64,000 nt of DNA from an uncultured Flavobacteriales bacterium (GTDB lineage: Bacteria > Bacteroidota > Bacteroidia > Flavobacteriales > BACL11), in NCBI GenBank assembly GCA_905478765.1, contig CAJQJY010000002.1, forward strand, positions 1 through 64,000. Direction: 5' to 3'. Under the pieces are notes generated by a model that saw nothing but the letters and a program-made list of their open reading frames with translations, ran no database searches and was not told the origin of the DNA. This document shows, piece by piece, positions 1 to 64,000 of the stretch. How positions within the stretch are numbered: position 1 is the stretch's first letter; each line of letters opens with the position of its first letter. A program made the translations under genes and the position numbers.

Positions 1-1171
1 ATTCAAAATCAACTCCAGTGGTTGTTAAGCTAGATACATTTGATCCAATTGTAATTGAATCAGAACTAGCAGTTAAGTTGACAACATTAGTAATACTTAA
101 GTCAACTGAATCACAAAGCACGTAACACGTATTTTGACAGTCACTTAAAGAAGCATACTGACCTCCCCATGGTCCTGCAGGACCTGCATCGTAACAACCT
201 AAAATTGGATCACAGTCATAAGAATTATTTGGTATTACAGTTTGCCAATTAGTCCCATCCCAAGCAATTGTATCGCAAGTATTACATGCAGATCCTAAAG
301 GAGGGTTTGCTTGCAAATTATGCTGGTACAAATTATCATATAAGAATACATTAGCACAAATAATAAAAGTATCACAGAGAACCCCATTGAAGCCTCCTAT
401 ATTTAGAAAACTTGCTGGATTGGCAGATAAAGGAGCTAATAAATTAATATTACCATCAGTTGAATAACCTTCCCAAAAAGATAAAGTATCTATAACTTCA
501 GGAAAATTATTATTTAAATAGTTAGAGGAGATTGTTAGTGTATCCTGATTATTATTAAGTTCATTAAAATCTATTAGATTACAATCAAAAGTCGGCGTAA
601 AGGACCCATTATATGAGTATGTACTTGTATATACACAACCAGTTGTAGTAGTAACTGTACAAGTGTATGTTCCTGCAGAATTAATGCTTATAGTTTGAGT
701 AGTATCTCCATTTGACCATAAATAAGTGTCGGGATAATTATTTGCACAACCAGCACTACCACCAACATTGTAAGTCCAGTCAGCTGATAAATTAGTACCT
801 GAAGCTGAAATTTGCAAATTACCGTAGACACATGGGTTTATTAAAATAAAAACATAAACTGAATCTGTATCTTGACATGTATTAGATGTTGCAACATCTG
901 TATATGTTACAGACAAAGTAACATATGAAGATGTAACATTAGATAAATCTCCATAAGTATGACAAGGATTTTGTTGAGTTGATGTAGTGCCATCTCCAAA
1001 GTCCCATAAATAAGATACTGAGTAATTTGTTGAGAAGCCACCTACAGCAGAACTATCAGAAAAATTTACAGTTCCTGAAGCTCCATTGTCAGAAATTGGA
1101 TTTGAATTACATTGTGCTTGTACATTTATAAAAGCTATAGCAGTTACAAGTGTAAGTATTAATTTTTTCAT
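1..1171 (-). CDS. Secreted PKD-domain protein, 3' part missing (left edge)
   Basis: The frame opens at ATG 1171 and stays open to the window edge, giving about 390 residues without a stop, so the C-terminus lies outside. It starts with a signal peptide (MKKLILTLVTAIAFINVQAQ) followed by a PKD-like domain with the typical YLWDFGDGT motif at about residues 54-62. A second Ig/PKD-like segment with YLWSNGDTTQT lies near residue 150. Further on there is a Cys-rich segment (YDCDPILGCYDAG ... SLSDCQNTC, encoded near 124-222) of a kind seen in large Bacteroidota surface adhesins. It is probably a T9SS-exported surface or extracellular protein, but the sorting domain is not visible. The promoter region carries the same palindrome found beside the Crp-like gene at 1355-1924. 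Function unknown. Confidence 0.85.
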   Translation of the reverse strand, partial: MKKLILTLVTAIAFINVQAQCNSNPISDNGASGTVNFSDSSAVGGFSTNYSVSYLWDFGDGTTSTQQNPCHTYGDLSNVTSSYVTLSVTYTDVATSNTCQDTDSVYVFILINPCVYGNLQISASGTNLSADWTYNVGGSAGCANNYPDTYLWSNGDTTQTISINSAGTYTCTVTTTTGCVYTSTYSYNGSFTPTFDCNLIDFNELNNNQDTLTISSNYLNNNFPEVIDTLSFWEGYSTDGNINLLAPLSANPASFLNIGGFNGVLCDTFIICANVFLYDNLYQHNLQANPPLGSACNTCDTIAWDGTNWQTVIPNNSYDCDPILGCYDAGPAGPWGGQYASLSDCQNTCYVLCDSVDLSITNVVNLTASSDSITIGSNVSSLTTTGVDFE

Positions 1172-1201
1172 TTTGTATATTTTATTAGTTAAAAAGTTAG
1201 G

Positions 1202-1245
1202 CAATAATAGAGACTTTTTTTTTGTAATAAATTAACATATGTTAA
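1202..1245 (-). promoter_or_regulatory. Palindrome TTAACATATGTTAA plus -7 element upstream of the PKD gene
   Basis: A perfect 14-bp palindrome, TTAACATATGTTAA, lies at 1232-1245. On the minus strand, exactly 22 nt further on, is TATTATTG (1209 to 1202), one mismatch from the Bacteroidota -7 consensus TAnnTTTG. The PKD gene starts 30 nt after that. The same palindrome and spacing occur twice in the 1963-2036 region. Inferred: an activator or repressor site for the adjacent Crp-like protein. Confidence 0.6.
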
Positions 1246-1354
1246 AAAAATCAACTTAACCTTAAAAAAACTTACACATCCAAACAACTAATTATGATAA
1301 GAAATTAGTAGATTACATTCAATAACTGAAGCTTAAAATATGAATAATAATAAA

Positions 1355-1924
1355 CTATTTCTGAGTCCTAATTCGGCTCAAGCTCTGCTGAGTAATACCC
1401 AGGTAAGAGGCAATATGATAATTTTTTGCAACAGATTCCATTTTTGGGAAATCGGCTGTAAAATTAATATATCTATCTCGAGCATTAAGTTGTAATTGAT
1501 TCACTATTCTTTTGTTTAGTCTCACAAAAGAATTCTCTAGATTTTTTCTGTGAAAAGTTTCGATCTCAGGAAATTTTTCAAAAACTTTTTCAATACTTAG
1601 TTTGTCTGATTGTAAAACAATACAATCAGTAAGGCACTCAACAGTTAAAATTGCTTCTCCTTTACCATAATATGCAATATAATCACTTATCCACCAATCT
1701 TTAATTGCAAATTGTACAGTGTGCTCTTTACCATTCTCACAAATCACATATGACCTTAAACAACCACTAAGTACAAAATAAGTATCTGTAACTTTAGATT
1801 GCCCTTGTGTTATTAAAATTTCCCCTTTTTTAAATTCCCTAATTTTAATAATTGATGAAATAAGAAATTTAGCTTCATCATTTATATCTATGTTTTTATT
1901 TAAGTACTTAAAGAAATCTTGCAT
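1355..1924 (-). CDS. Crp/Fnr family transcriptional regulator
   Basis: A 189-residue protein of the cyclic-nucleotide-binding regulator type common in Bacteroidota. The N-terminal beta-roll (about 15-115) contains KKGEILITQGQ and YFVLSGCLRSY, typical of the cNMP-binding fold. A dimerisation helix follows, then a short C-terminal helix-turn-helix (YHIASYLGITQQSLSRIR, about 168-186). No Cys cluster for an Fe-S centre is visible, so an Fnr-like oxygen sensor is unlikely. The ligand is unknown. The gene is divergent from an oxidoreductase, and a perfect palindrome lies 68 nt or more upstream of its start, so autoregulation is likely. ATG at 1924 is the natural start, with TATATTTG on the minus strand at 1970-1963 as the probable -7 element. 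Confidence 0.88.
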   Translation of the reverse strand: MQDFFKYLNKNIDINDEAKFLISSIIKIREFKKGEILITQGQSKVTDTYFVLSGCLRSYVICENGKEHTVQFAIKDWWISDYIAYYGKGEAILTVECLTDCIVLQSDKLSIEKVFEKFPEIETFHRKNLENSFVRLNKRIVNQLQLNARDRYINFTADFPKMESVAKNYHIASYLGITQQSLSRIRTQK

Positions 1925-1962
1925 TTTATTTTAAATCTAAATAAATTTATTAAAACCTAATA

Positions 1963-2036
1963 CAAATATAATGATATAAATAATTTTGAAAGTTAACATA
2001 TGTTAATCTTATACTAATTATTTTATTATTGTTTTG
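1963..2036. promoter_or_regulatory. Divergent promoter with central palindrome TTAACATATGTTAA (1993-2006)
   Basis: The perfect 14-bp palindrome at 1993-2006 is flanked on both sides by exactly 22 nt and then a -7-like element: TATATTTG on the minus strand (1970 to 1963, towards the regulator) and TTGTTTTG on the plus strand (2029-2036, towards the oxidoreductase; one mismatch to TAnnTTTG). The palindrome centre is 36.5 nt from the terminal G of each element. If transcription starts about 5 nt after that G, the site is centred near -41.5, the classical position of a class II Crp-type activator. The start-site estimate is inference. Confidence 0.65.
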
Positions 2037-2052
2037 CATAAAAATAATTTAT

Positions 2053-3057
2053 ATGAAAGCATTACTAATAAAAGGATATGGAGATATAGAATCTAATATC
2101 TCTTTTGAAGATATTAAAGAACCAACTTGTGGTAAAAAACAAATATTAGTAGAAATCTATTCTGCTGGAGTAAACCCAATTGATTATAAAATTATTGAGG
2201 GTCAGCTAAAAGCATTCCAAAAATTAAAATTTCCTGCTCCAATTGGATTTGATGTTGCAGGAGTAGTTATAGAAAAAGGAGACGAAGTAAATAATTTCAA
2301 TATTGGAGATAAGGTTTACTCAAGAGTTTCAGGAAATGAACCTGGAACATTTGCAGAGTTTATAGCTATAGATTGCAACTTAGCTTCTCACATGCCTAAT
2401 AATTTAAGCTTTAACGAAGCAAGTAGCTTACCATTAGTAGCTCTTACTACAATCCAAAGTTTTGAAAAAGCAGAATTAAAAGCAAATGACAAAATTCTAA
2501 TTCATGCTGGTTCTGGTGGGATAGGAACATTTGCAATCCAATATGCAAAAAGCAAAGGTGCTATTGTCTACACAACAACAAGCACCAATAATGTTGAATG
2601 GGTAGGAGAATTAGGTGCAGATGTAGTAATTGATTATAAAAAAGATAATTACCTAGATATTGTAAAAGATATAGATGTTGTTTATGATACTTTGGGAGGA
2701 AAATACACCACAGATGCTTTTAATATAATTAAAGAAGGAGGAAAAGTAATAAGTATTGCTGGTGATATAGATAAAGAAACATCTATAGAGTTAGGATTAA
2801 ATACATTTGTTAGATTTTTACTTTCATTAAAAAGGATGAAAATCACAAAATTAATTACTAAAAAATCAGCATATTATAAATTCATTTTAATGAATCCTAG
2901 CGGCAGTCAATTAAAGGATTTAAAATTACTAATAGAAGAAAATAAAATAAAAGCAATCATCGACAAATCATTTAACTTTTCTGAATCAATAAAAGCCCTT
3001 CTTTATCTAAAAAAAGGTAGAGCAAAAGGTAAGATAGTTATTGAGATAAAGAAGTAG
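2053..3057 (+). CDS. Zinc-independent MDR-family NAD(P)-dependent oxidoreductase
   Basis: A 334-residue medium-chain dehydrogenase/reductase of the quinone-oxidoreductase type. A GroES-like N-terminal domain (EIYSAGVNPIDYKI, GFDVAGVV) is followed by a Rossmann domain with the nucleotide-binding loop HAGSGGIGTFAIQYAK. The Cys/His/Glu ligands of the catalytic zinc in alcohol dehydrogenases are absent, so it probably reduces quinones or enones with NADPH; the substrate is not known. I chose ATG 2053 because the longer frame from TTG 2029 starts inside the promoter -7 element. The gene is divergent from, and probably controlled by, the Crp-like regulator. Confidence 0.85.
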   Translation: MKALLIKGYGDIESNISFEDIKEPTCGKKQILVEIYSAGVNPIDYKIIEGQLKAFQKLKFPAPIGFDVAGVVIEKGDEVNNFNIGDKVYSRVSGNEPGTFAEFIAIDCNLASHMPNNLSFNEASSLPLVALTTIQSFEKAELKANDKILIHAGSGGIGTFAIQYAKSKGAIVYTTTSTNNVEWVGELGADVVIDYKKDNYLDIVKDIDVVYDTLGGKYTTDAFNIIKEGGKVISIAGDIDKETSIELGLNTFVRFLLSLKRMKITKLITKKSAYYKFILMNPSGSQLKDLKLLIEENKIKAIIDKSFNFSESIKALLYLKKGRAKGKIVIEIKK

Positions 3058-3078
3058 TATTTTTATGTACAATTCATC

Positions 3079-3116
3079 AAAAGTTTAATATTGATAATAT
3101 TTACTCATAAACTTTT
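3079..3116. terminator. AT-rich inverted repeat after the oxidoreductase
   Basis: AAAAGTTTA (3079-3087) and TAAACTTTT (3108-3116) form a perfect 9-bp inverted repeat. Its loop contains a smaller one (AATATT/AATATT). It sits 21 nt after the stop of the oxidoreductase and ends in T-rich sequence, so it may be a weak terminator. The remaining 3117-3297 holds nothing I can identify. Confidence 0.35.
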
Positions 3117-3297
3117 AGTTTCTTAAATCAATAAGAAATAGCCTATACTCTAACAAAAGTATATTAGGACTTGATTTAGTTATATAAATAACTTCAACAA
3201 ATTATATAGATTTTGTCTGAATCTCAACATATTTGAGCATATTTTGGATAAAATGGTTATTTAGACATAATATCATCATCAAACAACTTTTAATAAT

Positions 3298-3756
3298 TTA
3301 AAGTTCTATTTCTTTAGGAATAAATTTTCTTACATCACCACCATTTTTTATGATATCTCTTACGATAGAGGAAGAGATATGTGAGATTTCAGGAGGGGTA
3401 ATGATAAAGATAGTTTCAACTTCCTTATTTAAGTCTTTGTTCATTTGAGCAATTTGTTTTTCAAACTTAAAATCATTCGAATCTCTAAGTCCTCTCAATA
3501 TGTATTTTGCATTTTCTTTTTTACAGAAATCAACCGTAAGTCCTTTATAAAATTTTATTTCTATTTTAGGATTGTTTCCATAAATATCTTTTATCCATTG
3601 TAGGCGTTCTTCAATAGTGAAGTATTGATTTTTTTCAGAATTTATTCCAATTGAGATTAAGATTTTGTCAAATAATGGTAAAGCTCTATCAACTACTGAT
3701 TTATGACCAATAGTAAAGGGAGAAAATGATCCTGGGAAAATTGCTGTTTTTTTCAT
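3298..3756 (-). CDS. coaD: Pantetheine-phosphate adenylyltransferase
   Basis: CoaD transfers AMP from ATP to 4'-phosphopantetheine, the fourth step of coenzyme A synthesis, in the cytoplasm. The 152 residues match the usual length. Visible motifs are the nucleotidyltransferase T/HxGH loop in FPGSFSPFTIGH (about 8-19), YILRGLRDSNDF, and the C-terminal ISSSIVRD (about 127-134). It is the last gene of a leftward group after rsmD, but a 51-nt gap contains its own -7 element, TATTTTTG on the minus strand (3768-3761), only 4 nt before the ATG. This suggests an independent transcript with almost no leader. Confidence 0.96.
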   Translation of the reverse strand: MKKTAIFPGSFSPFTIGHKSVVDRALPLFDKILISIGINSEKNQYFTIEERLQWIKDIYGNNPKIEIKFYKGLTVDFCKKENAKYILRGLRDSNDFKFEKQIAQMNKDLNKEVETIFIITPPEISHISSSIVRDIIKNGGDVRKFIPKEIEL

Positions 3757-3760
3757 AGAT

Positions 3761-3768
3761 CAAAAATA
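3761..3768 (-). promoter_or_regulatory. -7 element TATTTTTG 4 nt before coaD ATG
   Basis: The minus strand reads TATTTTTG-ATCT-ATG. This fits the Bacteroidota TAnnTTTG consensus. The short distance implies a leaderless or near-leaderless coaD mRNA (inference). No clear -33 TTG is seen. Confidence 0.5.
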
Positions 3769-3807
3769 GTGATTTTATTTAGTTTTAATTTATTGATGTT
3801 TTAAGAT

Positions 3808-4332
3808 TTAAAATGAGAAAATACTAAAATGAACGGTACCGTATCTTCTAAGTTTTATATTTTCTCCATCAAATTGTATATCCTTATTATGTTCAATAAT
3901 TAAGAGTCCTTCTTCTTTTATCAGTTTTTTGTTTATGATTAAATCCTTCATTTCTTTGTAATTCTCATAACCATAGGGCGGGTCAGCAAAAATAAAGTTA
4001 AATTGTTGCTTGCAATTTTCTAAGTATTTTATACAATCTGATTTAACAGCTGATATATTCAAATCAAGCTTCTTAGTAGTTTGTTCTATGTATTCTATGC
4101 AATGAAAATTATTGTCAATAGCCGTGACTTTTTCTACTCCTCTTGATGCAAATTCGTAAGCAATATTGCCAGTTCCAGAATATAAGTCCAAAACTGTTTT
4201 TTCATCAAAATAGTAACCACTTTCAATAATGCTGAAAAGTGCTTCTTTTGCCCTGTCTGTAGTTGGACGTACAGGCAGTTTATCTGGAGCAATTAATCTT
4301 CTGCTTCTGTGGGTTCCTGCAATTATGCGCAT
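3808..4332 (-). CDS. rsmD: 16S rRNA (guanine(966)-N(2))-methyltransferase
   Basis: RsmD methylates G966 of 16S rRNA in the 30S subunit using S-adenosylmethionine. The protein (174 aa, family length) begins with the characteristic MRIIAGTHRSRRL and RPTTDRAKEALF. The SAM-binding motif VLDLYSGTGNIAYEFASRG lies at about 47-65, and the catalytic DPPY motif (FADPPYGY) near 115-122. Its start overlaps the end of the upstream DUF3822 gene by 10 bp, so the two are probably translated together. The DUF3822-rsmD-coaD order is conserved in many Bacteroidota. Confidence 0.95.
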   Translation of the reverse strand: MRIIAGTHRSRRLIAPDKLPVRPTTDRAKEALFSIIESGYYFDEKTVLDLYSGTGNIAYEFASRGVEKVTAIDNNFHCIEYIEQTTKKLDLNISAVKSDCIKYLENCKQQFNFIFADPPYGYENYKEMKDLIINKKLIKEEGLLIIEHNKDIQFDGENIKLRRYGTVHFSIFSF

Positions 4333-5150
4333 AGTATTTGTGAAAATAAACCAAAATATTTTTGATTTTCTAGTGTGTTAAATTCAAATGGAAACTTTAA
4401 TTGATCTGGTCTTCCCCCAAACTTAATTTTTCGGATGAATTCGTAAAGAAGTTTAAAGTTATCATCATCTTTTGTGATATCACCAAAAAGTAAAGTGTTT
4501 ACAGTGTTAGTATTTAGTTTTAATTGCTCAAAAGAAAATAAAGTAAAGTAGAGAATATCTTCCTTAGTTTCAAAATTAAAACTATTGTTAAAAATAAGTT
4601 TTTCATTTTTGAAAACAGTTATATTAAGTGTATTTTCACATAAATATAAATAGGCAGTAGGCTCAATATTATACTTTTTTGAAAACTCATCAATAAGTAT
4701 GCTTTGTTGAGCTTTTTGTTTTGCGTTTGGAAAATAGGTGGTTGCTATATTATCAAGTTCTTTTGGGATAGAATATGCTAAATGAACATCAATTTCTTTT
4801 AATACATTATTATTGATAATTTCATATGTTTCGCTATTAAGTTTAAGCATTTCTATGGCTGAGTTTTTTGTAAATACCTTTTTTGGAATTAAGGTGCTAG
4901 GAAAATTAACAAAAGCTACAGAGCTAGAAAAAAAATCTGATTTAATTACTTCATCATCATTAATTAGATTTATGATATCATTAGTATTGTTAATTTGGTA
5001 ATTCTTAAAATATTCCATACTAAATGTAGATGTATTTATAATGCAGTAAGAAAAATGTGTAAGACCTATCTGAACGGATACATGATAGATATCTGAGAGA
5101 GCAGTGTTAAAGCTACTGGCTTGTATCTTATTCGCTTTTCCAGTTTCCAT
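4323..5150 (-). CDS. DUF3822 family protein
   Basis: A 275-residue protein that I assign to the DUF3822 family from its position directly upstream of rsmD and features such as YHVSVQIGLTHFSYCIIN near the N-terminus and the repeated short beta-strand pattern. The fold of this family resembles actin-like or PilM-like ATPases, but I see no clear ATP-binding motif and assign no activity. No signal peptide or membrane segment is evident, so it is probably cytoplasmic. It overlaps the upstream membrane-anchored gene by 23 bp and rsmD by 10 bp, making a tightly coupled three-gene unit. Confidence 0.7.
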   Translation of the reverse strand: METGKANKIQASSFNTALSDIYHVSVQIGLTHFSYCIINTSTFSMEYFKNYQINNTNDIINLINDDEVIKSDFFSSSVAFVNFPSTLIPKKVFTKNSAIEMLKLNSETYEIINNNVLKEIDVHLAYSIPKELDNIATTYFPNAKQKAQQSILIDEFSKKYNIEPTAYLYLCENTLNITVFKNEKLIFNNSFNFETKEDILYFTLFSFEQLKLNTNTVNTLLFGDITKDDDNFKLLYEFIRKIKFGGRPDQLKFPFEFNTLENQKYFGLFSQILCA

Positions 5151-5748
5151 TTAATGATGCTTCATCCATTGATCCTACTTTTAAAAGAGCATCTAACTGA
5201 TAGCTTTTGTTTTTTGCATCAAGCCCAGTAAATACAGTACCATAATTTGTAGAAATTTCAAATACTTGAACAATCACTTTTCCTTTCTCAACTTGCCCTG
5301 CATCAATTGAATATACTTCATTTGAATAGGGTACAGTCGTTAAATTAGCAATATCTAATGGGAAATTCTCGTTTCTACTATTAAGGTATGCTTCATCAAA
5401 AACAGTTTCTTTAGCTAATACATAAGCAGTATCTCTGCTAATAATTCCTAGCTCTAATGCTTGAAAATCAGTTAATGTATCAGGAGTTTCACCTATTGCT
5501 TTTACAATTGATACAGAATCATTTTCTAAAAAATGTGTAAGTACTCTAAAATTATCAGCAAATGTTCCTTTAGCTTGTTTGTATTTAGTTTGTACTTGTC
5601 TTAAATCTTTAAGTTTTTGTACATTTTCTGAAATTCTAACTTTAGCTTCTTTGTTAAACTCAATTTCACTATCAATACTATTAAATACAAAATAAGCTAA
5701 TATCATGTTTAATGGAATAAGTATAAGTGCAATTTGTTTGGCTTTCAT
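5128..5748 (-). CDS. Membrane-anchored protein of unknown function, first gene of the rsmD group
   Basis: A 206-residue protein with one N-terminal membrane segment (about 6-24: IALILIPLNMILAYFVFNS), followed by a short charged helical region (27-62) likely to form a coiled coil, then a mostly beta C-terminal part. I do not recognise a characterised family. The topology (N-in, bulk outside the membrane) and the paired downstream DUF3822 gene resemble PilN/PilO plus PilM-like arrangements, but this is only an analogy. TAAGTTTG on the minus strand about 20 nt upstream of the ATG is the likely -7 element. Confidence 0.7.
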   Translation of the reverse strand: MKAKQIALILIPLNMILAYFVFNSIDSEIEFNKEAKVRISENVQKLKDLRQVQTKYKQAKGTFADNFRVLTHFLENDSVSIVKAIGETPDTLTDFQALELGIISRDTAYVLAKETVFDEAYLNSRNENFPLDIANLTTVPYSNEVYSIDAGQVEKGKVIVQVFEISTNYGTVFTGLDAKNKSYQLDALLKVGSMDEASLNGNWKSE

Positions 5749-5810
5749 AATTTAATTTTTGTGTTGCAAACTTACAATTTTTACTGATATCTTTGTGAAA
5801 AATATATTTA

Positions 5811-6362
5811 ATGAAAAAAATATTATCAAAGTTTATCTTTTGGATTATTGGTTGGGAGATTATAGGTACTTTAAATTATCCTAAAAAATGCTTAGTTATT
5901 GCTGCTCCTCATACTTCTAATTGGGATTTTTTTATAGGTAGGTGTTATGGTTATATTGTAGGTATTACTCCAAAATACTTAATTAAGAGTGAGCTTTTTG
6001 TTCCGGTTTTAGGTACTTTGTTTAAATGGAATGGTGGAATCCCAGTTTATAGGAAATCACAAAATAATATAGTTGATCAAATTGTAAATAGATTTAGTAA
6101 TACTGATGAATTAATACTTGGTATTGCTCCAGAAGGTACTCGAAAAAGAGTTGATAAATGGAAAACAGGTTTTTATCATATTGCACATAATTCCAATATT
6201 CCTATTCTGCTTATGGCTATGGATTATGAAAATAAAAAAGTTGGAGTCATTGATTCCATTACTCCAACTTTAGATATTGAAAAAGACATGCTTTTTATTC
6301 AAGAAAAGTATAAAGATATAAAAGGTTGTATTCCTGAAAATTACAATCCAATTATAAGCTAA
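5811..6362 (+). CDS. PlsC-like 1-acylglycerol-3-phosphate acyltransferase family protein
   Basis: A 183-residue member of the lysophospholipid acyltransferase family. The catalytic H-x4-D motif is visible in APHTSNWDFFIGR (about 33-45), and the substrate-binding motif in APEGTRKR (about 104-111). A hydrophobic N-terminus (6-19) would hold it at the inner membrane. It is shorter than full PlsC enzymes and resembles the compact acyltransferases found singly in Bacteroidota. The exact acceptor (lysophosphatidate, or another lipid such as an ornithine lipid) cannot be told from sequence. Divergent from the rsmD group. Confidence 0.8.
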   Translation: MKKILSKFIFWIIGWEIIGTLNYPKKCLVIAAPHTSNWDFFIGRCYGYIVGITPKYLIKSELFVPVLGTLFKWNGGIPVYRKSQNNIVDQIVNRFSNTDELILGIAPEGTRKRVDKWKTGFYHIAHNSNIPILLMAMDYENKKVGVIDSITPTLDIEKDMLFIQEKYKDIKGCIPENYNPIIS

Positions 6363-6436
6363 TTAATATCTTAAGAAAATGTTAAAAACACTTTGCTTAT
6401 TTTGTGTTTTGAAACTTATTTACTTTTCAAAATAAC

Positions 6437-6444
6437 TATTTTTG
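6437..6444 (+). promoter_or_regulatory. -7 element TATTTTTG for purL
   Basis: TATTTTTG fits TAnnTTTG and lies 22 nt upstream of the purL ATG (6467). No convincing -33 TTG lies at the expected spacing. The rest of 6363-6466 shows no riboswitch-like structure. Confidence 0.45.
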
Positions 6445-6466
6445 TGCTTAAATTAAAAACAATATT

Positions 6467-8707
6467 ATGTCATCACAGGCAACACTTACATTAGCTACAC
6501 TTGAACAAGCTCAAGAGATGGGGCTTAGAACAGAAGAATTTAATAAAATTATAGAGATTTTAGGAAGAACTCCTAATTTTACTGAATTAAGTGTTTTTGG
6601 TGTGATGTGGTCAGAGCATTGCTCGTATAAAAACTCTATTGTTTGGCTTAAAACATTACCAAAAGAAGGTCCTCATATGTTAGTTGAAGCAGGAGAGGAG
6701 AATGCAGGACTTGTTGATATTGGTGATGGATTAGCTTGTTGTTTTAAGATTGAGTCGCACAATCATCCATCAGCATTAGAGCCTTATCAAGGAGCTGCTA
6801 CTGGAGTTGGAGGTATAAATAGGGATATATTTACTATGGGTGCAAGGCCAGTGGCTCAATTAAATTCATTGCGTTTTGGTAATATTGAATTGGATAGAAC
6901 AAAATGGTTGGTAAAAGGAGTAACAAAAGGAATTGGTGATTACGGAAATGCTTTCGGGATTCCAATTGTTGGTGGTGAGGTTTTCTTTGATGATTGTTAC
7001 AACACAAATCCTTTAGTAAATGCATTTTCTGCAGGAATAATGAAAAAAGGAGAAATGATTTCTGCTACTTCATCAGGAATTGGAAACCCAGTATTTATTG
7101 TTGGTTCTCGTACGGGTAAAGATGGGATACATGGAGCTTCTTTTGCATCTAAAGATATATCAGAAGATTCAGTAAATGATTTGCCAGCTGTTCAAGTTGG
7201 TGATCCTTTCCAAGAAAAATTATTGTTAGAAGCTACTTTAGAATTAGGAAAAACTGATGCTGTTGTTGGCATGCAAGATATGGGTGCAGCAGGTATTACT
7301 TGTTCGTCAAATGAAATGTCGGCCGCCGGCAAACATGGTATGGATTTATGGTTAGATAAAGTGCCAACTAGGCAAGCAGATATGAAGGATTGGGAAATTC
7401 TTTTATCAGAATCTCAAGAAAGAATGTTGGTTGTTGTACATAAAGGAAAAGAGGATATTGTAAATGCTATTTTTGATAAATGGGATTTATCTTGTGAAGA
7501 AATTGGTGTAGTTACTGAGGGAGAAAGAGTAAGATACTTTATGCATGGTGAATTGGTTGGTGATGTTCCTTGTGATGATTTAGTATTAGGAGGAGGTGCT
7601 CCAGTATATCATAGAGAGTGGAGTGAGCCAGCTTATTATCAAGAGTGGAAAAAATTTCATATTGATAATATTGAGCAACCAAAAGATTTAGTAGAGGTTG
7701 CTAAATTTTTAACAGGCCATGAAAATATTGCATCAAAAAGATGGGTTTATGAGCAGTATGATTCTATGGTAGGTACTGCAAATATGAGTACGAATATGCC
7801 AACTGATGCTGGTGTAGTAAACTTAAAAGAAACAGATAAAGCCTTAGCAATGACGGTTGATTGTAATGCTAGAATGGTAAATGCTGATCCTGAGGAAGGA
7901 ACTGCAATGGCAGTGGCAGAAGCTGCTCGTAATATTGTTTGTTCTGGTGGTATTCCATCAGCAATAACTAATTGTTTAAATTTTGGCAACCCTTATAATC
8001 CTGAAGTGTATTGGCAATTTGTTGGAGCTATTAAAGGGATGAGTAAAGCGTGTCTTAAATTTAACACTCCTGTTACTGGCGGTAATGTAAGTTTCTATAA
8101 CCAATCAGCTGTTGAAGGAACGGAAGTACCTGTTTTCCCAACTCCAACTATTGGTATGCTTGGTATTGTTGAGGATAAAAAGCATGTTACTTCTTTAGCT
8201 TTTAAAGGTAAGTCGGATTTAATATTTTTAATTGGTAAATGTGAGAATGATATTTCTTCATCAGAATATTTAGCTTCTTACCATTGTGTTAAGGAATCAT
8301 CAACTCCAAAGTTTGATTTGGATGCTGAGTATGATATGCAACAAACTGTTACAAAATTAATTAGAGCAGGAGTAATTGAATCAGCTCATGATGTTGCTGA
8401 TGGAGGGTTATTCATGACTCTATTAGAAAGCTCATTTACTAATAACTTAGGATTTGAAATTGTAAGTTGCTCTGAGGCAAGAAAAGATGCTTTCTTGTTT
8501 GGAGAAGGGCCATCAAGAGTAGTGGTTTCTGTTACTGAAACAGGTGAGGATGCTTTCTTAGATACATTAAAAGAATCAAATACTCCTTTTATGTTACTAG
8601 GACATGTTACTAAAGGGAAAATTGTTATTGATGATACTAAATTTGGAATGGTTTCTGAATACAAAGAAATATACAATAAATCGTTAGCTGAAAAGTTAAT
8701 GAAGTAG
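6467..8707 (+). CDS. purL: Phosphoribosylformylglycinamidine synthase subunit PurL
   Basis: PurL converts FGAR, ATP and ammonia to FGAM in purine synthesis. At 746 residues it is the small, PurQ/PurS-dependent form, not the 1200-1300-residue fused enzyme. The N-terminal active-site motif MWSEHCSYKNS (about 46-56), FKIESHNHPS (about 92-101) and the ATP-binding glycine-rich segments (GAATGVGGINRDI, GGLFMTLLE) are all visible. PurQ and PurS are not in the window and must be encoded elsewhere. The gene stands alone between an acyltransferase gene and a convergent TonB receptor. Confidence 0.97.
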   Translation: MSSQATLTLATLEQAQEMGLRTEEFNKIIEILGRTPNFTELSVFGVMWSEHCSYKNSIVWLKTLPKEGPHMLVEAGEENAGLVDIGDGLACCFKIESHNHPSALEPYQGAATGVGGINRDIFTMGARPVAQLNSLRFGNIELDRTKWLVKGVTKGIGDYGNAFGIPIVGGEVFFDDCYNTNPLVNAFSAGIMKKGEMISATSSGIGNPVFIVGSRTGKDGIHGASFASKDISEDSVNDLPAVQVGDPFQEKLLLEATLELGKTDAVVGMQDMGAAGITCSSNEMSAAGKHGMDLWLDKVPTRQADMKDWEILLSESQERMLVVVHKGKEDIVNAIFDKWDLSCEEIGVVTEGERVRYFMHGELVGDVPCDDLVLGGGAPVYHREWSEPAYYQEWKKFHIDNIEQPKDLVEVAKFLTGHENIASKRWVYEQYDSMVGTANMSTNMPTDAGVVNLKETDKALAMTVDCNARMVNADPEEGTAMAVAEAARNIVCSGGIPSAITNCLNFGNPYNPEVYWQFVGAIKGMSKACLKFNTPVTGGNVSFYNQSAVEGTEVPVFPTPTIGMLGIVEDKKHVTSLAFKGKSDLIFLIGKCENDISSSEYLASYHCVKESSTPKFDLDAEYDMQQTVTKLIRAGVIESAHDVADGGLFMTLLESSFTNNLGFEIVSCSEARKDAFLFGEGPSRVVVSVTETGEDAFLDTLKESNTPFMLLGHVTKGKIVIDDTKFGMVSEYKEIYNKSLAEKLMK

Positions 8708-8804
8708 ATGTGAAAATTGTTACTAAATCTTAAAAAAAATCAGAGCATTTGCTAGGCTTTTTTGTTTTGGCATAAATTTTGTTTATTAAGTTGTTAGCTC
8801 TTTG

Positions 8805-11249
8805 CTAAAAACTAATAATTAGTTTAGTATTAAGTTGCCTTGCCGTAAGGTAGTTAGGTACGGCATATTGTCTTCCTGTAATATCGGCAACCCATAGGTA
8901 AGAAACGGTATTGTTAATATCCAACAGGTTAAATACTTCTGCACTAACCCAAATGCTATTAAAAGCATTCAGCCATTTGATTCTACTTTTTTTATTTTCA
9001 TCTTTTAGCACTGCAGAAAAACCAATATCCACCCTTCTGTAATCAGGGATGCGTAAAACATCTTGGTGCTTTTCACTATTAGGAGGACCAAAGGATAAAC
9101 CTGTTCCGTATATAAGGTTTAAGTGCATTTTGTAGTTAGGGTTTCCAGGAATATAATCCTGAAAAAACATAGAAAAATTTACTCTTTGGTCAGTTGGTCT
9201 TGGAATAAAACCAGCTTCAGATGAGCTTCCATCAGCATTAGTGATATAATCCCCAACTATATCTTCCTCAGTTTTCATTACTGATAAACTAGCCCAACTT
9301 TCTACTCCACTAACAAACTCCCCATTTATTTTCATATCAATACCTTTAGCGTATCCGTTTGACAAATTATTGGCTAAATATTGTATGCGAACATTATCAA
9401 CTTTATAAGGAATGAGGTTTTCTAAGTTTTTGTAATACACTTCCGTTATCCATTTGAACGGTCTTCCCCAACTGTAAAATAAATAATCAGCCCCCATTAC
9501 ATAGTGTGTTGATTTTTGAGCTTTAATATTTGAATTAAGTGTTCCTTCAGGAGTTCTTAGCTCTTTGTAAAAAGGAGATTGGTAATAAATACCACTTGCT
9601 GCACGGAAAACAATATCCTTTTTCCAAAGTGGGGCATAGGCAATAGTTGCTCTTGGGCTAAGAAGTAATTCCTCATTATATGTCCAATAACTACCTCTTG
9701 TACCTGCATTTATAGTAATGTTATTAATGTCTTTTGAAAACTGCATATACCCAGAGTTTCTGTAAGATGATAAATTGATTTGAGTTTTTAAAAGCTCACT
9801 CATTACTATCTGCTGATTTGGATCAGCTTCTCCACCTAAATTATCATTTGGATGAGGGTAGTTGAAAAATGCAGAGTCAATTAAATTCCACTCTGATATT
9901 TTATCTTCAATTTCTTCTTTTTGTGCTCGTAATCCCCAATCTACTTTTAGGTCTTCATTATTGTAATTTCCTTTATGAGAAAAGTTCATTACACTAGCAT
10001 TTAAGCTGTTTCTGGCATGGTTGATGTATTTCCCAACTCCTCTATCAAAAGCGATATTTCCAAAATCGTCTGATCCTAAATTGTTTTCTAATTGATACAG
10101 CCAATACTCCCCAAGTATGTCAAAGTTTTCTTGTTCAAAGGTTTGAAATGCTGAGGTTGTAAATTGAATATTTAAATAAGTTGAAGGCTGGTAAGTTGTG
10201 CTGAGTGCACCAAAATAAGTTTCGTATTTATCTACCTCTTTCCCTTCAAAGAAAATAGTAAGTTTTAGTGCTTCATTTAGGGTTCCAAATTCAGTATCTC
10301 TATTTTCAGGAATCATAGTATATTCATTTTTACTAATGTTTCCTAAAAAGCTAATTTGCCAATTGGTATTTAGCTCATAGTTAATAAAAGTTTGTAAGTC
10401 AGAAAACTTTGGAATATAGTCTGCTTTTGTGTCCATAGCATTCAATACATATTCGTTTGTTTTATGTCTGGCGCCAACCAAATAGGAGAATCTTCCATTT
10501 TTACTTGCTCCTTCAAAATGAGCAGAACTACCAAGCATACTGAGTTGTAAGCTAGCAATATTTTCTCTTGGTCTTTTGTAAGTAATATCTAAAACTGATG
10601 ACATTTTATCACCATACTTGGCTTCAAAACCTCCTGCTGAAAATAAGATACTACTAACCATGTCAGTATTCACAAAACTTAAACCTTCTTGTTGCCCTGC
10701 GCGAATTAAAAACGGACGATAAACTTCAATTCCATTTACATAAACTAGGTTTTCATCAAAGTTACCTCCTCTTACAGAATATTGTGAGCTCAACTCATTA
10801 GCCGAACTTACTCCTGGTAAAGTCTTAAGTATTGCCTCAATACCTCCTTGACTACCAGGTAAAATCTTTACATGCTTAGGTTTAATTCTGTTAAAAGATA
10901 CTTTTCTGCTTTTTTTATCTTTTACTATTACATCATTTAGTAAAGTGTTTTTTGCTTTTAGTTGAATGTTAAGCGTGTAGTTTTGTCCCCTTTTAAGCAT
11001 TGGTAGTCTTATCTTCTCTATTTCATATCCAATAAAACTATAAGCAACTATCATTGATTTATTGGCAGGGACTTCCATGTTATAGCTTCCATCATTTAAT
11101 GAGGTAGCTCCGATACTTGTATTTAAAATAGCAATATTTACAGAAGGAATCGTCTTGTTTTCTTCATCGGTAATAGTACCACTAATGCTCTGGCTAAACC
11201 CATGAAAGGAAAGTATTAAAAATAAAGTAAGTAAGGGTACTTTGCGCAT
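8805..11249 (-). CDS. TonB-dependent outer-membrane receptor with CarboxypepD_reg domain
   Basis: An 814-residue outer-membrane beta-barrel protein. It has a signal peptide (about 1-20), a carboxypeptidase-regulatory-like domain (about 21-105, SISGTITDEENKTIPSVNIAI), a plug domain (about 125-230, with LPGVSSANELSSQYSVRGG and YVNGIEVYRPF) and a long C-terminal barrel. No SusD-like partner is adjacent, so it is probably not a polysaccharide-utilisation receptor; siderophore, metal or peptide uptake is possible. The substrate is unknown. I chose ATG 11249; an upstream in-frame TTG at 11258 lies inside the promoter element TATTTTTG (minus strand 11263-11256), 6 nt before the ATG. Confidence 0.9.
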   Translation of the reverse strand: MRKVPLLTLFLILSFHGFSQSISGTITDEENKTIPSVNIAILNTSIGATSLNDGSYNMEVPANKSMIVAYSFIGYEIEKIRLPMLKRGQNYTLNIQLKAKNTLLNDVIVKDKKSRKVSFNRIKPKHVKILPGSQGGIEAILKTLPGVSSANELSSQYSVRGGNFDENLVYVNGIEVYRPFLIRAGQQEGLSFVNTDMVSSILFSAGGFEAKYGDKMSSVLDITYKRPRENIASLQLSMLGSSAHFEGASKNGRFSYLVGARHKTNEYVLNAMDTKADYIPKFSDLQTFINYELNTNWQISFLGNISKNEYTMIPENRDTEFGTLNEALKLTIFFEGKEVDKYETYFGALSTTYQPSTYLNIQFTTSAFQTFEQENFDILGEYWLYQLENNLGSDDFGNIAFDRGVGKYINHARNSLNASVMNFSHKGNYNNEDLKVDWGLRAQKEEIEDKISEWNLIDSAFFNYPHPNDNLGGEADPNQQIVMSELLKTQINLSSYRNSGYMQFSKDINNITINAGTRGSYWTYNEELLLSPRATIAYAPLWKKDIVFRAASGIYYQSPFYKELRTPEGTLNSNIKAQKSTHYVMGADYLFYSWGRPFKWITEVYYKNLENLIPYKVDNVRIQYLANNLSNGYAKGIDMKINGEFVSGVESWASLSVMKTEEDIVGDYITNADGSSSEAGFIPRPTDQRVNFSMFFQDYIPGNPNYKMHLNLIYGTGLSFGPPNSEKHQDVLRIPDYRRVDIGFSAVLKDENKKSRIKWLNAFNSIWVSAEVFNLLDINNTVSYLWVADITGRQYAVPNYLTARQLNTKLIISF

Positions 11250-11255
11250 AAGTTG

Positions 11256-11263
11256 CAAAAATA
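11256..11263 (-). promoter_or_regulatory. -7 element TATTTTTG 6 nt before the TonB-receptor ATG
   Basis: The minus strand reads TATTTTTG-CAACTT-ATG. The element overlaps the alternative TTG codon, which argues for the ATG start. The transcript would have almost no 5' leader. Confidence 0.45.
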
Positions 11264-11331
11264 AGATTTAAATTAGAATACTAAACTATCTGAATTCAAG
11301 TTTAGTATATTTGCATAAAAAAATTAAAATC

Positions 11332-11712
11332 ATGTTAAAATCAAATTTTTTTTCAGCTACTTTAGTGCCAGCTTTTTATTTAATGATAGGTGTTGTATTT
11401 ATTTTTGCTCCTGAAATCCCAAGTGCAGACTTAAAAATTGAATATGAAAAGATAAAAATTTCATTACTGTTTACTCAAGAAATTGGTGTTTTTTTTATTA
11501 TTTTTTCTATTTTATTAAGGCAAATCTATAACACATCTAAAGAGGTTTATTTATTAATGAATAATACCTTTAAGTTTGTGTTATTGCTTGCTGCAATAGT
11601 ATGTCCTTACTTATATTACCATACTAAAGCTTCACAACTTTTGGTAATTTTTGGGATTAACATCTGCTTTATTGTCCTTTTGCAATACGAAAAATTACAA
11701 GCTAAAAAATAA
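11332..11712 (+). CDS. Small four-helix membrane protein, unknown function
   Basis: A 126-residue hydrophobic protein with about four membrane segments (roughly 9-27, 45-61, 77-97 and 101-117). It is not a family I recognise; similar 4-TM proteins in Bacteroidota are annotated as hypothetical or DoxX-like, but no diagnostic motif is visible. The ATG at 11332 is preferred over the upstream TTG at 11311, which falls inside the -7 element TATATTTG (11306-11313). It ends 2 nt before the ArsC-like gene, so the two form an operon and may share a role. Confidence 0.7.
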   Translation: MLKSNFFSATLVPAFYLMIGVVFIFAPEIPSADLKIEYEKIKISLLFTQEIGVFFIIFSILLRQIYNTSKEVYLLMNNTFKFVLLLAAIVCPYLYYHTKASQLLVIFGINICFIVLLQYEKLQAKK

Positions 11713-11714
11713 TT

Positions 11715-12131
11715 ATGCAAAAAGTACTGATACTTTGTACGGGTAATTCGTGCCGATCACAAATGGCTGAAGGATTCTTGAAATATTTTTCACCAAATAC
11801 ACAGGTTAGTAGTGCTGGTACTAAACCAGAGGATCTCAACGCTTTTGCAGTTGAAGCAATGGCAAATATTGGTATTGATATTTCTAATTTTAAATCAAAT
11901 CATGCTGATGAATATGCTGATATTGATTTTGATTTTGTGTTTACATTGTGTGATAATGCAAATGAGATTTGCCCAATTTATCCAAATGCAAAGAAATTAA
12001 TTCATAATTCCTTTTCTGACCCTGCTAATGCTATAGGTACTAAAGACGAGCAATTATTAATTTACAGTCAAGTTCGTGATCAAATAAAAGATTATATGCA
12101 GAATTTTGCTGAAAATAATCTTAAAAAGTAA
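11715..12131 (+). CDS. ArsC-like low-molecular-weight phosphatase / arsenate reductase
   Basis: A 138-residue protein with the low-molecular-weight phosphatase fold. The P-loop CTGNSCRSQMAEG starts at residue 8, and the later pair in FTLCDNANEICPIYP (Cys about 78 and 85) matches the redox cysteine pair of thioredoxin-coupled arsenate reductases. The aspartate in SFSDPANA is in the position of the general acid. It would therefore reduce arsenate to arsenite through an intramolecular disulfide cascade. No ArsR or ArsB gene is adjacent; the only partner is the upstream 4-TM protein. Its end overlaps the convergent M23 gene by 11 bp. Confidence 0.85.
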   Translation: MQKVLILCTGNSCRSQMAEGFLKYFSPNTQVSSAGTKPEDLNAFAVEAMANIGIDISNFKSNHADEYADIDFDFVFTLCDNANEICPIYPNAKKLIHNSFSDPANAIGTKDEQLLIYSQVRDQIKDYMQNFAENNLKK

Positions 12132-13821
12132 AATCAGCTGTGTAAAATTTCTCATTATTAACATTATCTGTTACTTTTAAAGTAAAAGTGTGATTTCCTT
12201 TTGTAAGTTTTTTATCAATATCATATCTTAATAGATTTTTTTTATAGTCGTAATCCATCAAAATCCATTTTCCATCAATCATTCCTCTGTAGGATTTTAT
12301 ACCACTATCATTATCTTTAATAGTTAGTTTTATTGTTGTTTGAGTATTGATTTTTTTTCCAGGATAAATATTCACTGCCTTCACTTCAGGCTTTATTGTG
12401 TCTGCAATAATGCAGAAATTACCAAACTGTCTTGTTTTTGTTCTAATTATACTATCTTTCCAAACACCTCCAATATACCAATAGTTTCCTTTTATATCTG
12501 TATTCGCAATATAGGTTTTACTTTTTATTGAATCAGGAACAATTGCTTTTATTGAAAGAACATATTTTTTATGCACTGGTGTATTGTCAAAATGAACATG
12601 ATGTACTTTCCCGAAGACTCCATCTATAGAGTCTGTTGTTTCGTACTGAAACATAATTGGTTCATATAAAGAATTGGCTTGCATGTGGATATTTAGTTCA
12701 TTATCTTTAAAGATATTAACTTTATTTACAGCAAAATGTGTATTGATATTATCTTTTGGAGCTGGGCATCTATTTAAATATGGATTGTTTGTTGATTTGA
12801 TATTAAAATCTAATTTTGAAATATTGCCGTAAATATCTGTTACTTCTAGTGAGATAAGATGAATTAAAGTATCTTGAATATTAATTATTCCATCATTTAT
12901 TAAATTTGAATAATTCGTAAGTTTATTGTGGGGAAGTTTATAGCACCTGTGGTATTTATTTTTACTTTCTTTTTTTTCAGCATAATCAATATGAGCATTT
13001 ATAAATCTACTAGTACTAAAATCTAGTTCATCAACTGTAAATTTGTAACAGATATTTGTATCAACACAAAGTTTGATGCTGTAAACACCATTCTTATTAT
13101 AACTGTCATTTAGTTTGTCATAAGTGAAAATACCTAAACCAAAACTCCCATTAATTATTGGTGTTTCATCAATTGAATATTCGTTATTAGTTTTTTTAAT
13201 ATTTATAATTTTACTTTTTTTGTAACCATCAATTAGCGTAGTGTCAAAGGCATATATTTTTAATTTTTTTAAAGTAGGGGGAGTAGTGTCCTCTATTTCA
13301 AACCCAAACTGTAAGGGGTTTATTGGATGCTCATTTTTAGTGTTTCTAATCTCAAAATGTAAATGTGCACCCTCACTTCCTCCACTATTTCCTGATAAAG
13401 CAATAACTTCTCCTTTTTTAATTTGTATAGCAGCTGCATTTGGGTAAAAATTTATTTCAAAGCTTTCTTTTTGGTATTGCTTTCTCTTTACAATGCTGTC
13501 AATTTTCGCATTAAACTTTTGCAAATGTGCATAAACTGAAGTGTGTCCTGTTTGAGGGTGGGTGATGTATAAAGCCTTTCCGTACCCCCAAGTTGAAACT
13601 TTAATTCTCGATATATATCCATCAGCAATTGAGTAAACTTTCTGTCCTTCAACACCTTCTGTTTTTATATCAATTCCTGCATGAAAATGATTTCCTCTTA
13701 ATTCTCCAAAAGTACCGGAAAGTAACATTTTAAAATTAAGTGGAGCGCTATATTCTTGGGCCGTTGTATTAGTGTAAGTTAATAGAATAACTATAAGTAA
13801 AAAGGATTTTAATATTTTCAT
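12121..13821 (-). CDS. M23 family metallopeptidase, secreted
   Basis: A 566-residue protein with a signal peptide (about 1-21) and an N-terminal LytM/M23 peptidase domain (about 30-170). The zinc ligands are recognisable in GNHFHAGIDIKTEG (H..D) and GAHLHFEIRNT (HxH). The rest (about 180-566) is a long beta-rich region of repeated Ig-like segments ending in KLTIKDNDSGIKSYRG and KLTKGNHTFTLKVTDN. It probably cleaves peptidoglycan cross-bridges in the periplasm, or acts as a non-hydrolytic envelope factor like other large Bacteroidota M23 proteins. It is divergent from the zap operon and convergent with arsC, with an 11-bp overlap. Confidence 0.88.
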   Translation of the reverse strand: MKILKSFLLIVILLTYTNTTAQEYSAPLNFKMLLSGTFGELRGNHFHAGIDIKTEGVEGQKVYSIADGYISRIKVSTWGYGKALYITHPQTGHTSVYAHLQKFNAKIDSIVKRKQYQKESFEINFYPNAAAIQIKKGEVIALSGNSGGSEGAHLHFEIRNTKNEHPINPLQFGFEIEDTTPPTLKKLKIYAFDTTLIDGYKKSKIINIKKTNNEYSIDETPIINGSFGLGIFTYDKLNDSYNKNGVYSIKLCVDTNICYKFTVDELDFSTSRFINAHIDYAEKKESKNKYHRCYKLPHNKLTNYSNLINDGIINIQDTLIHLISLEVTDIYGNISKLDFNIKSTNNPYLNRCPAPKDNINTHFAVNKVNIFKDNELNIHMQANSLYEPIMFQYETTDSIDGVFGKVHHVHFDNTPVHKKYVLSIKAIVPDSIKSKTYIANTDIKGNYWYIGGVWKDSIIRTKTRQFGNFCIIADTIKPEVKAVNIYPGKKINTQTTIKLTIKDNDSGIKSYRGMIDGKWILMDYDYKKNLLRYDIDKKLTKGNHTFTLKVTDNVNNEKFYTADFTF

Positions 13822-13900
13822 TTGGTTTTGAAAAATAATGTTTTGTAAAAGTTTAGCAAATATAACATCAAAAAAGCGGGATTATTATATTTAAAATATC

Positions 13901-13908
13901 TAAGTTTG
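13901..13908 (+). promoter_or_regulatory. -7 element TAAGTTTG for the zap operon
   Basis: TAAGTTTG matches TAnnTTTG and lies 16 nt before the GTG start at 13925. It supports transcription of the coiled-coil gene and zapA from here. Confidence 0.5.
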
Positions 13909-13924
13909 TAACAATTATTTTGAA

Positions 13925-14206
13925 GTGAAAACGATTATAGATAACATAGAGTTAAAAGTTGGAAAACTGATTGAAAAGTACGACCAGATTAATGCTGAAA
14001 AATTAGATTTACAGAGAAATAATAATACTTTGAATGTAAGGTTACAAGAGAAAGAAAGCCAAATTGTCGATTTGCAGGATAAAGTAAAACTCATGAATAT
14101 CTCAAAGTCAGTTGATACTAGTAAGGAGGAAGTGAAATCAACAAGATTAAAGATCAATGAGTATGTGCGGGAGATAGATAAATGTATTGCGTTACTAAAT
14201 AAATAG
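13925..14206 (+). CDS. ZapB-like coiled-coil protein upstream of zapA
   Basis: A 93-residue protein, almost entirely heptad-patterned and charged (about 5-60), ending in the segment KINEYVREIDKCIALLNK that is conserved in the gene preceding zapA in Bacteroidota. It probably assists the division ring together with ZapA, as a functional analogue of ZapB; this is inference from shape and context. The start is GTG 13925: the next ATG would remove more than half the protein. A -7 element TAAGTTTG lies 16 nt upstream. zapA begins 8 nt after its stop. Confidence 0.75.
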   Translation: MKTIIDNIELKVGKLIEKYDQINAEKLDLQRNNNTLNVRLQEKESQIVDLQDKVKLMNISKSVDTSKEEVKSTRLKINEYVREIDKCIALLNK

Positions 14207-14213
14207 AATTAAA

Positions 14214-14501
14214 TTGGGAGATAAATTATCGATAAAACTGCATATTGCAAATCGTATTTACCCTATGAAGATTGAGCGTGAATCAGAAGAATACATCAGA
14301 AATGCTGTAAAGCAAATTGAAGGTAGACTTAAGTTTTATGAAGAGAATTACGCTATTAAGGATAAGCAGGATTTACTTGCAATGTGCCTTATTGAATATG
14401 CTTCAAAGTTTGAATCTGTGAATATAAAAAACGTTGTTGAAGATGATGGTCTAACTGAAAAGTTAACTGAAATTGAGGCAATAATAAGTAGCAAAATTTA
14501 A
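14214..14501 (+). CDS. zapA: Cell division protein ZapA
   Basis: A 95-residue ZapA homologue that binds and bundles FtsZ at the division site. The N-terminus DKLSIKLHIANRIYPMKIERESEEYIRNAVKQI is the typical ZapA fold, followed by a C-terminal helix. The start is TTG 14214 (TTGGGAGATAAA); the first ATG would delete the conserved first strand, so a non-AUG start is required. It follows the coiled-coil gene by 8 nt and precedes a 6S RNA gene and rny. Confidence 0.9.
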   Translation: MGDKLSIKLHIANRIYPMKIERESEEYIRNAVKQIEGRLKFYEENYAIKDKQDLLAMCLIEYASKFESVNIKNVVEDDGLTEKLTEIEAIISSKI

Positions 14502-14523
14502 ATAGTTCTTTTAAAACAATATT

Positions 14524-14700
14524 ATCCCGTATTAATATTTTTGTTAAACTCAACACTTAAAGTATTGGGGTTTGACTCGAGTTGTTAAAAACAGGCCTCA
14601 ACCCTTTGGGTTCTCAATTTGAGACAGTGGAAGTTTGCAATATTTCGGCATCCCTATTCATGTTATTTTGGAGTTTTTCAGAAGTTAATACGGGATTTTT
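14524..14700 (+). ncRNA. ssrS: 6S RNA (6S-Flavo type), ssrS
   Basis: Between zapA and rny lies a 177-nt element closed by a perfect 12-bp inverted repeat: ATCCCGTATTAA at 14524-14535 and TTAATACGGGAT at 14685-14696, followed by TTTTT. The interior holds further pairing segments, including a GC-rich hairpin around 14594-14624 (GGCCTCAACCC...GGGTTCTCAATTTGAG). Length, long closing helix with an open central region, terminal U-run and position next to zapA all fit the 6S RNA, which binds RNA polymerase holoenzyme. The Flavobacteria form is the Rfam 6S-Flavo family. Exact ends are estimated. An antisense frame across it has no coding features. Confidence 0.82.
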
Positions 14701-14719
14701 ATAATCATTAAAATAAAAC

Positions 14720-16270
14720 ATGGAAATAATAATAGGTATATTAGGTTTAATAATAGGAGCAGGAATAGCTTTTGTTATTCTGAGTAAAAAGAATTCATCT
14801 AAAGCTAATTCTGTTCTTGCTGATGCTATTAAAGAAGCAGAACAGATTAAAAAAGAAAAACTTTTACAAGCAAAAGAAAAATTTATTGAGCTTAAGTCTG
14901 AGCACGACAAGGTTATTAATAAAAAGAATAATGAGATTAATGATATTCATCAAAAAGCAAAACAAAAAGAGAATACTTTAAATCAAAAAGAGAATACACT
15001 AAATCAAAAGCTATCTGAAGTAAATAAGAAAGACGCTGAATTTAAAAAATTAAGATTAGATGTTGATTTGCAGAAATCAGTTTTAGAAAAAAAGCAGTTA
15101 GAACTAGATAAGTCTCATAAAATTCAAGTAAAGCAATTAGAGCAAATCTCTAATCTTTCAGCTGAAGATGCAAAATCTCAATTAATTGATACATTGAAGA
15201 ATGTAGCTAAAACTGAAGCTTTAGAAATTGTTCAAAATACTATTGAAGATGCAAAGTTAACAGCTAAGCAAGAGGCTAAAAAAATTGTAATTCAGACCAT
15301 ACAAAGAATTGCAACTGAGGAAGCGGTTGAAAATTCAGTATCAGTTTTTAATATTGATAATGATGCTGTAAAAGGTAGAATTATTGGTAGGGAAGGTAGG
15401 AATATCCGAGCTATTGAGTCGGCAACAGGAGTTGATATTGTGGTAGATGATACACCAGGAGCAATTATACTTTCTTGTTTTGATTCTGTAAGAAGAGAGG
15501 TGGCGCGTTTATCTTTACATAAACTAGTTACTGATGGAAGGATACATCCTGCTAGAATTGAAGAAGTAGTTAAGAAAACAGAGAATGAGATTGAGGATGA
15601 AATTATTCAAATTGGTAAAAAAACAACTATTGATTTAGGCATTCATGGCTTACATCCTGAACTTATTAAGATGGTTGGCAGGATGCGTTACCGTTCTTCT
15701 TATGGTCAGAATTTGTTACAACATTCTCGAGAAACAGCTAATATGTGTGCGACTATGGCTGCTGAATTAGGCTTGAATACTAAATATGCTAAAAGAGCAG
15801 GATTATTACATGATATTGGAAAAGTTTCACCTGACGATGCAGAAACTCCGCATGCTATTATTGGAATGAAATTAGCTGAGAAATTTGGAGAAAAACCTGA
15901 GGTTTGCAATGCAATTGGAGCTCATCATGATGAAGTAGAAATGACAAATTTAATTTCACCTTTAGTGCAAGTTTGTGATGGTGTTTCTGGAGCACGACCT
16001 GGAGCAAGAAGGGCAATGGCTGATCAATATATTAAGCGTATTAAGGAGCTTGAAGAGACTGCGATTTCTTACCCAGGTGTACTTAAGTCATATGCAATAC
16101 AGGCTGGTAGAGAGTTAAGGGTTGTTGTAGAAAGTGAGAAAGTTACTGATGATGAGGCTTCAAAATTAGCATTCAATATTTCTGATAAAATTCAAAATGA
16201 AATGACTTATCCAGGTCAGGTTAAAGTAACTGTAATTAGAGAAACTAGAGCCATTAGCTACGCAAAATAA
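14720..16270 (+). CDS. rny: Ribonuclease Y
   Basis: Rny is a membrane-anchored endoribonuclease that starts mRNA decay. The 516-residue protein has an N-terminal membrane anchor (about 1-21), a long coiled coil (about 30-190), a KH domain with [20 protein letters not shown] (about 218-237) and an HD domain with the metal motif LLHDIGK and the later AHHDEVE. Length and domain order are those of the family. The coiled coil contains a duplicated heptad QKENTLN encoded by a 21-bp tandem repeat (14963-15004). It is preceded directly by the 6S RNA gene. Confidence 0.97.
14963..15004 (+). repeat. 21-bp tandem duplication in the rny coiled coil
   Basis: Two adjacent 21-bp copies (14963-14983 and 14984-15004) differ at two positions and encode QKENTLN twice. 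A third copy begins (CAAAAG). Because the unit is one heptad, the coiled-coil phase is kept. Confidence 0.85.
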
Positions 16271-16335
16271 TATTGAACATTAGATATTAAAAAAAAATTT
16301 ATCGAAGCCGGTTTTTGACATGTATTTTTTAAAAG

Positions 16336-16884
16336 TTATAGTTTTATAATCTCAAATTCTGAATCAATATTTTCTATCCATTGATTTGTTTCTTCATTAT
16401 TTTCATAAGGGCCTATATATACTTTAAATAGTTCATCAGTGCTATTTGATTTATTAGGTAAATAAAAATAATCACATTTATAGCCTTTTACTTTTAAATC
16501 GTTAACCAATGCTTTAGCAGAAATTTCATCTTCAAAAGATGAAATTATACTAATATTATCACCTTTAAGATTTAAATTATATTTTAAAACGAACTCTTTT
16601 GGTTCTTCAGTAATTTCTTCTGATGAAATTAGATTAGAAAAATCAATATTTTTGTAAGCATAGATTGAGCCGTATACAAACACTCCAATAATCACTATAT
16701 ATTTTACCCATCCAAATGACACTGGATTATGTTTTTTAAGAGGAACTTCATCTACTGATGTAGCAATCTCAATAACTTTATCTATCTTATTTTCTATTGG
16801 TACTTGAGTTTCTTGCTTTTGTTTTATTTGAGCTAACCTTTCTTGTAAGATTCTTAGCTTTTCTTCATTTGTTTTATCACTCAT
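16336..16884 (-). CDS. Single-pass membrane protein with SPOR-like C-terminal domain
   Basis: A 182-residue protein: a cytoplasmic N-terminus (1-56) with a helical segment rich in Q, K and E, one membrane span (about 60-79, VKYIVIIGVFVYGSIYAYKN), and a periplasmic domain (about 100-182) with ALVNDLKVKGYKCDYFYLP ... LFKVYIGPYENNEE. This pattern (paired residues, then YxGPY/F) resembles SPOR domains, which bind denuded septal peptidoglycan. A cell-division or wall role would fit the neighbouring ddl gene (38 nt upstream), but the domain call is from pattern only. Confidence 0.7.
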   Translation of the reverse strand: MSDKTNEEKLRILQERLAQIKQKQETQVPIENKIDKVIEIATSVDEVPLKKHNPVSFGWVKYIVIIGVFVYGSIYAYKNIDFSNLISSEEITEEPKEFVLKYNLNLKGDNISIISSFEDEISAKALVNDLKVKGYKCDYFYLPNKSNSTDELFKVYIGPYENNEETNQWIENIDSEFEIIKL

Positions 16885-16922
16885 AGTTTGCTGTAAATTA
16901 GGCTACAAATATATTTAATTAA

Positions 16923-17888
16923 TTAATTAATGTTAGATAAACACATATCAAAAAATTCTGAAAGTCTAATGTTTGCAGTTTTTAATTGTTGAGGAATAAT
17001 ACTTTCTTCTGATAATCCTGGGATTGTATTTATTTCAATAATAAACGGTATATTCTCTTGTATAATATAGTCAATTCTACAAATTCCTTCTAATTTCATC
17101 TTTTCATATATTGATATACTAGTTTTTTTAATCATTAATGTAAGTAAACTATTAATACGTGCAGGTGTAATTTCTTTTGATTTACCTTCATATTTTGCTT
17201 CATAATCAAAAAAATCATTTTCAGTTACAATTTCAGTGCTTGGAAGTGCAATGATATTAGTTCCATCAAAATAAACACCACAACTTATCTCGGTTCCATC
17301 TACAAAACTTTCAATTAAAACTTCATCATCGTGTTTTGATGCAATATGTATTGCATTAACTAGTTCAGCTTCTTTATTAACTTTAGAAATTCCGTAACTT
17401 GACCCCGCACCATTTGGCTTTACAAAACAAGGAAGTTTTACTTCCTTAATTATTGAATCAATTTCAATATTTACCCCTTTTTCATGTATTATAGATTGCG
17501 CACAATTAAAACCTAAAGTTGACAATTTTTTATTGCATTTATATTTATCAAATGTTAGAGATGAAACTTCAGAATTACATGTAGTATATGGAATTCTAAG
17601 ATTGTCAAAATAGGGTTGTATTTCTCCGTTTTCAGCTGGAGGACCGTGCAATGCCATAAATACTTTGTTAAAGAAAATTTTCTTTCCTTTTAATGTAAAT
17701 GAAAAATCTTCCTTACTAATTGGGATCCACTTACCTTCAAATAAAACTTGAAATGTATTTTCTTTTAGATGAACTATAAATCCTTTATATTTAGATTTGT
17801 TAAGATTATTTAAAACTGTGTTGGCACTAAGAAGAGAAATATTATACTCTGCAGAATCTCCACCGGTTAAAATTGCTATATTTTCCAT
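16923..17888 (-). CDS. ddl: D-alanine--D-alanine ligase
   Basis: Ddl joins two D-alanines with ATP in the cytoplasm to make the peptidoglycan dipeptide. The 321-residue protein is an ATP-grasp enzyme: MENIAILTGGDSAEYNISLLSA at the N-terminus, ALHGPPAENGEIQ (about 89-101), CFVKPNGAGSSYGISKV (ATP loop), GTEISCGVYFDG and the metal-binding FIIEINTIPGLSEESIIPQQ near the C-terminus. ATG 17888 is the start; the upstream TTG at 17915 gives an unlikely hydrophobic extension. Divergent from a PASTA-protein gene, a pairing common in Flavobacteriales together with rluD. Confidence 0.95.
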   Translation of the reverse strand: MENIAILTGGDSAEYNISLLSANTVLNNLNKSKYKGFIVHLKENTFQVLFEGKWIPISKEDFSFTLKGKKIFFNKVFMALHGPPAENGEIQPYFDNLRIPYTTCNSEVSSLTFDKYKCNKKLSTLGFNCAQSIIHEKGVNIEIDSIIKEVKLPCFVKPNGAGSSYGISKVNKEAELVNAIHIASKHDDEVLIESFVDGTEISCGVYFDGTNIIALPSTEIVTENDFFDYEAKYEGKSKEITPARINSLLTLMIKKTSISIYEKMKLEGICRIDYIIQENIPFIIEINTIPGLSEESIIPQQLKTANIRLSEFFDMCLSNIN

Positions 17889-17996
17889 GTAATAAATACT
17901 AAAACAAACTAACAAAATATTTATTGCTTAACAAACATCTTTGCACTGATAATTTTTATATTTGTCGGTAGTTATTAGCAAAATAGATATTCTCAG

Positions 17997-18773
17997 ATGT
18001 TTAAGTTATTAAAAGATAAAAAACTCTATAAGAACGTATTTTTGGCTGGTGTTGTACTTATTTTACTTTTTGTAGGATGGTTAAAATACCTTGCAATTTA
18101 TACTAATCATGATGATTTTATTCTTATACCTGAGCTTTATGATATTGAAATATCTTCTTTAGATTCATTAGCTAACACTCATGGATTTAGATATGAGATA
18201 ATTGATTCAATTTTTGATAAATCAAAACCAAAAGGAGTTGTTATAAATCAAGACCCTTTACCAAATACGAAAGTAAAAGAAAACAGAAAGATTTATTTAA
18301 CAATAAACTCTTTACAGACTCGTAAAGTTTATTTTCCTGATATTTTTGATTTAACTTTAAGGCAAGCGGTTAGAAAGTTAAATAAAAATGGATTAGAAGT
18401 TGGGAATTTAACTTATCGTTCAGATATCGCAATAAACAAAATTTTAAGCTACAAAGTTAATGGAATTATTATTGAGATTGGTCAAGAACTGTATCATGGT
18501 ACTACTGTTGATTTGATAGTTGGAAAAGGGTTAAGTAACGAAAAAATTTTAGTACCAAATCTGATTGGTTTATTAAGAGCTGAGGCTAATGTTATTTTAA
18601 AATCAACTTCATTAAATATTGGTTTAGAATATTTTAATACTGCTGTCGTGGATTCTAATTCTGCTATAATTTATAAACAATATCCATCCTATATTGATGG
18701 TAAAGAATTAAGTATTGGTTCTCCATTAGATTTATATTTTGAAGTATCAAAAAATGATACTTTTTTAAGATGA
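17997..18773 (+). CDS. PASTA-domain membrane protein
   Basis: A 258-residue protein with one N-terminal membrane span (about 13-32) and an extracytoplasmic part made of three PASTA domains (about 40-105, 108-178, 184-254). Each shows the signature VNQDPLPNTKVKENRKIYLTI or equivalent (VDLIVGKG, IYKQYPS...GSPLDLYFEVS). PASTA domains bind peptidoglycan stem peptides. Unlike Firmicutes proteins there is no kinase domain, so it is probably a wall-binding scaffold or sensor. Divergent from ddl; overlaps the next gene by 4 bp (ATGA). TATATTTG at 17957-17964 may be the -7 element. Confidence 0.88.
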   Translation: MFKLLKDKKLYKNVFLAGVVLILLFVGWLKYLAIYTNHDDFILIPELYDIEISSLDSLANTHGFRYEIIDSIFDKSKPKGVVINQDPLPNTKVKENRKIYLTINSLQTRKVYFPDIFDLTLRQAVRKLNKNGLEVGNLTYRSDIAINKILSYKVNGIIIEIGQELYHGTTVDLIVGKGLSNEKILVPNLIGLLRAEANVILKSTSLNIGLEYFNTAVVDSNSAIIYKQYPSYIDGKELSIGSPLDLYFEVSKNDTFLR

Positions 18774-20554
18774 AAAACTTCTTAATTTTCCTTTTTTTTC
18801 CAACTTTTCTTTTTTCACAGGAAGTTGTTTCTGATTTAGTTTCAAATGCTATTTTAAAAGTGAATAAATTTGAAAGTACATCAATTAAATCAATAATTTC
18901 ATTACCATTTATTGACGATTTTTCATATGATTTTCCTCATGTTAATCCGGATTTATGGCAGCAGAGTTCTGTTTTTGTTAATAGGACTTACCCAATTAAT
19001 CCACCAACTATTGGAGTTGCGACTTTTGATGGTATGAATGAAAAGGGACTTGCAAGAGATTTCAATCCTACAACTTCATCTGAGCCATCAGATACTTTAT
19101 TGTCAAAAGAAATTGATCTTTCTGGAATTGATTCTGCATATTTCCTATTTTATTATCAAGGAAAGGGAATGGGTGATGTACCTCAATTTCAAGATAAATT
19201 GGTTTTAGAATTTCTTAGTGATGTTGGTTGGGTTCAATTCTGGGAAGCATCAGGGCAAGCAATGACCGAATTTGAAAAAGTTGTGATAATAATTGATAGT
19301 GCAATTTTTTTAACAAATGATTTTCAATTTAGATTTGTAAATTACGCAACTATTTCAGGAAATTTTGATCATTGGCATATTGATTATGTTAAGGTTGATG
19401 AGTTCGTAAACCCAAACTCTATTAATGAGCTTAATGATGTTGCCTTTGTTTACAATTCTCCCTCATTCTTAAAGAGATATACTCAAATGCCTTGGTCACA
19501 TTTTAAGAATAATGCAGCAAACGAATTGAAAGATTCAATTGATATTTTATTAAGAAATAATGATGCTACTAATAGTGTAGATTACCAGTACAATGTTTTT
19601 GAAAATTTGAATCTAATCACACATTACCCATCATCAGGAGTTAGTGTAAATGTAAGTATTCTAGATTTTGATACTATTGGAAACTTTTCTTTTCAGAATC
19701 CTCCAATCGATATTAGTAGTTCAATTTTTTCTTCTTCTCAAGCTGATACATTATCTTTTTTAGTTCAAAATATTATAGGCACTTCATCTTCAGATTTTAA
19801 AAATAATGACACACTTTATCATACTCAGAAATTTCATCATCATTTTGCTTATGATGATGGTGTAGCAGAATCGGCTTATGGTTTGAATATTAATGGGGCA
19901 AAAATTGCTTATCAATTTAAACTAAACCGACCAGATGAAAAGCTTAGAGCTGTTCAAATGTATTTTCCTCAAATGTTAGATTCTGTAAATAATATTCCTT
20001 TTGATTTAACTGTTTGGAATAATAATAACGGACAACCTGGAGATACTCTTTATACGCAAACTGTTTACCCTGTGCATACTGAAAATGGTGAATTTCATAC
20101 TTATATTATTGATAATCCTTTGCTGGTTAGTGGGGTTATTTACATTGGGTGGGAGCAAACAACTGATGATTTGTTAAATATAGGTTTGGATAAAAATAAT
20201 ACGGCTAATGATTATATGTTTTACAATATAGGAAGTGCTTGGAATAATTCCTCTTATCCTGGTGCTTGGATGATAAGGCCAGTTGTGAGCAAAAACCCAA
20301 TAATATTGTCCTCAGAAGAAATAGTTGATGATTTTAAACTCTACCCAAACCCAGCAAAGTCAGAGTTATTTATTGAAACTGATAAACCAGAAAATGTAAT
20401 TTCAATCTATAATATACAGGGTGTTTTAATAAAGAGAATTACATCTAACACAACACTTAATAGATTCAATATAGATAATTTAGCATCAGCAATTTATATT
20501 GTAGAAGTTGAGAATTCAGAAAATAGAAGTTATCAAAAAATTATAGTAAAATAA
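18770..20554 (+). CDS. T9SS type A cargo protein, unknown function
   Basis: A 594-residue secreted protein. A signal peptide (MKNFLIFLFFPTFLFSQ) is followed by a large beta-rich region with a MAM/jelly-roll-like segment (about 50-210, SLPFIDDFSYDFPHVNPDLWQ ... HWHIDYVKVDEFVN), and a C-terminal type A sorting domain (about 520-594) beginning FKLYPNPAKSELFIET and ending YQKIIVK. It is therefore exported by the type IX system and probably attached to the surface. The enzymatic function, if any, is unknown. It lies between the PASTA gene (ATGA overlap) and rluD (TAATG overlap), an odd place for a surface protein but one seen in relatives. Confidence 0.85.
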   Translation: MKNFLIFLFFPTFLFSQEVVSDLVSNAILKVNKFESTSIKSIISLPFIDDFSYDFPHVNPDLWQQSSVFVNRTYPINPPTIGVATFDGMNEKGLARDFNPTTSSEPSDTLLSKEIDLSGIDSAYFLFYYQGKGMGDVPQFQDKLVLEFLSDVGWVQFWEASGQAMTEFEKVVIIIDSAIFLTNDFQFRFVNYATISGNFDHWHIDYVKVDEFVNPNSINELNDVAFVYNSPSFLKRYTQMPWSHFKNNAANELKDSIDILLRNNDATNSVDYQYNVFENLNLITHYPSSGVSVNVSILDFDTIGNFSFQNPPIDISSSIFSSSQADTLSFLVQNIIGTSSSDFKNNDTLYHTQKFHHHFAYDDGVAESAYGLNINGAKIAYQFKLNRPDEKLRAVQMYFPQMLDSVNNIPFDLTVWNNNNGQPGDTLYTQTVYPVHTENGEFHTYIIDNPLLVSGVIYIGWEQTTDDLLNIGLDKNNTANDYMFYNIGSAWNNSSYPGAWMIRPVVSKNPIILSSEEIVDDFKLYPNPAKSELFIETDKPENVISIYNIQGVLIKRITSNTTLNRFNIDNLASAIYIVEVENSENRSYQKIIVK

Positions 20555-21561
20555 TGGGCGAGAATAAAGAATTTGAGCACTATAAATTTATTGCTGATAA
20601 AGGTCAAAACCCTTTAAGAGTAGATAGATTTTTAATGAATTTTGTTGAGTTTGCTACACGTAATAAAATCCAGCAATCTGTAAAAGCAGGAAATGTAAGA
20701 GTAAATGATAAAGTTGTAAAATCAAACCATAAAGTAAAGGGTGGCGATGTTGTTACAATCATGCTTGATTATCCTAAAGAAACAAATGAACTTTTACCTC
20801 AAGATATTCCTATAATAATTAATTATGAGGATGATGATTTATTGATTGTGAATAAAGAAGCTGGGATGGTTGTTCATCCTGGATTTGGGAATTATGATGG
20901 AACCTTAGTGAATGCTTTAGCTTTTCATTTTCAGAATTTACCTAATATGGGAGTGGAAGAAAGGCCAGGATTGGTTCATAGAATTGACAAGAACACTTCA
21001 GGTATTTTGGTTGTTGCAAAAACCGAAAGAGTCATGACTATTTTAGCAAAGAAGTTTGAAGATAGAGATTTGAATAGAAAGTACATTGCTTTAGTTTGGG
21101 GAGATGTAAAAGAAGATGAAGGAACTATTACTGGAAATATTGGAAGAAGTTTAAAAAACAGAAAAGTAATGGATGTTTTTCTTGATGGGGAATATGGTAA
21201 GCATGCAGTTTCACATTATAAAGTTTTGGAGCGTTTCGGTTACACTACTCTTGTTGAGTGTAAGTTAGAAACGGGCAGAACACACCAGATTAGAGCACAT
21301 TTTAAATCAATTGGCCATACACTATTTAATGATGAAGAATATGGTGGTGATGCAATATTAAAGGGAACAACTTTTACAAAATATAAGCAGTTTGTTCAAA
21401 ACTGTTTTAAGATTTGTCCTAGACAAGCACTACATGCAAAATCATTAGGATTTGAGCATCCTACAACTAAAAAGGAAGTTTTCTTTGATTCGGATTTAGC
21501 AGATGATATGCAAGAATTAATTGAAAAGTGGCGTAAATATGCTACTCATCAAAAACTTTAA
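20554..21561 (+). CDS. rluD: 23S rRNA pseudouridine synthase, RluD type
   Basis: A 335-residue pseudouridine synthase of the RluA/RluD family. An N-terminal S4 RNA-binding domain (about 20-80, NKIQQSVKAGNVRVNDKVV) precedes the catalytic domain, with the active-site aspartate in LVHRIDKNTSGILVVAKTE (about 145-163) and the RTHQIRAHF motif (about 247-255). By length, S4 domain and position next to PASTA/ddl genes it is the RluD type, which modifies helix 69 of 23S rRNA. It starts at ATG 20554, sharing the A of the previous TAA. Its stop codon shares the TTAA at 21558-21561 with the convergent mqnE gene. Confidence 0.92.
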   Translation: MGENKEFEHYKFIADKGQNPLRVDRFLMNFVEFATRNKIQQSVKAGNVRVNDKVVKSNHKVKGGDVVTIMLDYPKETNELLPQDIPIIINYEDDDLLIVNKEAGMVVHPGFGNYDGTLVNALAFHFQNLPNMGVEERPGLVHRIDKNTSGILVVAKTERVMTILAKKFEDRDLNRKYIALVWGDVKEDEGTITGNIGRSLKNRKVMDVFLDGEYGKHAVSHYKVLERFGYTTLVECKLETGRTHQIRAHFKSIGHTLFNDEEYGGDAILKGTTFTKYKQFVQNCFKICPRQALHAKSLGFEHPTTKKEVFFDSDLADDMQELIEKWRKYATHQKL

Positions 21562-22676
21562 TGTTCTTTAATCGTATTGTAAACAGTATCTCTTTCAATA
21601 GGAGTTCGACCAACACCTTTTATTAATTTTACGATATCTTCAGTGCTCATCGCAGGGTTCTGCTCTTCAGCTCCAGCCATAGAGTAAATTTTGGTTGTAT
21701 CGTCAATAGTCCCATCAATATCATCAACACCAAAAGCAAGTAAGGATTGAGTAGTATTCCTGCCAATCATAGGCCAATAAGCCTTTAAGTGATTGAAATT
21801 ATCCATGTAAATTCTTGAGAAAGCATAAAGTCGTATATCTTCAATAATCCCTACCTCATTGATGTGTGACATTTGATTGTTTCCATTTCTGTATTTTAAT
21901 GGAATAAAAGTATTGAATCCTCCAGTTTTATCTTGCAGATTTCTTAGTCTATCTAAGTGGTCGACAATATGGATTGGCTTTTCAATATGTCCATAAAGGA
22001 TAGTTGCATTTGAAGGCATTCCTAAGTTATGAGCTGTTTCATGTATTTCTAACCAAGTTTCACTGTTACATTTATCAGCACAAATTTCATTTCTAATTTC
22101 AGTGTCAAAAATTTCAGCACCACCTCCAGGAAGGGAGTCTTGCCCAGCATCTTTTAACATTTGCAATCCCTCTTTGTAGCTTACTTTTGCTTTTCGGCAC
22201 ATGTATTCAAGTTCAACTGCAGTAAATGCTTTTACATGTATAGATGGTCGAATATTTTTTATCTTCTTTATGAGTTCAATAAAATAATGTAATCCCATTT
22301 TTGGATGTACTCCTCCAACTAAATGTACTTCAGTTATATCTTTATTCTCATATGCTTTTAGTTTATCAACCATCTCATCAATTGAGAGTTCCCAAGCATC
22401 TTTTTTCTTACTTACCTTGATAGAATATGCGCAAAATTTACAGTCAAATACACAGATATTAGTTGGCTCAATATGAATATTCTTATTAAAAAAAACTTTG
22501 TTCCCATTTTTTTGCTCTCTGATACTATTGGCTAAACTTCCTAAAAGAGTAAGAGGAGCTTTAGTGTAAAATAACAACCCTTCTGCTTTATTGATTCTGA
22601 TATTGCTGATGACTTTTTGTACAATTTCTTGTAATTCTAAATCAACTTGCTCAATATTGATAGAAGTTGTTGTCAT
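21558..22676 (-). CDS. mqnE: Aminodeoxyfutalosine synthase (radical SAM)
   Basis: MqnE catalyses the first dedicated radical-SAM step of the futalosine route to menaquinone, forming aminofutalosine. The 372-residue protein carries the [4Fe-4S] ligand motif CVFDCKFC (C-x3-C-x2-C, about 53-60) in the context NICVFDCKFCAYS, and HLVGGVHPKMGL, DSLPGGGAEIFD and NATILYGHIE, all typical of the MqnE/MqnC family. GGVHP and the PGGGAEI segment favour MqnE over MqnC. The other futalosine genes are not in the window. It follows the M43 protease gene with a TAATG overlap and shares its stop tetranucleotide with rluD. Confidence 0.93.
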   Translation of the reverse strand: MTTTSINIEQVDLELQEIVQKVISNIRINKAEGLLFYTKAPLTLLGSLANSIREQKNGNKVFFNKNIHIEPTNICVFDCKFCAYSIKVSKKKDAWELSIDEMVDKLKAYENKDITEVHLVGGVHPKMGLHYFIELIKKIKNIRPSIHVKAFTAVELEYMCRKAKVSYKEGLQMLKDAGQDSLPGGGAEIFDTEIRNEICADKCNSETWLEIHETAHNLGMPSNATILYGHIEKPIHIVDHLDRLRNLQDKTGGFNTFIPLKYRNGNNQMSHINEVGIIEDIRLYAFSRIYMDNFNHLKAYWPMIGRNTTQSLLAFGVDDIDGTIDDTTKIYSMAGAEEQNPAMSTEDIVKLIKGVGRTPIERDTVYNTIKEH

Positions 22677-24040
22677 TATTTTGTAAGGATAATCTTTTTA
22701 GTAACTGCTCCTTTATTTGTATTGATTGACACAAAATAAACTCCATTTTTAAAAGAGTTTAAATCTATCGAATTGTCATTAAAGTTTATCTGTGAGAAAA
22801 CTTCTTTTCCAATTATATTGGTGATTGAAATAGATGTAATTTTATCGGAAGTTGAAATGAATAGTTTGCCTCGAGTAGGGTTAGGGTAAATATTTATTTC
22901 TTGATTAAGAATATTAGTTGAAAAAGATACAATACCACTGCAGTTTGTAGAAACTGTTCCACTTTTTAATATTGACCTCCCCCCATTACTCTCTGAGGTA
23001 TTTAAAGTTGCCATCATTACATCTACCTGACCTTGAGAGAACATCCAAGTTGAAGTTGAATAAGACATAAAATTCTCATCCATATCTAGTACATCTGTAG
23101 TAAAAGCATTTGCATAAGCAAGATCATTACAGGTGTTATTGTTTGTAGTTGAAGTTACATTTCCCCAATAAACCCCATCAGTAGCAGGAGTGTCATCTAC
23201 ATTCCCTCCATCTCTATCACAACAAATAGTATTTCCATTATTATCTAAACAGCTATATGTGGGGTAGTTGTCCTCAGAGAATGTATGATTTAAGCCTAAA
23301 TAATGTCCTATTTCATGTGTTGCAGTTTTCCCATCAGATGAAGGGGCTGCAATTCCATTTGTTCCAAAATATCTATAGTCTACAACTAAACCGTCTTTCC
23401 AAGCATTTTGACCAAAACCGGCTAATAATCCAGGAAGATATGCATATCCTAATGTTTGCCCAATTCCAGAAGAGTTGGTTAAGTCACAAATCCAAATATT
23501 TAAATATTTTTTAGGATCCCAACTGTTTTTTCCTCCACTTGAATTCTGTTTCATAGCATTTGATTCAGTGGAGTCATCTGCATCCCAATTAGTTTGTGCT
23601 GTTGCAGTTCTTGTAACTCCATTTGTAGGATTACCATCAGGATCTGTTGTTGCAAGGCAAAACTTTAGTTCTGGATTACCCCAATAGTTTAAAAAAACAT
23701 TTCTTGGTGGGTTAGGGAATTCAGGATTTGTTTTACTGAAATCTTCATTTAAAATTCTTAAGGCATCTTCAATTTGAATATCTGGAATATTAGTTCCAGA
23801 TCCAATATTAGCATGAGAAGTTCTGTGAATGACATGAATAACAACAGGAATATTACTCGTTTTTCTTTCTTTAGATTTATAATTTATTTTTTTAGAATTT
23901 TTTCTAGCTTCTAAATAGTCAGTGTTATTTTTTAATTCTTCTTCTACTAATTTAGTAGTGATACATTTCTTGTGATTTTCTTGAGCAAAAATTAAAGTAG
24001 TTAAAACAAGTAAAAGTAGTAAAAGTGTAATTTTTTTCAT
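22676..24040 (-). CDS. Secreted M43 (pappalysin-like) metalloprotease, T9SS cargo
   Basis: A 454-residue protein with a signal peptide (about 1-19), a propeptide-like stretch (20-55), and a metzincin domain with the zinc motif HEIGHYLGLNH (HExxHxxGxxH, about 222-232) and a downstream Met-turn candidate (ENFMSYS, about 325). The conserved Cys pairs of M43B proteases (SCLDNNGNTICCDRDGGNVDDTPAT) are present. The C-terminus (about 380-454), starting NIYPNPTRGKLFIST and ending TKKIILTK, is a type A T9SS sorting domain. It is therefore an exported surface or extracellular protease. TATATTTG lies on the minus strand shortly upstream. Confidence 0.92.
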   Translation of the reverse strand: MKKITLLLLLLVLTTLIFAQENHKKCITTKLVEEELKNNTDYLEARKNSKKINYKSKERKTSNIPVVIHVIHRTSHANIGSGTNIPDIQIEDALRILNEDFSKTNPEFPNPPRNVFLNYWGNPELKFCLATTDPDGNPTNGVTRTATAQTNWDADDSTESNAMKQNSSGGKNSWDPKKYLNIWICDLTNSSGIGQTLGYAYLPGLLAGFGQNAWKDGLVVDYRYFGTNGIAAPSSDGKTATHEIGHYLGLNHTFSEDNYPTYSCLDNNGNTICCDRDGGNVDDTPATDGVYWGNVTSTTNNNTCNDLAYANAFTTDVLDMDENFMSYSTSTWMFSQGQVDVMMATLNTSESNGGRSILKSGTVSTNCSGIVSFSTNILNQEINIYPNPTRGKLFISTSDKITSISITNIIGKEVFSQINFNDNSIDLNSFKNGVYFVSINTNKGAVTKKIILTK

Positions 24041-24107
24041 GTTATTGTATCCTTATAAAGTGCTGCAAATATAATTTTATTGAAATTATTGAGTACTGTA
24101 TATTTAA

Positions 24108-25196
24108 TTATTTTTCTGATATAAAATTGTTATCAGTAAGTGTTTTTAAAAAAGCAATTAAATCTTGCTTTTCTTGATTTGTCAATTGTAAACCAACTCC
24201 TAATTTTTTCATTAAAGGATCAACAGTTAATGAGTATTCACCTCCGGAGTTGTAATGCTCCACTACTTCTTCTAGTGTTGAAAATCTTCCATCATGCATA
24301 TATGGTGCTGTGAGCTCTATGTTACGTAATGTTGGAGTTTTAAATTTTGCATTATCAGACGCATTATTTGTTATCTTACCTAAACCTAAATCAGTAAATG
24401 GTTCAGGATCTAATCCATTATTATGAAATAAATTATCCATAAACATCTGTGTTCCATGACAATGGAAACAATCGCCTTTTTCTGAATTAAAAATTGCATA
24501 ACCACCTAGCTCAGAAACTGTAAGTTGTGCCTCTCCTTTCAGATACCTATCAAACTTACTATTTGCAGATATTAATGTTCTTTCAAATTGTGCAATAGCC
24601 ATTACTACATAATTTGAATCAATATAATCAATATTAAATGCTTCCTTAAAAAGGGTAGGGTAATCAGCATGTGTGTTAAGTGTTGATTCTACAACTTTCC
24701 AGTCATTATGCATTTCTATTGGATTACTTACTGGTTCAAATGCTTGTTCTTCTAAAGTTAAAGAGCTACCATCCCAATTGAAGCTTGTGTTCCAACCAAT
24801 ATTTATTAATGCGGATGCGTTCCTTATTCCTTGTATATGATCAATTCCTGTGCTATATTGATTAGGGTCTGAGAATGAGAAGTTTTGTTGATGACAATTT
24901 ATACAGGCTTGAGTATTATTTCTACTTAATATTGGATCTTTGAATAGTTTTTCACCTAATGACACACCTTCTACAGTCATTGGATTATTGGAAGGTATAT
25001 TCATTTCTGGAAAGCCAGAAGGGGTTTCAATTATGAATGGTGTAGTGCTAAAAAAAAAACAACTACCATCATCAGTTATTGCATCAGCACTATAATTAAC
25101 GGCAGTATTATCAGTACATCCACTCATGGGTGCTAAATCTTTTTTGCAAGCAAAAAATAGTACGGAACAAAGTAGAAATAAAGCCTGTTTTTTCAT
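24108..25196 (-). CDS. Di-haem cytochrome c peroxidase / MbnH-like lipoprotein
   Basis: A 362-residue periplasmic or surface lipoprotein: lipobox ending LFFAC (Cys17), then a short Cys-bounded motif GCTD-x4-NY-x3-A-x3-DDGSC (residues 26-46), then the di-haem peroxidase domain with two CxxCH sites, ACINCHQQ (98-102) and DCFHCHGTQ (243-247). The C-terminal segment PTLRNIELTAPYMHDGRFSTLEEVVEHYNSGG is the hallmark of the CcpA/MauG superfamily. The neighbour, coupled by a TAATG overlap, is MbnP-like, so this protein may be the MbnH-type partner, which oxidises a tryptophan in MbnP, rather than a plain peroxidase. Confidence 0.88.
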   Translation of the reverse strand: MKKQALFLLCSVLFFACKKDLAPMSGCTDNTAVNYSADAITDDGSCFFFSTTPFIIETPSGFPEMNIPSNNPMTVEGVSLGEKLFKDPILSRNNTQACINCHQQNFSFSDPNQYSTGIDHIQGIRNASALINIGWNTSFNWDGSSLTLEEQAFEPVSNPIEMHNDWKVVESTLNTHADYPTLFKEAFNIDYIDSNYVVMAIAQFERTLISANSKFDRYLKGEAQLTVSELGGYAIFNSEKGDCFHCHGTQMFMDNLFHNNGLDPEPFTDLGLGKITNNASDNAKFKTPTLRNIELTAPYMHDGRFSTLEEVVEHYNSGGEYSLTVDPLMKKLGVGLQLTNQEKQDLIAFLKTLTDNNFISEK

Positions 25197-25987
25197 TATT
25201 TAATAGGGTAGAAAATAGAAAATACATCAGCAATTCCATTGGCTTGTAATAGAGATTGCTTATTTGCGTTACCCATTATCCCATCAGTTGTAAGATTAAT
25301 TATGTTGGGGTTAGAGTACCAATTATTGATTTCCATATTGATTATTACAATTGTATTAGCATTCGCTATATTTAGTGAAATAGGAAAGTGCTTTGTAAAT
25401 GAGAAATCTATTCCATCTGTTCCTCCGGTATGTGTTGCATATCCCTGAAGGGCAGTAGTATAGTCTCCTTCTAATTGCATATAGTGATAGCCACCTCCTA
25501 TAAAATCAGGCCAGGAAAATGATGGAAAGAAACTTTCATTCAAATAATTATTAGTAATATTTTTTAGTGAATCTAATCCCATTGTAAATGATATGGCGAT
25601 ATAATTAGCGCTATTTAGATCCTGAATATCTAGATTAAATGTTGAAGGGTCAGAGATGGTTATAAAGTGCACTTCATCCAAAAGAGTACTAGTGCCATTT
25701 GCTGAATGAAGCGTAATATCTGACAGTAAATATCTTAATGTTTGTATGCTATAATTTTGACTAGCTGTGTTTGTATATATCATTTGATTTATTTCTAAAG
25801 GATTACCATCAATTGTATGTGTAAAATTAATTGATAAATTATATTTACACGAACCATTATCGTTAGTGGCATTTGAATTATAATTTACCGATCCAGTATC
25901 AGTGCACCCTTCAATTATTTCTTCTTCTTTTTCGCAAGCTGTAAAAACTAGTGAAATGGTTGTAAAAATTACAAATATTCTTTTCAT
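25196..25987 (-). CDS. MbnP-like lipoprotein, partner of the di-haem protein
   Basis: A 263-residue lipoprotein (LVFTAC, lipidated Cys18) carrying the same GCTD-x4-NY-x3-A-x2-D-x-GSC motif (27-47) as the gene downstream. The rest resembles the MbnP family: the QTLRYLLSDITLHS segment, FTMGLDSL, and SWPDFIGGGYHYMQLEGDY. In the characterised Methylosinus pair, MbnH converts a Trp of MbnP to kynurenine and MbnP binds copper. Here W at about 168 and the His residues in GYHYM and THTGG are candidates for the modified or metal-binding positions (inference). The operon probably starts at TAAATTTG on the minus strand (26016-26009). Confidence 0.78.
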   Translation of the reverse strand: MKRIFVIFTTISLVFTACEKEEEIIEGCTDTGSVNYNSNATNDNGSCKYNLSINFTHTIDGNPLEINQMIYTNTASQNYSIQTLRYLLSDITLHSANGTSTLLDEVHFITISDPSTFNLDIQDLNSANYIAISFTMGLDSLKNITNNYLNESFFPSFSWPDFIGGGYHYMQLEGDYTTALQGYATHTGGTDGIDFSFTKHFPISLNIANANTIVIINMEINNWYSNPNIINLTTDGIMGNANKQSLLQANGIADVFSIFYPIK

Positions 25988-26145
25988 TCTTTTGTTTATT
26001 TAATAACGCAAATTTAGGAATTTTATTAAATTAAAAAACTGATATTCGTTATTACCTTATTATCATCTTATCGATTCAGTTGCTGTTGGTAATTTATTGT
26101 ATTTCATTTCTTTGTTTTCCAACAAATTTTTCATCTTTGCTAAGC

Positions 26146-28590
26146 ATGTTTACTACTCTAAAATATATTGATGTTATCCTGCCTTTACCATTAAAGGGAA
26201 CTTTTACTTATTCTTTTATTGATGATGATTTATCAGTAGGACAAAGAGTTATTGTGCAATTTGGAGTAAGAAAGTTATATAGCGGTATTGTTGCTAAAAT
26301 CCATGATGAAAAACCTAAGGATTATAAAGCAAAACAGCTCATTGCTGTGCTTGATGAAAAGCCAATTGTAAATACTAAGCAGTTGCTTTTTTGGAAATGG
26401 ATTGCAACTTATTATATGTGCAATTTAGGTGATGTGATGAATGCAGCATTGCCATCCTCATTTAAGTTAGCAAGTGAATCCAAAGTTATAGTACACCCTG
26501 ATTTTGATGGTGATTTAGATGCTTTAAAAGAAGATGAATTCAATTTATTGAATGCTTTAACCCATCAAGAAGAGTTGAGTGTTATTGAGATTTCAAAACT
26601 CTTAAATATTAAAAATGTTTTTACTTTTATTAATGAACTTATCAGAAAGGAGATTGTGCAGTTGAAAGAAGATTTGCATGATAAGTATAAAGCAAAAAAG
26701 GTAAAGATTGTAAGTTTAATTGCTGATGATGAAAAAATAAAAGCAATTAAATTAAGTCAAAAACAATATGAATTATTAAATGCATTTTTATTGCTGATTG
26801 AACAAAACCCATCTAAAAAATGGTCAGTTTCTTTATTGATACAGACATCAGGTTATAGTAGAGCTATTTTAAATGCCTTAGTGAAAAAAGAAATTTTTGC
26901 AATTGAAGAGGAAGGAATTAGCAGATTGTTAAAATCAGGAATGGATTTGATAGGTGATAAGGATTTAGCCAGTTTTCAGCAAAAAGCACTGTTAGAAATT
27001 AAAGAATCATTTAATGATAAAGATGTTTGCTTATTGCATGGAGTAACTTCATCAGGGAAAACAGAATTGTACATTAAGTTGATTGAAGAACAACTCAAAC
27101 AAGCAAAACAGGTGCTTTATTTATTGCCTGAAATTGCTTTGACTACCCAGATTATTAAGCGTTTGCAAAAGCACTTTGGGAATAAAGTAGGGATAACTCA
27201 CTCCCATTTGAACAATGAAGAAAGGGTGGAAGTTTGGAAAGCAGTACAAGAGGAGGATAGTGAAAAAGTACAATACCCAATTATGTTGGGGGCAAGGTCC
27301 TCCCTGTTTTTACCTTTTAGTAATTTAGGACTCATTATTGTGGATGAGGAACATGATTCATCCTTTAAGCAGCACCAACCTGCCCCAAGATACCATGCGA
27401 GAGATGCTGCTATTTATTTGGCATACTTGCATAAAGCAAAAGTGCTTTTGGGTTCGGCAACCCCATGTGTTGAGAGTTATTATAATGCTAAGAAAGGAAA
27501 ATACGATTTGGTAGAAATGCATACTCGTTTTACTGATATTGCTTTACCAAAAATTGAAACAATAGACATCCGAAAAGCACACCTTAAAAAGGAGATGAAA
27601 CATCAGTTTGCACCAGCCATGCTAAATGTAATTCAAGAAACTTTGGAAGCAGGTAAACAAGTAATTTTATTTCAGAATAGGAGAGGTTATTCTCCCATTA
27701 TGAGTTGTGGAACTTGTGCCTATACGCCTAATTGCAATAGTTGTGCTGTGAGCCTTACTTTTCATAAATGGAACAATCAGTTAAAATGCCATTATTGTGG
27801 CTATAACGAGCAGGTGCCTGAGGTATGTCCGAGTTGCACGGCTAAAGATTTTTCTGATAAAGGTTTTGGAACTGAGCAGATTGAGGAAAGTCTTCAGGAA
27901 CTTTTACCTAGCTATGTTACTAAGCGAATGGATTATGATACTACCAGAGGAAAAAATGCACATCAGCAAATAATTACTGATTTTGAAGAGCGTAGGATAG
28001 ATGTGTTGGTGGGAACACAAATGGTTACTAAAGGTTTGGATTTTGATAATGTAGCTTTGGTTGGAATTTTAAATGCTGACAGTATGTTGCATTTTCCTGA
28101 TTTTAGAGCTTATGAAAGAGCTTTTCAGTTAATGATGCAAGTAGCAGGTAGGGCTGGACGAAAAGGAAAACAAGGAAAAGTTTTAATACAAACTTATGAT
28201 GAGGAGCATGAGATGTTCTCTTTATTAAAAAAGAATGATTTTACAACTTTTATAAAGCAACAAGTGGAGGAAAGAAAATTGTTTCAGTATCCTCCTTATA
28301 ACCGATTGATAGGAATTACCTTAAAACACAAAAACCAAAGAAAGTTAGATGAAGCTGCTATGCAATTAGCAATAATGATGCGTAAGAGTTTTGGAAGTAG
28401 AGTTTTAGGGCCTGAATACCCTGCTATTGCTAGGATAAGAAACTATTATCATAAGAATGTATTACTGAAGATTGAGCAAAAAGGCTCTATTGCTGAAGCT
28501 AAAGTTATATTGAATACAATTATTGAGCGTATGCAAAATCATAGTGATTTTAAATCTTTTCGTTTTATAATTGATGTAGATCCTGTTTAA
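26146..28590 (+). CDS. priA: Primosomal replication helicase PriA
   Basis: PriA reloads the replisome at stalled forks. The 814-residue protein has an N-terminal DNA-binding domain (KYIDVILPLPLKGTFTYSF), a superfamily 2 helicase core with the Walker A loop GVTSSGKTELY (about 303-313), the DEEH motif in IIVDEEHDSSFKQ, and LGSATPCVES. The eight zinc cysteines lie in CGTCAYTPNCNSC and CHYCGYNEQVPEVCPSC. QVAGRAGRKGKQG is motif VI. I chose ATG 26146; the frame extended to TTG 26080 adds 22 hydrophobic residues that the family lacks. Convergent with a pseudouridine synthase gene, sharing TTAA at 28587-28590. Confidence 0.95.
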   Translation: MFTTLKYIDVILPLPLKGTFTYSFIDDDLSVGQRVIVQFGVRKLYSGIVAKIHDEKPKDYKAKQLIAVLDEKPIVNTKQLLFWKWIATYYMCNLGDVMNAALPSSFKLASESKVIVHPDFDGDLDALKEDEFNLLNALTHQEELSVIEISKLLNIKNVFTFINELIRKEIVQLKEDLHDKYKAKKVKIVSLIADDEKIKAIKLSQKQYELLNAFLLLIEQNPSKKWSVSLLIQTSGYSRAILNALVKKEIFAIEEEGISRLLKSGMDLIGDKDLASFQQKALLEIKESFNDKDVCLLHGVTSSGKTELYIKLIEEQLKQAKQVLYLLPEIALTTQIIKRLQKHFGNKVGITHSHLNNEERVEVWKAVQEEDSEKVQYPIMLGARSSLFLPFSNLGLIIVDEEHDSSFKQHQPAPRYHARDAAIYLAYLHKAKVLLGSATPCVESYYNAKKGKYDLVEMHTRFTDIALPKIETIDIRKAHLKKEMKHQFAPAMLNVIQETLEAGKQVILFQNRRGYSPIMSCGTCAYTPNCNSCAVSLTFHKWNNQLKCHYCGYNEQVPEVCPSCTAKDFSDKGFGTEQIEESLQELLPSYVTKRMDYDTTRGKNAHQQIITDFEERRIDVLVGTQMVTKGLDFDNVALVGILNADSMLHFPDFRAYERAFQLMMQVAGRAGRKGKQGKVLIQTYDEEHEMFSLLKKNDFTTFIKQQVEERKLFQYPPYNRLIGITLKHKNQRKLDEAAMQLAIMMRKSFGSRVLGPEYPAIARIRNYYHKNVLLKIEQKGSIAEAKVILNTIIERMQNHSDFKSFRFIIDVDPV

Positions 28591-29249
28591 GAACAAGCAT
28601 CCCAAACGCTATCTTTTGGAGCAGGAGCAATAATAGTTACAGGTTCTTTTTTTACAGGATGTATAAAATCAAGTCTCTGAGCCAATAAATGGATACTTGC
28701 ATCTTTGTTGCTTCTACTAGCTCCATACTTTAAATCCCCTTTTATAATGCAGCCGATATTAGCTAATTGTACTCTAATCTGATGATGTCTTCCGGTTTTT
28801 GGTTTTATCTCTAAATGGTAAAAGTTGTCTAATTTTTTTAGTAGTTTAAAGGATAACACGGCATGCTTTCCGCCATCAGTATTTGTAACATATGATTTGT
28901 TCTGTTTTTTGTTTTTTTGCAAATAGTTTTCAAGTGTCCCTGAAGGGTTTGGGGGTGTATTATCCACTACAGCCCAATAGGTTTTTTGTACTTTCTTTTC
29001 ACGGAATTGCTCATTCATTCTTGTAAGAGCCTTGCTCGTTCTGGCATATAATACAATACCAGAAGTAGGACGGTCCAATCTATGAATAGTACCTAAAAAA
29101 ACATCTCCTGGTTTTTTGTATTTTTTTTTGATATAAGCTTTTACAAAATCTGATAGGGGAGCATCACCTGTTTTGTCGCCTTGTACAATGTCACCTGATT
29201 TTTTATTGATCGCAATGAGGTGGTTGTCCTCATAGAGCACTTCTAACAT
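28587..29249 (-). CDS. RluA-family RNA pseudouridine synthase without S4 domain
   Basis: A 220-residue pseudouridine synthase consisting only of the catalytic domain. The active-site aspartate is in TIHRLDRPTSGIVLYART (about 58-75), and the RNA-binding arginine motif is KTGRHHQIRVQL (about 149-160). The lack of an S4 domain and the short length place it with RluA/RluC-type or TruC-like enzymes; the target uridine (23S rRNA or tRNA) cannot be told. It overlaps panB by one base (TAATG), a gene pair found repeatedly in Flavobacteriales. Confidence 0.88.
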   Translation of the reverse strand: MLEVLYEDNHLIAINKKSGDIVQGDKTGDAPLSDFVKAYIKKKYKKPGDVFLGTIHRLDRPTSGIVLYARTSKALTRMNEQFREKKVQKTYWAVVDNTPPNPSGTLENYLQKNKKQNKSYVTNTDGGKHAVLSFKLLKKLDNFYHLEIKPKTGRHHQIRVQLANIGCIIKGDLKYGASRSNKDASIHLLAQRLDFIHPVKKEPVTIIAPAPKDSVWDACS

Positions 29250-30067
29250 TAGTATTGCTCATTTTCGTTCGGAAAATTTTTGGCCTTTACATCCGAAACA
29301 TAGTTTTGTACTGCCCCTTTAATATCCTCAGCAAGGTTTAGGTACCTTCTTAAAAATCTTGGGTTAAATTCTTGAATCATTCCTAGCATATCATGTAGTA
29401 CTAAAACTTGTCCGTCCACTCCATTTCCTGCACCAATTCCAATTACTGGAATATTGATACTTTCAGCTACTTTTTGAGCTAATTTAGCAGGAACTTTTTC
29501 TAGTACTAAAGCAAAGCAACCAGCATCCTCTAATAGTTTAGCATCTTCTAATAGTTGAGCTGCTTCCTCTTTCTCTTTTGCTCTTACATTATAAGTTCCG
29601 AATTTGTATATTGATTGTGGCGTTAAGCCTAAATGCCCCATTACAGGTATTCCTGCAGTAAGTATTCTTTCTACTGATTCAATAATTTCTCTTCCTCCTT
29701 CAAGTTTTATGGAGTGCCCTCCACTTTCTTTCATTATCCTAATTGCAGAACTTAATGCTTCTTTTGAGTTTCCTTGATAAGACCCAAATGGCATATCTAC
29801 AACTACTAAAGCTCTATCAACTGCTCTTACTACTGAGCTGGCATGATATATCATTTCATTAAGCGTAATAGGAAGAGTTGTTTCATGTCCAGCCATTACA
29901 TTAGATGCTGAATCTCCAACAAGTATTACATCAATTCCTGCACCATCAATAATTTTGGAAAGGGTATAGTCATAAGCAGTCAGCATAGAAATTTTCTCAC
30001 CCTTTTGCTTCATTTCAGTAAGTGTATGTGTTGTTACTTTTTTGTAATCTCCTTTAGTTATTGCCAT
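29249..30067 (-). CDS. panB: 3-methyl-2-oxobutanoate hydroxymethyltransferase
   Basis: PanB transfers a hydroxymethyl group from methylene-tetrahydrofolate to 2-oxoisovalerate, giving ketopantoate for pantothenate and CoA synthesis. The 272 residues match family length. Conserved segments: [14 protein letters not shown] (about 28-41), [20 protein letters not shown] with the Mg-binding Asp, [32 protein letters not shown] and [22 protein letters not shown]. It is translationally coupled to the RluA-type gene and separated by only 4 nt from the upstream coiled-coil protein gene. With coaD it completes two steps of the CoA route in this window. Confidence 0.96.
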
Positions 30068-30071
30068 ATCT

Positions 30072-32090
30072 TTATTTTGTAATTGTTATTACATATGCAC
30101 TAGTATATCCTTTGGCATTTATTGCTTTTTGATGATCAGCAGCCTCTTTTGGTGATGTAAACTCACCACTTAAATATTGGTAAGTTCCATTATCAATGGA
30201 TTGGTACCATACTTCATCTAAATTTTTATATACTGATGCATTTTGAGTTTGCATAAAAATTCCTAATTGCACAGCATACACTACTTTATTATTTTTTAAG
30301 TGTTTAGTTGTAGGAACATTAACAGTTGTTTCTTTTATCATATCTGAAGCTTTTATTCCATTTAATTCAAAATCTTTTTGAATGAATAAAGCTTTAAGAT
30401 CAGTGTTGATTATTTCTAGTGCTCTTATTTCGGATTTAGTATTTTGTAATTGAAGTTCAAGAGTAGAGATTTGGTTGCTCAAAAAAGTTATCTCATTGTT
30501 TAATTCTTTAGTAACTTTATCATGTTTAGTTTGAGTAGTTTTTAAAGTTCTTAATTCAGTATTTGCATCTTTTAAATCTACTGATAAAGTTGAGGCATTA
30601 GTTGTGCATTCTTTTAGGTCTTTAGATGTTTTCTCAGCTGATTTTAATTTTTCTTTAGCATTGTTCAACTCAGTAGTTAAAGTGCTTATTTCTGTTGTTT
30701 TGTTTTTCAATGAATTAGAAAATCCATTTTTAATTTCAGATTGCGCACTTTTTTCAGTTGATAAATCTGCAGTCAAAGTTGAATTAGAAGTTTGAAGTTT
30801 AGCGACTTTATTTTTAAGTATATTAATTTCAGTTGTTAATTGTTTTATTTGAGCGGTTGTTGATTTACTTATCTTTTTTAAATCATTTGTCAAATCAGTA
30901 TTTGCAGCTTTTTCCAAAGAGATTTTTTGCTTTAATCCAGAAATCTTTTCGTTTAATTTTTTATTGGCTGCTCTAGATTGACTTGAACTATTTCTAAAAT
31001 TCTCAATAGCTGTATTTAAAGCAATTATTTCTTTTTCTTGTAAAGAAGAGAGTGAAGCTAAATCAGAATTCCTTGTTGTTAAAATTTTAACTTCAGATGA
31101 AAGAGAATTTTTTTCAGAAGTTAAACTATTAACAGTCATTTGTATAGAAATATTTGAAGTTTCTAAACCCTCAGCTTTATTTACTTTTTCCTTCAGACTT
31201 GTAAGAAGATAATTTAATTCTTTAATTTCTTTTTCTTGTTCAATTGTGATGTTAGCTAAGGAAGTGTTTTTTGCTGTTAATACTTCTACTTCAGTTGATT
31301 GTAGAGCTTTATTATTAGAATTTAATTCATTAAGTTTTGCTTTATTTTCTTCAAGAATAACAATTCTTTTATTTAATTCTTCAATAGAATCATTTACACT
31401 TGCAGTGTTTTTGATTGTGTGATTTGCAACTACATTACTTTCTCCTTTAGTGTTTATGTAGAAGTAAGAAATTCTTGCTTTAGTTGCTGGGCTAATAATC
31501 AAGCCACATGAGCCACTGTTAAAATTAGGGATAAAGATGGTAGTAAGATATTCGCTATTAATATAAATGTCGTAAATGTTCTTTTCTGATCTAATCTCGA
31601 TAAAATTATGTTCATCAACACCATTAATTAATTTGTTTTTTAACCAGCCATCTTGTTTCTCATTACCACTTAAAATTTGGTAATTACTTCCTATTAACTG
31701 TTTAATTCGGTACTCCTTCTTTTTATTTATCTCAAAAATAATGGCTCCTTTTATATCTTGTTGTGCCTTAAGGATAATTCCGACACTTGCCTTTTTATTA
31801 TTAGAAGGACCAATTCTTACCTCTGTTTTAATTACAAAATCAGTTACAGATGAGTTGTTTGCAATAATTGCATATTCACTGTCTTTATTATTTCTGCTTA
31901 ATAGGTAATCTCCATTATCTAAAACAAAGTAATTATCAATATTAGTAACAATTTTAAAATATTTTCCTTCTGTATCAAAATCTTCATGTATTATATCTGT
32001 ATTGTAAGCGTCTGAAGAAATTTGTTGAGCATTAAGTGTTGTGCTCAAAAAAGCCAGTAAAAATAGTGTGGTTAAAATAAGTTGATTCAT
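30072..32090 (-). CDS. Secreted long coiled-coil protein with lectin-like N-terminus and SPOR-like C-terminus
   Basis: A 672-residue protein in three parts. After a signal peptide (1-21) there is a beta-rich domain (about 28-215) that resembles concanavalin/LamG-like folds ([63 protein letters not shown]). A long coiled coil follows (about 230-585), rich in K, N, T, S and E with leucine heptads. The end (about 605-672, [16 protein letters not shown] ... [15 protein letters not shown]) has the SPOR pattern. It probably spans the periplasm, tied to peptidoglycan at one end. The family is not one I recognise as characterised. It lies 4 nt upstream of panB. Confidence 0.72.
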
Positions 32091-32153
32091 AGTTATTTTT
32101 TCTAATTTGTGGCAAATTTACAAAATATGCCTTTATCTTTTCATATAAAGTGA

Positions 32154-32161
32154 TAAGTTTG
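32154..32161 (+). promoter_or_regulatory. -7 element TAAGTTTG 5 nt before the DUF4249-like gene
   Basis: TAAGTTTG-CAAAC-ATG: fits TAnnTTTG and implies almost no 5' leader for the gene at 32167. Confidence 0.45.
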
Positions 32162-32166
32162 CAAAC

Positions 32167-33156
32167 ATGAAAAATATATATCTAATACTTGGAATTTTTA
32201 TAATGCTATTTTCTGCTTGTGAAACTGACTTTGATGTAAATGCAGAATGGGAAGAAACTACAGTTATTTTTGGGCTTTTGGATGCTAGTGATCAAAATCA
32301 ACTACAAAAGATTAAAATTAGTAAAGCCTTTTTAGGAAATATGGATGCTTATCAAATGGCACAATATTCTGATTCTATCAATTATGGTGTTGATGAATTA
32401 GATGTAAAGATATATAAGTGGAACTATAATCAGATTGAAGATTCTGTAGAGTTAATTCCTATGCCAACTTACAGAGATGGTGAGATTTTTTATGATAGTA
32501 TAATTGTATATCAGTTTTATAATTTAAACTCATTTTTGCAGAAAGGTTATGAATATGAGTTGGTTGTTAAAAATAATATGACAGGCAATTTGGTTTCGTC
32601 AAGAACCGAGATAGTGGCAGGCTTTGATTTTGATAATATTTTTATAACAAAAAGCAAATCTTTTCAATTTGGATTGTATACTAATAATGATTTTAGTTCT
32701 TCAACAATTACTTGGGATGATTCTAATGATAACGGTACAATTTATCAGTTAGATTTAATTTTTCATTATACAGAGATTATGGATGGGGTTTACACAGAAG
32801 ACAGCCTAATATATAGCTTGCCATTGATTGATGATACTGAGTCAAAAATGAAAATTGAAGGCAATAGTTTCTTCAATTTCTTAGCTTTAAACCTTGATAA
32901 AAACCAATCTATTATTAGATATTTTAATGATATAGATATGATAATGACAGTAGGTTCTGAAGATTTAGAAACGTATATTAATGTAAATAAACCAATCACT
33001 GGAATTGTTCAAGAACGCCCACAGTTTACAAATATCAATAATGGAATTGGATTGTTTTCTTCTCGATTTAAAAAAAATAGGTTTGCTTATGATTTAACTT
33101 CATCAACTTTAGATTATTTAAAATCAGTTGATGGTTTAGATAGAAACTTTCAATAA
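32167..33156 (+). CDS. DUF4249-like lipoprotein
   Basis: A 329-residue lipoprotein with the lipobox FSAC at about residue 18 and no further membrane segment. The beta-strand-rich body (VIFGLLDASDQNQLQKIKISKAF near the start, GYEYELVVKNNMTGNLVSSRTEI in the middle) resembles the DUF4249 family of Bacteroidota outer-surface lipoproteins. This is a resemblance, not a firm match. Function unknown. It is followed by a dyad and T-run region and then dnaK; no role in protein folding is implied. Confidence 0.65.
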   Translation: MKNIYLILGIFIMLFSACETDFDVNAEWEETTVIFGLLDASDQNQLQKIKISKAFLGNMDAYQMAQYSDSINYGVDELDVKIYKWNYNQIEDSVELIPMPTYRDGEIFYDSIIVYQFYNLNSFLQKGYEYELVVKNNMTGNLVSSRTEIVAGFDFDNIFITKSKSFQFGLYTNNDFSSSTITWDDSNDNGTIYQLDLIFHYTEIMDGVYTEDSLIYSLPLIDDTESKMKIEGNSFFNFLALNLDKNQSIIRYFNDIDMIMTVGSEDLETYINVNKPITGIVQERPQFTNINNGIGLFSSRFKKNRFAYDLTSSTLDYLKSVDGLDRNFQ

Positions 33157-33157
33157 T

Positions 33158-33253
33158 CTGACGCACTGTCAGTAATAATTTTTTTTTTTCTCCTCAAAAC
33201 TCTTTTTTATGACAGTTTTGACGTACAATTAGTTATGGCATTATAATTGCAAT
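33158..33253 (+). promoter_or_regulatory. dnaK upstream regulatory region with dyads and promoter
   Basis: In order: imperfect dyad CTGACGCACTGTCAG (33158-33172); a long T-run (33178-33189); inverted repeat TCAAAACT (33194-33201) / AGTTTTGA (33214-33221); ATGACAGT (33209-33216) overlapping TTTTGACGT (33216-33224); and ATTATAATTGCAAT (33240-33253). TTG (33218-33220), 21 nt, and TATAATTG (33242-33249, one mismatch to TAnnTTTG) form a plausible promoter with the inverted repeat over its -33 element. No CIRCE element is present. The first dyad with its T-run could also end the preceding gene. Confidence 0.5.
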
Positions 33254-33298
33254 ACTTACTCATTAGAAAACAAATTATTAAATTTAAAACATAATAAA

Positions 33299-35206
33299 AT
33301 GAGTAAAATTATTGGAATCGATTTAGGAACAACAAATTCATGTGTTTCTGTAATGGAAGGTAATGAGCCTGTTGTCATCCCAAATGCTGAAGGAGCAAGA
33401 ACGACTCCCTCTATTGTTGCTTTTATAGAAGGTGGCGAAAGAAAAGTTGGAGATAGTGCAAAGCGTCAAGCAATTACTAATCCTACCAAAACCATTGCTT
33501 CTATAAAAAGATTTATGGGTGAAAGCTTTACTGCAATGGCTAAGGAAATTAAAAATGTTTCTTATAAAGTAGTAAAAGGTGATAATAATACACCAAGGGT
33601 TGATATTGATGGTAGATTATATACACCACAGGAAATATCAGCAATGGTATTGCAAAAAATGAAAAAGACTGCTGAGGATTATCTAGGAACTACAGTTAAT
33701 CAAGCTGTAGTTACTGTTCCAGCTTACTTTAATGATGCGCAAAGACAAGCAACAAAAGAAGCAGGTGAAATTGCAGGACTCAAAGTTGAAAGAATTATAA
33801 ATGAGCCAACAGCTGCTGCACTTGCTTATGGTTTGGATAAAGCTGATAAAGATAGAACAATTGCTGTTTTTGATTTAGGTGGTGGTACCTTTGATATTTC
33901 TATTCTTGATTTAGGGGATGGTGTATTTGAAGTGAAATCTACAAATGGTGATACACACTTAGGTGGTGATGATTTTGATCAAGTTATTATTGATTGGTTA
34001 GCTGAAGAGTTTAGTAAGGATGAAAACATGGATTTAAGAGAAGACCCTATGGCTTTACAAAGATTAAAAGAAGCTGCAGAAAAAGCAAAAGTTGAGCTTT
34101 CTTCATCTACACAAACTGAAATTAACTTACCATATGTAACTGCTACTGCATCAGGACCAAAGCATTTAGTTAGAACTTTTACTAGAGCACAATTTGAGCA
34201 ATTAGCTGATAAATTAATTCAAGCAACAATTACTCCATGTAAAAAAGCAATGAATGATGCTGGAATGAGTAATTCTGATATTGATGAGGTTATATTAGTA
34301 GGAGGATCAACAAGAATTCCTGCAATACAAGAAGTTGTTGAAAAATATTTCGGAAAATCTCCTTCAAAAGGAGTTAACCCTGATGAGGTTGTTGCAATTG
34401 GAGCAGCTATTCAAGGGGGAGTTTTAACAGGTGATGTTACTGATGTATTACTTTTAGATGTAACTCCTCTTTCTTTAGGGATTGAAACTATGGGAGGTGT
34501 TTTAACAAAATTGATTGAAGCTAATACAACTATACCAACAAAAAAATCTGAAGTATTTTCAACTGCTGCTGATAATCAGCCGGCTGTAGATATTCATGTT
34601 TTACAAGGGGAGAGACCAATGGCTACTGATAATAAATCAATCGGTAGATTTCAATTAGCAGATATTCCACCAGCACAAAGAGGAGTTCCTCAAATTGAAG
34701 TAACTTTTGATATAGATGCAAATGGAATCTTAAATGTTTCAGCAAAAGATAAGGCTACAGGCAAAGAGCAAAATATTAAAATTGAGGCTTCTTCCGGACT
34801 TTCTGAAGAAGAAATTGCAAAAATGAAAAGTGAAGCAGAAGCAAATGCTGATGCCGATAATAAAGCGAAAGAAACTGCTGATAAAATTAATGGGGCTGAT
34901 GGAATGATTTTCCAAACTGAAAAGCAACTTAAAGAATTTGGTGAAAAATTATCAGATGATAAAAAAGTACCTATTGAAGAAGCTTTAACAGAATTGAAGG
35001 CTGCTCACGAAAGTAAAGATTTAGAAGCTATTGATGTTGCAATGGAAAAAATCAATACTGTATGGACTGCTGCATCTGAGGAAATGTACAAAGATACTCA
35101 GGAAGGAGCCTCTGCAGATGCTGGTGCAGAACAAGCTGCTACTGATGATGTAACTGATGTTGAGTTTGAAGAAGTAAAAGATGAAGAGGTAAAAGAAGCA
35201 AAATAA
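33299..35206 (+). CDS. dnaK: Molecular chaperone DnaK (Hsp70)
   Basis: A full-length DnaK of 635 residues. The ATPase domain shows [14 protein letters not shown] (4-17), [48 protein letters not shown] and [11 protein letters not shown]. The substrate-binding domain follows the linker [14 protein letters not shown], and the C-terminal lid ends in an acidic tail ([16 protein letters not shown]). DnaJ and GrpE are not beside it in this window. The upstream region has several dyads but no CIRCE sequence, so HrcA control is not indicated. Confidence 0.98.
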
Positions 35207-35229
35207 AGTCAAATTTCATAATACTTAAA

Positions 35230-35259
35230 AGAGCCCTTCTTATTTGTGGGGCTTTTTTT
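35230..35259 (+). terminator. Rho-independent terminator after dnaK
   Basis: AGCCC (35232-35236) pairs with GGGCT (35249-35253), followed by a T-run to 35259. The last T is also the first base of the next promoter element TATATTTG, so terminator and promoter are fused. Confidence 0.65.
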
Positions 35260-35266
35260 ATATTTG
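35259..35266 (+). promoter_or_regulatory. -7 element TATATTTG 4 nt before the type B cargo gene
   Basis: TATATTTG-CAAA-ATG (35271). The element directly follows the T-run of the dnaK terminator. The transcript would be leaderless or nearly so. Confidence 0.5.
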
Positions 35267-35270
35267 CAAA

Positions 35271-36161
35271 ATGTTAAAGAAATTTTTAGTTGTTTCATTA
35301 TTTCCATTTTTAGTAAATGGTCAGTCAGCTTTTATTAGTGGTGATGCTACTATTTGTGATAATGGAAATTCAGCTGAATTAGTAGTAAGTTTTACTGGAA
35401 CAGCTCCTTTTACTTTTTCTTATGCTATAGATGGCGTAGTGCAGCCTGAATTACTTCCTTCAGAAGATGATTTATTTATTCTATCTACAAAAATAGCGGG
35501 AGTTTATACACTTAGTCAGTTTAATGATGCTTTAAATATTGGAGCTATTGATGGTAGCGCATTAGTTACTGTCTTAGAGAGCCCAGCAGCAATTATTCAT
35601 GCTGATTCAGATACACTTTCCATTATTAACTCTACCGCATTTTTTAAAGGTCAACCGGAAAACAATACTTTTAATTATGATTGGAATTTTGGAGATAATA
35701 CTTTAAACACATCCTCATCAGTTGTACATTCCTTTCCAGTAGATGAAGATGGTTTAGGAGTTTTAGGTATTTATGAAGTATCTCTAATTGTTACTGATGT
35801 CAATGGTTGTTCTGATACAGCTGTTAAACCTATTTGGATAAGAGATGAATACTGGATATATATTCCAAATTCATTTACCCCTAATTTTGATGATAAACAC
35901 AGAAATGAAAAATTTTGTTTAGAATACCATGCAATTAGAGAAAATACTTTTTTGTTTAAAGTTTTTAATACACAAGGTGATTTAATGTTTCAGTCAGCTA
36001 ATCCTTTAGAAATGAAGTGTAGTAATAAAGCTGGTTGGGCTGGAAAGCATTATAAAACACTAAAAGAATTACCTGCAGATACTTATGTGTTTGAGTTATA
36101 TTTTCAGGATTTTGATGGCTGGAAGCATCAAGAATTTGGAAAAATTCTTTTAGTTAGATAA
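35271..36161 (+). CDS. T9SS type B (gliding-motility CTD) cargo with PKD domain
   Basis: A 296-residue secreted protein: signal peptide (about 1-18, MLKKFLVVSLFPFLVNG), an Ig-like region, a PKD domain with YDWNFGDNTLNT (about 142-153), and a C-terminal gliding-motility-associated type B sorting domain (about 205-296) that starts IYIPNSFTPNFDDKHRNE and ends KHQEFGKILLVR. It is exported by the type IX system and probably surface-held. ATG 35271 is the start; the frame beginning at TTG 35244 runs through the promoter element. Function beyond adhesion is unknown. Confidence 0.88.
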   Translation: MLKKFLVVSLFPFLVNGQSAFISGDATICDNGNSAELVVSFTGTAPFTFSYAIDGVVQPELLPSEDDLFILSTKIAGVYTLSQFNDALNIGAIDGSALVTVLESPAAIIHADSDTLSIINSTAFFKGQPENNTFNYDWNFGDNTLNTSSSVVHSFPVDEDGLGVLGIYEVSLIVTDVNGCSDTAVKPIWIRDEYWIYIPNSFTPNFDDKHRNEKFCLEYHAIRENTFLFKVFNTQGDLMFQSANPLEMKCSNKAGWAGKHYKTLKELPADTYVFELYFQDFDGWKHQEFGKILLVR

Positions 36162-36175
36162 TTAAAAAAATAAAG

Positions 36176-36922
36176 ATGAAATTATTAGAAGGAAAAAATG
36201 TAATTATTACAGGAGCAAGTAGAGGAATAGGTAAAGGAATTGCTGAGGTTTTTGCAAAGCATGGAGCAAATATTGCTTTTACATACAGGTCATCAGATGA
36301 AAAAGCAAAAGCATTAGAAGATGAGCTTTCGGCAAATGGATGTAAGGCTAAAGGATATAAATCAGATGCATCTGATTTTGATGCTGCTCAGCAATTATCT
36401 AATGATGTAATGAATGATTTTGGTAGTATTGATGTACTCGTTAATAATGCGGGTATTACTAAAGATGGACTTTTAATGCGTATGTCTGAGAAAGATTTTG
36501 ATATTGTAATGAGCATCAATATGAAGTCAGTTTTTAACATGACAAAAGCAGTTTTGCGACCAATGTTAAAGGCAAGAGCTGGATCAATTATTAACATGAG
36601 TTCAGTTGTTGGAGTAAAAGGAAATATAGGGCAAGCAAATTATTCTGCTTCAAAAGCCGCAATTAACGGATTTACAAAATCTACTGCATTAGAATTAGGC
36701 TCAAGAAATATTAGATGCAATTCAATTGCACCTGGATTTATTGAAACTGAAATGACCGGAAATTTAAGTGAAGAAACTGTAAAAGAATGGAGGGAGCAAA
36801 TTCCATTAAAAAGGGGAGGTTCTACAGTTGATATTGCAAATACAACTTTATTTTTAGCTTCTGATATGTCGTCATATGTAACAGGTCAAGTTATAAATGT
36901 TTGTGGAGGTATGCTAACATAA
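36176..36922 (+). CDS. fabG: 3-oxoacyl-ACP reductase FabG
   Basis: A 248-residue short-chain dehydrogenase that reduces 3-oxoacyl-ACP with NADPH in fatty-acid elongation. Visible: the cofactor loop TGASRGIGKGIAE (about 13-25), NNAGITKDGLLMRM, the catalytic Ser in INMSSVVG, and YSASKAAINGFTK (YxxxK). The C-terminus ending in SSYVTGQVINVCGGM is typical. The close match to FabG, including KDGLLMRM, favours that over other SDR enzymes. It heads a rightward run with the VWA protein (4-nt gap), then prohibitin. Confidence 0.92.
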   Translation: MKLLEGKNVIITGASRGIGKGIAEVFAKHGANIAFTYRSSDEKAKALEDELSANGCKAKGYKSDASDFDAAQQLSNDVMNDFGSIDVLVNNAGITKDGLLMRMSEKDFDIVMSINMKSVFNMTKAVLRPMLKARAGSIINMSSVVGVKGNIGQANYSASKAAINGFTKSTALELGSRNIRCNSIAPGFIETEMTGNLSEETVKEWREQIPLKRGGSTVDIANTTLFLASDMSSYVTGQVINVCGGMLT

Positions 36923-36926
36923 ATTG

Positions 36927-38924
36927 ATGTTTGGCTTAACTATAGATTTCCCTTTTTATTATAGCATTATCTGCATTTTTTTAGGTGTATTTTATGCTTA
37001 TTTTTTATATATCAATGAGCACTTATTGCAATCAAAAAAAATACATGTTTTATTGTTTGCTATCCGTACAATTTTTGTAGGTACACTTGCTTTTTTATTT
37101 TTGAATCCATTAGTTAAGTCTTTTAGTAATACTACAGAAAAACCTATTGTTATTATAGCACAGGATGTGTCGGAATCTATTACAGAATCTACTTTTGAAA
37201 TACTTTCAAGTCTTTCTGGTAAGTTAAATGACTTTGATGTTCATAAATTTTCTTTTTCTGAGGATGTTGAAACTGGTTTTCAGACTTCTAATATAGGCGT
37301 TAAAACAGACTATTCATCTCTTTTTTCTGATATAGAAAATCGATTTTCAAATAGAAATGTTGCAGGAATTATTTTAGCTACTGATGGTTGTTATAATTCA
37401 GGAAATAATCCAATTTTTCGTAAATTTCATTTCCCAGTCTATAATATTGCTTTAGGAGATACATCAGTAAAACAAGATGTTTTAGTTAGAAAAGTCACAA
37501 ATAATGATATTGCATTTTTAGGTAATGTTTTTCCTTTGGAAGTTGCAGTTGCTGCAGTTAAGTTGAAAGGAAAAAAATCTACTTTATCTGTTTGGAATAA
37601 TGGAATTGAAATTTACGCTGAACAAATTTTATTTGATTCAAATGATGATTATAGAATTATCAATATGAAATTAGAAGCAAAGGATATCGGTTTGCAAGCT
37701 TATAAAATTGTATTATCAGATGTAGAAGGTGAAAAAAATATTGAAAATAATATTTTCACCACTTATATTGATGTGATTGATTCTCGTTATAATGTACTCA
37801 TTTTAAAAGATAAATCACACCCTGATTTAGCTTCATATATTAGTGCGATTGAAAGGAATAAAAACTATAAAATTGAAATAAAGAATATTGATGAAGTAAA
37901 TGATTTTAGTAAATATCAATTAGTTGTATTATCTGGATTTCCCCAAATACCTAATATTCTAATTGATAATAACATCCCTTTAATTTTATTTGGAAGCCAC
38001 AATTTTAATTCCAATTTATCATCAGTAAAATTTGTGCAAAATAGTAGTAATGAAGAAATAAGAGCTGTTCAAAATGATCTATTCTCTAAGTTTACATTTT
38101 CACCTGAGTTGTTAAATCTAATTAAAGATGCTCCTCCATTATATGGTTTTTCTGGTAAAGATGAACTGAATATAAATATTGATGTTGTTCTTAAAAAGAA
38201 AATTGGATCTGTCATTACAGAAAGCCCTTTGCTTTTTATTGAAGAAATTGAATATAGAAAAGTGGCCTTCTTTACTGCTGAGGGTTGGTGGAAGTGGAAG
38301 TTGTATGATTATTCAATAAATGAAAATAATGATACTTTTAATGAGCTCTTTTTAAAGCTAACACAATATTTATTATTGCAAGAAGATAAAAGTAAGTTCA
38401 GGATTTATTATGAAAAACAAATTGCCGAACACACTAATATTTTGTTTGATGCTAGCTTATATAATGAGAGTTATGAGTTAATAAATAATCAAGAAATTGC
38501 TATGGAAATCAAGAATGAGTCCGGTGTAGAGTTTGATTTTCAATTTTCTAAAGTAAGCCAGGGTTATTTTTTAGATATTGGAATTTTGGAAAATGGATAT
38601 TATAGTTTTGTTGCTAAAGTTTTAGGTTCCTCTTTTGTTAAGTCTGGTGTGTTTGAAGTCAAAAAACTTCAATTAGAAGAAATGAACTTAGTTGCAAATC
38701 ATGGACTTTTGTTTAAAATTTCAGAGTTAAGTAATGGTAATTTATTTTATATAAATGAAATTGATTTGCTGTCAGAAGAACTTAACAAAAGTTCCAAAAA
38801 TCAAAAATTAATACATACTCAAGAAAAGCTTACAAGTTTGATAAACATTCCTTTGATTTTATTAAGTTTGCTACTTCTTATTTCAATTGAATGGTTTGTA
38901 AGGAAATATAGCGGATTAATATAA
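36927..38924 (+). CDS. VWA-like membrane protein, unknown function
   Basis: A 665-residue membrane protein. Two N-terminal membrane spans (about 10-28 and 41-61) are followed by a von Willebrand A-like domain (about 70-200) with the MIDAS-type sequence QDVSES and LATDGCYNSG. A long extracytoplasmic beta-rich region and a final C-terminal span (about 637-657) follow. This layout (two TM, VWA, late TM) resembles Bacteroidota proteins annotated as VWA-domain or glutamine-amidotransferase-like membrane proteins, of unknown role. ATG 36927 is used; TTG 36924 adds one residue only. It lies 4 nt after fabG. Confidence 0.78.
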   Translation: MFGLTIDFPFYYSIICIFLGVFYAYFLYINEHLLQSKKIHVLLFAIRTIFVGTLAFLFLNPLVKSFSNTTEKPIVIIAQDVSESITESTFEILSSLSGKLNDFDVHKFSFSEDVETGFQTSNIGVKTDYSSLFSDIENRFSNRNVAGIILATDGCYNSGNNPIFRKFHFPVYNIALGDTSVKQDVLVRKVTNNDIAFLGNVFPLEVAVAAVKLKGKKSTLSVWNNGIEIYAEQILFDSNDDYRIINMKLEAKDIGLQAYKIVLSDVEGEKNIENNIFTTYIDVIDSRYNVLILKDKSHPDLASYISAIERNKNYKIEIKNIDEVNDFSKYQLVVLSGFPQIPNILIDNNIPLILFGSHNFNSNLSSVKFVQNSSNEEIRAVQNDLFSKFTFSPELLNLIKDAPPLYGFSGKDELNINIDVVLKKKIGSVITESPLLFIEEIEYRKVAFFTAEGWWKWKLYDYSINENNDTFNELFLKLTQYLLLQEDKSKFRIYYEKQIAEHTNILFDASLYNESYELINNQEIAMEIKNESGVEFDFQFSKVSQGYFLDIGILENGYYSFVAKVLGSSFVKSGVFEVKKLQLEEMNLVANHGLLFKISELSNGNLFYINEIDLLSEELNKSSKNQKLIHTQEKLTSLINIPLILLSLLLLISIEWFVRKYSGLI

Positions 38925-38945
38925 ATTAACTAAAAATAATAAATT

Positions 38946-39764
38946 ATGGAAAATCAAGGATTGCCAAAGGCAATGGTAATGGGAATAGTAGGATTAATAT
39001 TTGTAGTGATGTTTGGCTCAAGTATGTTTGTGACAATTAACCCAGGACAAAAAGGAGTTTTATTTAAAACACTTGGTGATGGATTAGATAAAGATTACGT
39101 TTACGGACAAGGATTACATATTATAGCGCCATGGAACGATATGATTGTTTATGATGTGAAAGAAACAGAGACTTTTGAAAAGATGGAAGTACTATCGAAA
39201 AATGGGCTTTCAATTAAAATTGATTTATCTATTTTACACAAGCCTGTTCAGGATAAAATTGGTTATTTGCACGATAATATTGGAAAAAATTACTTGGAAA
39301 AAATTATCAAGCCAGCCGTAAGATCGGTAACCAGAGAGGTGATTGGTAATTATTTGCCAGAAGAACTGTATTCTACTAAAAGAACTGAGATTGAACAGGA
39401 AATTTATGATCAGACAAATGATATTGTTGCTGATAAAAATATAGATTTACCTGCAATTTATATTAGAGATGTAACCTTACCACAAACTTTAAAAACTGCA
39501 ATTGAGCAAAAATTAAAACAAGAGCAAGAGTCCTTAGAGTATGAGTTTAAGATTGATAAAGCAAGAAAAGAAGCAGAAAGAAAGGAGATTGAAGCTAATG
39601 GAATTGCCAAATTTCAGAGGATTGTTAATAAGACTATTACTCCACAATTATTAAAATGGAAAGGTGTAGAGGCTACTCAAGAGATCTCTAAGTCTAGTAA
39701 TGCTAAAGTTATTGTAATTGGAAATGGAGATGGTGACTTGCCAATTATTTTAGGCGGACAATAA
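38946..39764 (+). CDS. Prohibitin-family (SPFH/Band 7) membrane protein
   Basis: A 272-residue protein with one N-terminal membrane span (about 9-29) and an SPFH domain (about 30-190) with the prohibitin pattern VTINPGQKGVLFKTLGDGL, GLHIIAPW, RSVTREVIGNYLPEELYSTKR and IYIRDVTLPQTLKTAIEQK. A helical region rich in K and E follows (about 185-215). Prohibitins form large rings in the membrane and stabilise membrane proteins or FtsH-type proteases. Typical length for bacterial prohibitins. The 21-nt gap to the VWA gene suggests cotranscription. Confidence 0.92.
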   Translation: MENQGLPKAMVMGIVGLIFVVMFGSSMFVTINPGQKGVLFKTLGDGLDKDYVYGQGLHIIAPWNDMIVYDVKETETFEKMEVLSKNGLSIKIDLSILHKPVQDKIGYLHDNIGKNYLEKIIKPAVRSVTREVIGNYLPEELYSTKRTEIEQEIYDQTNDIVADKNIDLPAIYIRDVTLPQTLKTAIEQKLKQEQESLEYEFKIDKARKEAERKEIEANGIAKFQRIVNKTITPQLLKWKGVEATQEISKSSNAKVIVIGNGDGDLPIILGGQ

Positions 39765-39818
39765 TATTTTGTATTATTTCGTTATAAAACTCAATTAATT
39801 AAAAATAAATATGAAAGT

Positions 39819-40250
39819 ATGAAGAAGTTTACACTAATTACGTTAATAGCAATGGTTCCATTTATGACTATGGCTCAGAAGAAAAGTAAAAAAGGAAATA
39901 AAACTAAAATTGAAAAAGTTGATAATGCTAATGCTACTTATGAATTTATGGTTTTATCAGGTTTTGAAAGGGAAATTGATAGAAGTGCTTCTAGTAGGGG
40001 GAATGCTGAAATTCCTGCTGAGATGCAAATTAAAAAGTTAATGAAGGCAGGATCTCAAGTAATGATTAATTTTGATTTTGGGACAAGAAGTCAAGAGAAT
40101 AGTGAATTAATGAAAAATGCAAGATCTTATAAGACAATGGCATCAGCTGTTAATGCTTTAGCTAATAACGGATGGGAGTTTGTAAATGCCAATGTAGTAA
40201 ATTTAGGAACAACAAAAGCTCATTATTATTACATGAAAAGAAGTAAATAA
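39819..40250 (+). CDS. Small secreted protein, unknown function
   Basis: A 143-residue protein with a clear signal peptide (MKKFTLITLIAMVPFMTMAQ) followed by a Lys-rich stretch (KKSKKGNKTKIEK) and a compact domain ending in MASAVNALANNGWEFVNANVV ... HYYYMKR. The ANNGWEFVNA/Y pattern is like small DUF4177-type domains, but I do not make a firm assignment. It is followed directly by a strong terminator, so it ends the rightward run that starts with fabG or the type B cargo gene. Confidence 0.72.
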   Translation: MKKFTLITLIAMVPFMTMAQKKSKKGNKTKIEKVDNANATYEFMVLSGFEREIDRSASSRGNAEIPAEMQIKKLMKAGSQVMINFDFGTRSQENSELMKNARSYKTMASAVNALANNGWEFVNANVVNLGTTKAHYYYMKRSK

Positions 40251-40273
40251 TTTTCTTTAAAGTTTTATAAAAA

Positions 40274-40301
40274 AGTTCTACTGAAAAGTAGGGCTTTTTT
40301 T
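40274..40301 (+). terminator. Rho-independent terminator
   Basis: AGTTCTACT (40274-40282), loop GAAA, AGTAGGGCT (40287-40295) with two G-U pairs, then TTTTTT. The T-run reaches into the stop codon of the convergent hutI gene. Confidence 0.8.
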
Positions 40302-41544
40302 ATTGCAACTTTCCAGCAATCATCACTTTTTCAATAACATTATGTCCAAAACTATATTGTAGGAAAGCATAACTTGGAATTGGTTTTGTGATAAATAAAT
40401 TCGCTTTTTTCCCAATACAAATACTTCCTAAATCTTTCTCAATCCCCATTGCATAAGCAGTGTTGATAGTTGTCGCATTTATTACTTCTTCAGGTGTCAT
40501 ATTCATTTGTATACATCCTAGGGATGCTACAAAATTCATATTTCCGCTAGGTGTTGATCCTGGATTGTAATCTGTTGCTAAAGCTACTGGTAATCCTTCA
40601 TCTATCATTCTTTTTGCTGGTCCGTAAGGTATCCTTAAAAAGAAAGAACAAGAAGGTAAAATTGTTGGCATACAATTACTTCCTTTCAAAGCTTCATAAT
40701 CTTCTTCAGTCATTTCTTCTAAATGATCCACTGATAAAGCACCTAAATCAACTGAGGCTTTCACACCACCAATTGCATTAAACTGATTGACATGTGTTTT
40801 GGCTTTTAATCCTAATTTATTGGCTGCTATTAATAGGTTTTTTGTATCTTCAACAGAAAAGTATCCATCCTCACAGAAGATATCTACATAGTCGACTAAT
40901 CCTTCTTTTGCTACAATTGGTAACATCTCATTGATTACCAAATCCATGTAGCCTTCTTTATTGTCTTTGTATTTTTTTGGTAGAGCATGTGCTCCTAAGA
41001 AAGTTGATTTTATAGTAACATCAGATGCTGCTTTTAATCTTTTAATTACTCTTAGCATTTTAATTTCAGCATCTAAATTTAGTCCGTAACCACTTTTTAT
41101 CTCAATTGCTCCAGTTCCCATTTGTACTAATTCGTTTAATCGAGCAAATGCATCTTCAAAAAGTTCATCTTCTGATACATTTTGTAATTTATCAGCAGAG
41201 TTTAGAATTCCACCTCCTCTTTCTGCTATTGCAGCATAACTCAATCCATTTATTCTATCGACAAATTCTCCTTCACGGCTTGCTGCAAAAACTAGATGTG
41301 TATGGCTGTCGCAATAAGTTGGAAAAACCATTCCTCCTCCAGCATCAATTATATCAGTATTATTCCAGTCTTCAATTCCATCCCAGTTCTCCATACTTCC
41401 AAATGATGTAATGACTCCTTCTTCAAACTCAATAAATGCATCCTTTATAGTGCTGATATGTGACATATCTTTACCTGCCACCCATTTCCTAGCAATTGTT
41501 TCTGTTTGGATGAGTTCTGAAATATTCTTGATTACTGTTTTCAT
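40300..41544 (-). CDS. hutI: Imidazolonepropionase
   Basis: HutI hydrolyses imidazolonepropionate to formiminoglutamate in histidine degradation. The 414-residue amidohydrolase shows the metal-binding [17 protein letters not shown] (about 73-89), [48 protein letters not shown] and [15 protein letters not shown] (metal Asp). ATG 41544 is preferred over TTG 41574. The other hut genes (hutH, hutU, hutG) are absent here, so the pathway, if complete, is dispersed. Divergent from aroC with a short shared promoter region. Confidence 0.93.
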
Positions 41545-41596
41545 AATTTGTTTTTTGATTGTGCTAAAATACAAAATTCACTCTAATCAATTATGT

Positions 41597-41604
41597 TATA
41601 TTTG
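41597..41604 (+). promoter_or_regulatory. -7 element TATATTTG 4 nt before aroC ATG
   Basis: TATATTTG-CGGA-ATG (41609). Fits TAnnTTTG; implies a leaderless or near-leaderless mRNA. It also shows that the long open frame upstream of 41609 is not the coding start. Confidence 0.5.
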
Positions 41605-41608
41605 CGGA

Positions 41609-42682
41609 ATGGGAAATTCTATTGGTACAATTTTTAAACTAACTACTTTTGGTGAATCGCATGGTGCTTCTATTGGTGGTATTATAGATGGTTGTCCTGC
41701 AAAATTGGAGTTGGATTTTGATGTTATTCAAAAACAGTTGGATAGAAGAAAGCCAGGGCAATCTAAGATTACTACTCAAAGAAAAGAAAGCGATACGGTA
41801 GAATTTTTGTCTGGAATTTTTGAAGGAAAAACTACTGGGACTCCTATAGGCTTTATAATAAAGAATAAAGATGCTAAAAGCAACGATTACTTTTATGTAA
41901 AAGATACTTTTCGCCCATCTCATGCGGATTTTACTTATCAGCAAAAATATGGCATTAGAGATTACAGGGGAGGTGGAAGATCATCTGCTCGCGAAACAGT
42001 ATGTAGAGTTGTTGCAGGTGCTATTGCTCAGCAAATATTAAATAAAATAGGAGTGACTATTTCTACTTATGTAAGTGCAGTGGGGAATATAAAACTAAAT
42101 CAATGTTATACAAGTTTGGATTTAAGCCTAACGGATACTAATTTGGTCAGGTGTCCTGATATTGCTATAGCTGAGCAAATGATTTTAGCAATTGAAAAAA
42201 CAAAAAAAGAGGGTGATACAATCGGAGGAGAGATTACAGTTGTTGCGTGTGGTGTTCCTGTAGGTTGGGGAGAACCCGTTTTTGATAAACTCCATTCTGA
42301 TATAGGAAAAGGAATGCTAAGTATTAATGCGGTACATGGTTTTAAATATGGTTTTGGTAGAGTAGATATTTCTTCTAGTTATGGTAGTGAAGTGAATGAT
42401 AATATTATTGATGAAAGTGGTAAAACCAAAACCAACTTTTCTGGCGGAATACAAGGAGGTATTAGCAATGGAAATGATATTTATTGTGAAGTAGCCTTTA
42501 AGCCAGTGGCTACTATTATGCAAAACCAAAATACAATTGATGAAGCAGGAAATAAAGTTGTAATTATGGGAAAAGGGAGGCATGATGCTTGTGTGGTGCC
42601 AAGGGCAGTACCTATTGTAGAAAGTATGATGGCACTTACTTTAATCGACCATTATTTAAGAAGTAAAATTAATAAACTTTAA
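41609..42682 (+). CDS. aroC: Chorismate synthase
   Basis: AroC converts EPSP to chorismate with reduced FMN, the last step of the shikimate pathway. The 357-residue protein begins [31 protein letters not shown], the family N-terminus, and has [29 protein letters not shown] (about 114-142) and a C-terminal [19 protein letters not shown]. The frame is open upstream to 41411, but those 66 residues lie antisense to hutI and are unlike AroC, so ATG 41609 is the start. aroK, another gene of the same pathway, lies at 52568-53074. Confidence 0.96.
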
Positions 42683-42686
42683 GATT

Positions 42687-43433
42687 ATGAAAAAACTACT
42701 ACTTATATTACTTATACCATATACATTATTTTCTCAGAGTACACTTATATTTTCTGAGTATGGAGAAGGTAGTTCATATAATAAGTGGATTGAAATCTAT
42801 AATCCTACATTTATGGATGTTCTGTTAGATGAATATAGATATAATTTCTGTTGGAATGGGTGTGATAGTTTGGATTGGGAGTTTTCAATTCCATTTGATA
42901 GTGGAGTTGTATTATATCCTAACGAGACCTATTTATTGGTGCATTATAATGCAGATAGTATTCTTTTAAGTGCTGCAAATCAAACTACTAATATTTTAAG
43001 CAATGGTGATGATGTTGTAGGCTTACTAAATACTTCATCTAATACAATAATTGATATTATAGGTTTTTTGGATAGTGAAGATAATATATCTGCTTGGGAA
43101 GTAGATGGTATTATTGATGCTACAAAAGACCATACAATGATAAGAAAACCTGATGTTTGTGTGGGGAATATTGGAGATTGGTCTTTATCAGATGGTTCTA
43201 ATGGTTCTTCACAATGGATTGTAGGTGTTATAGATGATTTTAGCGACCTTAACACTCATACTTCTAATTGTATAAATGCAACTGCAGTTGAGGTATTAGA
43301 GCCTCTTAAAAGAGAGATTGTTGAAGTTAGAGATGTGTTAGGTAGAAAAACTAAAATTAATAAAAACCAACTACTCTATTACATCTATGATGATGGTACA
43401 GTAGATAAAAGAATAGCAATAGATTCACAATGA
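42687..43433 (+). CDS. Secreted lamin-tail-domain protein
   Basis: A 248-residue protein with a signal peptide (about 1-16) and a lamin-tail domain (about 18-165): LIFSEYGEGSSYNKWIEIYNPT at the start, GVVLYPNETYLLVHYNA, and ISAWEVDG. The C-terminus after Cys195 (VEVLEPLKREIVEVRDVLGRKT ... LYYIYDDGTVDKRIAI) resembles a short Bacteroidota C-terminal tail with the VRDVLGR and YDDGTV motifs, likely related to T9SS sorting. It may bind carbohydrate or act as surface protein. It overlaps the symporter gene by 4 bp (ATGA). Confidence 0.82.
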   Translation: MKKLLLILLIPYTLFSQSTLIFSEYGEGSSYNKWIEIYNPTFMDVLLDEYRYNFCWNGCDSLDWEFSIPFDSGVVLYPNETYLLVHYNADSILLSAANQTTNILSNGDDVVGLLNTSSNTIIDIIGFLDSEDNISAWEVDGIIDATKDHTMIRKPDVCVGNIGDWSLSDGSNGSSQWIVGVIDDFSDLNTHTSNCINATAVEVLEPLKREIVEVRDVLGRKTKINKNQLLYYIYDDGTVDKRIAIDSQ

Positions 43434-44707
43434 AAAAAATAGCACTACACTGGAAAATTATAATCGGAATGGTATTGGGTGTGGTTTACGGCCTTATCGC
43501 TAACAAAGTAGGCTGGGTGGACTTTACCAATTCATGGATAAAACCTTGGGGTGTTATCTTTGTAAATCTCTTAAAGCTAATTGCTGTGCCTTTGGTTTTT
43601 GCATCACTTGTTAAAGGGGTGGCATCTTTATCAGATATTTCAAAACTAAGTAGGATTGGAGGTAAAACAATTGCTATTTATTTGATGTCAACCATTATAG
43701 CAGTAACCATTGGTTTATTCTTGGTAAATATGATAGAGCCAGGTGCTGATTTTGATAGAGAATCTATACAGTTATCTGAAAATTCTCAATCAGGAGCAGA
43801 TAAAAAAATTGCAGCAGCAGGAAATGTAAAAGAGGCTGGTCCTTTGCAGTTTGTGGTGGATATAGTGCCAACAAATATCTTTTCAGCTTCTAGTGATAAT
43901 TCTAATATGTTACAGGTTATATTTTTTGCTATTCTGTTTGGTATTGCCATGGTTATGTTGCCGAGTGAAAAAACAGTATATGTAAAAGGTTTTTTTGATG
44001 GCGTAAACAATATTATTTTATTAATTGTGGATTTAATTATGTTGGCAGCACCTTATGGCGTGTTTGCACTTTTAGGAGGTTTAGTAGTTGATTTTGGAGC
44101 AAGTTCTACTTTATTTATTGCCTTAGGGAAATATTCGCTAACCGTTATTGCAGGTTTACTTCTGATGGTAATTGTGATATATCCTTTAATTTTAACAACA
44201 TTTACAAGAGTGAAGTATATTAATTTCTTTAAGGCAATTTCTCCAGCTCAGATGTTAGCATTTTCTACAAGCTCAAGTGCAGCAACTTTACCTGTTACTA
44301 TGGAAAGGTGTGAGGATCATTTAGGGGTTTCTGAAGAGGTTTCTTCTTTTGTATTACCTTTGGGAGCAACTATCAATATGGACGGAACTTCTTTGTATCA
44401 GGCTGTTGCAGCAGTATTTATTGCACAAGCCTTTGGTATTGAATTGAGTTTAGGACAACAATTAACAATTGTTCTTACCGCTACTTTAGCGTCTATTGGT
44501 GCAGCTGCTGTTCCTGGTGCTGGTATGGTTATGCTAGTGATCGTTTTGGGCGCAATAAATGTTCCTGTTGAGGGGCTTGCACTTATCTTTGGTGTGGATA
44601 GAATACTTGATATGATGCGTACAGTCGTGAATGTTACGGGTGATGCTACTGTGGCAACTGTTGTAGCTTCTTCTGAGGGTAAGTTACGCCAAGTAGCTGA
44701 AGACTAA
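43430..44707 (+). CDS. Dicarboxylate/amino acid:cation symporter (DAACS family)
   Basis: A 425-residue inner-membrane secondary transporter of the GltP/GltT/DctA family that takes up glutamate, aspartate or C4-dicarboxylates with Na+ or H+. The hydrophobic pattern fits eight membrane helices and two hairpins; the serine-rich loop AFSTSSSAATLPVTMERC (about 280-297) and the NMDGTSLYQAVAAVFIAQA motif (about 316-334) are both present. PGAGMVMLVIVL and DRILDMMRTVVNVTGDATVA at the C-terminus are typical. Substrate cannot be told from sequence. It starts within the stop of the lamin-tail gene and lies 15 nt upstream of the PorE-like gene. Confidence 0.93.
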   Translation: MKKIALHWKIIIGMVLGVVYGLIANKVGWVDFTNSWIKPWGVIFVNLLKLIAVPLVFASLVKGVASLSDISKLSRIGGKTIAIYLMSTIIAVTIGLFLVNMIEPGADFDRESIQLSENSQSGADKKIAAAGNVKEAGPLQFVVDIVPTNIFSASSDNSNMLQVIFFAILFGIAMVMLPSEKTVYVKGFFDGVNNIILLIVDLIMLAAPYGVFALLGGLVVDFGASSTLFIALGKYSLTVIAGLLLMVIVIYPLILTTFTRVKYINFFKAISPAQMLAFSTSSSAATLPVTMERCEDHLGVSEEVSSFVLPLGATINMDGTSLYQAVAAVFIAQAFGIELSLGQQLTIVLTATLASIGAAAVPGAGMVMLVIVLGAINVPVEGLALIFGVDRILDMMRTVVNVTGDATVATVVASSEGKLRQVAED

Positions 44708-44722
44708 TTAATAAGTTAAACT

Positions 44723-46627
44723 TTGCAAAGATATATTCTAATTTACCTTTTGTTTATGAGTCATTTGCTAATGGCTCAAGAATGTTTTCCTGAAAGGAGA
44801 AAGGATAAGAAGTTAGTGCAGAAGATTGAGAGATTAATTGAAAAGAGAGCTTTTTATGATGCTTTTGATGAGTTAAGAGGGAAAAATGAGTATGCAGTTT
44901 TTTATGCGTTAAAAGCAGAAATACTTTGGGTTAAAGAAGCATATTTTGAGTCAGAGACTGAAGCTTTAAAGGCTATTGATATATGTCCTAATAACTTTCC
45001 TAAAGCGTACTATTTTTTAGGAGAGATTGCTTATAATCGTAAGAATTATGTAAAAGCAGACTTTTATCTTAAAAAGTGTATAGAATTAAAAATTGGTGAT
45101 CCTTATTATTCTGATGCTATTTTGCTATACTCTAAAGCAACAGTTCTTGCTGAAATTATAAATAATCCAGTAAAATTTAATCCAAATATTGTTAAGGGTA
45201 TTTCTACTAATTTTGATGAATATTTACCGATTATTTCTCCTGATCAAGAGCTTTCTTTTTTTACAAGAAGGTTAGAAAAAAAGAGTAAACAATCTATAAC
45301 TTCAATAATAGTAGAAGAGTTTACTTGCAGTAAAAAAGACAATAAAACATTTGAAGTTGGAAGTGCCTTAGATTATCCGTTTAATATGGAATCTAATGAG
45401 GGTGCTGCATCAATTACTATTGATAATAAGACATTGTATTATACAAAATGTTCTTTAACTCCAGGAGGTTATAAAAATTGTGATATCTATTATGTTTTTA
45501 ATAAAGATAGTTCTTGGTCAGAAGTACAAACTTTCTCTAAATATATTTCTAAAATCGATAGTTGGGAGTCTCAACCCACAGTTTCATCAGATGGTAAAAA
45601 AATTATTTTTGCTAGTGATAGAAAAGGTGGTTATGGTAAAATTGATTTGTATGAAATTCAACTTGTAAAAGGCGTATGGACTGCTCCCAAAAATTTGGGA
45701 AGCAATATCAATAGTAGTGAGAATGAAAAATCTCCTTATTTACATACTGATGGAAAGACATTGTATTTTGCTTCTCAAAATTTTCCAACTTTAGGAGGTT
45801 TTGATATTTTTTATAGCAGAAAGGATTCTTTAGGTAATTGGGGGGAACCTAAGAATATTGGTTATCCTATTAATTCAGTGGCTGATGAGATTTCCCTGTT
45901 TGTGAGTACGGATGGAAATACAGCTTATTTTGCTTCAAATCACTTGGATGGAGTAGGAGGTTGGGATATTTATTCTTTTCCTTTACATTACGAAGCAAAA
46001 CCTGAACGTGTGCTGTTTTTAAAAGGAGAATTGATGGATGAAAATGGGCAGGTTTTGGAGGATGTTGAGTTAGAAATTAAGAACCTTAAAACAAATAAAG
46101 TTACAACTGTAAAAGTTGATGCTGGAACTTATGTTTCTGCTTTAGCATTAGAGGGTGATGCTGATGTTTTGATTACTGTTAAAAAAGCGGGATTTGCTTT
46201 TAATTCAACTTTTATTGCTTATGATGATACTTCTTTTGTCACCCCAACTGAGTTTAATATTGAATTGCAATCACTTGAAAAAGGAAAGTCATTTAATATT
46301 TCAAATATATTTTTCCCTACTAATTCTTATGAAATAAATGATTTGGCTCAGGAAGTATTAATTGAGTTTTCTTCCTATCTTAAGTTGAATAATAGTTTAG
46401 TTATTGAAGTTAACGGATTTACTGATGATATTGGTAATTTTAATGATAATCAGATGTTGTCAGAGAGTAGAGCAAGAGCTGTTAGGGATTTAATTCTTAC
46501 AAATGGAATTTCAGCAGATAGGATAACGTTTAACGGATTTGGTGAGTTACATCCGTTAGAGTCTAACAAAGATGAAAAGAGTAGGGGAGCTAATAGAAGA
46601 ACCGAATTCAAAATTATAAGTAAATAA
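44723..46627 (+). CDS. PorE-like TPR/PD40/OmpA protein (paralogue 1)
   Basis: A 634-residue envelope protein. Domains: signal peptide (about 1-19), TPR-like helices (about 25-130), PD40 beta-propeller repeats (about 155-430; SSDGKKIIFASDRKGGYGKIDLYE, TDGKTLYFASQNFPTLGGFDIFYS), a CarboxypepD_reg-like domain (about 435-520), and a C-terminal OmpA domain (about 525-634; NGFTDDIGNFNDN ... SRGANRRTEF) that binds peptidoglycan. This is the architecture of PorE, an accessory protein of the type IX system. The start appears to be TTG 44723: the first ATG (44756) would destroy the signal peptide. A second, similar gene lies at 49162-51240. Confidence 0.82.
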   Translation: MQRYILIYLLFMSHLLMAQECFPERRKDKKLVQKIERLIEKRAFYDAFDELRGKNEYAVFYALKAEILWVKEAYFESETEALKAIDICPNNFPKAYYFLGEIAYNRKNYVKADFYLKKCIELKIGDPYYSDAILLYSKATVLAEIINNPVKFNPNIVKGISTNFDEYLPIISPDQELSFFTRRLEKKSKQSITSIIVEEFTCSKKDNKTFEVGSALDYPFNMESNEGAASITIDNKTLYYTKCSLTPGGYKNCDIYYVFNKDSSWSEVQTFSKYISKIDSWESQPTVSSDGKKIIFASDRKGGYGKIDLYEIQLVKGVWTAPKNLGSNINSSENEKSPYLHTDGKTLYFASQNFPTLGGFDIFYSRKDSLGNWGEPKNIGYPINSVADEISLFVSTDGNTAYFASNHLDGVGGWDIYSFPLHYEAKPERVLFLKGELMDENGQVLEDVELEIKNLKTNKVTTVKVDAGTYVSALALEGDADVLITVKKAGFAFNSTFIAYDDTSFVTPTEFNIELQSLEKGKSFNISNIFFPTNSYEINDLAQEVLIEFSSYLKLNNSLVIEVNGFTDDIGNFNDNQMLSESRARAVRDLILTNGISADRITFNGFGELHPLESNKDEKSRGANRRTEFKIISK

Positions 46628-46654
46628 AAAATCCTGCATTTAGCAGGACTTTTT
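46626..46654. terminator. Bidirectional terminator between the PorE-like gene and rplS
   Basis: TCCTGC (46632-46637), loop ATTTA, GCAGGA (46643-46648), with an A-run before and T-run after, so it can serve both strands. It separates the convergent PorE-like and rplS genes. Confidence 0.8.
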
Positions 46655-46672
46655 AATGTATTTATTAAGAGA

Positions 46673-47017
46673 TTATCTTACCTCTTTAATTCTAGCTTTT
46701 TTACCAGTTAACTCTCTTAGGTAGTAAATTCTTGCTCTTCTTACTCTACCCTTCTTGTTTACTTCAATCTTTTCAATTAAAGGAGAGTTTATAGGGAAAA
46801 TTCTTTCAACACCAACTGAGTGAGAAATTTTTCTTAATGTAAAAGTTTCTGTACCTCCAGTTCCTTTTCTTTGGATTACATCTCCTTTAAAAAGCTGAGT
46901 CCTTTGCTTATCTCCCTCTTTAATTGTGTAATACACTGTTATAGTGTCTCCAGCTTTGAAAGAAGGTATTTCTTTTATTGAATTAAGCTCTTTAGCGATA
47001 GTTTCAGTAATGTTCAT
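46673..47017 (-). CDS. rplS: 50S ribosomal protein L19
   Basis: A 114-residue L19 of the large ribosomal subunit, located at the 30S/50S interface. Conserved segments: [33 protein letters not shown] (about 20-52), [30 protein letters not shown] and [23 protein letters not shown]. It lies 77 nt downstream of trmD on the same strand, the classical trmD-rplS pairing, though the usual rpsP and rimM are not here. Confidence 0.97.
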
Positions 47018-47094
47018 TTTTCTTGTTATTAGTTTTGAAAATTGATTTGCAATATTAAGGATATTTTTTTATTAGAAATAATTAAAACAAAATA

Positions 47095-47769
47095 TTATTC
47101 TAATAAATCAGGCCTTCTTTTAGTGGTTCTTTTTAGCGCCTCATTCTCTCTCCATTCTGTTATAAGCTTCTCATTTCCAGAAAGTAATACTTCTGGAACT
47201 TTCATTCCATTGTAGTTGAATGGGCGCGTGTAGATTGGTGGTGCAAGAAGATTGTCTTGAAAAGAATCGCTTAATGCTGATGTTTCGTCATTGATTACTC
47301 CTGGAATTAGTCGGATTATTGCATCAGATAAAATTGCAGCAGCAGCCTCTCCTCCAGTAAGTACAAAGTCACCTATGCTTATCTCTTCTGTAATGTGTAA
47401 TTCTCTAACTCGTTCATCAATGCCTTTGTAATGTCCGCATAATATGATGATGTTTTTATACAAAGAAAGTGTATTGCACATTTGCTGATTGAGTTTTTTA
47501 CCATCAGGGGTCATGTAAATTACAGCATCATACTTTCGTTCTGATTTTAGTTTAGTAATTAAATTGTCAATAGGCTGTATGTTCATCACCATTCCAGCTC
47601 CTCCCCCAAATTGATAGTCATCAACACTTTTTTGTTTGTTAGTAGAGTATTCTCTAAGGTTGTGTATTTTGATTTCAGCCTTACCTTTTTCTTGTGCCTT
47701 TTTTAAAATTGAGTACTCAAAAAAATGATTAAAAAAATCTGGAAATATTGTTATTATGTCAATTATCAT
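47095..47769 (-). CDS. trmD: tRNA (guanine(37)-N(1))-methyltransferase
   Basis: TrmD methylates G37 of tRNAs next to the anticodon, preventing frameshifts. The 224-residue SPOUT enzyme starts [21 protein letters not shown] and has the trefoil-knot SAM site in [14 protein letters not shown] and [13 protein letters not shown] (about 110-140), plus [21 protein letters not shown]-like motif with GN. ATG 47769 is used; TTG 47790 lies upstream of the -7 element TATTTTTG (minus strand 47781-47774), which is 4 nt before this ATG. Upstream is a composite element resembling that of dnaK (47792-47844). Confidence 0.96.
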
Positions 47770-47773
47770 TTTG

Positions 47774-47781
47774 CAAAAATA
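47774..47781 (-). promoter_or_regulatory. -7 element TATTTTTG 4 nt before trmD ATG
   Basis: The minus strand reads TATTTTTG-CAAA-ATG. It fits TAnnTTTG and implies a leaderless trmD mRNA. A second candidate, TATAATTG, lies further upstream inside the composite element. Confidence 0.45.
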
Positions 47782-47791
47782 CAAAATCAAA

Positions 47792-47844
47792 ATTGCAATT
47801 ATAATTGTAAAAACACGTCAAAATAACACATGACATACTGTCAT
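47792..47844 (-). promoter_or_regulatory. Composite upstream element of trmD, similar to that of dnaK
   Basis: Reading on the minus strand: dyad ATGACAGTATGTCAT (47844 to 47830, arms of 6 with 3 nt between), then TTTTGACGT (47823-47815), then ATTATAATTGCAAT (47805-47792). The same three words, ATGACAGT, TTTTGACGT and ATTATAATTGCAAT, occur in the same order upstream of dnaK. The rest of the gap to the next gene (47845-48053) is AT-rich sequence in which I see no gene. Confidence 0.45.
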
Positions 47845-48053
47845 TAAATTATCATAAATATTACAAAATCAGTATTTTATAAAATTTTTATAAAGTAATA
47901 GTTCATATACATATAATTTATTAATATAAAAATTGCATCTATAAAATTTTTTTAAAATGGTTAATATAATGTTGATAATTATAGTGAACAATCTTGCATT
48001 CAGCTCTAATATTAGGATGTATAATTTGTAGTTTTCACTTTTAAATTATTAAT

Positions 48054-49160
48054 ATGAAATATAACCTTATCATTTTCTTATTTGCAGTTTTTACTTATGA
48101 TTTTTCTTATTGTCAAGCTTCAGATAGTATTTTTATTGACTCTACTTTAACTAATTCAGAACAACTTTTTACTGATTCAATTAATACTTTAAATAACCAA
48201 AATCAACAGCTCACCAGCTCAAGAAACGCATATAATCAAGGAATTGAATTTGTGAAAAATGAAGAGTTTGAGCAGGCAATTATAAGTTTTACTGATGCTA
48301 TAAATATTGATTCTACTTTTTCTTCTGCATATTTTGAGAGGGCTAAGTGTTATTCAGCTCTAAGTAGTGAGTTGGCGATAAATGATTATAATTCTGCATT
48401 TGCTTTAGATACTTTAAATTACGAACCATTATATAAGATTGCTAAAATTCAATCTGTATCTGATAGGAAATTAGCATTAAATAGTTATAATTCTATCATT
48501 AAATTAGATAGTCAACAATATAAAGCCTATTATGAGATTGGTGTTTTAAATTACCTAGAGCACAATATAGATAAAGCTATTGTTTCTTTTTCAACTTCAA
48601 TTGAGATCAAAAAAGATGCAAGAACTTTTAATGATAGAGCATCCTGTTATAGGAAGCAAGAGAAATATGATGATGCGATTAATGATTACTTTTTAGCAAT
48701 AACTCTTAATCCTGACTTGGCTTTTGTTTATAATAATCTTGCTAGCACTTATAGAAAGAGTGGAAATAACGAAAAAGCGTTGAGCTATTATACTTTAGCA
48801 ATTTCTAAAGATATCAATTATGCTTTAGCTTATAATAACAGAGGAAGTTTGCAAATTGATTTAGGTAATTCAATAGAGGCTTTATCTGATATTGAAAAAG
48901 CAATTTCACTTGATGATGGATACGCTCCCGCTTATAATAATAGAGGGGTTTTACATCATCAAAATAAAAAATATACTAAAGCTCTTGCAGATTTTGATAT
49001 AGCTATAAAACTGAATAGTAATTATGCGAAAGCATATTTTAATAGAGGAATTACTAGACAAATGACTAGAAATGAAGATGGAGCTTGTAACGATTGGATT
49101 AAGGCAAAAAAGTTAGGAATCAAGATGGCTAATAAATATTTAGGGAATGATTGTGAATAA
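48054..49160 (+). CDS. TPR protein preceding the second PorE-like gene
   Basis: A 368-residue secreted or periplasmic protein with a signal peptide (about 1-22) and about eight tetratricopeptide repeats (about 60-350): AYNQGIEFVKNEEFEQAIISFTDAI, AFVYNNLASTYRKSGNNEKALSYYTLAI, APAYNNRGVLHHQNKKYTKALADFDIAI, AKAYFNRGITRQMTRNEDGACNDW. TPR arrays mediate protein contacts. The last repeat matches the common GxACxDW ending of Bacteroidota TPR proteins. It ends 1 nt before the PorE-like gene, so the two are probably cotranscribed and may work together at the outer envelope. Confidence 0.85.
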   Translation: MKYNLIIFLFAVFTYDFSYCQASDSIFIDSTLTNSEQLFTDSINTLNNQNQQLTSSRNAYNQGIEFVKNEEFEQAIISFTDAINIDSTFSSAYFERAKCYSALSSELAINDYNSAFALDTLNYEPLYKIAKIQSVSDRKLALNSYNSIIKLDSQQYKAYYEIGVLNYLEHNIDKAIVSFSTSIEIKKDARTFNDRASCYRKQEKYDDAINDYFLAITLNPDLAFVYNNLASTYRKSGNNEKALSYYTLAISKDINYALAYNNRGSLQIDLGNSIEALSDIEKAISLDDGYAPAYNNRGVLHHQNKKYTKALADFDIAIKLNSNYAKAYFNRGITRQMTRNEDGACNDWIKAKKLGIKMANKYLGNDCE

Positions 49161-49161
49161 G

Positions 49162-51240
49162 ATGAAGAACATTGCACTATTAGTAGTTGGTATTTTTTTT
49201 TATCAATCAATTTTTGCACAAAATATTGAATTTAAAAATTCTAATTTTAAATCAGATAAAGAGGGTTTAAAACTTGCAAAAGAGAATATTAAATTCGCTG
49301 ATAATTTACGTGATAATGCAATAATTGAAATGTTGGCAATGCATGATGCTGAGCTACTCTACAGTCAAGCTGTTTTTTATTATCAAAAGGCACAAGATTT
49401 TAACTCTAACAATGCTGAGTTAAATTATAAAATAGGAAGCTCTATATTGTTTACGCATAATAAGGAGAAAGCGTTTAATTATCTGAAAAAAGCATCTAGC
49501 CTTTCAAATGATCTTCCAAATGATTTTTTGTTTTATAAAGGTATGTGTTTGCAGCTAGATGGTGAATTCGGTAAAGCTATTAAGCAGTTTCAACTTTTTA
49601 GAAATTCAGCAAAAAAGAAAGAATTGGAGCTTTTTGAGATGCTAGTAAAAAAATATATTAAAGAATGTAATTCTTCTGTTGATGTTTTATCACAAACTCA
49701 TAGAATCTGGGTTGATAATTTATCATTGAATACTGAGTATGATGATTGGAGCCCGTGTTTAAGTGCTGATGGTGACTTATTACTATTTACCTCAAACAGA
49801 CCTAATGAAAACTTAGCAAATGATATTGGAAGTTATGATCAGAATATTTATTATTCAAATAAAAAAAGCAGGAAATTTAAATCGGTTTATCCTTTAGCTG
49901 AGTTAAATTCTAGTTCTGATGATGTTTCTGGTGGTCTTTCTTATGATGGGCAAAGACTACTTATTTTTAAAAAAGAAGATGGAAATACTGATGTTTATGA
50001 ATCAGAATTAAACGGAAAATATTGGGGTGAAGTAAATAGAAAAATGGGTATGAAATCTAGGGGAGGAAATACTGATAAAAATGAAACTTTTGCATCTTAT
50101 GATCCTCCAGATATAAAAGTTTATTACATTACAGATGGAGGACATAGCGGAAATAAAAATATCTATTTTTCTGGTGTAATGAATCGAGAGAGAAATATTT
50201 GGGGAAAAGGACAAAGTGCTGGTGTTGTGAATACAAAATTTCAGGAGGGTTCAGTTTATATTCACCCCGATGGCAAGACAATGTATTTTTCATCTAAAGG
50301 GCATAATACTTTAGGTGGCTACGATATTTTTGTTTCTTATGTTGATGATTTGGGGCATTGGGGAAAGCCAATTAATTTGGGTTATCCTATTAATACTCCT
50401 TATGATGATTTATTTTATAGTGCTACTGCTAGTGGGAGATATGCTTTTATTGCTTCAAATAGAGCTGGAGGAAAAGGTGGTTTAGATATTTATAAGGTAA
50501 CTTATTGGGGTGCAGATAAGCCAATGACTGCTGATTTTGAAGATCAGTTAATGGCTAGTATTGCAAGCCCTATTTCTGATAATTCAGTTGCTGAACCAAT
50601 TACCGTTGAAGAGAAATCTTTAACTGTATTTAAAGGGAAAATATTAGATGCAATTACTAAAAATTCTATTGCAGCTGATATTGAGATTACAATCAATTCC
50701 ACTGGAGAAGTTTACACTACACTAAAATCAAATAGTTCCACAGGTAAATTTTTATTATCACTTCCTGCAGGAAAAAATTATGGAATTTCTGTTGCTGCTG
50801 ATGGGTATTTATTTCATTCTGAAAATTTTGATTTGCCTAAAGGAGATGGTTTTAACTTAGTAAATAAAGATATTGAGTTAAAGAATATTAAAATTGGAAG
50901 TAACATTGCACTTCGAAATGTTTTTTTTAATTCTTCAAAATGGGATATAAAATCTGATTCATACGCAGAGCTTGATAGACTAGTTGCATTACTTTCTGAT
51001 ATTCCAGATTTAAAAATAGAAATATCTGGTCATACGGATAATGTTGGTTCAGTATCCTTTAATGAATTACTCTCTCAAAGGAGGGCGGATGCTGTGGTAA
51101 ATTATCTAGTAGGTAAAGGAGTAGATAAAAAAAGATTGACTGCAAAAGGTTACGGACAATCTAGACCAGTGGATTCTAATAATACTGCTGAAGAAAGAGC
51201 TTCAAACAGAAGAACTGAATTTGAGATTATTGAAAATTAA
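49162..51240 (+). CDS. PorE-like TPR/PD40/OmpA protein (paralogue 2)
   Basis: A 692-residue envelope protein with the same layout as the gene at 44723: signal peptide (about 1-20), TPR-like region (about 60-165), PD40 propeller (about 185-450; SADGDLLLFTSNRP, HPDGKTMYFSSKGHNTLGGYDIFVS, FIASNRAGGKGGLDIYKV), CarboxypepD_reg-like domain (about 490-580) and OmpA domain (about 585-692; SGHTDNVGSVSFNELLSQRRADAV ... NRRTEFEI). The peptidoglycan-binding D and R residues are present. ATG 49162 gives a clean signal peptide; ATG 49147 adds only MIVNK. Likely a T9SS accessory (PorE type), but which paralogue is the true one cannot be told. Confidence 0.84.
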   Translation: MKNIALLVVGIFFYQSIFAQNIEFKNSNFKSDKEGLKLAKENIKFADNLRDNAIIEMLAMHDAELLYSQAVFYYQKAQDFNSNNAELNYKIGSSILFTHNKEKAFNYLKKASSLSNDLPNDFLFYKGMCLQLDGEFGKAIKQFQLFRNSAKKKELELFEMLVKKYIKECNSSVDVLSQTHRIWVDNLSLNTEYDDWSPCLSADGDLLLFTSNRPNENLANDIGSYDQNIYYSNKKSRKFKSVYPLAELNSSSDDVSGGLSYDGQRLLIFKKEDGNTDVYESELNGKYWGEVNRKMGMKSRGGNTDKNETFASYDPPDIKVYYITDGGHSGNKNIYFSGVMNRERNIWGKGQSAGVVNTKFQEGSVYIHPDGKTMYFSSKGHNTLGGYDIFVSYVDDLGHWGKPINLGYPINTPYDDLFYSATASGRYAFIASNRAGGKGGLDIYKVTYWGADKPMTADFEDQLMASIASPISDNSVAEPITVEEKSLTVFKGKILDAITKNSIAADIEITINSTGEVYTTLKSNSSTGKFLLSLPAGKNYGISVAADGYLFHSENFDLPKGDGFNLVNKDIELKNIKIGSNIALRNVFFNSSKWDIKSDSYAELDRLVALLSDIPDLKIEISGHTDNVGSVSFNELLSQRRADAVVNYLVGKGVDKKRLTAKGYGQSRPVDSNNTAEERASNRRTEFEIIEN

Positions 51241-51277
51241 TTGCAGGCTTTACTTTAAGGTTTTGCTAAGGAAAAGT

Positions 51278-52039
51278 TTATTTGATAATAATTTTTTGTG
51301 TTTTATTTTCTGATTTAAGAATGTAAATTCCGTTACTTAAATTAGAAATATTTGTTAATTTTTTATTAGTAAAAAGTATTAACTTTCCATTTATATCATA
51401 AATCGAAACATTTTTCACTGCTTCAATTATTTTGTCGGCTGAATTAAATGTAAAATTACTTTCTTCAGATAAATTTATTGTAGAATTAACTATTTCCTCA
51501 TTAAAACTTACTGTAGTAGAATTTAAAAAATCACCTTGGTTGTTGCCTATAGGGTAACCTGCTTCAATAAAAGCACCATAAAAAGTAACATCACCTGTTC
51601 CTGCTAACGGTGCTTCCCAGAAAAGATCCCAAGTATTTAGACTATTTCCTGCTGCAGTATGTGTTACCGCATTACTATTATTAGTTAACTGTGTGTTTAT
51701 TGGGTCAGATATTCCAAATGACCCAGCCTTTGTATCATTGGAATTTTCTTCACATGTCACTTCAAAACCACTAGCATATCCAAAGCCTAATCCACTATTT
51801 ATGGTTGCTGTTATATTGTATATATTCCCAGGTACATATCCAGTTGAAGGAATATCTGTTGTAATTGTCGCGCCTTGTCCTTGTTGTGCTCCGTGGCACT
51901 GCGTACAATTTACTCCATCCGTTGGAGATCCTGTTTTTCCTCCTACTGAACCTATAGAATTGGAGTTAGAAGTTGTTGGGTAAAAGAATATTACTATAAC
52001 AATACTAAAAGGAATAAAAAGTAAATATTTTTTCATCAT
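51278..52039 (-). CDS. Reeler-like (choice-of-anchor V) protein with one CxxCH, T9SS type A tail
   Basis: A 253-residue secreted protein. After a signal peptide (about 1-24) comes GGKTGSPTDGVNCTQCHGAQQGQGATI, the start of a choice-of-anchor V / reelin-like domain in which the CTQCH motif could bind one haem c. The domain continues through ITATINSGLGFGYASGFEVTC to about residue 165. The C-terminus (about 190-253, KNVSIYDINGKLILFTNK ... NGIYILKSENKTQKIIIK) is a shortened type A sorting domain. Role unknown; possible extracellular redox or adhesion. ATG 52039 (or 52036) is the start; the TTG at 52060 lies in the promoter (TATATTTG on the minus strand). Confidence 0.82.
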   Translation of the reverse strand: MMKKYLLFIPFSIVIVIFFYPTTSNSNSIGSVGGKTGSPTDGVNCTQCHGAQQGQGATITTDIPSTGYVPGNIYNITATINSGLGFGYASGFEVTCEENSNDTKAGSFGISDPINTQLTNNSNAVTHTAAGNSLNTWDLFWEAPLAGTGDVTFYGAFIEAGYPIGNNQGDFLNSTTVSFNEEIVNSTINLSEESNFTFNSADKIIEAVKNVSIYDINGKLILFTNKKLTNISNLSNGIYILKSENKTQKIIIK

Positions 52040-52086
52040 ATAAAGTTTTAATTTGGGCAAATATAAGATATTATAGAGAAAATAAA

Positions 52087-52094
52087 TACATTTG
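52087..52094 (+). promoter_or_regulatory. -7 element TACATTTG 5 nt before the phosphoribosyltransferase gene
   Basis: TACATTTG-CAAGT-ATG (52100). Fits TAnnTTTG and implies a very short leader. Confidence 0.45.
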
Positions 52095-52099
52095 CAAGT

Positions 52100-52603
52100 A
52101 TGAGTACTAAAACTAAAATCCTAGATTCAATAGGCATAAGTCAAAAAATAAAAAGATTGGCATGGGAGATTTACGAGAATAATTTGCAAGAAAAAGAAAT
52201 TATTTTTGTTGGCGTTTCAGGTAGAGGAGAAGTATTAGCAAAACATTTGTCTGAGGAGTTTAATGAGATATCTTCAATCAGAACAAAAATAGGTACTATT
52301 AGTTTAGATAAAGATAATCCTTATCAAAAAGAAATTGTTACAACTTTAGATGAATTAGAATACTCTAATAAGGTTGTTGTTTTGATTGATGATGTACTAA
52401 ATTCAGGAAAAACTTTAATGTATGCTGCTAAGCATTTTTTAACGACTCCGTTGTTAAAATTATCTACGGTTGTATTGGTTGATAGAACACATAATCGTTT
52501 TCCAATAAAGGCTGACTATGTCGGTCAGTCTATAGCGACTACTTTAAAAGAATATGTAAATGTAAAATTAGATGGTGAGGAGAAGGGAATTTATCTCTCT
52601 TAA
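52100..52603 (+). CDS. PyrR-like phosphoribosyltransferase family protein
   Basis: A 167-residue type I phosphoribosyltransferase. The PRPP-binding loop is VVLIDDVLNSGKTLMYAA (about 93-110); IIFVGVSGRGEVLAKHL (about 34-50) is the flexible-loop region and VVLVDRTHNRFPIKADYVG the C-terminal conserved segment. The closest named relatives are PyrR-type proteins, which regulate or salvage pyrimidines, but no attenuator target is near and the family also contains proteins of unknown substrate. The 3' end overlaps the convergent aroK gene by 36 bp. Pairing with shikimate kinase is seen in other Bacteroidota. Confidence 0.8.
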   Translation: MSTKTKILDSIGISQKIKRLAWEIYENNLQEKEIIFVGVSGRGEVLAKHLSEEFNEISSIRTKIGTISLDKDNPYQKEIVTTLDELEYSNKVVVLIDDVLNSGKTLMYAAKHFLTTPLLKLSTVVLVDRTHNRFPIKADYVGQSIATTLKEYVNVKLDGEEKGIYLS

Positions 52604-53074
52604 AACTTCATTTACTGTTTTATTATCAGTTTCAATTGTGTAATCTGCTTGTTTATAGGTTCGCTCCCTTTCTTTAAGAATCCTGTGTATAAATTCTAAC
52701 AGCTTATCATTTCTTAATTTATTTATTATTGGCCTCTTATTTTTATTTTTCTCTAATCTTTTGATTAATGTCTTTGCTGATGCCTTTAAGTAGATAACTG
52801 TCCCATTATATTTAAGGTATTCTATATTGTTATTATGAACAGGTAGTCCGCCACCACAGGCAATAATAGCCTTTCTATCAATTGAACGAATTGTATCAGT
52901 TTCTAATTTTCTAAAAGCAAATTCACCATCAGTTTCAAATATTTCATTAATACTTTTAGCTGTTTTTTTTTCAATTTGACTGTCTGTATCAATAAAAACA
53001 ACTTTATTAAGAACAGCAATTTGCTTTCCTATAGTTGTTTTTCCCACTCCCATAAAACCAATAAGATACAGCAT
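52568..53074 (-). CDS. aroK: Shikimate kinase
   Basis: AroK phosphorylates shikimate with ATP, two steps before chorismate. The 168-residue protein has the Walker A loop GFMGVGKTTIGKQ (about 6-18), shikimate-binding DTDSQIEKKTAKSINEIFETDGEFAFRKLE (Asp about 32-34, Arg about 57), the CGGGLP loop (about 74-79) and the lid arginines in NKNKRPIINKL. It overlaps the convergent phosphoribosyltransferase gene by 36 bp in another frame, so both C-termini are constrained. aroC lies 10 kb away on the other strand. Confidence 0.95.
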   Translation of the reverse strand: MLYLIGFMGVGKTTIGKQIAVLNKVVFIDTDSQIEKKTAKSINEIFETDGEFAFRKLETDTIRSIDRKAIIACGGGLPVHNNNIEYLKYNGTVIYLKASAKTLIKRLEKNKNKRPIINKLRNDKLLEFIHRILKERERTYKQADYTIETDNKTVNEVLREINSLLLTI

Positions 53075-53197
53075 ATTTAAGTATTATTTATTGACGCAAA
53101 TTAACTGAATTTTTCAGAACAAAAACAGACTGTTTTAAGTAAATAATTATTTGTTAATCTTTTTTTGTCAAAACAATTTCTGATTAATTAAAAGTAA

Positions 53198-53205
53198 TAT
53201 ATTTG
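53198..53205 (+). promoter_or_regulatory. -7 element TATATTTG for the tRNA pair
   Basis: TATATTTG lies 15 nt upstream of tRNA-Lys, a suitable distance for a short tRNA leader. No clear -33 TTG. The rest of 53075-53220 shows nothing else. Confidence 0.5.
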
Positions 53206-53220
53206 CAGCCGATTTTGAAT

Positions 53221-53293
53221 GACCTGGTAGCTCAGTTGGTAGAGCACCTCACTTTTAATGAGGGGGTCCTGGGTTCGAGCCCCAGCCAGGTCA
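53221..53293 (+). tRNA. tRNA-Lys (anticodon TTT)
   Basis: A 73-nt tRNA: acceptor GACCTGG pairs with CCAGGTC (53286-53292) and discriminator A follows. D arm GCTC/GAGC, anticodon stem CCTCA/TGAGG with loop CTTTTAA (anticodon TTT, Lys), T arm CTGGG-TTCGAGC-CCCAG. CCA is not encoded. A terminator follows at 53307. Confidence 0.97.
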
Positions 53294-53306
53294 CAAATTG
53301 AAATAA

Positions 53307-53330
53307 ATCCCGCATTTGTGGGATTTTTTT
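53307..53330 (+). terminator. Rho-independent terminator between the two tRNAs
   Basis: ATCCCGC (53307-53313), loop ATTT, GTGGGAT (53318-53324), with one G-U pair, then a T-run to 53330. It lies between tRNA-Lys and tRNA-Leu; partial read-through would be needed if both share one promoter. Confidence 0.8.
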
Positions 53331-53346
53331 ACTTTTGTAAGCCTAA

Positions 53347-53429
53347 GCCCAGGTGCTGAAATTGGTAGACAGGCATGATTGAGGGTCATGTGTCCTAAGG
53401 ACGTGCGGGTTCAACTCCCGCTCTGGGCA
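53347..53429 (+). tRNA. tRNA-Leu (anticodon GAG)
   Basis: An 83-nt class II tRNA: acceptor GCCCAGG pairs with TCTGGGC (one G-U), discriminator A at 53429. Anticodon stem CATGA/TCATG with loop TTGAGGG (anticodon GAG, Leu, reading CUC/CUU). A long variable arm (GTCC-TAA-GGAC) and T arm GCGGG-TTCAACT-CCCGC confirm leucine. CCA is not encoded. Confidence 0.96.
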
Positions 53430-53434
53430 CAAAA

Positions 53435-53458
53435 AAACAGGCATAAGCCTGTTTTCTT
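53435..53458. terminator. Terminator after tRNA-Leu, also usable by the convergent gene
   Basis: AAACAGGC (53435-53442), loop ATAA, GCCTGTTT (53447-53454), then TCTT. An A-run precedes it, so it can also end the leftward transcript from the gene at 53483-54373. Confidence 0.8.
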
Positions 53459-53482
53459 ATCAGATATTGATTTGGTTTCTTA

Positions 53483-54373
53483 TTACATTACAAACTGTGC
53501 AGATACTTTTTTGTTTCTATGCCCTTCTGAATAATTATAAAAACCTTCCCCTGATTTAACTCCTAATTTACCTGCAGTAACCATATTTACTAAAAGTGGG
53601 TTAGGAGCATATTTAGGATTTCCAAATCCTTCATGCATTACCTCTAAAATTGATAAACACACATCAAGTCCGATAAAATCAGCTAAATGTAGTGGACCCA
53701 TTGGATGAGCCATTCCTAGCATCATTACAGTGTCGATTTCTTCAACACCCGCAATTCCTTGAAATAATGTTTCAATTGATTCATTTATCATTGGCATTAA
53801 AATTCTATTAGCAACAAAACCAGGGTAGTCGTTAACTTCAACTGGTGATTTTCCTAATGTTTTACTCATTTCCATAATTCTATCAGTAACTTTATCAGAA
53901 GTAGCATATCCTCTAATTACCTCTACTAACTTCATGACAGGGACAGGATTCATAAAATGCATTCCAATAACTTGGGTAGGTCGATTTGTTACAGCTGCAA
54001 TTTTTGTTATTGAGATAGATGAAGTATTGGTTGCTAATAAAGTACTAATATCACAAACTTCATCTAATTGTTTAAATATTTTAAGTTTGAGGTCAATATT
54101 TTCAGTTGCAGCCTCAACAACTAAATCTACACCTTTTACACCTTCTTTTATGTCTGTGTAGGTTGTAATGTTTGATAAAGTATTGTTTTTATCATCTTCA
54201 GTAATTTTTTCTTTCTTAACCATACGTTCCAAGTTATTACTAATAGTAGCAATAGCTCTTTCTAAAGCATCAGCAGATATATCTACTAAATTTACATTAA
54301 AATCTTTTTGAGCAAAAGTATGAGCAATTCCATTACCCATAGTTCCTGCACCAATTACTGTAATATTTTTCAT
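53483..54373 (-). CDS. 3-hydroxybutyryl-CoA dehydrogenase
   Basis: A 296-residue 3-hydroxyacyl-CoA dehydrogenase of the Hbd/PaaH type, oxidising 3-hydroxybutyryl-CoA with NAD(P)+. The Rossmann loop is VIGAGTMGNGIAHTFAQKDF (about 5-24); DLVVEAATENIDLK, TNTSSISITKIA, GMHFMNPVPVMKLVEVI with the catalytic His, and the C-terminal domain NRILMPMINESIETL ... GMAHPMGPLHLADFIGLDVCL follow. Length fits the monofunctional family. No enoyl-CoA hydratase or thiolase gene is adjacent. TATATTTG on the minus strand about 28 nt upstream of the ATG is the likely -7 element. Confidence 0.94.
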   Translation of the reverse strand: MKNITVIGAGTMGNGIAHTFAQKDFNVNLVDISADALERAIATISNNLERMVKKEKITEDDKNNTLSNITTYTDIKEGVKGVDLVVEAATENIDLKLKIFKQLDEVCDISTLLATNTSSISITKIAAVTNRPTQVIGMHFMNPVPVMKLVEVIRGYATSDKVTDRIMEMSKTLGKSPVEVNDYPGFVANRILMPMINESIETLFQGIAGVEEIDTVMMLGMAHPMGPLHLADFIGLDVCLSILEVMHEGFGNPKYAPNPLLVNMVTAGKLGVKSGEGFYNYSEGHRNKKVSAQFVM

Positions 54374-54438
54374 TTTTTGTTTTTTTAATTTTTGGCAAAT
54401 ATAATGAGACTTATAAGATAAGATTATAGCTGTAGAAA

Positions 54439-55266
54439 TTATTTTTTGTAATGAATAATTCTAATATTATCAAAATCTAGTGTTTTTACTTCTGAGAAGT
54501 TATCTCTCTGCATTCTTATAAAAACAGAGAAACTTTCAGCACCAATTGCCTCACTAGCCGTTTGGGTTAAATTTACATATATCTTATTCCAATCATCTTT
54601 AGGATTTATCCATAGAAGATCTTTTTGTAAAGTTGGTGTATTAGGAAAATTAATATACATTCCCACTAAAAATTCACTATCACTTTTATAATCTAATTCA
54701 AGATAAGTTGCTGATCCTTGTTGGGGTACATTATCAAAACTAAGTGGGTGATCTTTGTAATTTATTTCTGTAACAAAAAAAGAATCTACGAATGATAAAG
54801 AGCCATAATTTCCATAAGGTCCTCCTGAAGTTTTTTGAAAACAAGTATCATAATTAAAAGTATATGATGGATCAAAATCATCAATTATTCCTTCAATATT
54901 TTCTTTTAATGCAATAATAGGGTTTATAATTGTTGTGGAATCAATTGTTAGTTTAATTGTAGATGCGTCAGAGTGATAGAATGGATACGTAACTCTTTGT
55001 GATGCAATACCATTATCCTTAATTCCTGCATAAATACGGACTTCAACAGCTCCATCATTTAAAACTGGAAAATGAGCAGGTAGCTCGTAAACACCTTTGT
55101 TAACTCCATCTACATATACCCAGGCATCTGTAATATTTGTAGTATAATCTTCATCAAGTGTAATTTCATCTATTTGAATGTATGATGGTACTCCATTAGT
55201 AGTTGTATCATCTTTATTACAAGAGAAAAGTGAGATAGCAATAAGGAAATAGAGGGTCTTTTTCAT
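54439..55266 (-). CDS. Lipoprotein of unknown function
   Basis: A 275-residue lipoprotein (SLFSC, lipidated Cys16) with a short D/T-rich linker and a beta-rich body in two parts: an Ig-like segment (about 30-120, ITDAWVYVDGVNKGVYELPAHFPVL) and a jelly-roll-like segment (about 130-275, YLELDYKSDSEFLVGMYINFP ... SVFIRMQRDNFSEVKTLDFDNIRIIH) resembling carbohydrate-binding folds. Similar hypothetical lipoproteins occur across Flavobacteriales; no activity is known to me. It lies upstream of the dehydrogenase gene with its own short gap. Confidence 0.75.
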   Translation of the reverse strand: MKKTLYFLIAISLFSCNKDDTTTNGVPSYIQIDEITLDEDYTTNITDAWVYVDGVNKGVYELPAHFPVLNDGAVEVRIYAGIKDNGIASQRVTYPFYHSDASTIKLTIDSTTIINPIIALKENIEGIIDDFDPSYTFNYDTCFQKTSGGPYGNYGSLSFVDSFFVTEINYKDHPLSFDNVPQQGSATYLELDYKSDSEFLVGMYINFPNTPTLQKDLLWINPKDDWNKIYVNLTQTASEAIGAESFSVFIRMQRDNFSEVKTLDFDNIRIIHYKK

Positions 55267-55396
55267 ATCTTTAGTATTAACAATTTACTGTGTATTTTCT
55301 TGAAACATCTAATGTTAAAAATACTTATTTATTGTTTTAATTTGTGATTAATAATTTTCCTCAAAAATAGTTTAAAAGATTGATTGAGAAATAAGA

Positions 55397-56050
55397 ATGA
55401 AAGATAGTTTTAGACATCAGGGTTTGCGTAAGCAATTAGTACAACATTTAGCATCAAAAGGCATTAAGAATATTGATGTTCTGAGTGCTATAAATATCAT
55501 TCCTAGGCATCAGTTTTTGGATACTGCATTTGTTAATTTTGCATATCAAGATAAAGCATTTCCTATAGGTTCTGGTCAAACTATTTCTCAACCTTATACT
55601 GTAGCTTTTCAGTCGCAATTACTAGATTTGAACCCTTATGATAAAGTGCTTGAAGTTGGTACAGGTTCAGGATATCAGGCTGCAGTATTGACTTTATTGG
55701 ATGCTGATGTTTATACAATAGAAAGACAAAGAGATTTATTTAATAAAACAAAAATATTTTTACCAAATTTAGGCTACAATTGTCGATTTGTTTATGGTGA
55801 TGGTTATAAGGGTTTACCTAAATTCGCACCTTTCGATAAGATAATTATTACTTGTGGCGCTCCTTGTATACCAGTAGATTTAGTTGCCCAATTAAAAGTT
55901 GGAGGTAGAATGGTAGCTCCAATTGGAGAAGGAGATATTCAAGTTATGCATTTGATAGAAAAATTATCAGAAACTGAAACTAGAGTTACAACTCATGGAG
56001 AGTTTTCATTTGTTCCTATGCTTAATGATAAAAATAATGGAGTTGAATAA
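55397..56050 (+). CDS. pcm: Protein-L-isoaspartate O-methyltransferase
   Basis: Pcm methylates L-isoaspartyl residues in damaged proteins to allow their repair. The 217-residue protein has the family motif FPIGSGQTISQPYTVAFQSQLL (about 55-76), the SAM loop VLEVGTGSGYQAAVLTLL (about 84-101) and later DKIIITCGAPCIPVDLVAQLKVGGRMVAPIG. Length and order match the family. A possible house-keeping partner of dnaK in protein quality control, though not linked to it. It is followed 76 nt later by dapF. Confidence 0.94.
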   Translation: MKDSFRHQGLRKQLVQHLASKGIKNIDVLSAINIIPRHQFLDTAFVNFAYQDKAFPIGSGQTISQPYTVAFQSQLLDLNPYDKVLEVGTGSGYQAAVLTLLDADVYTIERQRDLFNKTKIFLPNLGYNCRFVYGDGYKGLPKFAPFDKIIITCGAPCIPVDLVAQLKVGGRMVAPIGEGDIQVMHLIEKLSETETRVTTHGEFSFVPMLNDKNNGVE

Positions 56051-56126
56051 GTTCTATATTTAACTAGAAATTTTTTTTTGTATTTTTGATAAAAATAAAA
56101 ATAACAATTTTTCCTACTTTTAACTC

Positions 56127-56900
56127 ATGATTATAGAATTTTACAAATACCAGGGAACTGGTAATGATTTCATCATGATTGATGATAGGCAATGCAATTT
56201 TGATATTAACGATAATAAGTTAATATCAGCACTTTGTGAAAGAAGAATGGGCATAGGTGCTGATGGTTTGATATTATTAAGAAACCACAGATCTTTGGAT
56301 TTTGAGATGATTTATTTCAATTCTGATGGAAATCTATCTAGTATGTGTGGTAATGGAGGTAGATGCATTATTGATTTTGCAGCAATGTTAGAAGTCATCA
56401 AAACTGAAACTACATTTATGGCTATTGATGGCGAGCATAAAGGTCAGTTTTTAGGAGATACAATTGCATTGCAAATGCAAGATGTTGCTGAGATTGTTGG
56501 AGAGGGTGATGGTTTGGTTTTAGATACTGGTTCTCCACATTATATTGAGATGGTTGATGATTTGCAATATATAGATGTTAATAAAGAGGGAAGGAGAATA
56601 AGAAATTCAGCACCTTTTAAAAAGGAAGGGATAAATGTAAATTTTGTACAAGATAGTTCAGAGATTGAGGTAAGGACTTATGAGAGAGGAGTGGAGGAGG
56701 AAACTTTAAGTTGTGGCACTGGTGTTGTGGCTACAGCTTTAGCAATGCATTATGCGAATTGCATAGGTGAAAATTTGGTAAATGTAAAAACTAAGGGTGG
56801 CGAGTTAACCGTTAGTTTTGAAGAGTTTAATGGTGGGTACAAAAATATTTGGTTAAGTGGTGAGGCTAGTATGGTATTTGCTGGCGATTTTGAATGTTAA
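56127..56900 (+). CDS. dapF: Diaminopimelate epimerase
   Basis: DapF interconverts LL- and meso-diaminopimelate for lysine and peptidoglycan synthesis. The 257-residue protein starts with FYKYQGTGNDFIMIDDR (about 4-20). Both catalytic cysteines are visible: MCGNGGRC (about 73-80) and SCGTGVVATALA (about 194-205). ATG 56127 matches the family start. It overlaps the GNAT gene by 7 bp. dapF-GNAT-mltG is a recurring order in Bacteroidota, here with a cytochrome gene inserted before mltG. Confidence 0.96.
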   Translation: MIIEFYKYQGTGNDFIMIDDRQCNFDINDNKLISALCERRMGIGADGLILLRNHRSLDFEMIYFNSDGNLSSMCGNGGRCIIDFAAMLEVIKTETTFMAIDGEHKGQFLGDTIALQMQDVAEIVGEGDGLVLDTGSPHYIEMVDDLQYIDVNKEGRRIRNSAPFKKEGINVNFVQDSSEIEVRTYERGVEEETLSCGTGVVATALAMHYANCIGENLVNVKTKGGELTVSFEEFNGGYKNIWLSGEASMVFAGDFEC

Positions 56901-57370
56901 AAAGCGATAAAATATTGTTACGAACTTTGCAATTATCTGATTTAGATTTTTTGTTTGAAATTGAAAATAACAAAGAGAATTGGAGGTACGGAACTGAAAA
57001 TAAACAGTATACTAAAGAGGAACTTACAAATTATATTACTAATGCTAAACAAGATATTACTAAAGCTGGGCAGTTTCGTTTTGTTATTGATCTGGAAAAT
57101 ACTCCAATAGGTTTTATTGATCTTTTTGACTATACAGCTAACAGTGCAGGTGTTGGTGTAATAATTGAAAAAAAATACAGAAGAAGAGGTTTTGCAAAAG
57201 AGGTATTGAAACTTTTGATTGATTATGCTACAAAAACTTTTAAAATAGAAAAATTACATTGTAGTATTCAAGAAGATAACTTTGTAAGTATTAACCTTTT
57301 TACTTCTTGTGGGTTTGAACTTGATGAAAATAAGGAGGAATATAATTATTATGTCTTGCAAAATGCATAA
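56894..57370 (+). CDS. GNAT family N-acetyltransferase (RimJ/RimL-like)
   Basis: A 158-residue acetyltransferase. After LRTLQLSDLDFLFEIENNKENWRYG, typical of the RimJ/RimL group, the acetyl-CoA binding segment is VGVIIEKKYRRRGFAKEVLKLLIDYATKTF (about 91-120, R-R-x-G-x-A), then CSIQEDNFVSINLFTSCGFEL. The substrate is unknown (an amino-terminal or small-molecule amine). It overlaps dapF by 7 bp and the next cytochrome gene by 20 bp, so it is part of the same operon. Confidence 0.88.
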   Translation: MLKSDKILLRTLQLSDLDFLFEIENNKENWRYGTENKQYTKEELTNYITNAKQDITKAGQFRFVIDLENTPIGFIDLFDYTANSAGVGVIIEKKYRRRGFAKEVLKLLIDYATKTFKIEKLHCSIQEDNFVSINLFTSCGFELDENKEEYNYYVLQNA

Positions 57371-59204
57371 AGTTTTTCTTTTTGGAATAATATTGATTCT
57401 ATTCTCCTGCCAAAGAGGACAAGTAAGCGATTACAATACTTACTTAAATCATAATGATACAGTAAAATATGTAGGAAAGGAAGAATGTAGAATGTGTCAT
57501 TCTGAGATTTATGATTCTTATATGCAAACTGGAATGGGGCAGTCCTTTAATTTTGCAGTAAAAGAGAACAGTGCATTAGCAAATAGTCAAATGCATATCA
57601 TTTATGATACTATTAAAAACCTTTCTTACCAACCATTTTGGAAAAATGACAGTCTGTTTATAAAAGAATTCCGCTTAAAAGATAAAGACACTACACACCA
57701 ACTTATTAGAAAAGTTAATTATAAAATTGGCAGTGGGCAGCATACAAATTCTCATTTATTTGAGGTAAATGGATATGTTCATCAAATGCCATATACTTAT
57801 TATACTCAAGATAAATTGTCTGATTTACCACCAGGATTTGAAGATGGTCAGAACACTCGATTTTCTCGAGAGATTGGCTTGGAATGTATGAGCTGTCATA
57901 ATGCACACCCTAATCATGAAAGAGGTTCTTTAAACAAATACAATATTATTCCACAAGGCATTGATTGTGAGAGTTGTCATGGGCCTGGAGAAGTTCATAT
58001 AAAACAAAAGTTGGCTGGGCATCTTATTGACACTTCAAAATACATTGATTATTCCATTGTTAATCCTAAAAAATTGCCAATTGATTTGCAATTTGATGTT
58101 TGTCAAAGATGTCATTTGCAGGGGACTTCAATTTTAGCTGAAGGAAAAACTTTTACATCTTTTAAACCTGGCATGAAACTCAGTGATGTAATGGATACTT
58201 ATCTTCCAAAATATGAGGAAGATAATTCATTTATTATGGCTTCTCATGTGGATAGGTTAAAGCAAAGTGCTTGTTTTCAAAATGCTGAAATGACTTGCGT
58301 TAGTTGTCATAATCCGCATAAAAGTGTTACTACTTTAAAAGCAAATTATTTTGATGCAAAATGTATGCAATGCCATGATTTTTGTAAAGATGAGAAAACA
58401 CAAAATTGCACTGATTGTCATATGCCAAAATCAGCTTCAACTGATATTATGCATGTCGCCATCACGGATCATAAAATTGCTATTCCTTCTGATGAAAAAA
58501 ATCAAAAAGGTACATTTTTAGGTTTGTTTGCAATTAATAATTCTAATCCAACTCATCTTTCTAAAGCCAATGCATATTTAAAACGCTATGAAAGTTTTGA
58601 ATCTAGGCAATTCTACTTGGATTCTGCTTTTAAATATTTACAAATTTCAGAAAATAATTTTACTTCCTATATTCAGTATTACTATCTTAAAAATGACACA
58701 AAAGAACTTGTTAATTTTGTAATGTCTAATGATGTAGATAGTAGCAAATATTCTCAGTCAGATTTAGCAATGGCTTACAGCAGAATGGGAGAGGTATTTG
58801 CATCTCAAAATATGTATACTCAAGCTGAATTGTATTTTAAAATTTCAGTAGATTTAATGCCTTTTGTAATTAATTATAAAATAAAATACGGCAGTTTCTT
58901 ATTAAAAATTAATAAGAAAACTATTGCTTCCACAGTTTTTCATGAAGCATTAAAGTTAAACCCAACAATAAAAGAAGTTCATTCAAATTTAGGATATATT
59001 GATATTTTAAATGGAAAGTATGAAATGGCTGATAGGAGGTTAAAACAAGCTATTATATTAGACCCTGATTATATTTTAGCTTATGAGAATTTGGTGCTTT
59101 CTGCCCAGATGCAAAATAAAAATATACAGATGAAGTTTTATTTAAAGAAAATTTTGGAAATTGCTCCAGGTCATAAAGCCAATCAAATTTTAAAGAATTT
59201 ATAA
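57351..59204 (+). CDS. Seven-haem c-type cytochrome lipoprotein with TPR C-terminus
   Basis: A 617-residue exported protein: lipoprotein signal ending LFSC (Cys20), then seven CxxCH sites at residues 46, 179, 206, 251, 316, 338 and 353 (ECRMCHS, ECMSCHN, DCESCHG, VCQRCHL, TCVSCHN, KCMQCHD, NCTDCHM), followed by TPR helices (about 470-617, LAMAYSRMGEVFASQNMYTQAELYFKISV, KEVHSNLGYIDILNGKYEMADRRLKQAI). The haem part resembles the cytochrome c554/NrfA-like multihaem group. Likely periplasmic or outer-membrane electron transfer or a redox enzyme; activity unknown. ATG 57351 (after AAGGAGGA at 57333-57340) or ATG 57363 could be the start. Confidence 0.85.
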   Translation: MSCKMHKVFLFGIILILFSCQRGQVSDYNTYLNHNDTVKYVGKEECRMCHSEIYDSYMQTGMGQSFNFAVKENSALANSQMHIIYDTIKNLSYQPFWKNDSLFIKEFRLKDKDTTHQLIRKVNYKIGSGQHTNSHLFEVNGYVHQMPYTYYTQDKLSDLPPGFEDGQNTRFSREIGLECMSCHNAHPNHERGSLNKYNIIPQGIDCESCHGPGEVHIKQKLAGHLIDTSKYIDYSIVNPKKLPIDLQFDVCQRCHLQGTSILAEGKTFTSFKPGMKLSDVMDTYLPKYEEDNSFIMASHVDRLKQSACFQNAEMTCVSCHNPHKSVTTLKANYFDAKCMQCHDFCKDEKTQNCTDCHMPKSASTDIMHVAITDHKIAIPSDEKNQKGTFLGLFAINNSNPTHLSKANAYLKRYESFESRQFYLDSAFKYLQISENNFTSYIQYYYLKNDTKELVNFVMSNDVDSSKYSQSDLAMAYSRMGEVFASQNMYTQAELYFKISVDLMPFVINYKIKYGSFLLKINKKTIASTVFHEALKLNPTIKEVHSNLGYIDILNGKYEMADRRLKQAIILDPDYILAYENLVLSAQMQNKNIQMKFYLKKILEIAPGHKANQILKNL

Positions 59205-59207
59205 TTG

Positions 59208-60278
59208 ATGAAAAGAAGAAAATTTAAGAAAAAATCAGGTTTTGGAAAATTTCTGATTTCATTTTTAGTATTAGTTCTTTTGGGAGGTATAGGAATGGTA
59301 TATGAATTGTATTCTAGAGTATATAATCCTAATATTATTTTTGCTGAAGATACTAAAGAAAAGTATATTTATATTCCAACTTTTTCTGATTTTACTAAGG
59401 TAGTTGAGGTGTTGTCAGAAAATGGATTGTTGATTAATTCCAATTCTTTTGAGTGGTTAGCAAAACAAAAGAAATACACTAACAACATTAAGCCTGGTAG
59501 GTATAAAATTGACAGAGCGTTAAATAATAATGAATTGATTAATTTATTGCGTTCTGGTAGACAAACCCCTATAAAAGTTACTTTTAATAATTTAAGAACA
59601 AAAGAACAATTAGCAGGTAGAATTGCTAATCAAATAGAAGCAGATTCTTTACCATTATTAAATTATATTTCTGACACTTTGTTTCATCAGAAACTTGGTT
59701 TATCGGATGATAATGTGACTTGTATATTTATACCTAATACATATGAGTTTTATTGGAATACTTCAGCAGATCAATTTGTAAAAAGAATGCTAAAAGAATA
59801 TCAAAAATTCTGGAATAATGATAGAAAAAAAAAGGCTGATAAAATTAAATTAAATTATTATGAAGTGGCTACTTTGGCATCAATAGTCGAAAAAGAGCAA
59901 AACATCAAAAGAGATGAACGACCAGAAATTGCTGGTTTATATTTGAACAGAATTAAAAAGAAAATGAAGTTGGAATCTGACCCTACTTTAATTTTTGCAT
60001 TGGGCGATTTTACTATCAAAAGAGTTCTGAATAAAGATAAAAAAGTTGATTCCCCCTTTAACACCTATAAACATAAAGGTTTGCCACCTGGACCTATTTG
60101 TATTCCCTCTATCAACTCAATTGATGCAGTATTGAATGCAAGTAATCATAAATATATTTTTATGTGTGCAAAAGAGGACTTTTCCGGCTATCATAATTTT
60201 GCAAAAACCTATGCTAAGCACCTCATAAATGCGCGTAAATATCAAAATGCACTAAATAAGAGGAAAATAATGCGTTAA
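59208..60278 (+). CDS. mltG: Endolytic transglycosylase MltG
   Basis: MltG cleaves newly made peptidoglycan strands inside the chain, setting glycan length. The 356-residue protein has a cytoplasmic K/R-rich N-terminus, one membrane span (about 13-30), a LysM-like segment (about 45-100), and the YceG domain with the catalytic glutamate in ATLASIVEKEQNIKRDERPEIAGLYLNRI (about 222-250). YKHKGLPPGPICIPSINSIDAVLNASNHKYIFMCAKEDFSGYHNFAKTYAKH matches the family end. It follows the cytochrome gene by 3 nt; ATG 59208 is preferred over TTG 59205. Confidence 0.94.
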   Translation: MKRRKFKKKSGFGKFLISFLVLVLLGGIGMVYELYSRVYNPNIIFAEDTKEKYIYIPTFSDFTKVVEVLSENGLLINSNSFEWLAKQKKYTNNIKPGRYKIDRALNNNELINLLRSGRQTPIKVTFNNLRTKEQLAGRIANQIEADSLPLLNYISDTLFHQKLGLSDDNVTCIFIPNTYEFYWNTSADQFVKRMLKEYQKFWNNDRKKKADKIKLNYYEVATLASIVEKEQNIKRDERPEIAGLYLNRIKKKMKLESDPTLIFALGDFTIKRVLNKDKKVDSPFNTYKHKGLPPGPICIPSINSIDAVLNASNHKYIFMCAKEDFSGYHNFAKTYAKHLINARKYQNALNKRKIMR

Positions 60279-60311
60279 TTTTTTAATTTTGCATCCTATA
60301 AAACCAATATA

Positions 60312-61712
60312 ATGACAAAAATAAAGTTTGGAACAGACGGTTGGAGAGCAATCATTGCAAAAGAGTATACTACTGATAATGTAGCAAGAGTAAGTATTGC
60401 TGTAGCTGATTGGTTAAATAAAAATAATGATAACCCTTCAGTAGTTATTGGACATGATTGTCGTTTTTCTGGTGAGATGTTTGCAGAAACTGCTGCAAAG
60501 GTTTTAGCATCAAAAGGTGTGTTGGTTAAAATTGCAAAAGACTTTGTTTCTACTCCTATGGTTTCCTTGGGTGTGGTAAAGGAAAAAGCTTCTTTGGGTG
60601 TTGTAATTACAGCTTCTCATAATCCACCTGCATATAATGGCTTTAAACTTAAAGGTGATTTTGGAGGCCCATTATTACCTGCTGATATTACTGATGTAGA
60701 AAATAGAATTCCTGAAAGTAATTCTGTTGATTTAGATGCAATTTCCATAGAAATTTTAGTTACTGAAGGAAAAATTATTTATGTTGATTTGGAAGAAATG
60801 TATTGCAAACATGCTGAGGAAAATTTTGATTTTGAAGCTATTAATAATTCTGGTCTGAATTTTGCTTATGATGCAATGTTTGGTTCTGGAATGAATGTAG
60901 TAAAACGCCTTTTGCCAAAAGCTACTTTATTGCATTGTGATGATAATCCTGGGTTTTTAGGTATTGCTCCTGAGCCAATTCATAGAAATTTACAAGAGTT
61001 TTCTGATTTGATGAAAAACAGTAACTTAGACTGTGGACTTGCCACTGATGGTGATGCTGATAGAATTGGACTTTATGATAGTAAAGGTAACTTTGTTGAT
61101 TCTCATCATATTATCCTTTTATTGATTCACTACATGGTAAAATATAAAGGAATGAAAGGAAAAGTAGTTACAGCATTTTCTTGTTCTGTAAAAGTTGAAC
61201 AAATGTGTGAGCATTATGGACTGGAACATGAAACTGTTCAGATTGGCTTTAAGCATATTGCAGGTAAAATGATAACAGAAGATGTATTGTTAGGTGGTGA
61301 AGAATCTGGTGGAATTGCTACTGCTGGCCATATTCCTGAGAGAGATGGTATTTGGATGGGATTAATATTGTTCGAGTTTATGGCTTCATCAGGTAAATCA
61401 TTGGAAGATTTAATTGAAGAAGTATATGAAATTGTTGGTCCTTTCTCTTTTGAGCGTATCGATCTACATATTGATAATGAAACTAAATTAAAAATTATTG
61501 AAGATTGTAAAAAAGGTAAGTTTACTAAGTTTGTTAAGTATGAAGTTGAAAGAATTGAAACAACTGATGGCTTCAAATTCTTCTTTGATGCTGACACTTG
61601 GTTAATGATTCGTCCTTCTGGAACTGAGCCTGTATTAAGAACTTATGCAGAGGCTTCAGATCAAGAGAAAGTATTTGATATTTTAGCTGATTGTAAAGCT
61701 ACAATCTTATAA
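60312..61712 (+). CDS. Phosphoglucomutase/phosphomannomutase family protein
   Basis: A 466-residue alpha-D-phosphohexomutase. Motifs in order: IKFGTDGWRAIIAKEYT (about 3-19), the phosphoserine loop VVITASHNPPAYNGFKLKG (about 98-116), the metal-binding DGDADRIGLYD (about 245-255), the sugar-binding GGEESGGIAT (about 333-342) and the phosphate-binding RPSGTEPVLRTYAE (about 435-448). All catalytic positions are intact. Which hexose phosphate it uses cannot be told. TAATTTTG about 21 nt upstream may be the -7 element. DUF2279 and Smr genes follow without gaps. Confidence 0.93.
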   Translation: MTKIKFGTDGWRAIIAKEYTTDNVARVSIAVADWLNKNNDNPSVVIGHDCRFSGEMFAETAAKVLASKGVLVKIAKDFVSTPMVSLGVVKEKASLGVVITASHNPPAYNGFKLKGDFGGPLLPADITDVENRIPESNSVDLDAISIEILVTEGKIIYVDLEEMYCKHAEENFDFEAINNSGLNFAYDAMFGSGMNVVKRLLPKATLLHCDDNPGFLGIAPEPIHRNLQEFSDLMKNSNLDCGLATDGDADRIGLYDSKGNFVDSHHIILLLIHYMVKYKGMKGKVVTAFSCSVKVEQMCEHYGLEHETVQIGFKHIAGKMITEDVLLGGEESGGIATAGHIPERDGIWMGLILFEFMASSGKSLEDLIEEVYEIVGPFSFERIDLHIDNETKLKIIEDCKKGKFTKFVKYEVERIETTDGFKFFFDADTWLMIRPSGTEPVLRTYAEASDQEKVFDILADCKATIL

Positions 61713-62627
61713 ATGAAACAGCTGTTTCTGATATTGTTTTCATGTATTTTATTTACTACAAATGCTCAGGATTTGAACATTTCTAAATTTGGTGATGATG
61801 GATCGTTAGTAGAGCAAGAATTTACTTTAAATAAAAAAAGAAGAAACACTCTTTTAATTTCAGAAGCAAGTGCTTATACAGTTGCCTTGGTTAGTTTAAA
61901 TCAACTTTGGTATGCTGATTATCCTAAGAGTAGTTTTCATTTTATAAATGATAATGAAGAATGGTTGCAAATGGATAAAATGGGGCATATGTCAACATCT
62001 TATTATTCAGGCGTTGCTGGAATTAAAGCTTATGAATGGGCAGGTTTTAGTCGTAGAAATGCTATTTGGTATGGAGGTATGACGGGTTCAATATTTCTAA
62101 CTGTTATTGAAATTCTAGATGGAATGTCAGAAGAATGGGGAGCATCACCTGGAGACTTAATTGCAAATACTACAGGTTCGCTATTAGCAATAGGGCAAGC
62201 ACTTAAATGGAACGAGCAAAGAATACAATTAAAGTATAGTTACAGTCCTTCTAATATAGCAGCCAAGAATCCAGAACAACTTGGGTCAAATCATTTAGAA
62301 AGAGCATTGAAAGATTATAACGGACAAACATATTGGTTTTCCTTAAATCTCAAGTCTTTATTTCATATAGTAAATCCAGAATTTCCGAGTTGGCTTAGTT
62401 TATCTTTAGGCTATGGTGCTGTTGAAATGGTAAATCCATATCAGAATGATGGTGATGCGCAAAGAAGTAGACAATTTTTAATGTCATTTGATGTTGATTT
62501 GAATAAGATTAAAACAAAAAACAAAACACTAAATTCTGTGTTGCATACTTTCGGGTTTTTAAAATTTCCTGCACCAGCAATCCTATATACAAATGGAAAT
62601 ATTTTTTTCCACTCAATTTATTACTAA
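61713..62627 (+). CDS. DUF2279 family envelope protein
   Basis: A 304-residue secreted or envelope protein with a signal peptide (about 1-18) and the DUF2279 (YfiM-like) region (about 45-165): NQLWYADYPKSSFHFINDNEEWLQMDKMGHMSTSYYSG and EILDGMSEEWGASPGDLIANTTGS. The histidine and aspartate residues are conserved in this family, but the function is unknown. The C-terminal half is beta-rich. It begins immediately after the mutase stop and overlaps the Smr gene by one base (TAATG). Confidence 0.82.
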   Translation: MKQLFLILFSCILFTTNAQDLNISKFGDDGSLVEQEFTLNKKRRNTLLISEASAYTVALVSLNQLWYADYPKSSFHFINDNEEWLQMDKMGHMSTSYYSGVAGIKAYEWAGFSRRNAIWYGGMTGSIFLTVIEILDGMSEEWGASPGDLIANTTGSLLAIGQALKWNEQRIQLKYSYSPSNIAAKNPEQLGSNHLERALKDYNGQTYWFSLNLKSLFHIVNPEFPSWLSLSLGYGAVEMVNPYQNDGDAQRSRQFLMSFDVDLNKIKTKNKTLNSVLHTFGFLKFPAPAILYTNGNIFFHSIYY

Positions 62628-63133
62628 TGGATTTTAATATTGGAGATAGAGTGCTTTTTAAGAAAGAAAACCTTAAAGGTGAAGTTGTAAAAATTAACTC
62701 TAGTTATAAACTTACTGTGCTTTCATCTGATGGTTTTGAACTTAAAGTAGATTTTAAAGATTTAGTTAAAATTGAGCAAGGGACTGATAAAGCGGCTTCT
62801 TATGGTGAATACACTTACACTAAGGATGTTGATAGAAGAACTTCTAAATCACAAAAAAGACAAAAAAGTCAAACAGTATTAAAAGTTGATTTACATATAG
62901 AATTGCTTACTTCCAACTTTTATTATTTGGATAATTTTGAAATTGTACAAATGCAGCTAAACGAATGTCATAAGAAGATTCAACAAGCGATAAATTCCAA
63001 TATTACAAAGCTTATTATAGTTCATGGAATAGGTGCTGGTGTTCTGAAATCAGAAGTGCATAAATTACTCAGAGATTATAAGCTTAGATTCTATTTGTCA
63101 AAAGATGCAGGTGCAACTGAAGTAATGATTTAA
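62627..63133 (+). CDS. Smr-domain protein (DUF2027-like N-terminus)
   Basis: A 168-residue protein. The N-terminal part (about 1-50, FNIGDRVLFKKENLKGEVVKINSSYKLTVLSSDGFELKVD) resembles the SH3-like region of DUF2027 proteins. The C-terminal Smr domain (about 85-168) has VDLHIELL (DxHxxxx) and LIIVHGIGAGVLKSEVHKLL (HGxGxG motif). Smr domains nick or bind nucleic acids in MutS2-type proteins; here the domain stands alone, with no MutS ATPase. The shorter N-terminus suggests a reduced DUF2027 form. Stop shared with the convergent thioredoxin-like gene (TTAA 63130-63133). Confidence 0.85.
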   Translation: MDFNIGDRVLFKKENLKGEVVKINSSYKLTVLSSDGFELKVDFKDLVKIEQGTDKAASYGEYTYTKDVDRRTSKSQKRQKSQTVLKVDLHIELLTSNFYYLDNFEIVQMQLNECHKKIQQAINSNITKLIIVHGIGAGVLKSEVHKLLRDYKLRFYLSKDAGATEVMI

Positions 63134-64000
63134 TTTACATCTAATCGGCTAATTATCTCAACTATTTGAGTGTGAGTAATCCTCTTTGCAATAATCTTTT
63201 TTTCTTTGTCAAGTAAGTAAATAACTGGAGTAGAATAGATGTCATATTTATCTCTCCAGTCGCTACTAGCTACAGGATTCCCTTCTTCATCATGATTAAT
63301 ATCAGCAACATTAGTCCAATCTCCAATCTTTTGTTTATTAATAAACTTTTTCCATTCTGTTTTATCAAACTCTGTAGCTACTGCAAATGTTTTGATGTTA
63401 TAGCCTGCATCAATTAGTGAATCAACATCATTTTTTACTTTTGGAATTTCTTTTTTACAATGCCCACAAGTTGGCCCGTAAAAAATAAGTACAGTATAAT
63501 CAGCATTTATTTCTTGTAATGTGTGTAGTTTTTCCAAAGTGTCTTTCATAAATGGTCTCCCGTAAAAGTCAAGAAACTCTGAGGCTTTTCTTCCTATTAA
63601 GTTTGGGGCTATTTTTTGTGCTCTATCTGCTATTTTAACTAGTTGAGTAGAGTCTACCCAATCACATTGATTTGTAATGTAATAATTTTCGACCATGTGT
63701 ACGAAAACTGCATCCATACCCATAATTTTTGATCTTTCATAAGTTGAGGTGATATAAGAAACTACATATTGGAAAATCTCACTATTAGCTCTTGAATGTT
63801 CAACTAAAACATCAGCAGATACATTAATAGAGTCAGGATGTTTAACGGTTAGTTTATCTAAATATTGATCCATTTTGCTGTAGAAAATAGGAGTTCTCAG
63901 CATTCTCTCATCAGAGAAGTCAATATTATCCCAAAAATGTTTTTTGTAAAAAAGGTATGGGAAAGTTTTATCAGGATTTCCTAAGGAATCTAGAGGTGAT
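63130..64000 (-). CDS. Thioredoxin-fold protein, N-terminus beyond the right edge
   Basis: The frame from the stop at 63130 stays open through the window edge; the ATG at 63903 is internal, because the upstream residues (SPLDSLGNPDKTFPYLFYKKHFWDNIDFSDE) continue a DUF5106-type helical region. The visible part has YKKHFWDNIDFSDERMLRTPIFYSKMDQYL, then a TlpA/AhpC-like thioredoxin domain with the active site YGPTCGHCKKEIP (C-x2-C). The C-terminal DIYSTPVIYLLDKEKKIIAKR has the cis-proline TP. It is probably an exported disulfide reductase of the type common in Bacteroidota. At least 290 residues. Confidence 0.87.
   Translation of the reverse strand, partial: SPLDSLGNPDKTFPYLFYKKHFWDNIDFSDERMLRTPIFYSKMDQYLDKLTVKHPDSINVSADVLVEHSRANSEIFQYVVSYITSTYERSKIMGMDAVFVHMVENYYITNQCDWVDSTQLVKIADRAQKIAPNLIGRKASEFLDFYGRPFMKDTLEKLHTLQEINADYTVLIFYGPTCGHCKKEIPKVKNDVDSLIDAGYNIKTFAVATEFDKTEWKKFINKQKIGDWTNVADINHDEEGNPVASSDWRDKYDIYSTPVIYLLDKEKKIIAKRITHTQIVEIISRLDVN

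Follow-up and report, generated by a model that had tools for sequence, protein, structure and literature searches.

A Crp/Fnr-like regulator gene flanked by two copies of a palindrome

The window analysed here is a stretch of 64,000 nucleotides from an uncultured Flavobacteriales bacterium. Close to its beginning, a gene encoding a Crp/Fnr-like regulator lies between a gene for a PKD-domain secreted protein and a divergently oriented oxidoreductase gene, and a copy of a 14-bp palindrome, the putative operator, is found on each side of the regulator gene. The features are listed below, with the -7 elements scored against the six defined positions of TAnnTTTG.

2..1171, minus strand: PKD-domain secreted protein, truncated at the contig end (PF18911, 1e-6)
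1202..1209, minus strand: -7 element of the PKD-gene promoter, TATTATTG, 5/6, 22 nt from the operator
1232..1245, no strand: second operator copy (putative), 3' of the regulator gene and upstream of the PKD gene
1355..1924, minus strand: Crp/Fnr-like regulator P0001, 189 aa (PF00027, 5e-11; PDB 3dn7, 5e-29)
1361..1390, minus strand: recognition helix, TQQSLSRIR region, residues 179-188 (DSSP of the model and alignment)
1963..1970, minus strand: regulator -7 element, TATATTTG, 6/6, 22 nt from the operator
1993..2006, no strand: palindromic operator (putative), TTAACATATGTTAA, between the divergent regulator and oxidoreductase promoters
2029..2036, plus strand: candidate oxidoreductase -7 element, TTGTTTTG, 5/6, 22 nt from the operator
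2053..3057, plus strand: quinone-oxidoreductase-like zinc-type dehydrogenase family protein P2 (TIGR02824, 1e-50, below the model cut-off; PF13602, PF08240)

The regulator combines a cyclic-nucleotide-binding fold with a C-terminal winged helix. The cNMP-binding beta-barrel, long helix and C-terminal HTH characteristic of the Crp/Fnr superfamily were all recognised, based on the PF00027 match, an AlphaFold model with a pLDDT of 92, and a Foldseek search in which 3dn7, FNR and CRP were the nearest structures. The winged helix was too divergent to be matched by the Pfam winged-helix models, and the R-S/T-A motif of the cAMP pocket of CRP was not evident when the corresponding stretch, QFAIKDWWISDYIAYYGKGEAILTVECL, was inspected by eye. 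The recognition helix reads ITQQSLSRIR.

The window operator has the form TTAAC-ATAT-GTTAA. The original prediction, made from the letters of the window, held that the palindrome occurs twice with no third copy, and this proved correct both in the window and throughout the 1.6-Mb genome (98.6% complete), where promoters were counted by pattern search: TTAACATATGTTAA was found at 1232-1245 and 1993-2006 only, on either side of the regulator gene, with none of the genome-wide scatter that had been named as evidence against the idea. The number of exact copies expected by chance, from dinucleotide shuffles of the window, was 0.00. Allowing up to two mismatches gave 2 matches in the window against 1.91 expected, and a cloud of near-copies is thus absent, while the full pattern of site, spacer and -7 element with up to three mismatches gave 5 matches, compared to 0.65 ± 0.80 in the shuffles (largest value 3). 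One-mismatch copies on two other contigs (C4 and C12) lacked a -7 element at 22 nt and were dropped as sites. An exact copy in one other genome (G026) was regarded as background, as it falls midway within a 1046-aa ORF and that genome gave no regulator match.

Promoter geometry

The distance from the operator to a TAnnTTTG-like box was exactly 22 nt at all three window promoters, just as had been claimed. The boxes themselves were confirmed less evenly: the regulator promoter carries a complete element and the PKD-gene promoter one with a single deviation, while the oxidoreductase assignment is the weakest of the three, since a competing TATTATTG occurs at 17 nt in the same promoter. In Flavobacterium psychrophilum, for which transcription starts have been mapped, the sigma-A box TAnnTTTG spans -12 to -5 (PMC9723704). 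A -7 box at this position, together with the 22-nt spacer, places the 14-bp site at -48 to -35 with its centre at -41.5, and starts are predicted at approximately 1958 (regulator), 1197 (PKD gene) and 2041 (oxidoreductase). The class II position proposed earlier, a purely geometric assignment with the start taken from Flavobacterium, is thereby supported, both by the Flavobacterium -7 position and by retention of the geometry in relatives and across the family.

Conservation in close relatives

The regulator is patchily distributed: a search of 36 other genomes of the family found it in few. The order of regulator, site, 22 nt, -7 element and PKD gene was kept in three relatives (G013, G015 and G017), whose PKD orthologues adjoining the regulator are 87%, 81% and 77% identical, respectively, and have promoters with 6/6 -7 elements at the same spacing as in the window. 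In G013 (regulator 67% identical), TTATCATATGTTAA precedes the regulator at 23 nt from TATTTTTG, and TTAACATATGTTAA precedes the PKD gene at 22 nt from TATTTTTG. The regulator of G015 (47% identical) is preceded by TTAGCATATGTTAA-22-TATATTTG and the PKD gene there by TTAACATATGTTAA-22-TAATTTTG, while in G017 the end of the regulator is followed by TTATCATAAGTTAA-22-TAGTTTTG and then the PKD gene. Spacer sequences, from site to -7 element, are not the same among these loci, which indicates that more than recent shared ancestry of the entire region is involved. In a fourth relative (G024), a one-mismatch site lies beside a broken regulator remnant. PKD paralogues away from the regulator lack an operator site. 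Oxidoreductase orthologues were found directly behind operator-22-TAnnTTTG in six relatives.

The divergent, autoregulatory copy of the operator was seen only in the close lineage of the window, and the main conserved site is instead the copy behind the regulator, which the original prediction had overlooked. Retention of site and spacing in relatives had been singled out there as informative, and both were kept; from these comparisons, the site and its spacing are a near-certain regulator-linked feature. The small regulon suggested at the same time (regulator, oxidoreductase and surface protein) is supported, with the oxidoreductase link kept in the six relatives and the PKD link in three relatives and a remnant, and the roles of these two genes in the regulon must be considered less certain than the site and spacing.

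Several further observations were made at these loci. On G024 contig C15 (1-465, L202), the regulator is degraded while the operator and PKD promoter are still recognisable, and the loss of the regulator is apparently recent. PKD genes of the window type are multi-copy and often lie at contig ends (window 1-1171; G024 C15 and C31; G015 C64), and the window's own contig starts inside one, which makes these repeats the probable cause of the assembly breaks. The end of the G013 homologue raised the suspicion that the PKD protein is exported by the T9SS, but no match to an NCBIfam model was obtained. In another locus (L035), a tandem pair of Crp-like regulators (4001-4579 and 4642-5220) has the palindrome TTAACAAATGTTAA upstream of the first gene, though without a good -7 element at 22 nt. 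Finally, the Crp-like gene of L225 (oriented 3814-4338) contains an in-frame stop within the recognition helix, TPV*LSRIR, pointing to a possible pseudogene or assembly error.

A probable regulator-linked operator across the family

When 396 genomes of the order were searched for TTAACANNTGTTAA-N22-TANNTTTG with at most one mismatch, 62 matches were obtained, compared to 13 for a reversed control. A Crp-like gene, 22-42% identical to that of the window, ended directly before the site in 14 of 20 loci inspected. These 20 loci had been picked by the pattern itself, and regulator homologues were therefore also scanned without that filter. A scan for 14-bp palindromes behind 104 homologous regulators, assuming no operator sequence, gave a peak at 22 nt (25 of 80 TAnnTTTG elements), with 0-2 at most other spacings, 11 at spacing 35 and 6 at spacing 8. 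An explicit motif (at least 15 of 17 matches) was found at spacing 22 in 64 of 88 regulators with at least 40% identity, whereas the remaining spacings between 12 and 35 gave 0-6 and shuffles none; since the motif was fitted on these same loci, the comparison between spacings, and not the raw count, constitutes the fair test. The motif usually begins 4-7 nt past the stop codon of the regulator, and positions -46A, -44C and -41A, though unused in the selection, were invariant in 81 of 81 sites.

The operator sequence varies among homologues (TTACCATAGGGTAA; TTAYCATACATCAA), with half-sites in most cases of the TTACC or TTGAT type. The TTACCATAGGGTAA form was not enriched in 296 genomes drawn evenly from the phylum (8 matches, compared to 17 in the control), probably due to the small number of these genomes with the regulator, and this result ties the operator to the regulator locus rather than marking it as a general promoter element. 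A similar arrangement, TTTACATATGTTAA-22-TATTTTTG, was kept in seven genomes of genus g20 (L236 3997, L237 4088), with its -7-like part inside a terminator hairpin; it is probably not the same feature and was not counted.

Covariation of recognition helix and operator

The residue four positions before the helix arginine (R-4) was compared with operator base 12, which belongs to the proximal half-site. Glutamine occurred with T in 36 cases and with C in none, while glutamate occurred with T in 2 and with C in 44, giving a Fisher value of 3e-21 by count, with kinship ignored. Placed on the tree, these correspond to five helix changes and three base changes, of which 2 were concordant, 0 discordant and 1 uninformative, and the sign test was not significant. 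The association was for this reason used as support and not as proof, and it is suggestive of the window protein reading the site. A simple helix-to-operator code leaves one feature unaccounted for, namely the constant distal TTA: the distal half-site does not track the helix residue, reading TTA in 43 of 46 glutamate regulators, and the operators of this clade are barely palindromic. More distant glutamate regulators (e.g. L025 and L034) have symmetric TTGAT-N4-ATCAA sites, as does FNR.

Likely target genes and signal

The genes beside the operator in relatives mostly encode detoxification enzymes. The largest group, with 52 loci, is that of HchA glyoxalase III, one representative of which matches the NCBIfam equivalog NF003168 (9e-120), followed by quinone oxidoreductases orthologous to that of the window (6) and nitroreductases (3), while small groups resemble, as judged from sequence, aldehyde-reductase-type alcohol dehydrogenases and quinol monooxygenases. 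Since these targets mainly remove reactive aldehydes and quinones, the signal to which the regulator answers is most likely electrophile or redox stress. Two conserved cysteines could be the sensors, Cys55 (kept in 27 of 34 homologues) and Cys97 (30 of 34). The PKD surface protein fits poorly with this detoxification theme.

Mechanism and alternative explanations

We favour, with a probability of about 0.78, a Crp/Fnr-family class II activator cassette with an electrophile-detoxification output, in which the palindrome would be the operator of the adjacent regulator. Starting from the site, its spacing and conservation, the neighbouring genes and the helix covariation as read in the genomes, we infer that a regulator dimer would bind the palindrome centred at -41.5 and activate sigma-A promoters, namely those of its own gene, the divergent quinone oxidoreductase and the PKD surface protein. 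The inducer would be electrophile or redox stress, perhaps sensed via the conserved cysteines. The window would then represent one lineage's form of a cassette widespread in Bacteroidota, with the order regulator gene, stop codon, approximately 5 nt, operator, 22 nt, TAnnTTTG and target gene.

The alternative that retains most credit, though we consider it unlikely, is that the regulator binds the same site as a repressor, blocking the polymerase until released by electrophiles. In other bacteria, many of the redox regulators that control quinone reductases are repressors, and the operator covers the -33 region. Against this, a centre at exactly -41.5 is the classical position of a class II activator, and TTG was present within -34 to -26 in just 10 of 81 promoters, as would be expected of activator-dependent ones.

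Another explanation takes the inverted repeat behind the regulator for a weak intrinsic terminator (TTACC-ATAG-GGTAA, then TTTTT) instead of an operator; it draws on the observation that in most homologues the repeat begins approximately 5 nt past the stop codon, with five T after it. The glutamate clade, however, has lost the hairpin (mean RNA energy -0.05 kcal/mol, 43 sites) while keeping the sequence and the 22-nt spacing to TAnnTTTG, in the window lineage a palindrome copy without a T run is also present upstream of the regulator, and an exact distance to a -7 box would be needless for a terminator. The terminator explanation is mostly rejected on these grounds and appears quite improbable. 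A chance palindrome with AT-rich promoter look-alikes deserves hardly any weight: the window is indeed AT-rich and the two-mismatch count is at expectation, but zero exact copies were expected, the arrangement is kept in relatives and the spacing peak extends across the family.

Relation to known systems

The activator cassette favoured here can be compared with PrfA of Listeria, whose box has the consensus tTAACanntGTtAa, is centred at -41.5 and, in one case, is common to the divergent plcA and hly promoters (PMC3443378). Both regulators have the Crp/Fnr fold, both arrangements include one symmetric box for divergent promoters, and the window operator, also at -41.5, is identical to the PrfA-box consensus TTAACANNTGTTAA, an identity missed in the original prediction. 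The window differs in phylum, in its -7 box and in having a small regulon beside the gene; moreover, most homologues of its regulator use TTACC or TTGAT-type half-sites, and PrfA was absent among the 60 profile matches to PDB sequences listed for it. The simplest reading of the identity is convergence within the Crp/Fnr fold.

FNR and the class II promoters of E. coli CRP share the fold and the -41.5 geometry, and the FNR-like pairing of glutamate at R-4 with TTGAT half-sites recurs in the relatives L025 and L034, whereas the window regulator has glutamine at R-4 and a TTAAC half-site, and its site does not read TTGAT-N4-ATCAA. The best match in both sequence and structure is 3dn7, the solved structure of a cyclic-nucleotide-binding-like regulator from Cytophaga hutchinsonii, about whose ligand, operator or regulon the search results are silent. 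HcpR, known from Porphyromonas and Bacteroides and compared by description, is likewise a Bacteroidota Crp/Fnr regulator beside its target gene and active in stress defence, but it uses haem to respond to NO, and its target is hcp rather than aldehyde or quinone enzymes. The hcpR gene of B. thetaiotaomicron has an RNA locus, SnoA, downstream of it (PMC13370916). YqhC, NemR, QorR and MhqR are electrophile regulators with similar aldehyde and quinone target enzymes; they belong to the AraC, TetR, HxlR or MarR families, in contrast to the window regulator, and are mostly repressors.

A candidate small RNA

In four Flavobacteriaceae-like genomes (L222 4143-4290, plus strand; L228 3894-4042, L239 4023-4171 and L240 3908-4056, minus strand), no gene follows operator-22-TAnnTTTG behind the Crp-like gene; in its place comes a conserved stretch of approximately 80-90 nt, GGATTGATAGCTAACCAACCAA, closed by a terminator hairpin with a T run, and beyond it lies a convergent gene. 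The stretch had no Rfam match, and its motif was found in operator context in just 4 of 396 genomes. We regard it as a candidate for a small RNA under the control of the regulator. Terminator-like hairpins approximately 70-90 nt past the -7 element were also seen in L224, L225, L226, L229, L230, L231 and L232, some with a further gene behind, and these stretches are possibly small RNAs or attenuators of unrelated sequence.

Significance

The mechanism proposed, class II activation by a Crp/Fnr protein, would be an ordinary one, while the subfamily is apparently widespread and undescribed, and the comparative evidence for its cassette appears unusually clean. A literature search of incomplete coverage found no published description of the subfamily operator, which is weak evidence of novelty. 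We can only tentatively suggest a large, undescribed Bacteroidota Crp/Fnr activator subfamily in which operator and target promoter come directly after the regulator's stop codon, with sensing of reactive aldehydes or quinones, a readable helix-operator code and, in place of a protein in some Flavobacteriaceae-like genomes, a new small RNA of approximately 90 nt as the output.

In Bacteroidota, a phylum with unusual promoters, operators and inducers are known for only a minority of the Crp/Fnr-like proteins. Here, for an entire subfamily, one finding yields an operator together with a promoter geometry and likely targets, as well as a recognition code open to testing, and points to a likely stress-responsive switch, with HchA, quinone reductase and nitroreductase as outputs, that is testable in cultivable species.
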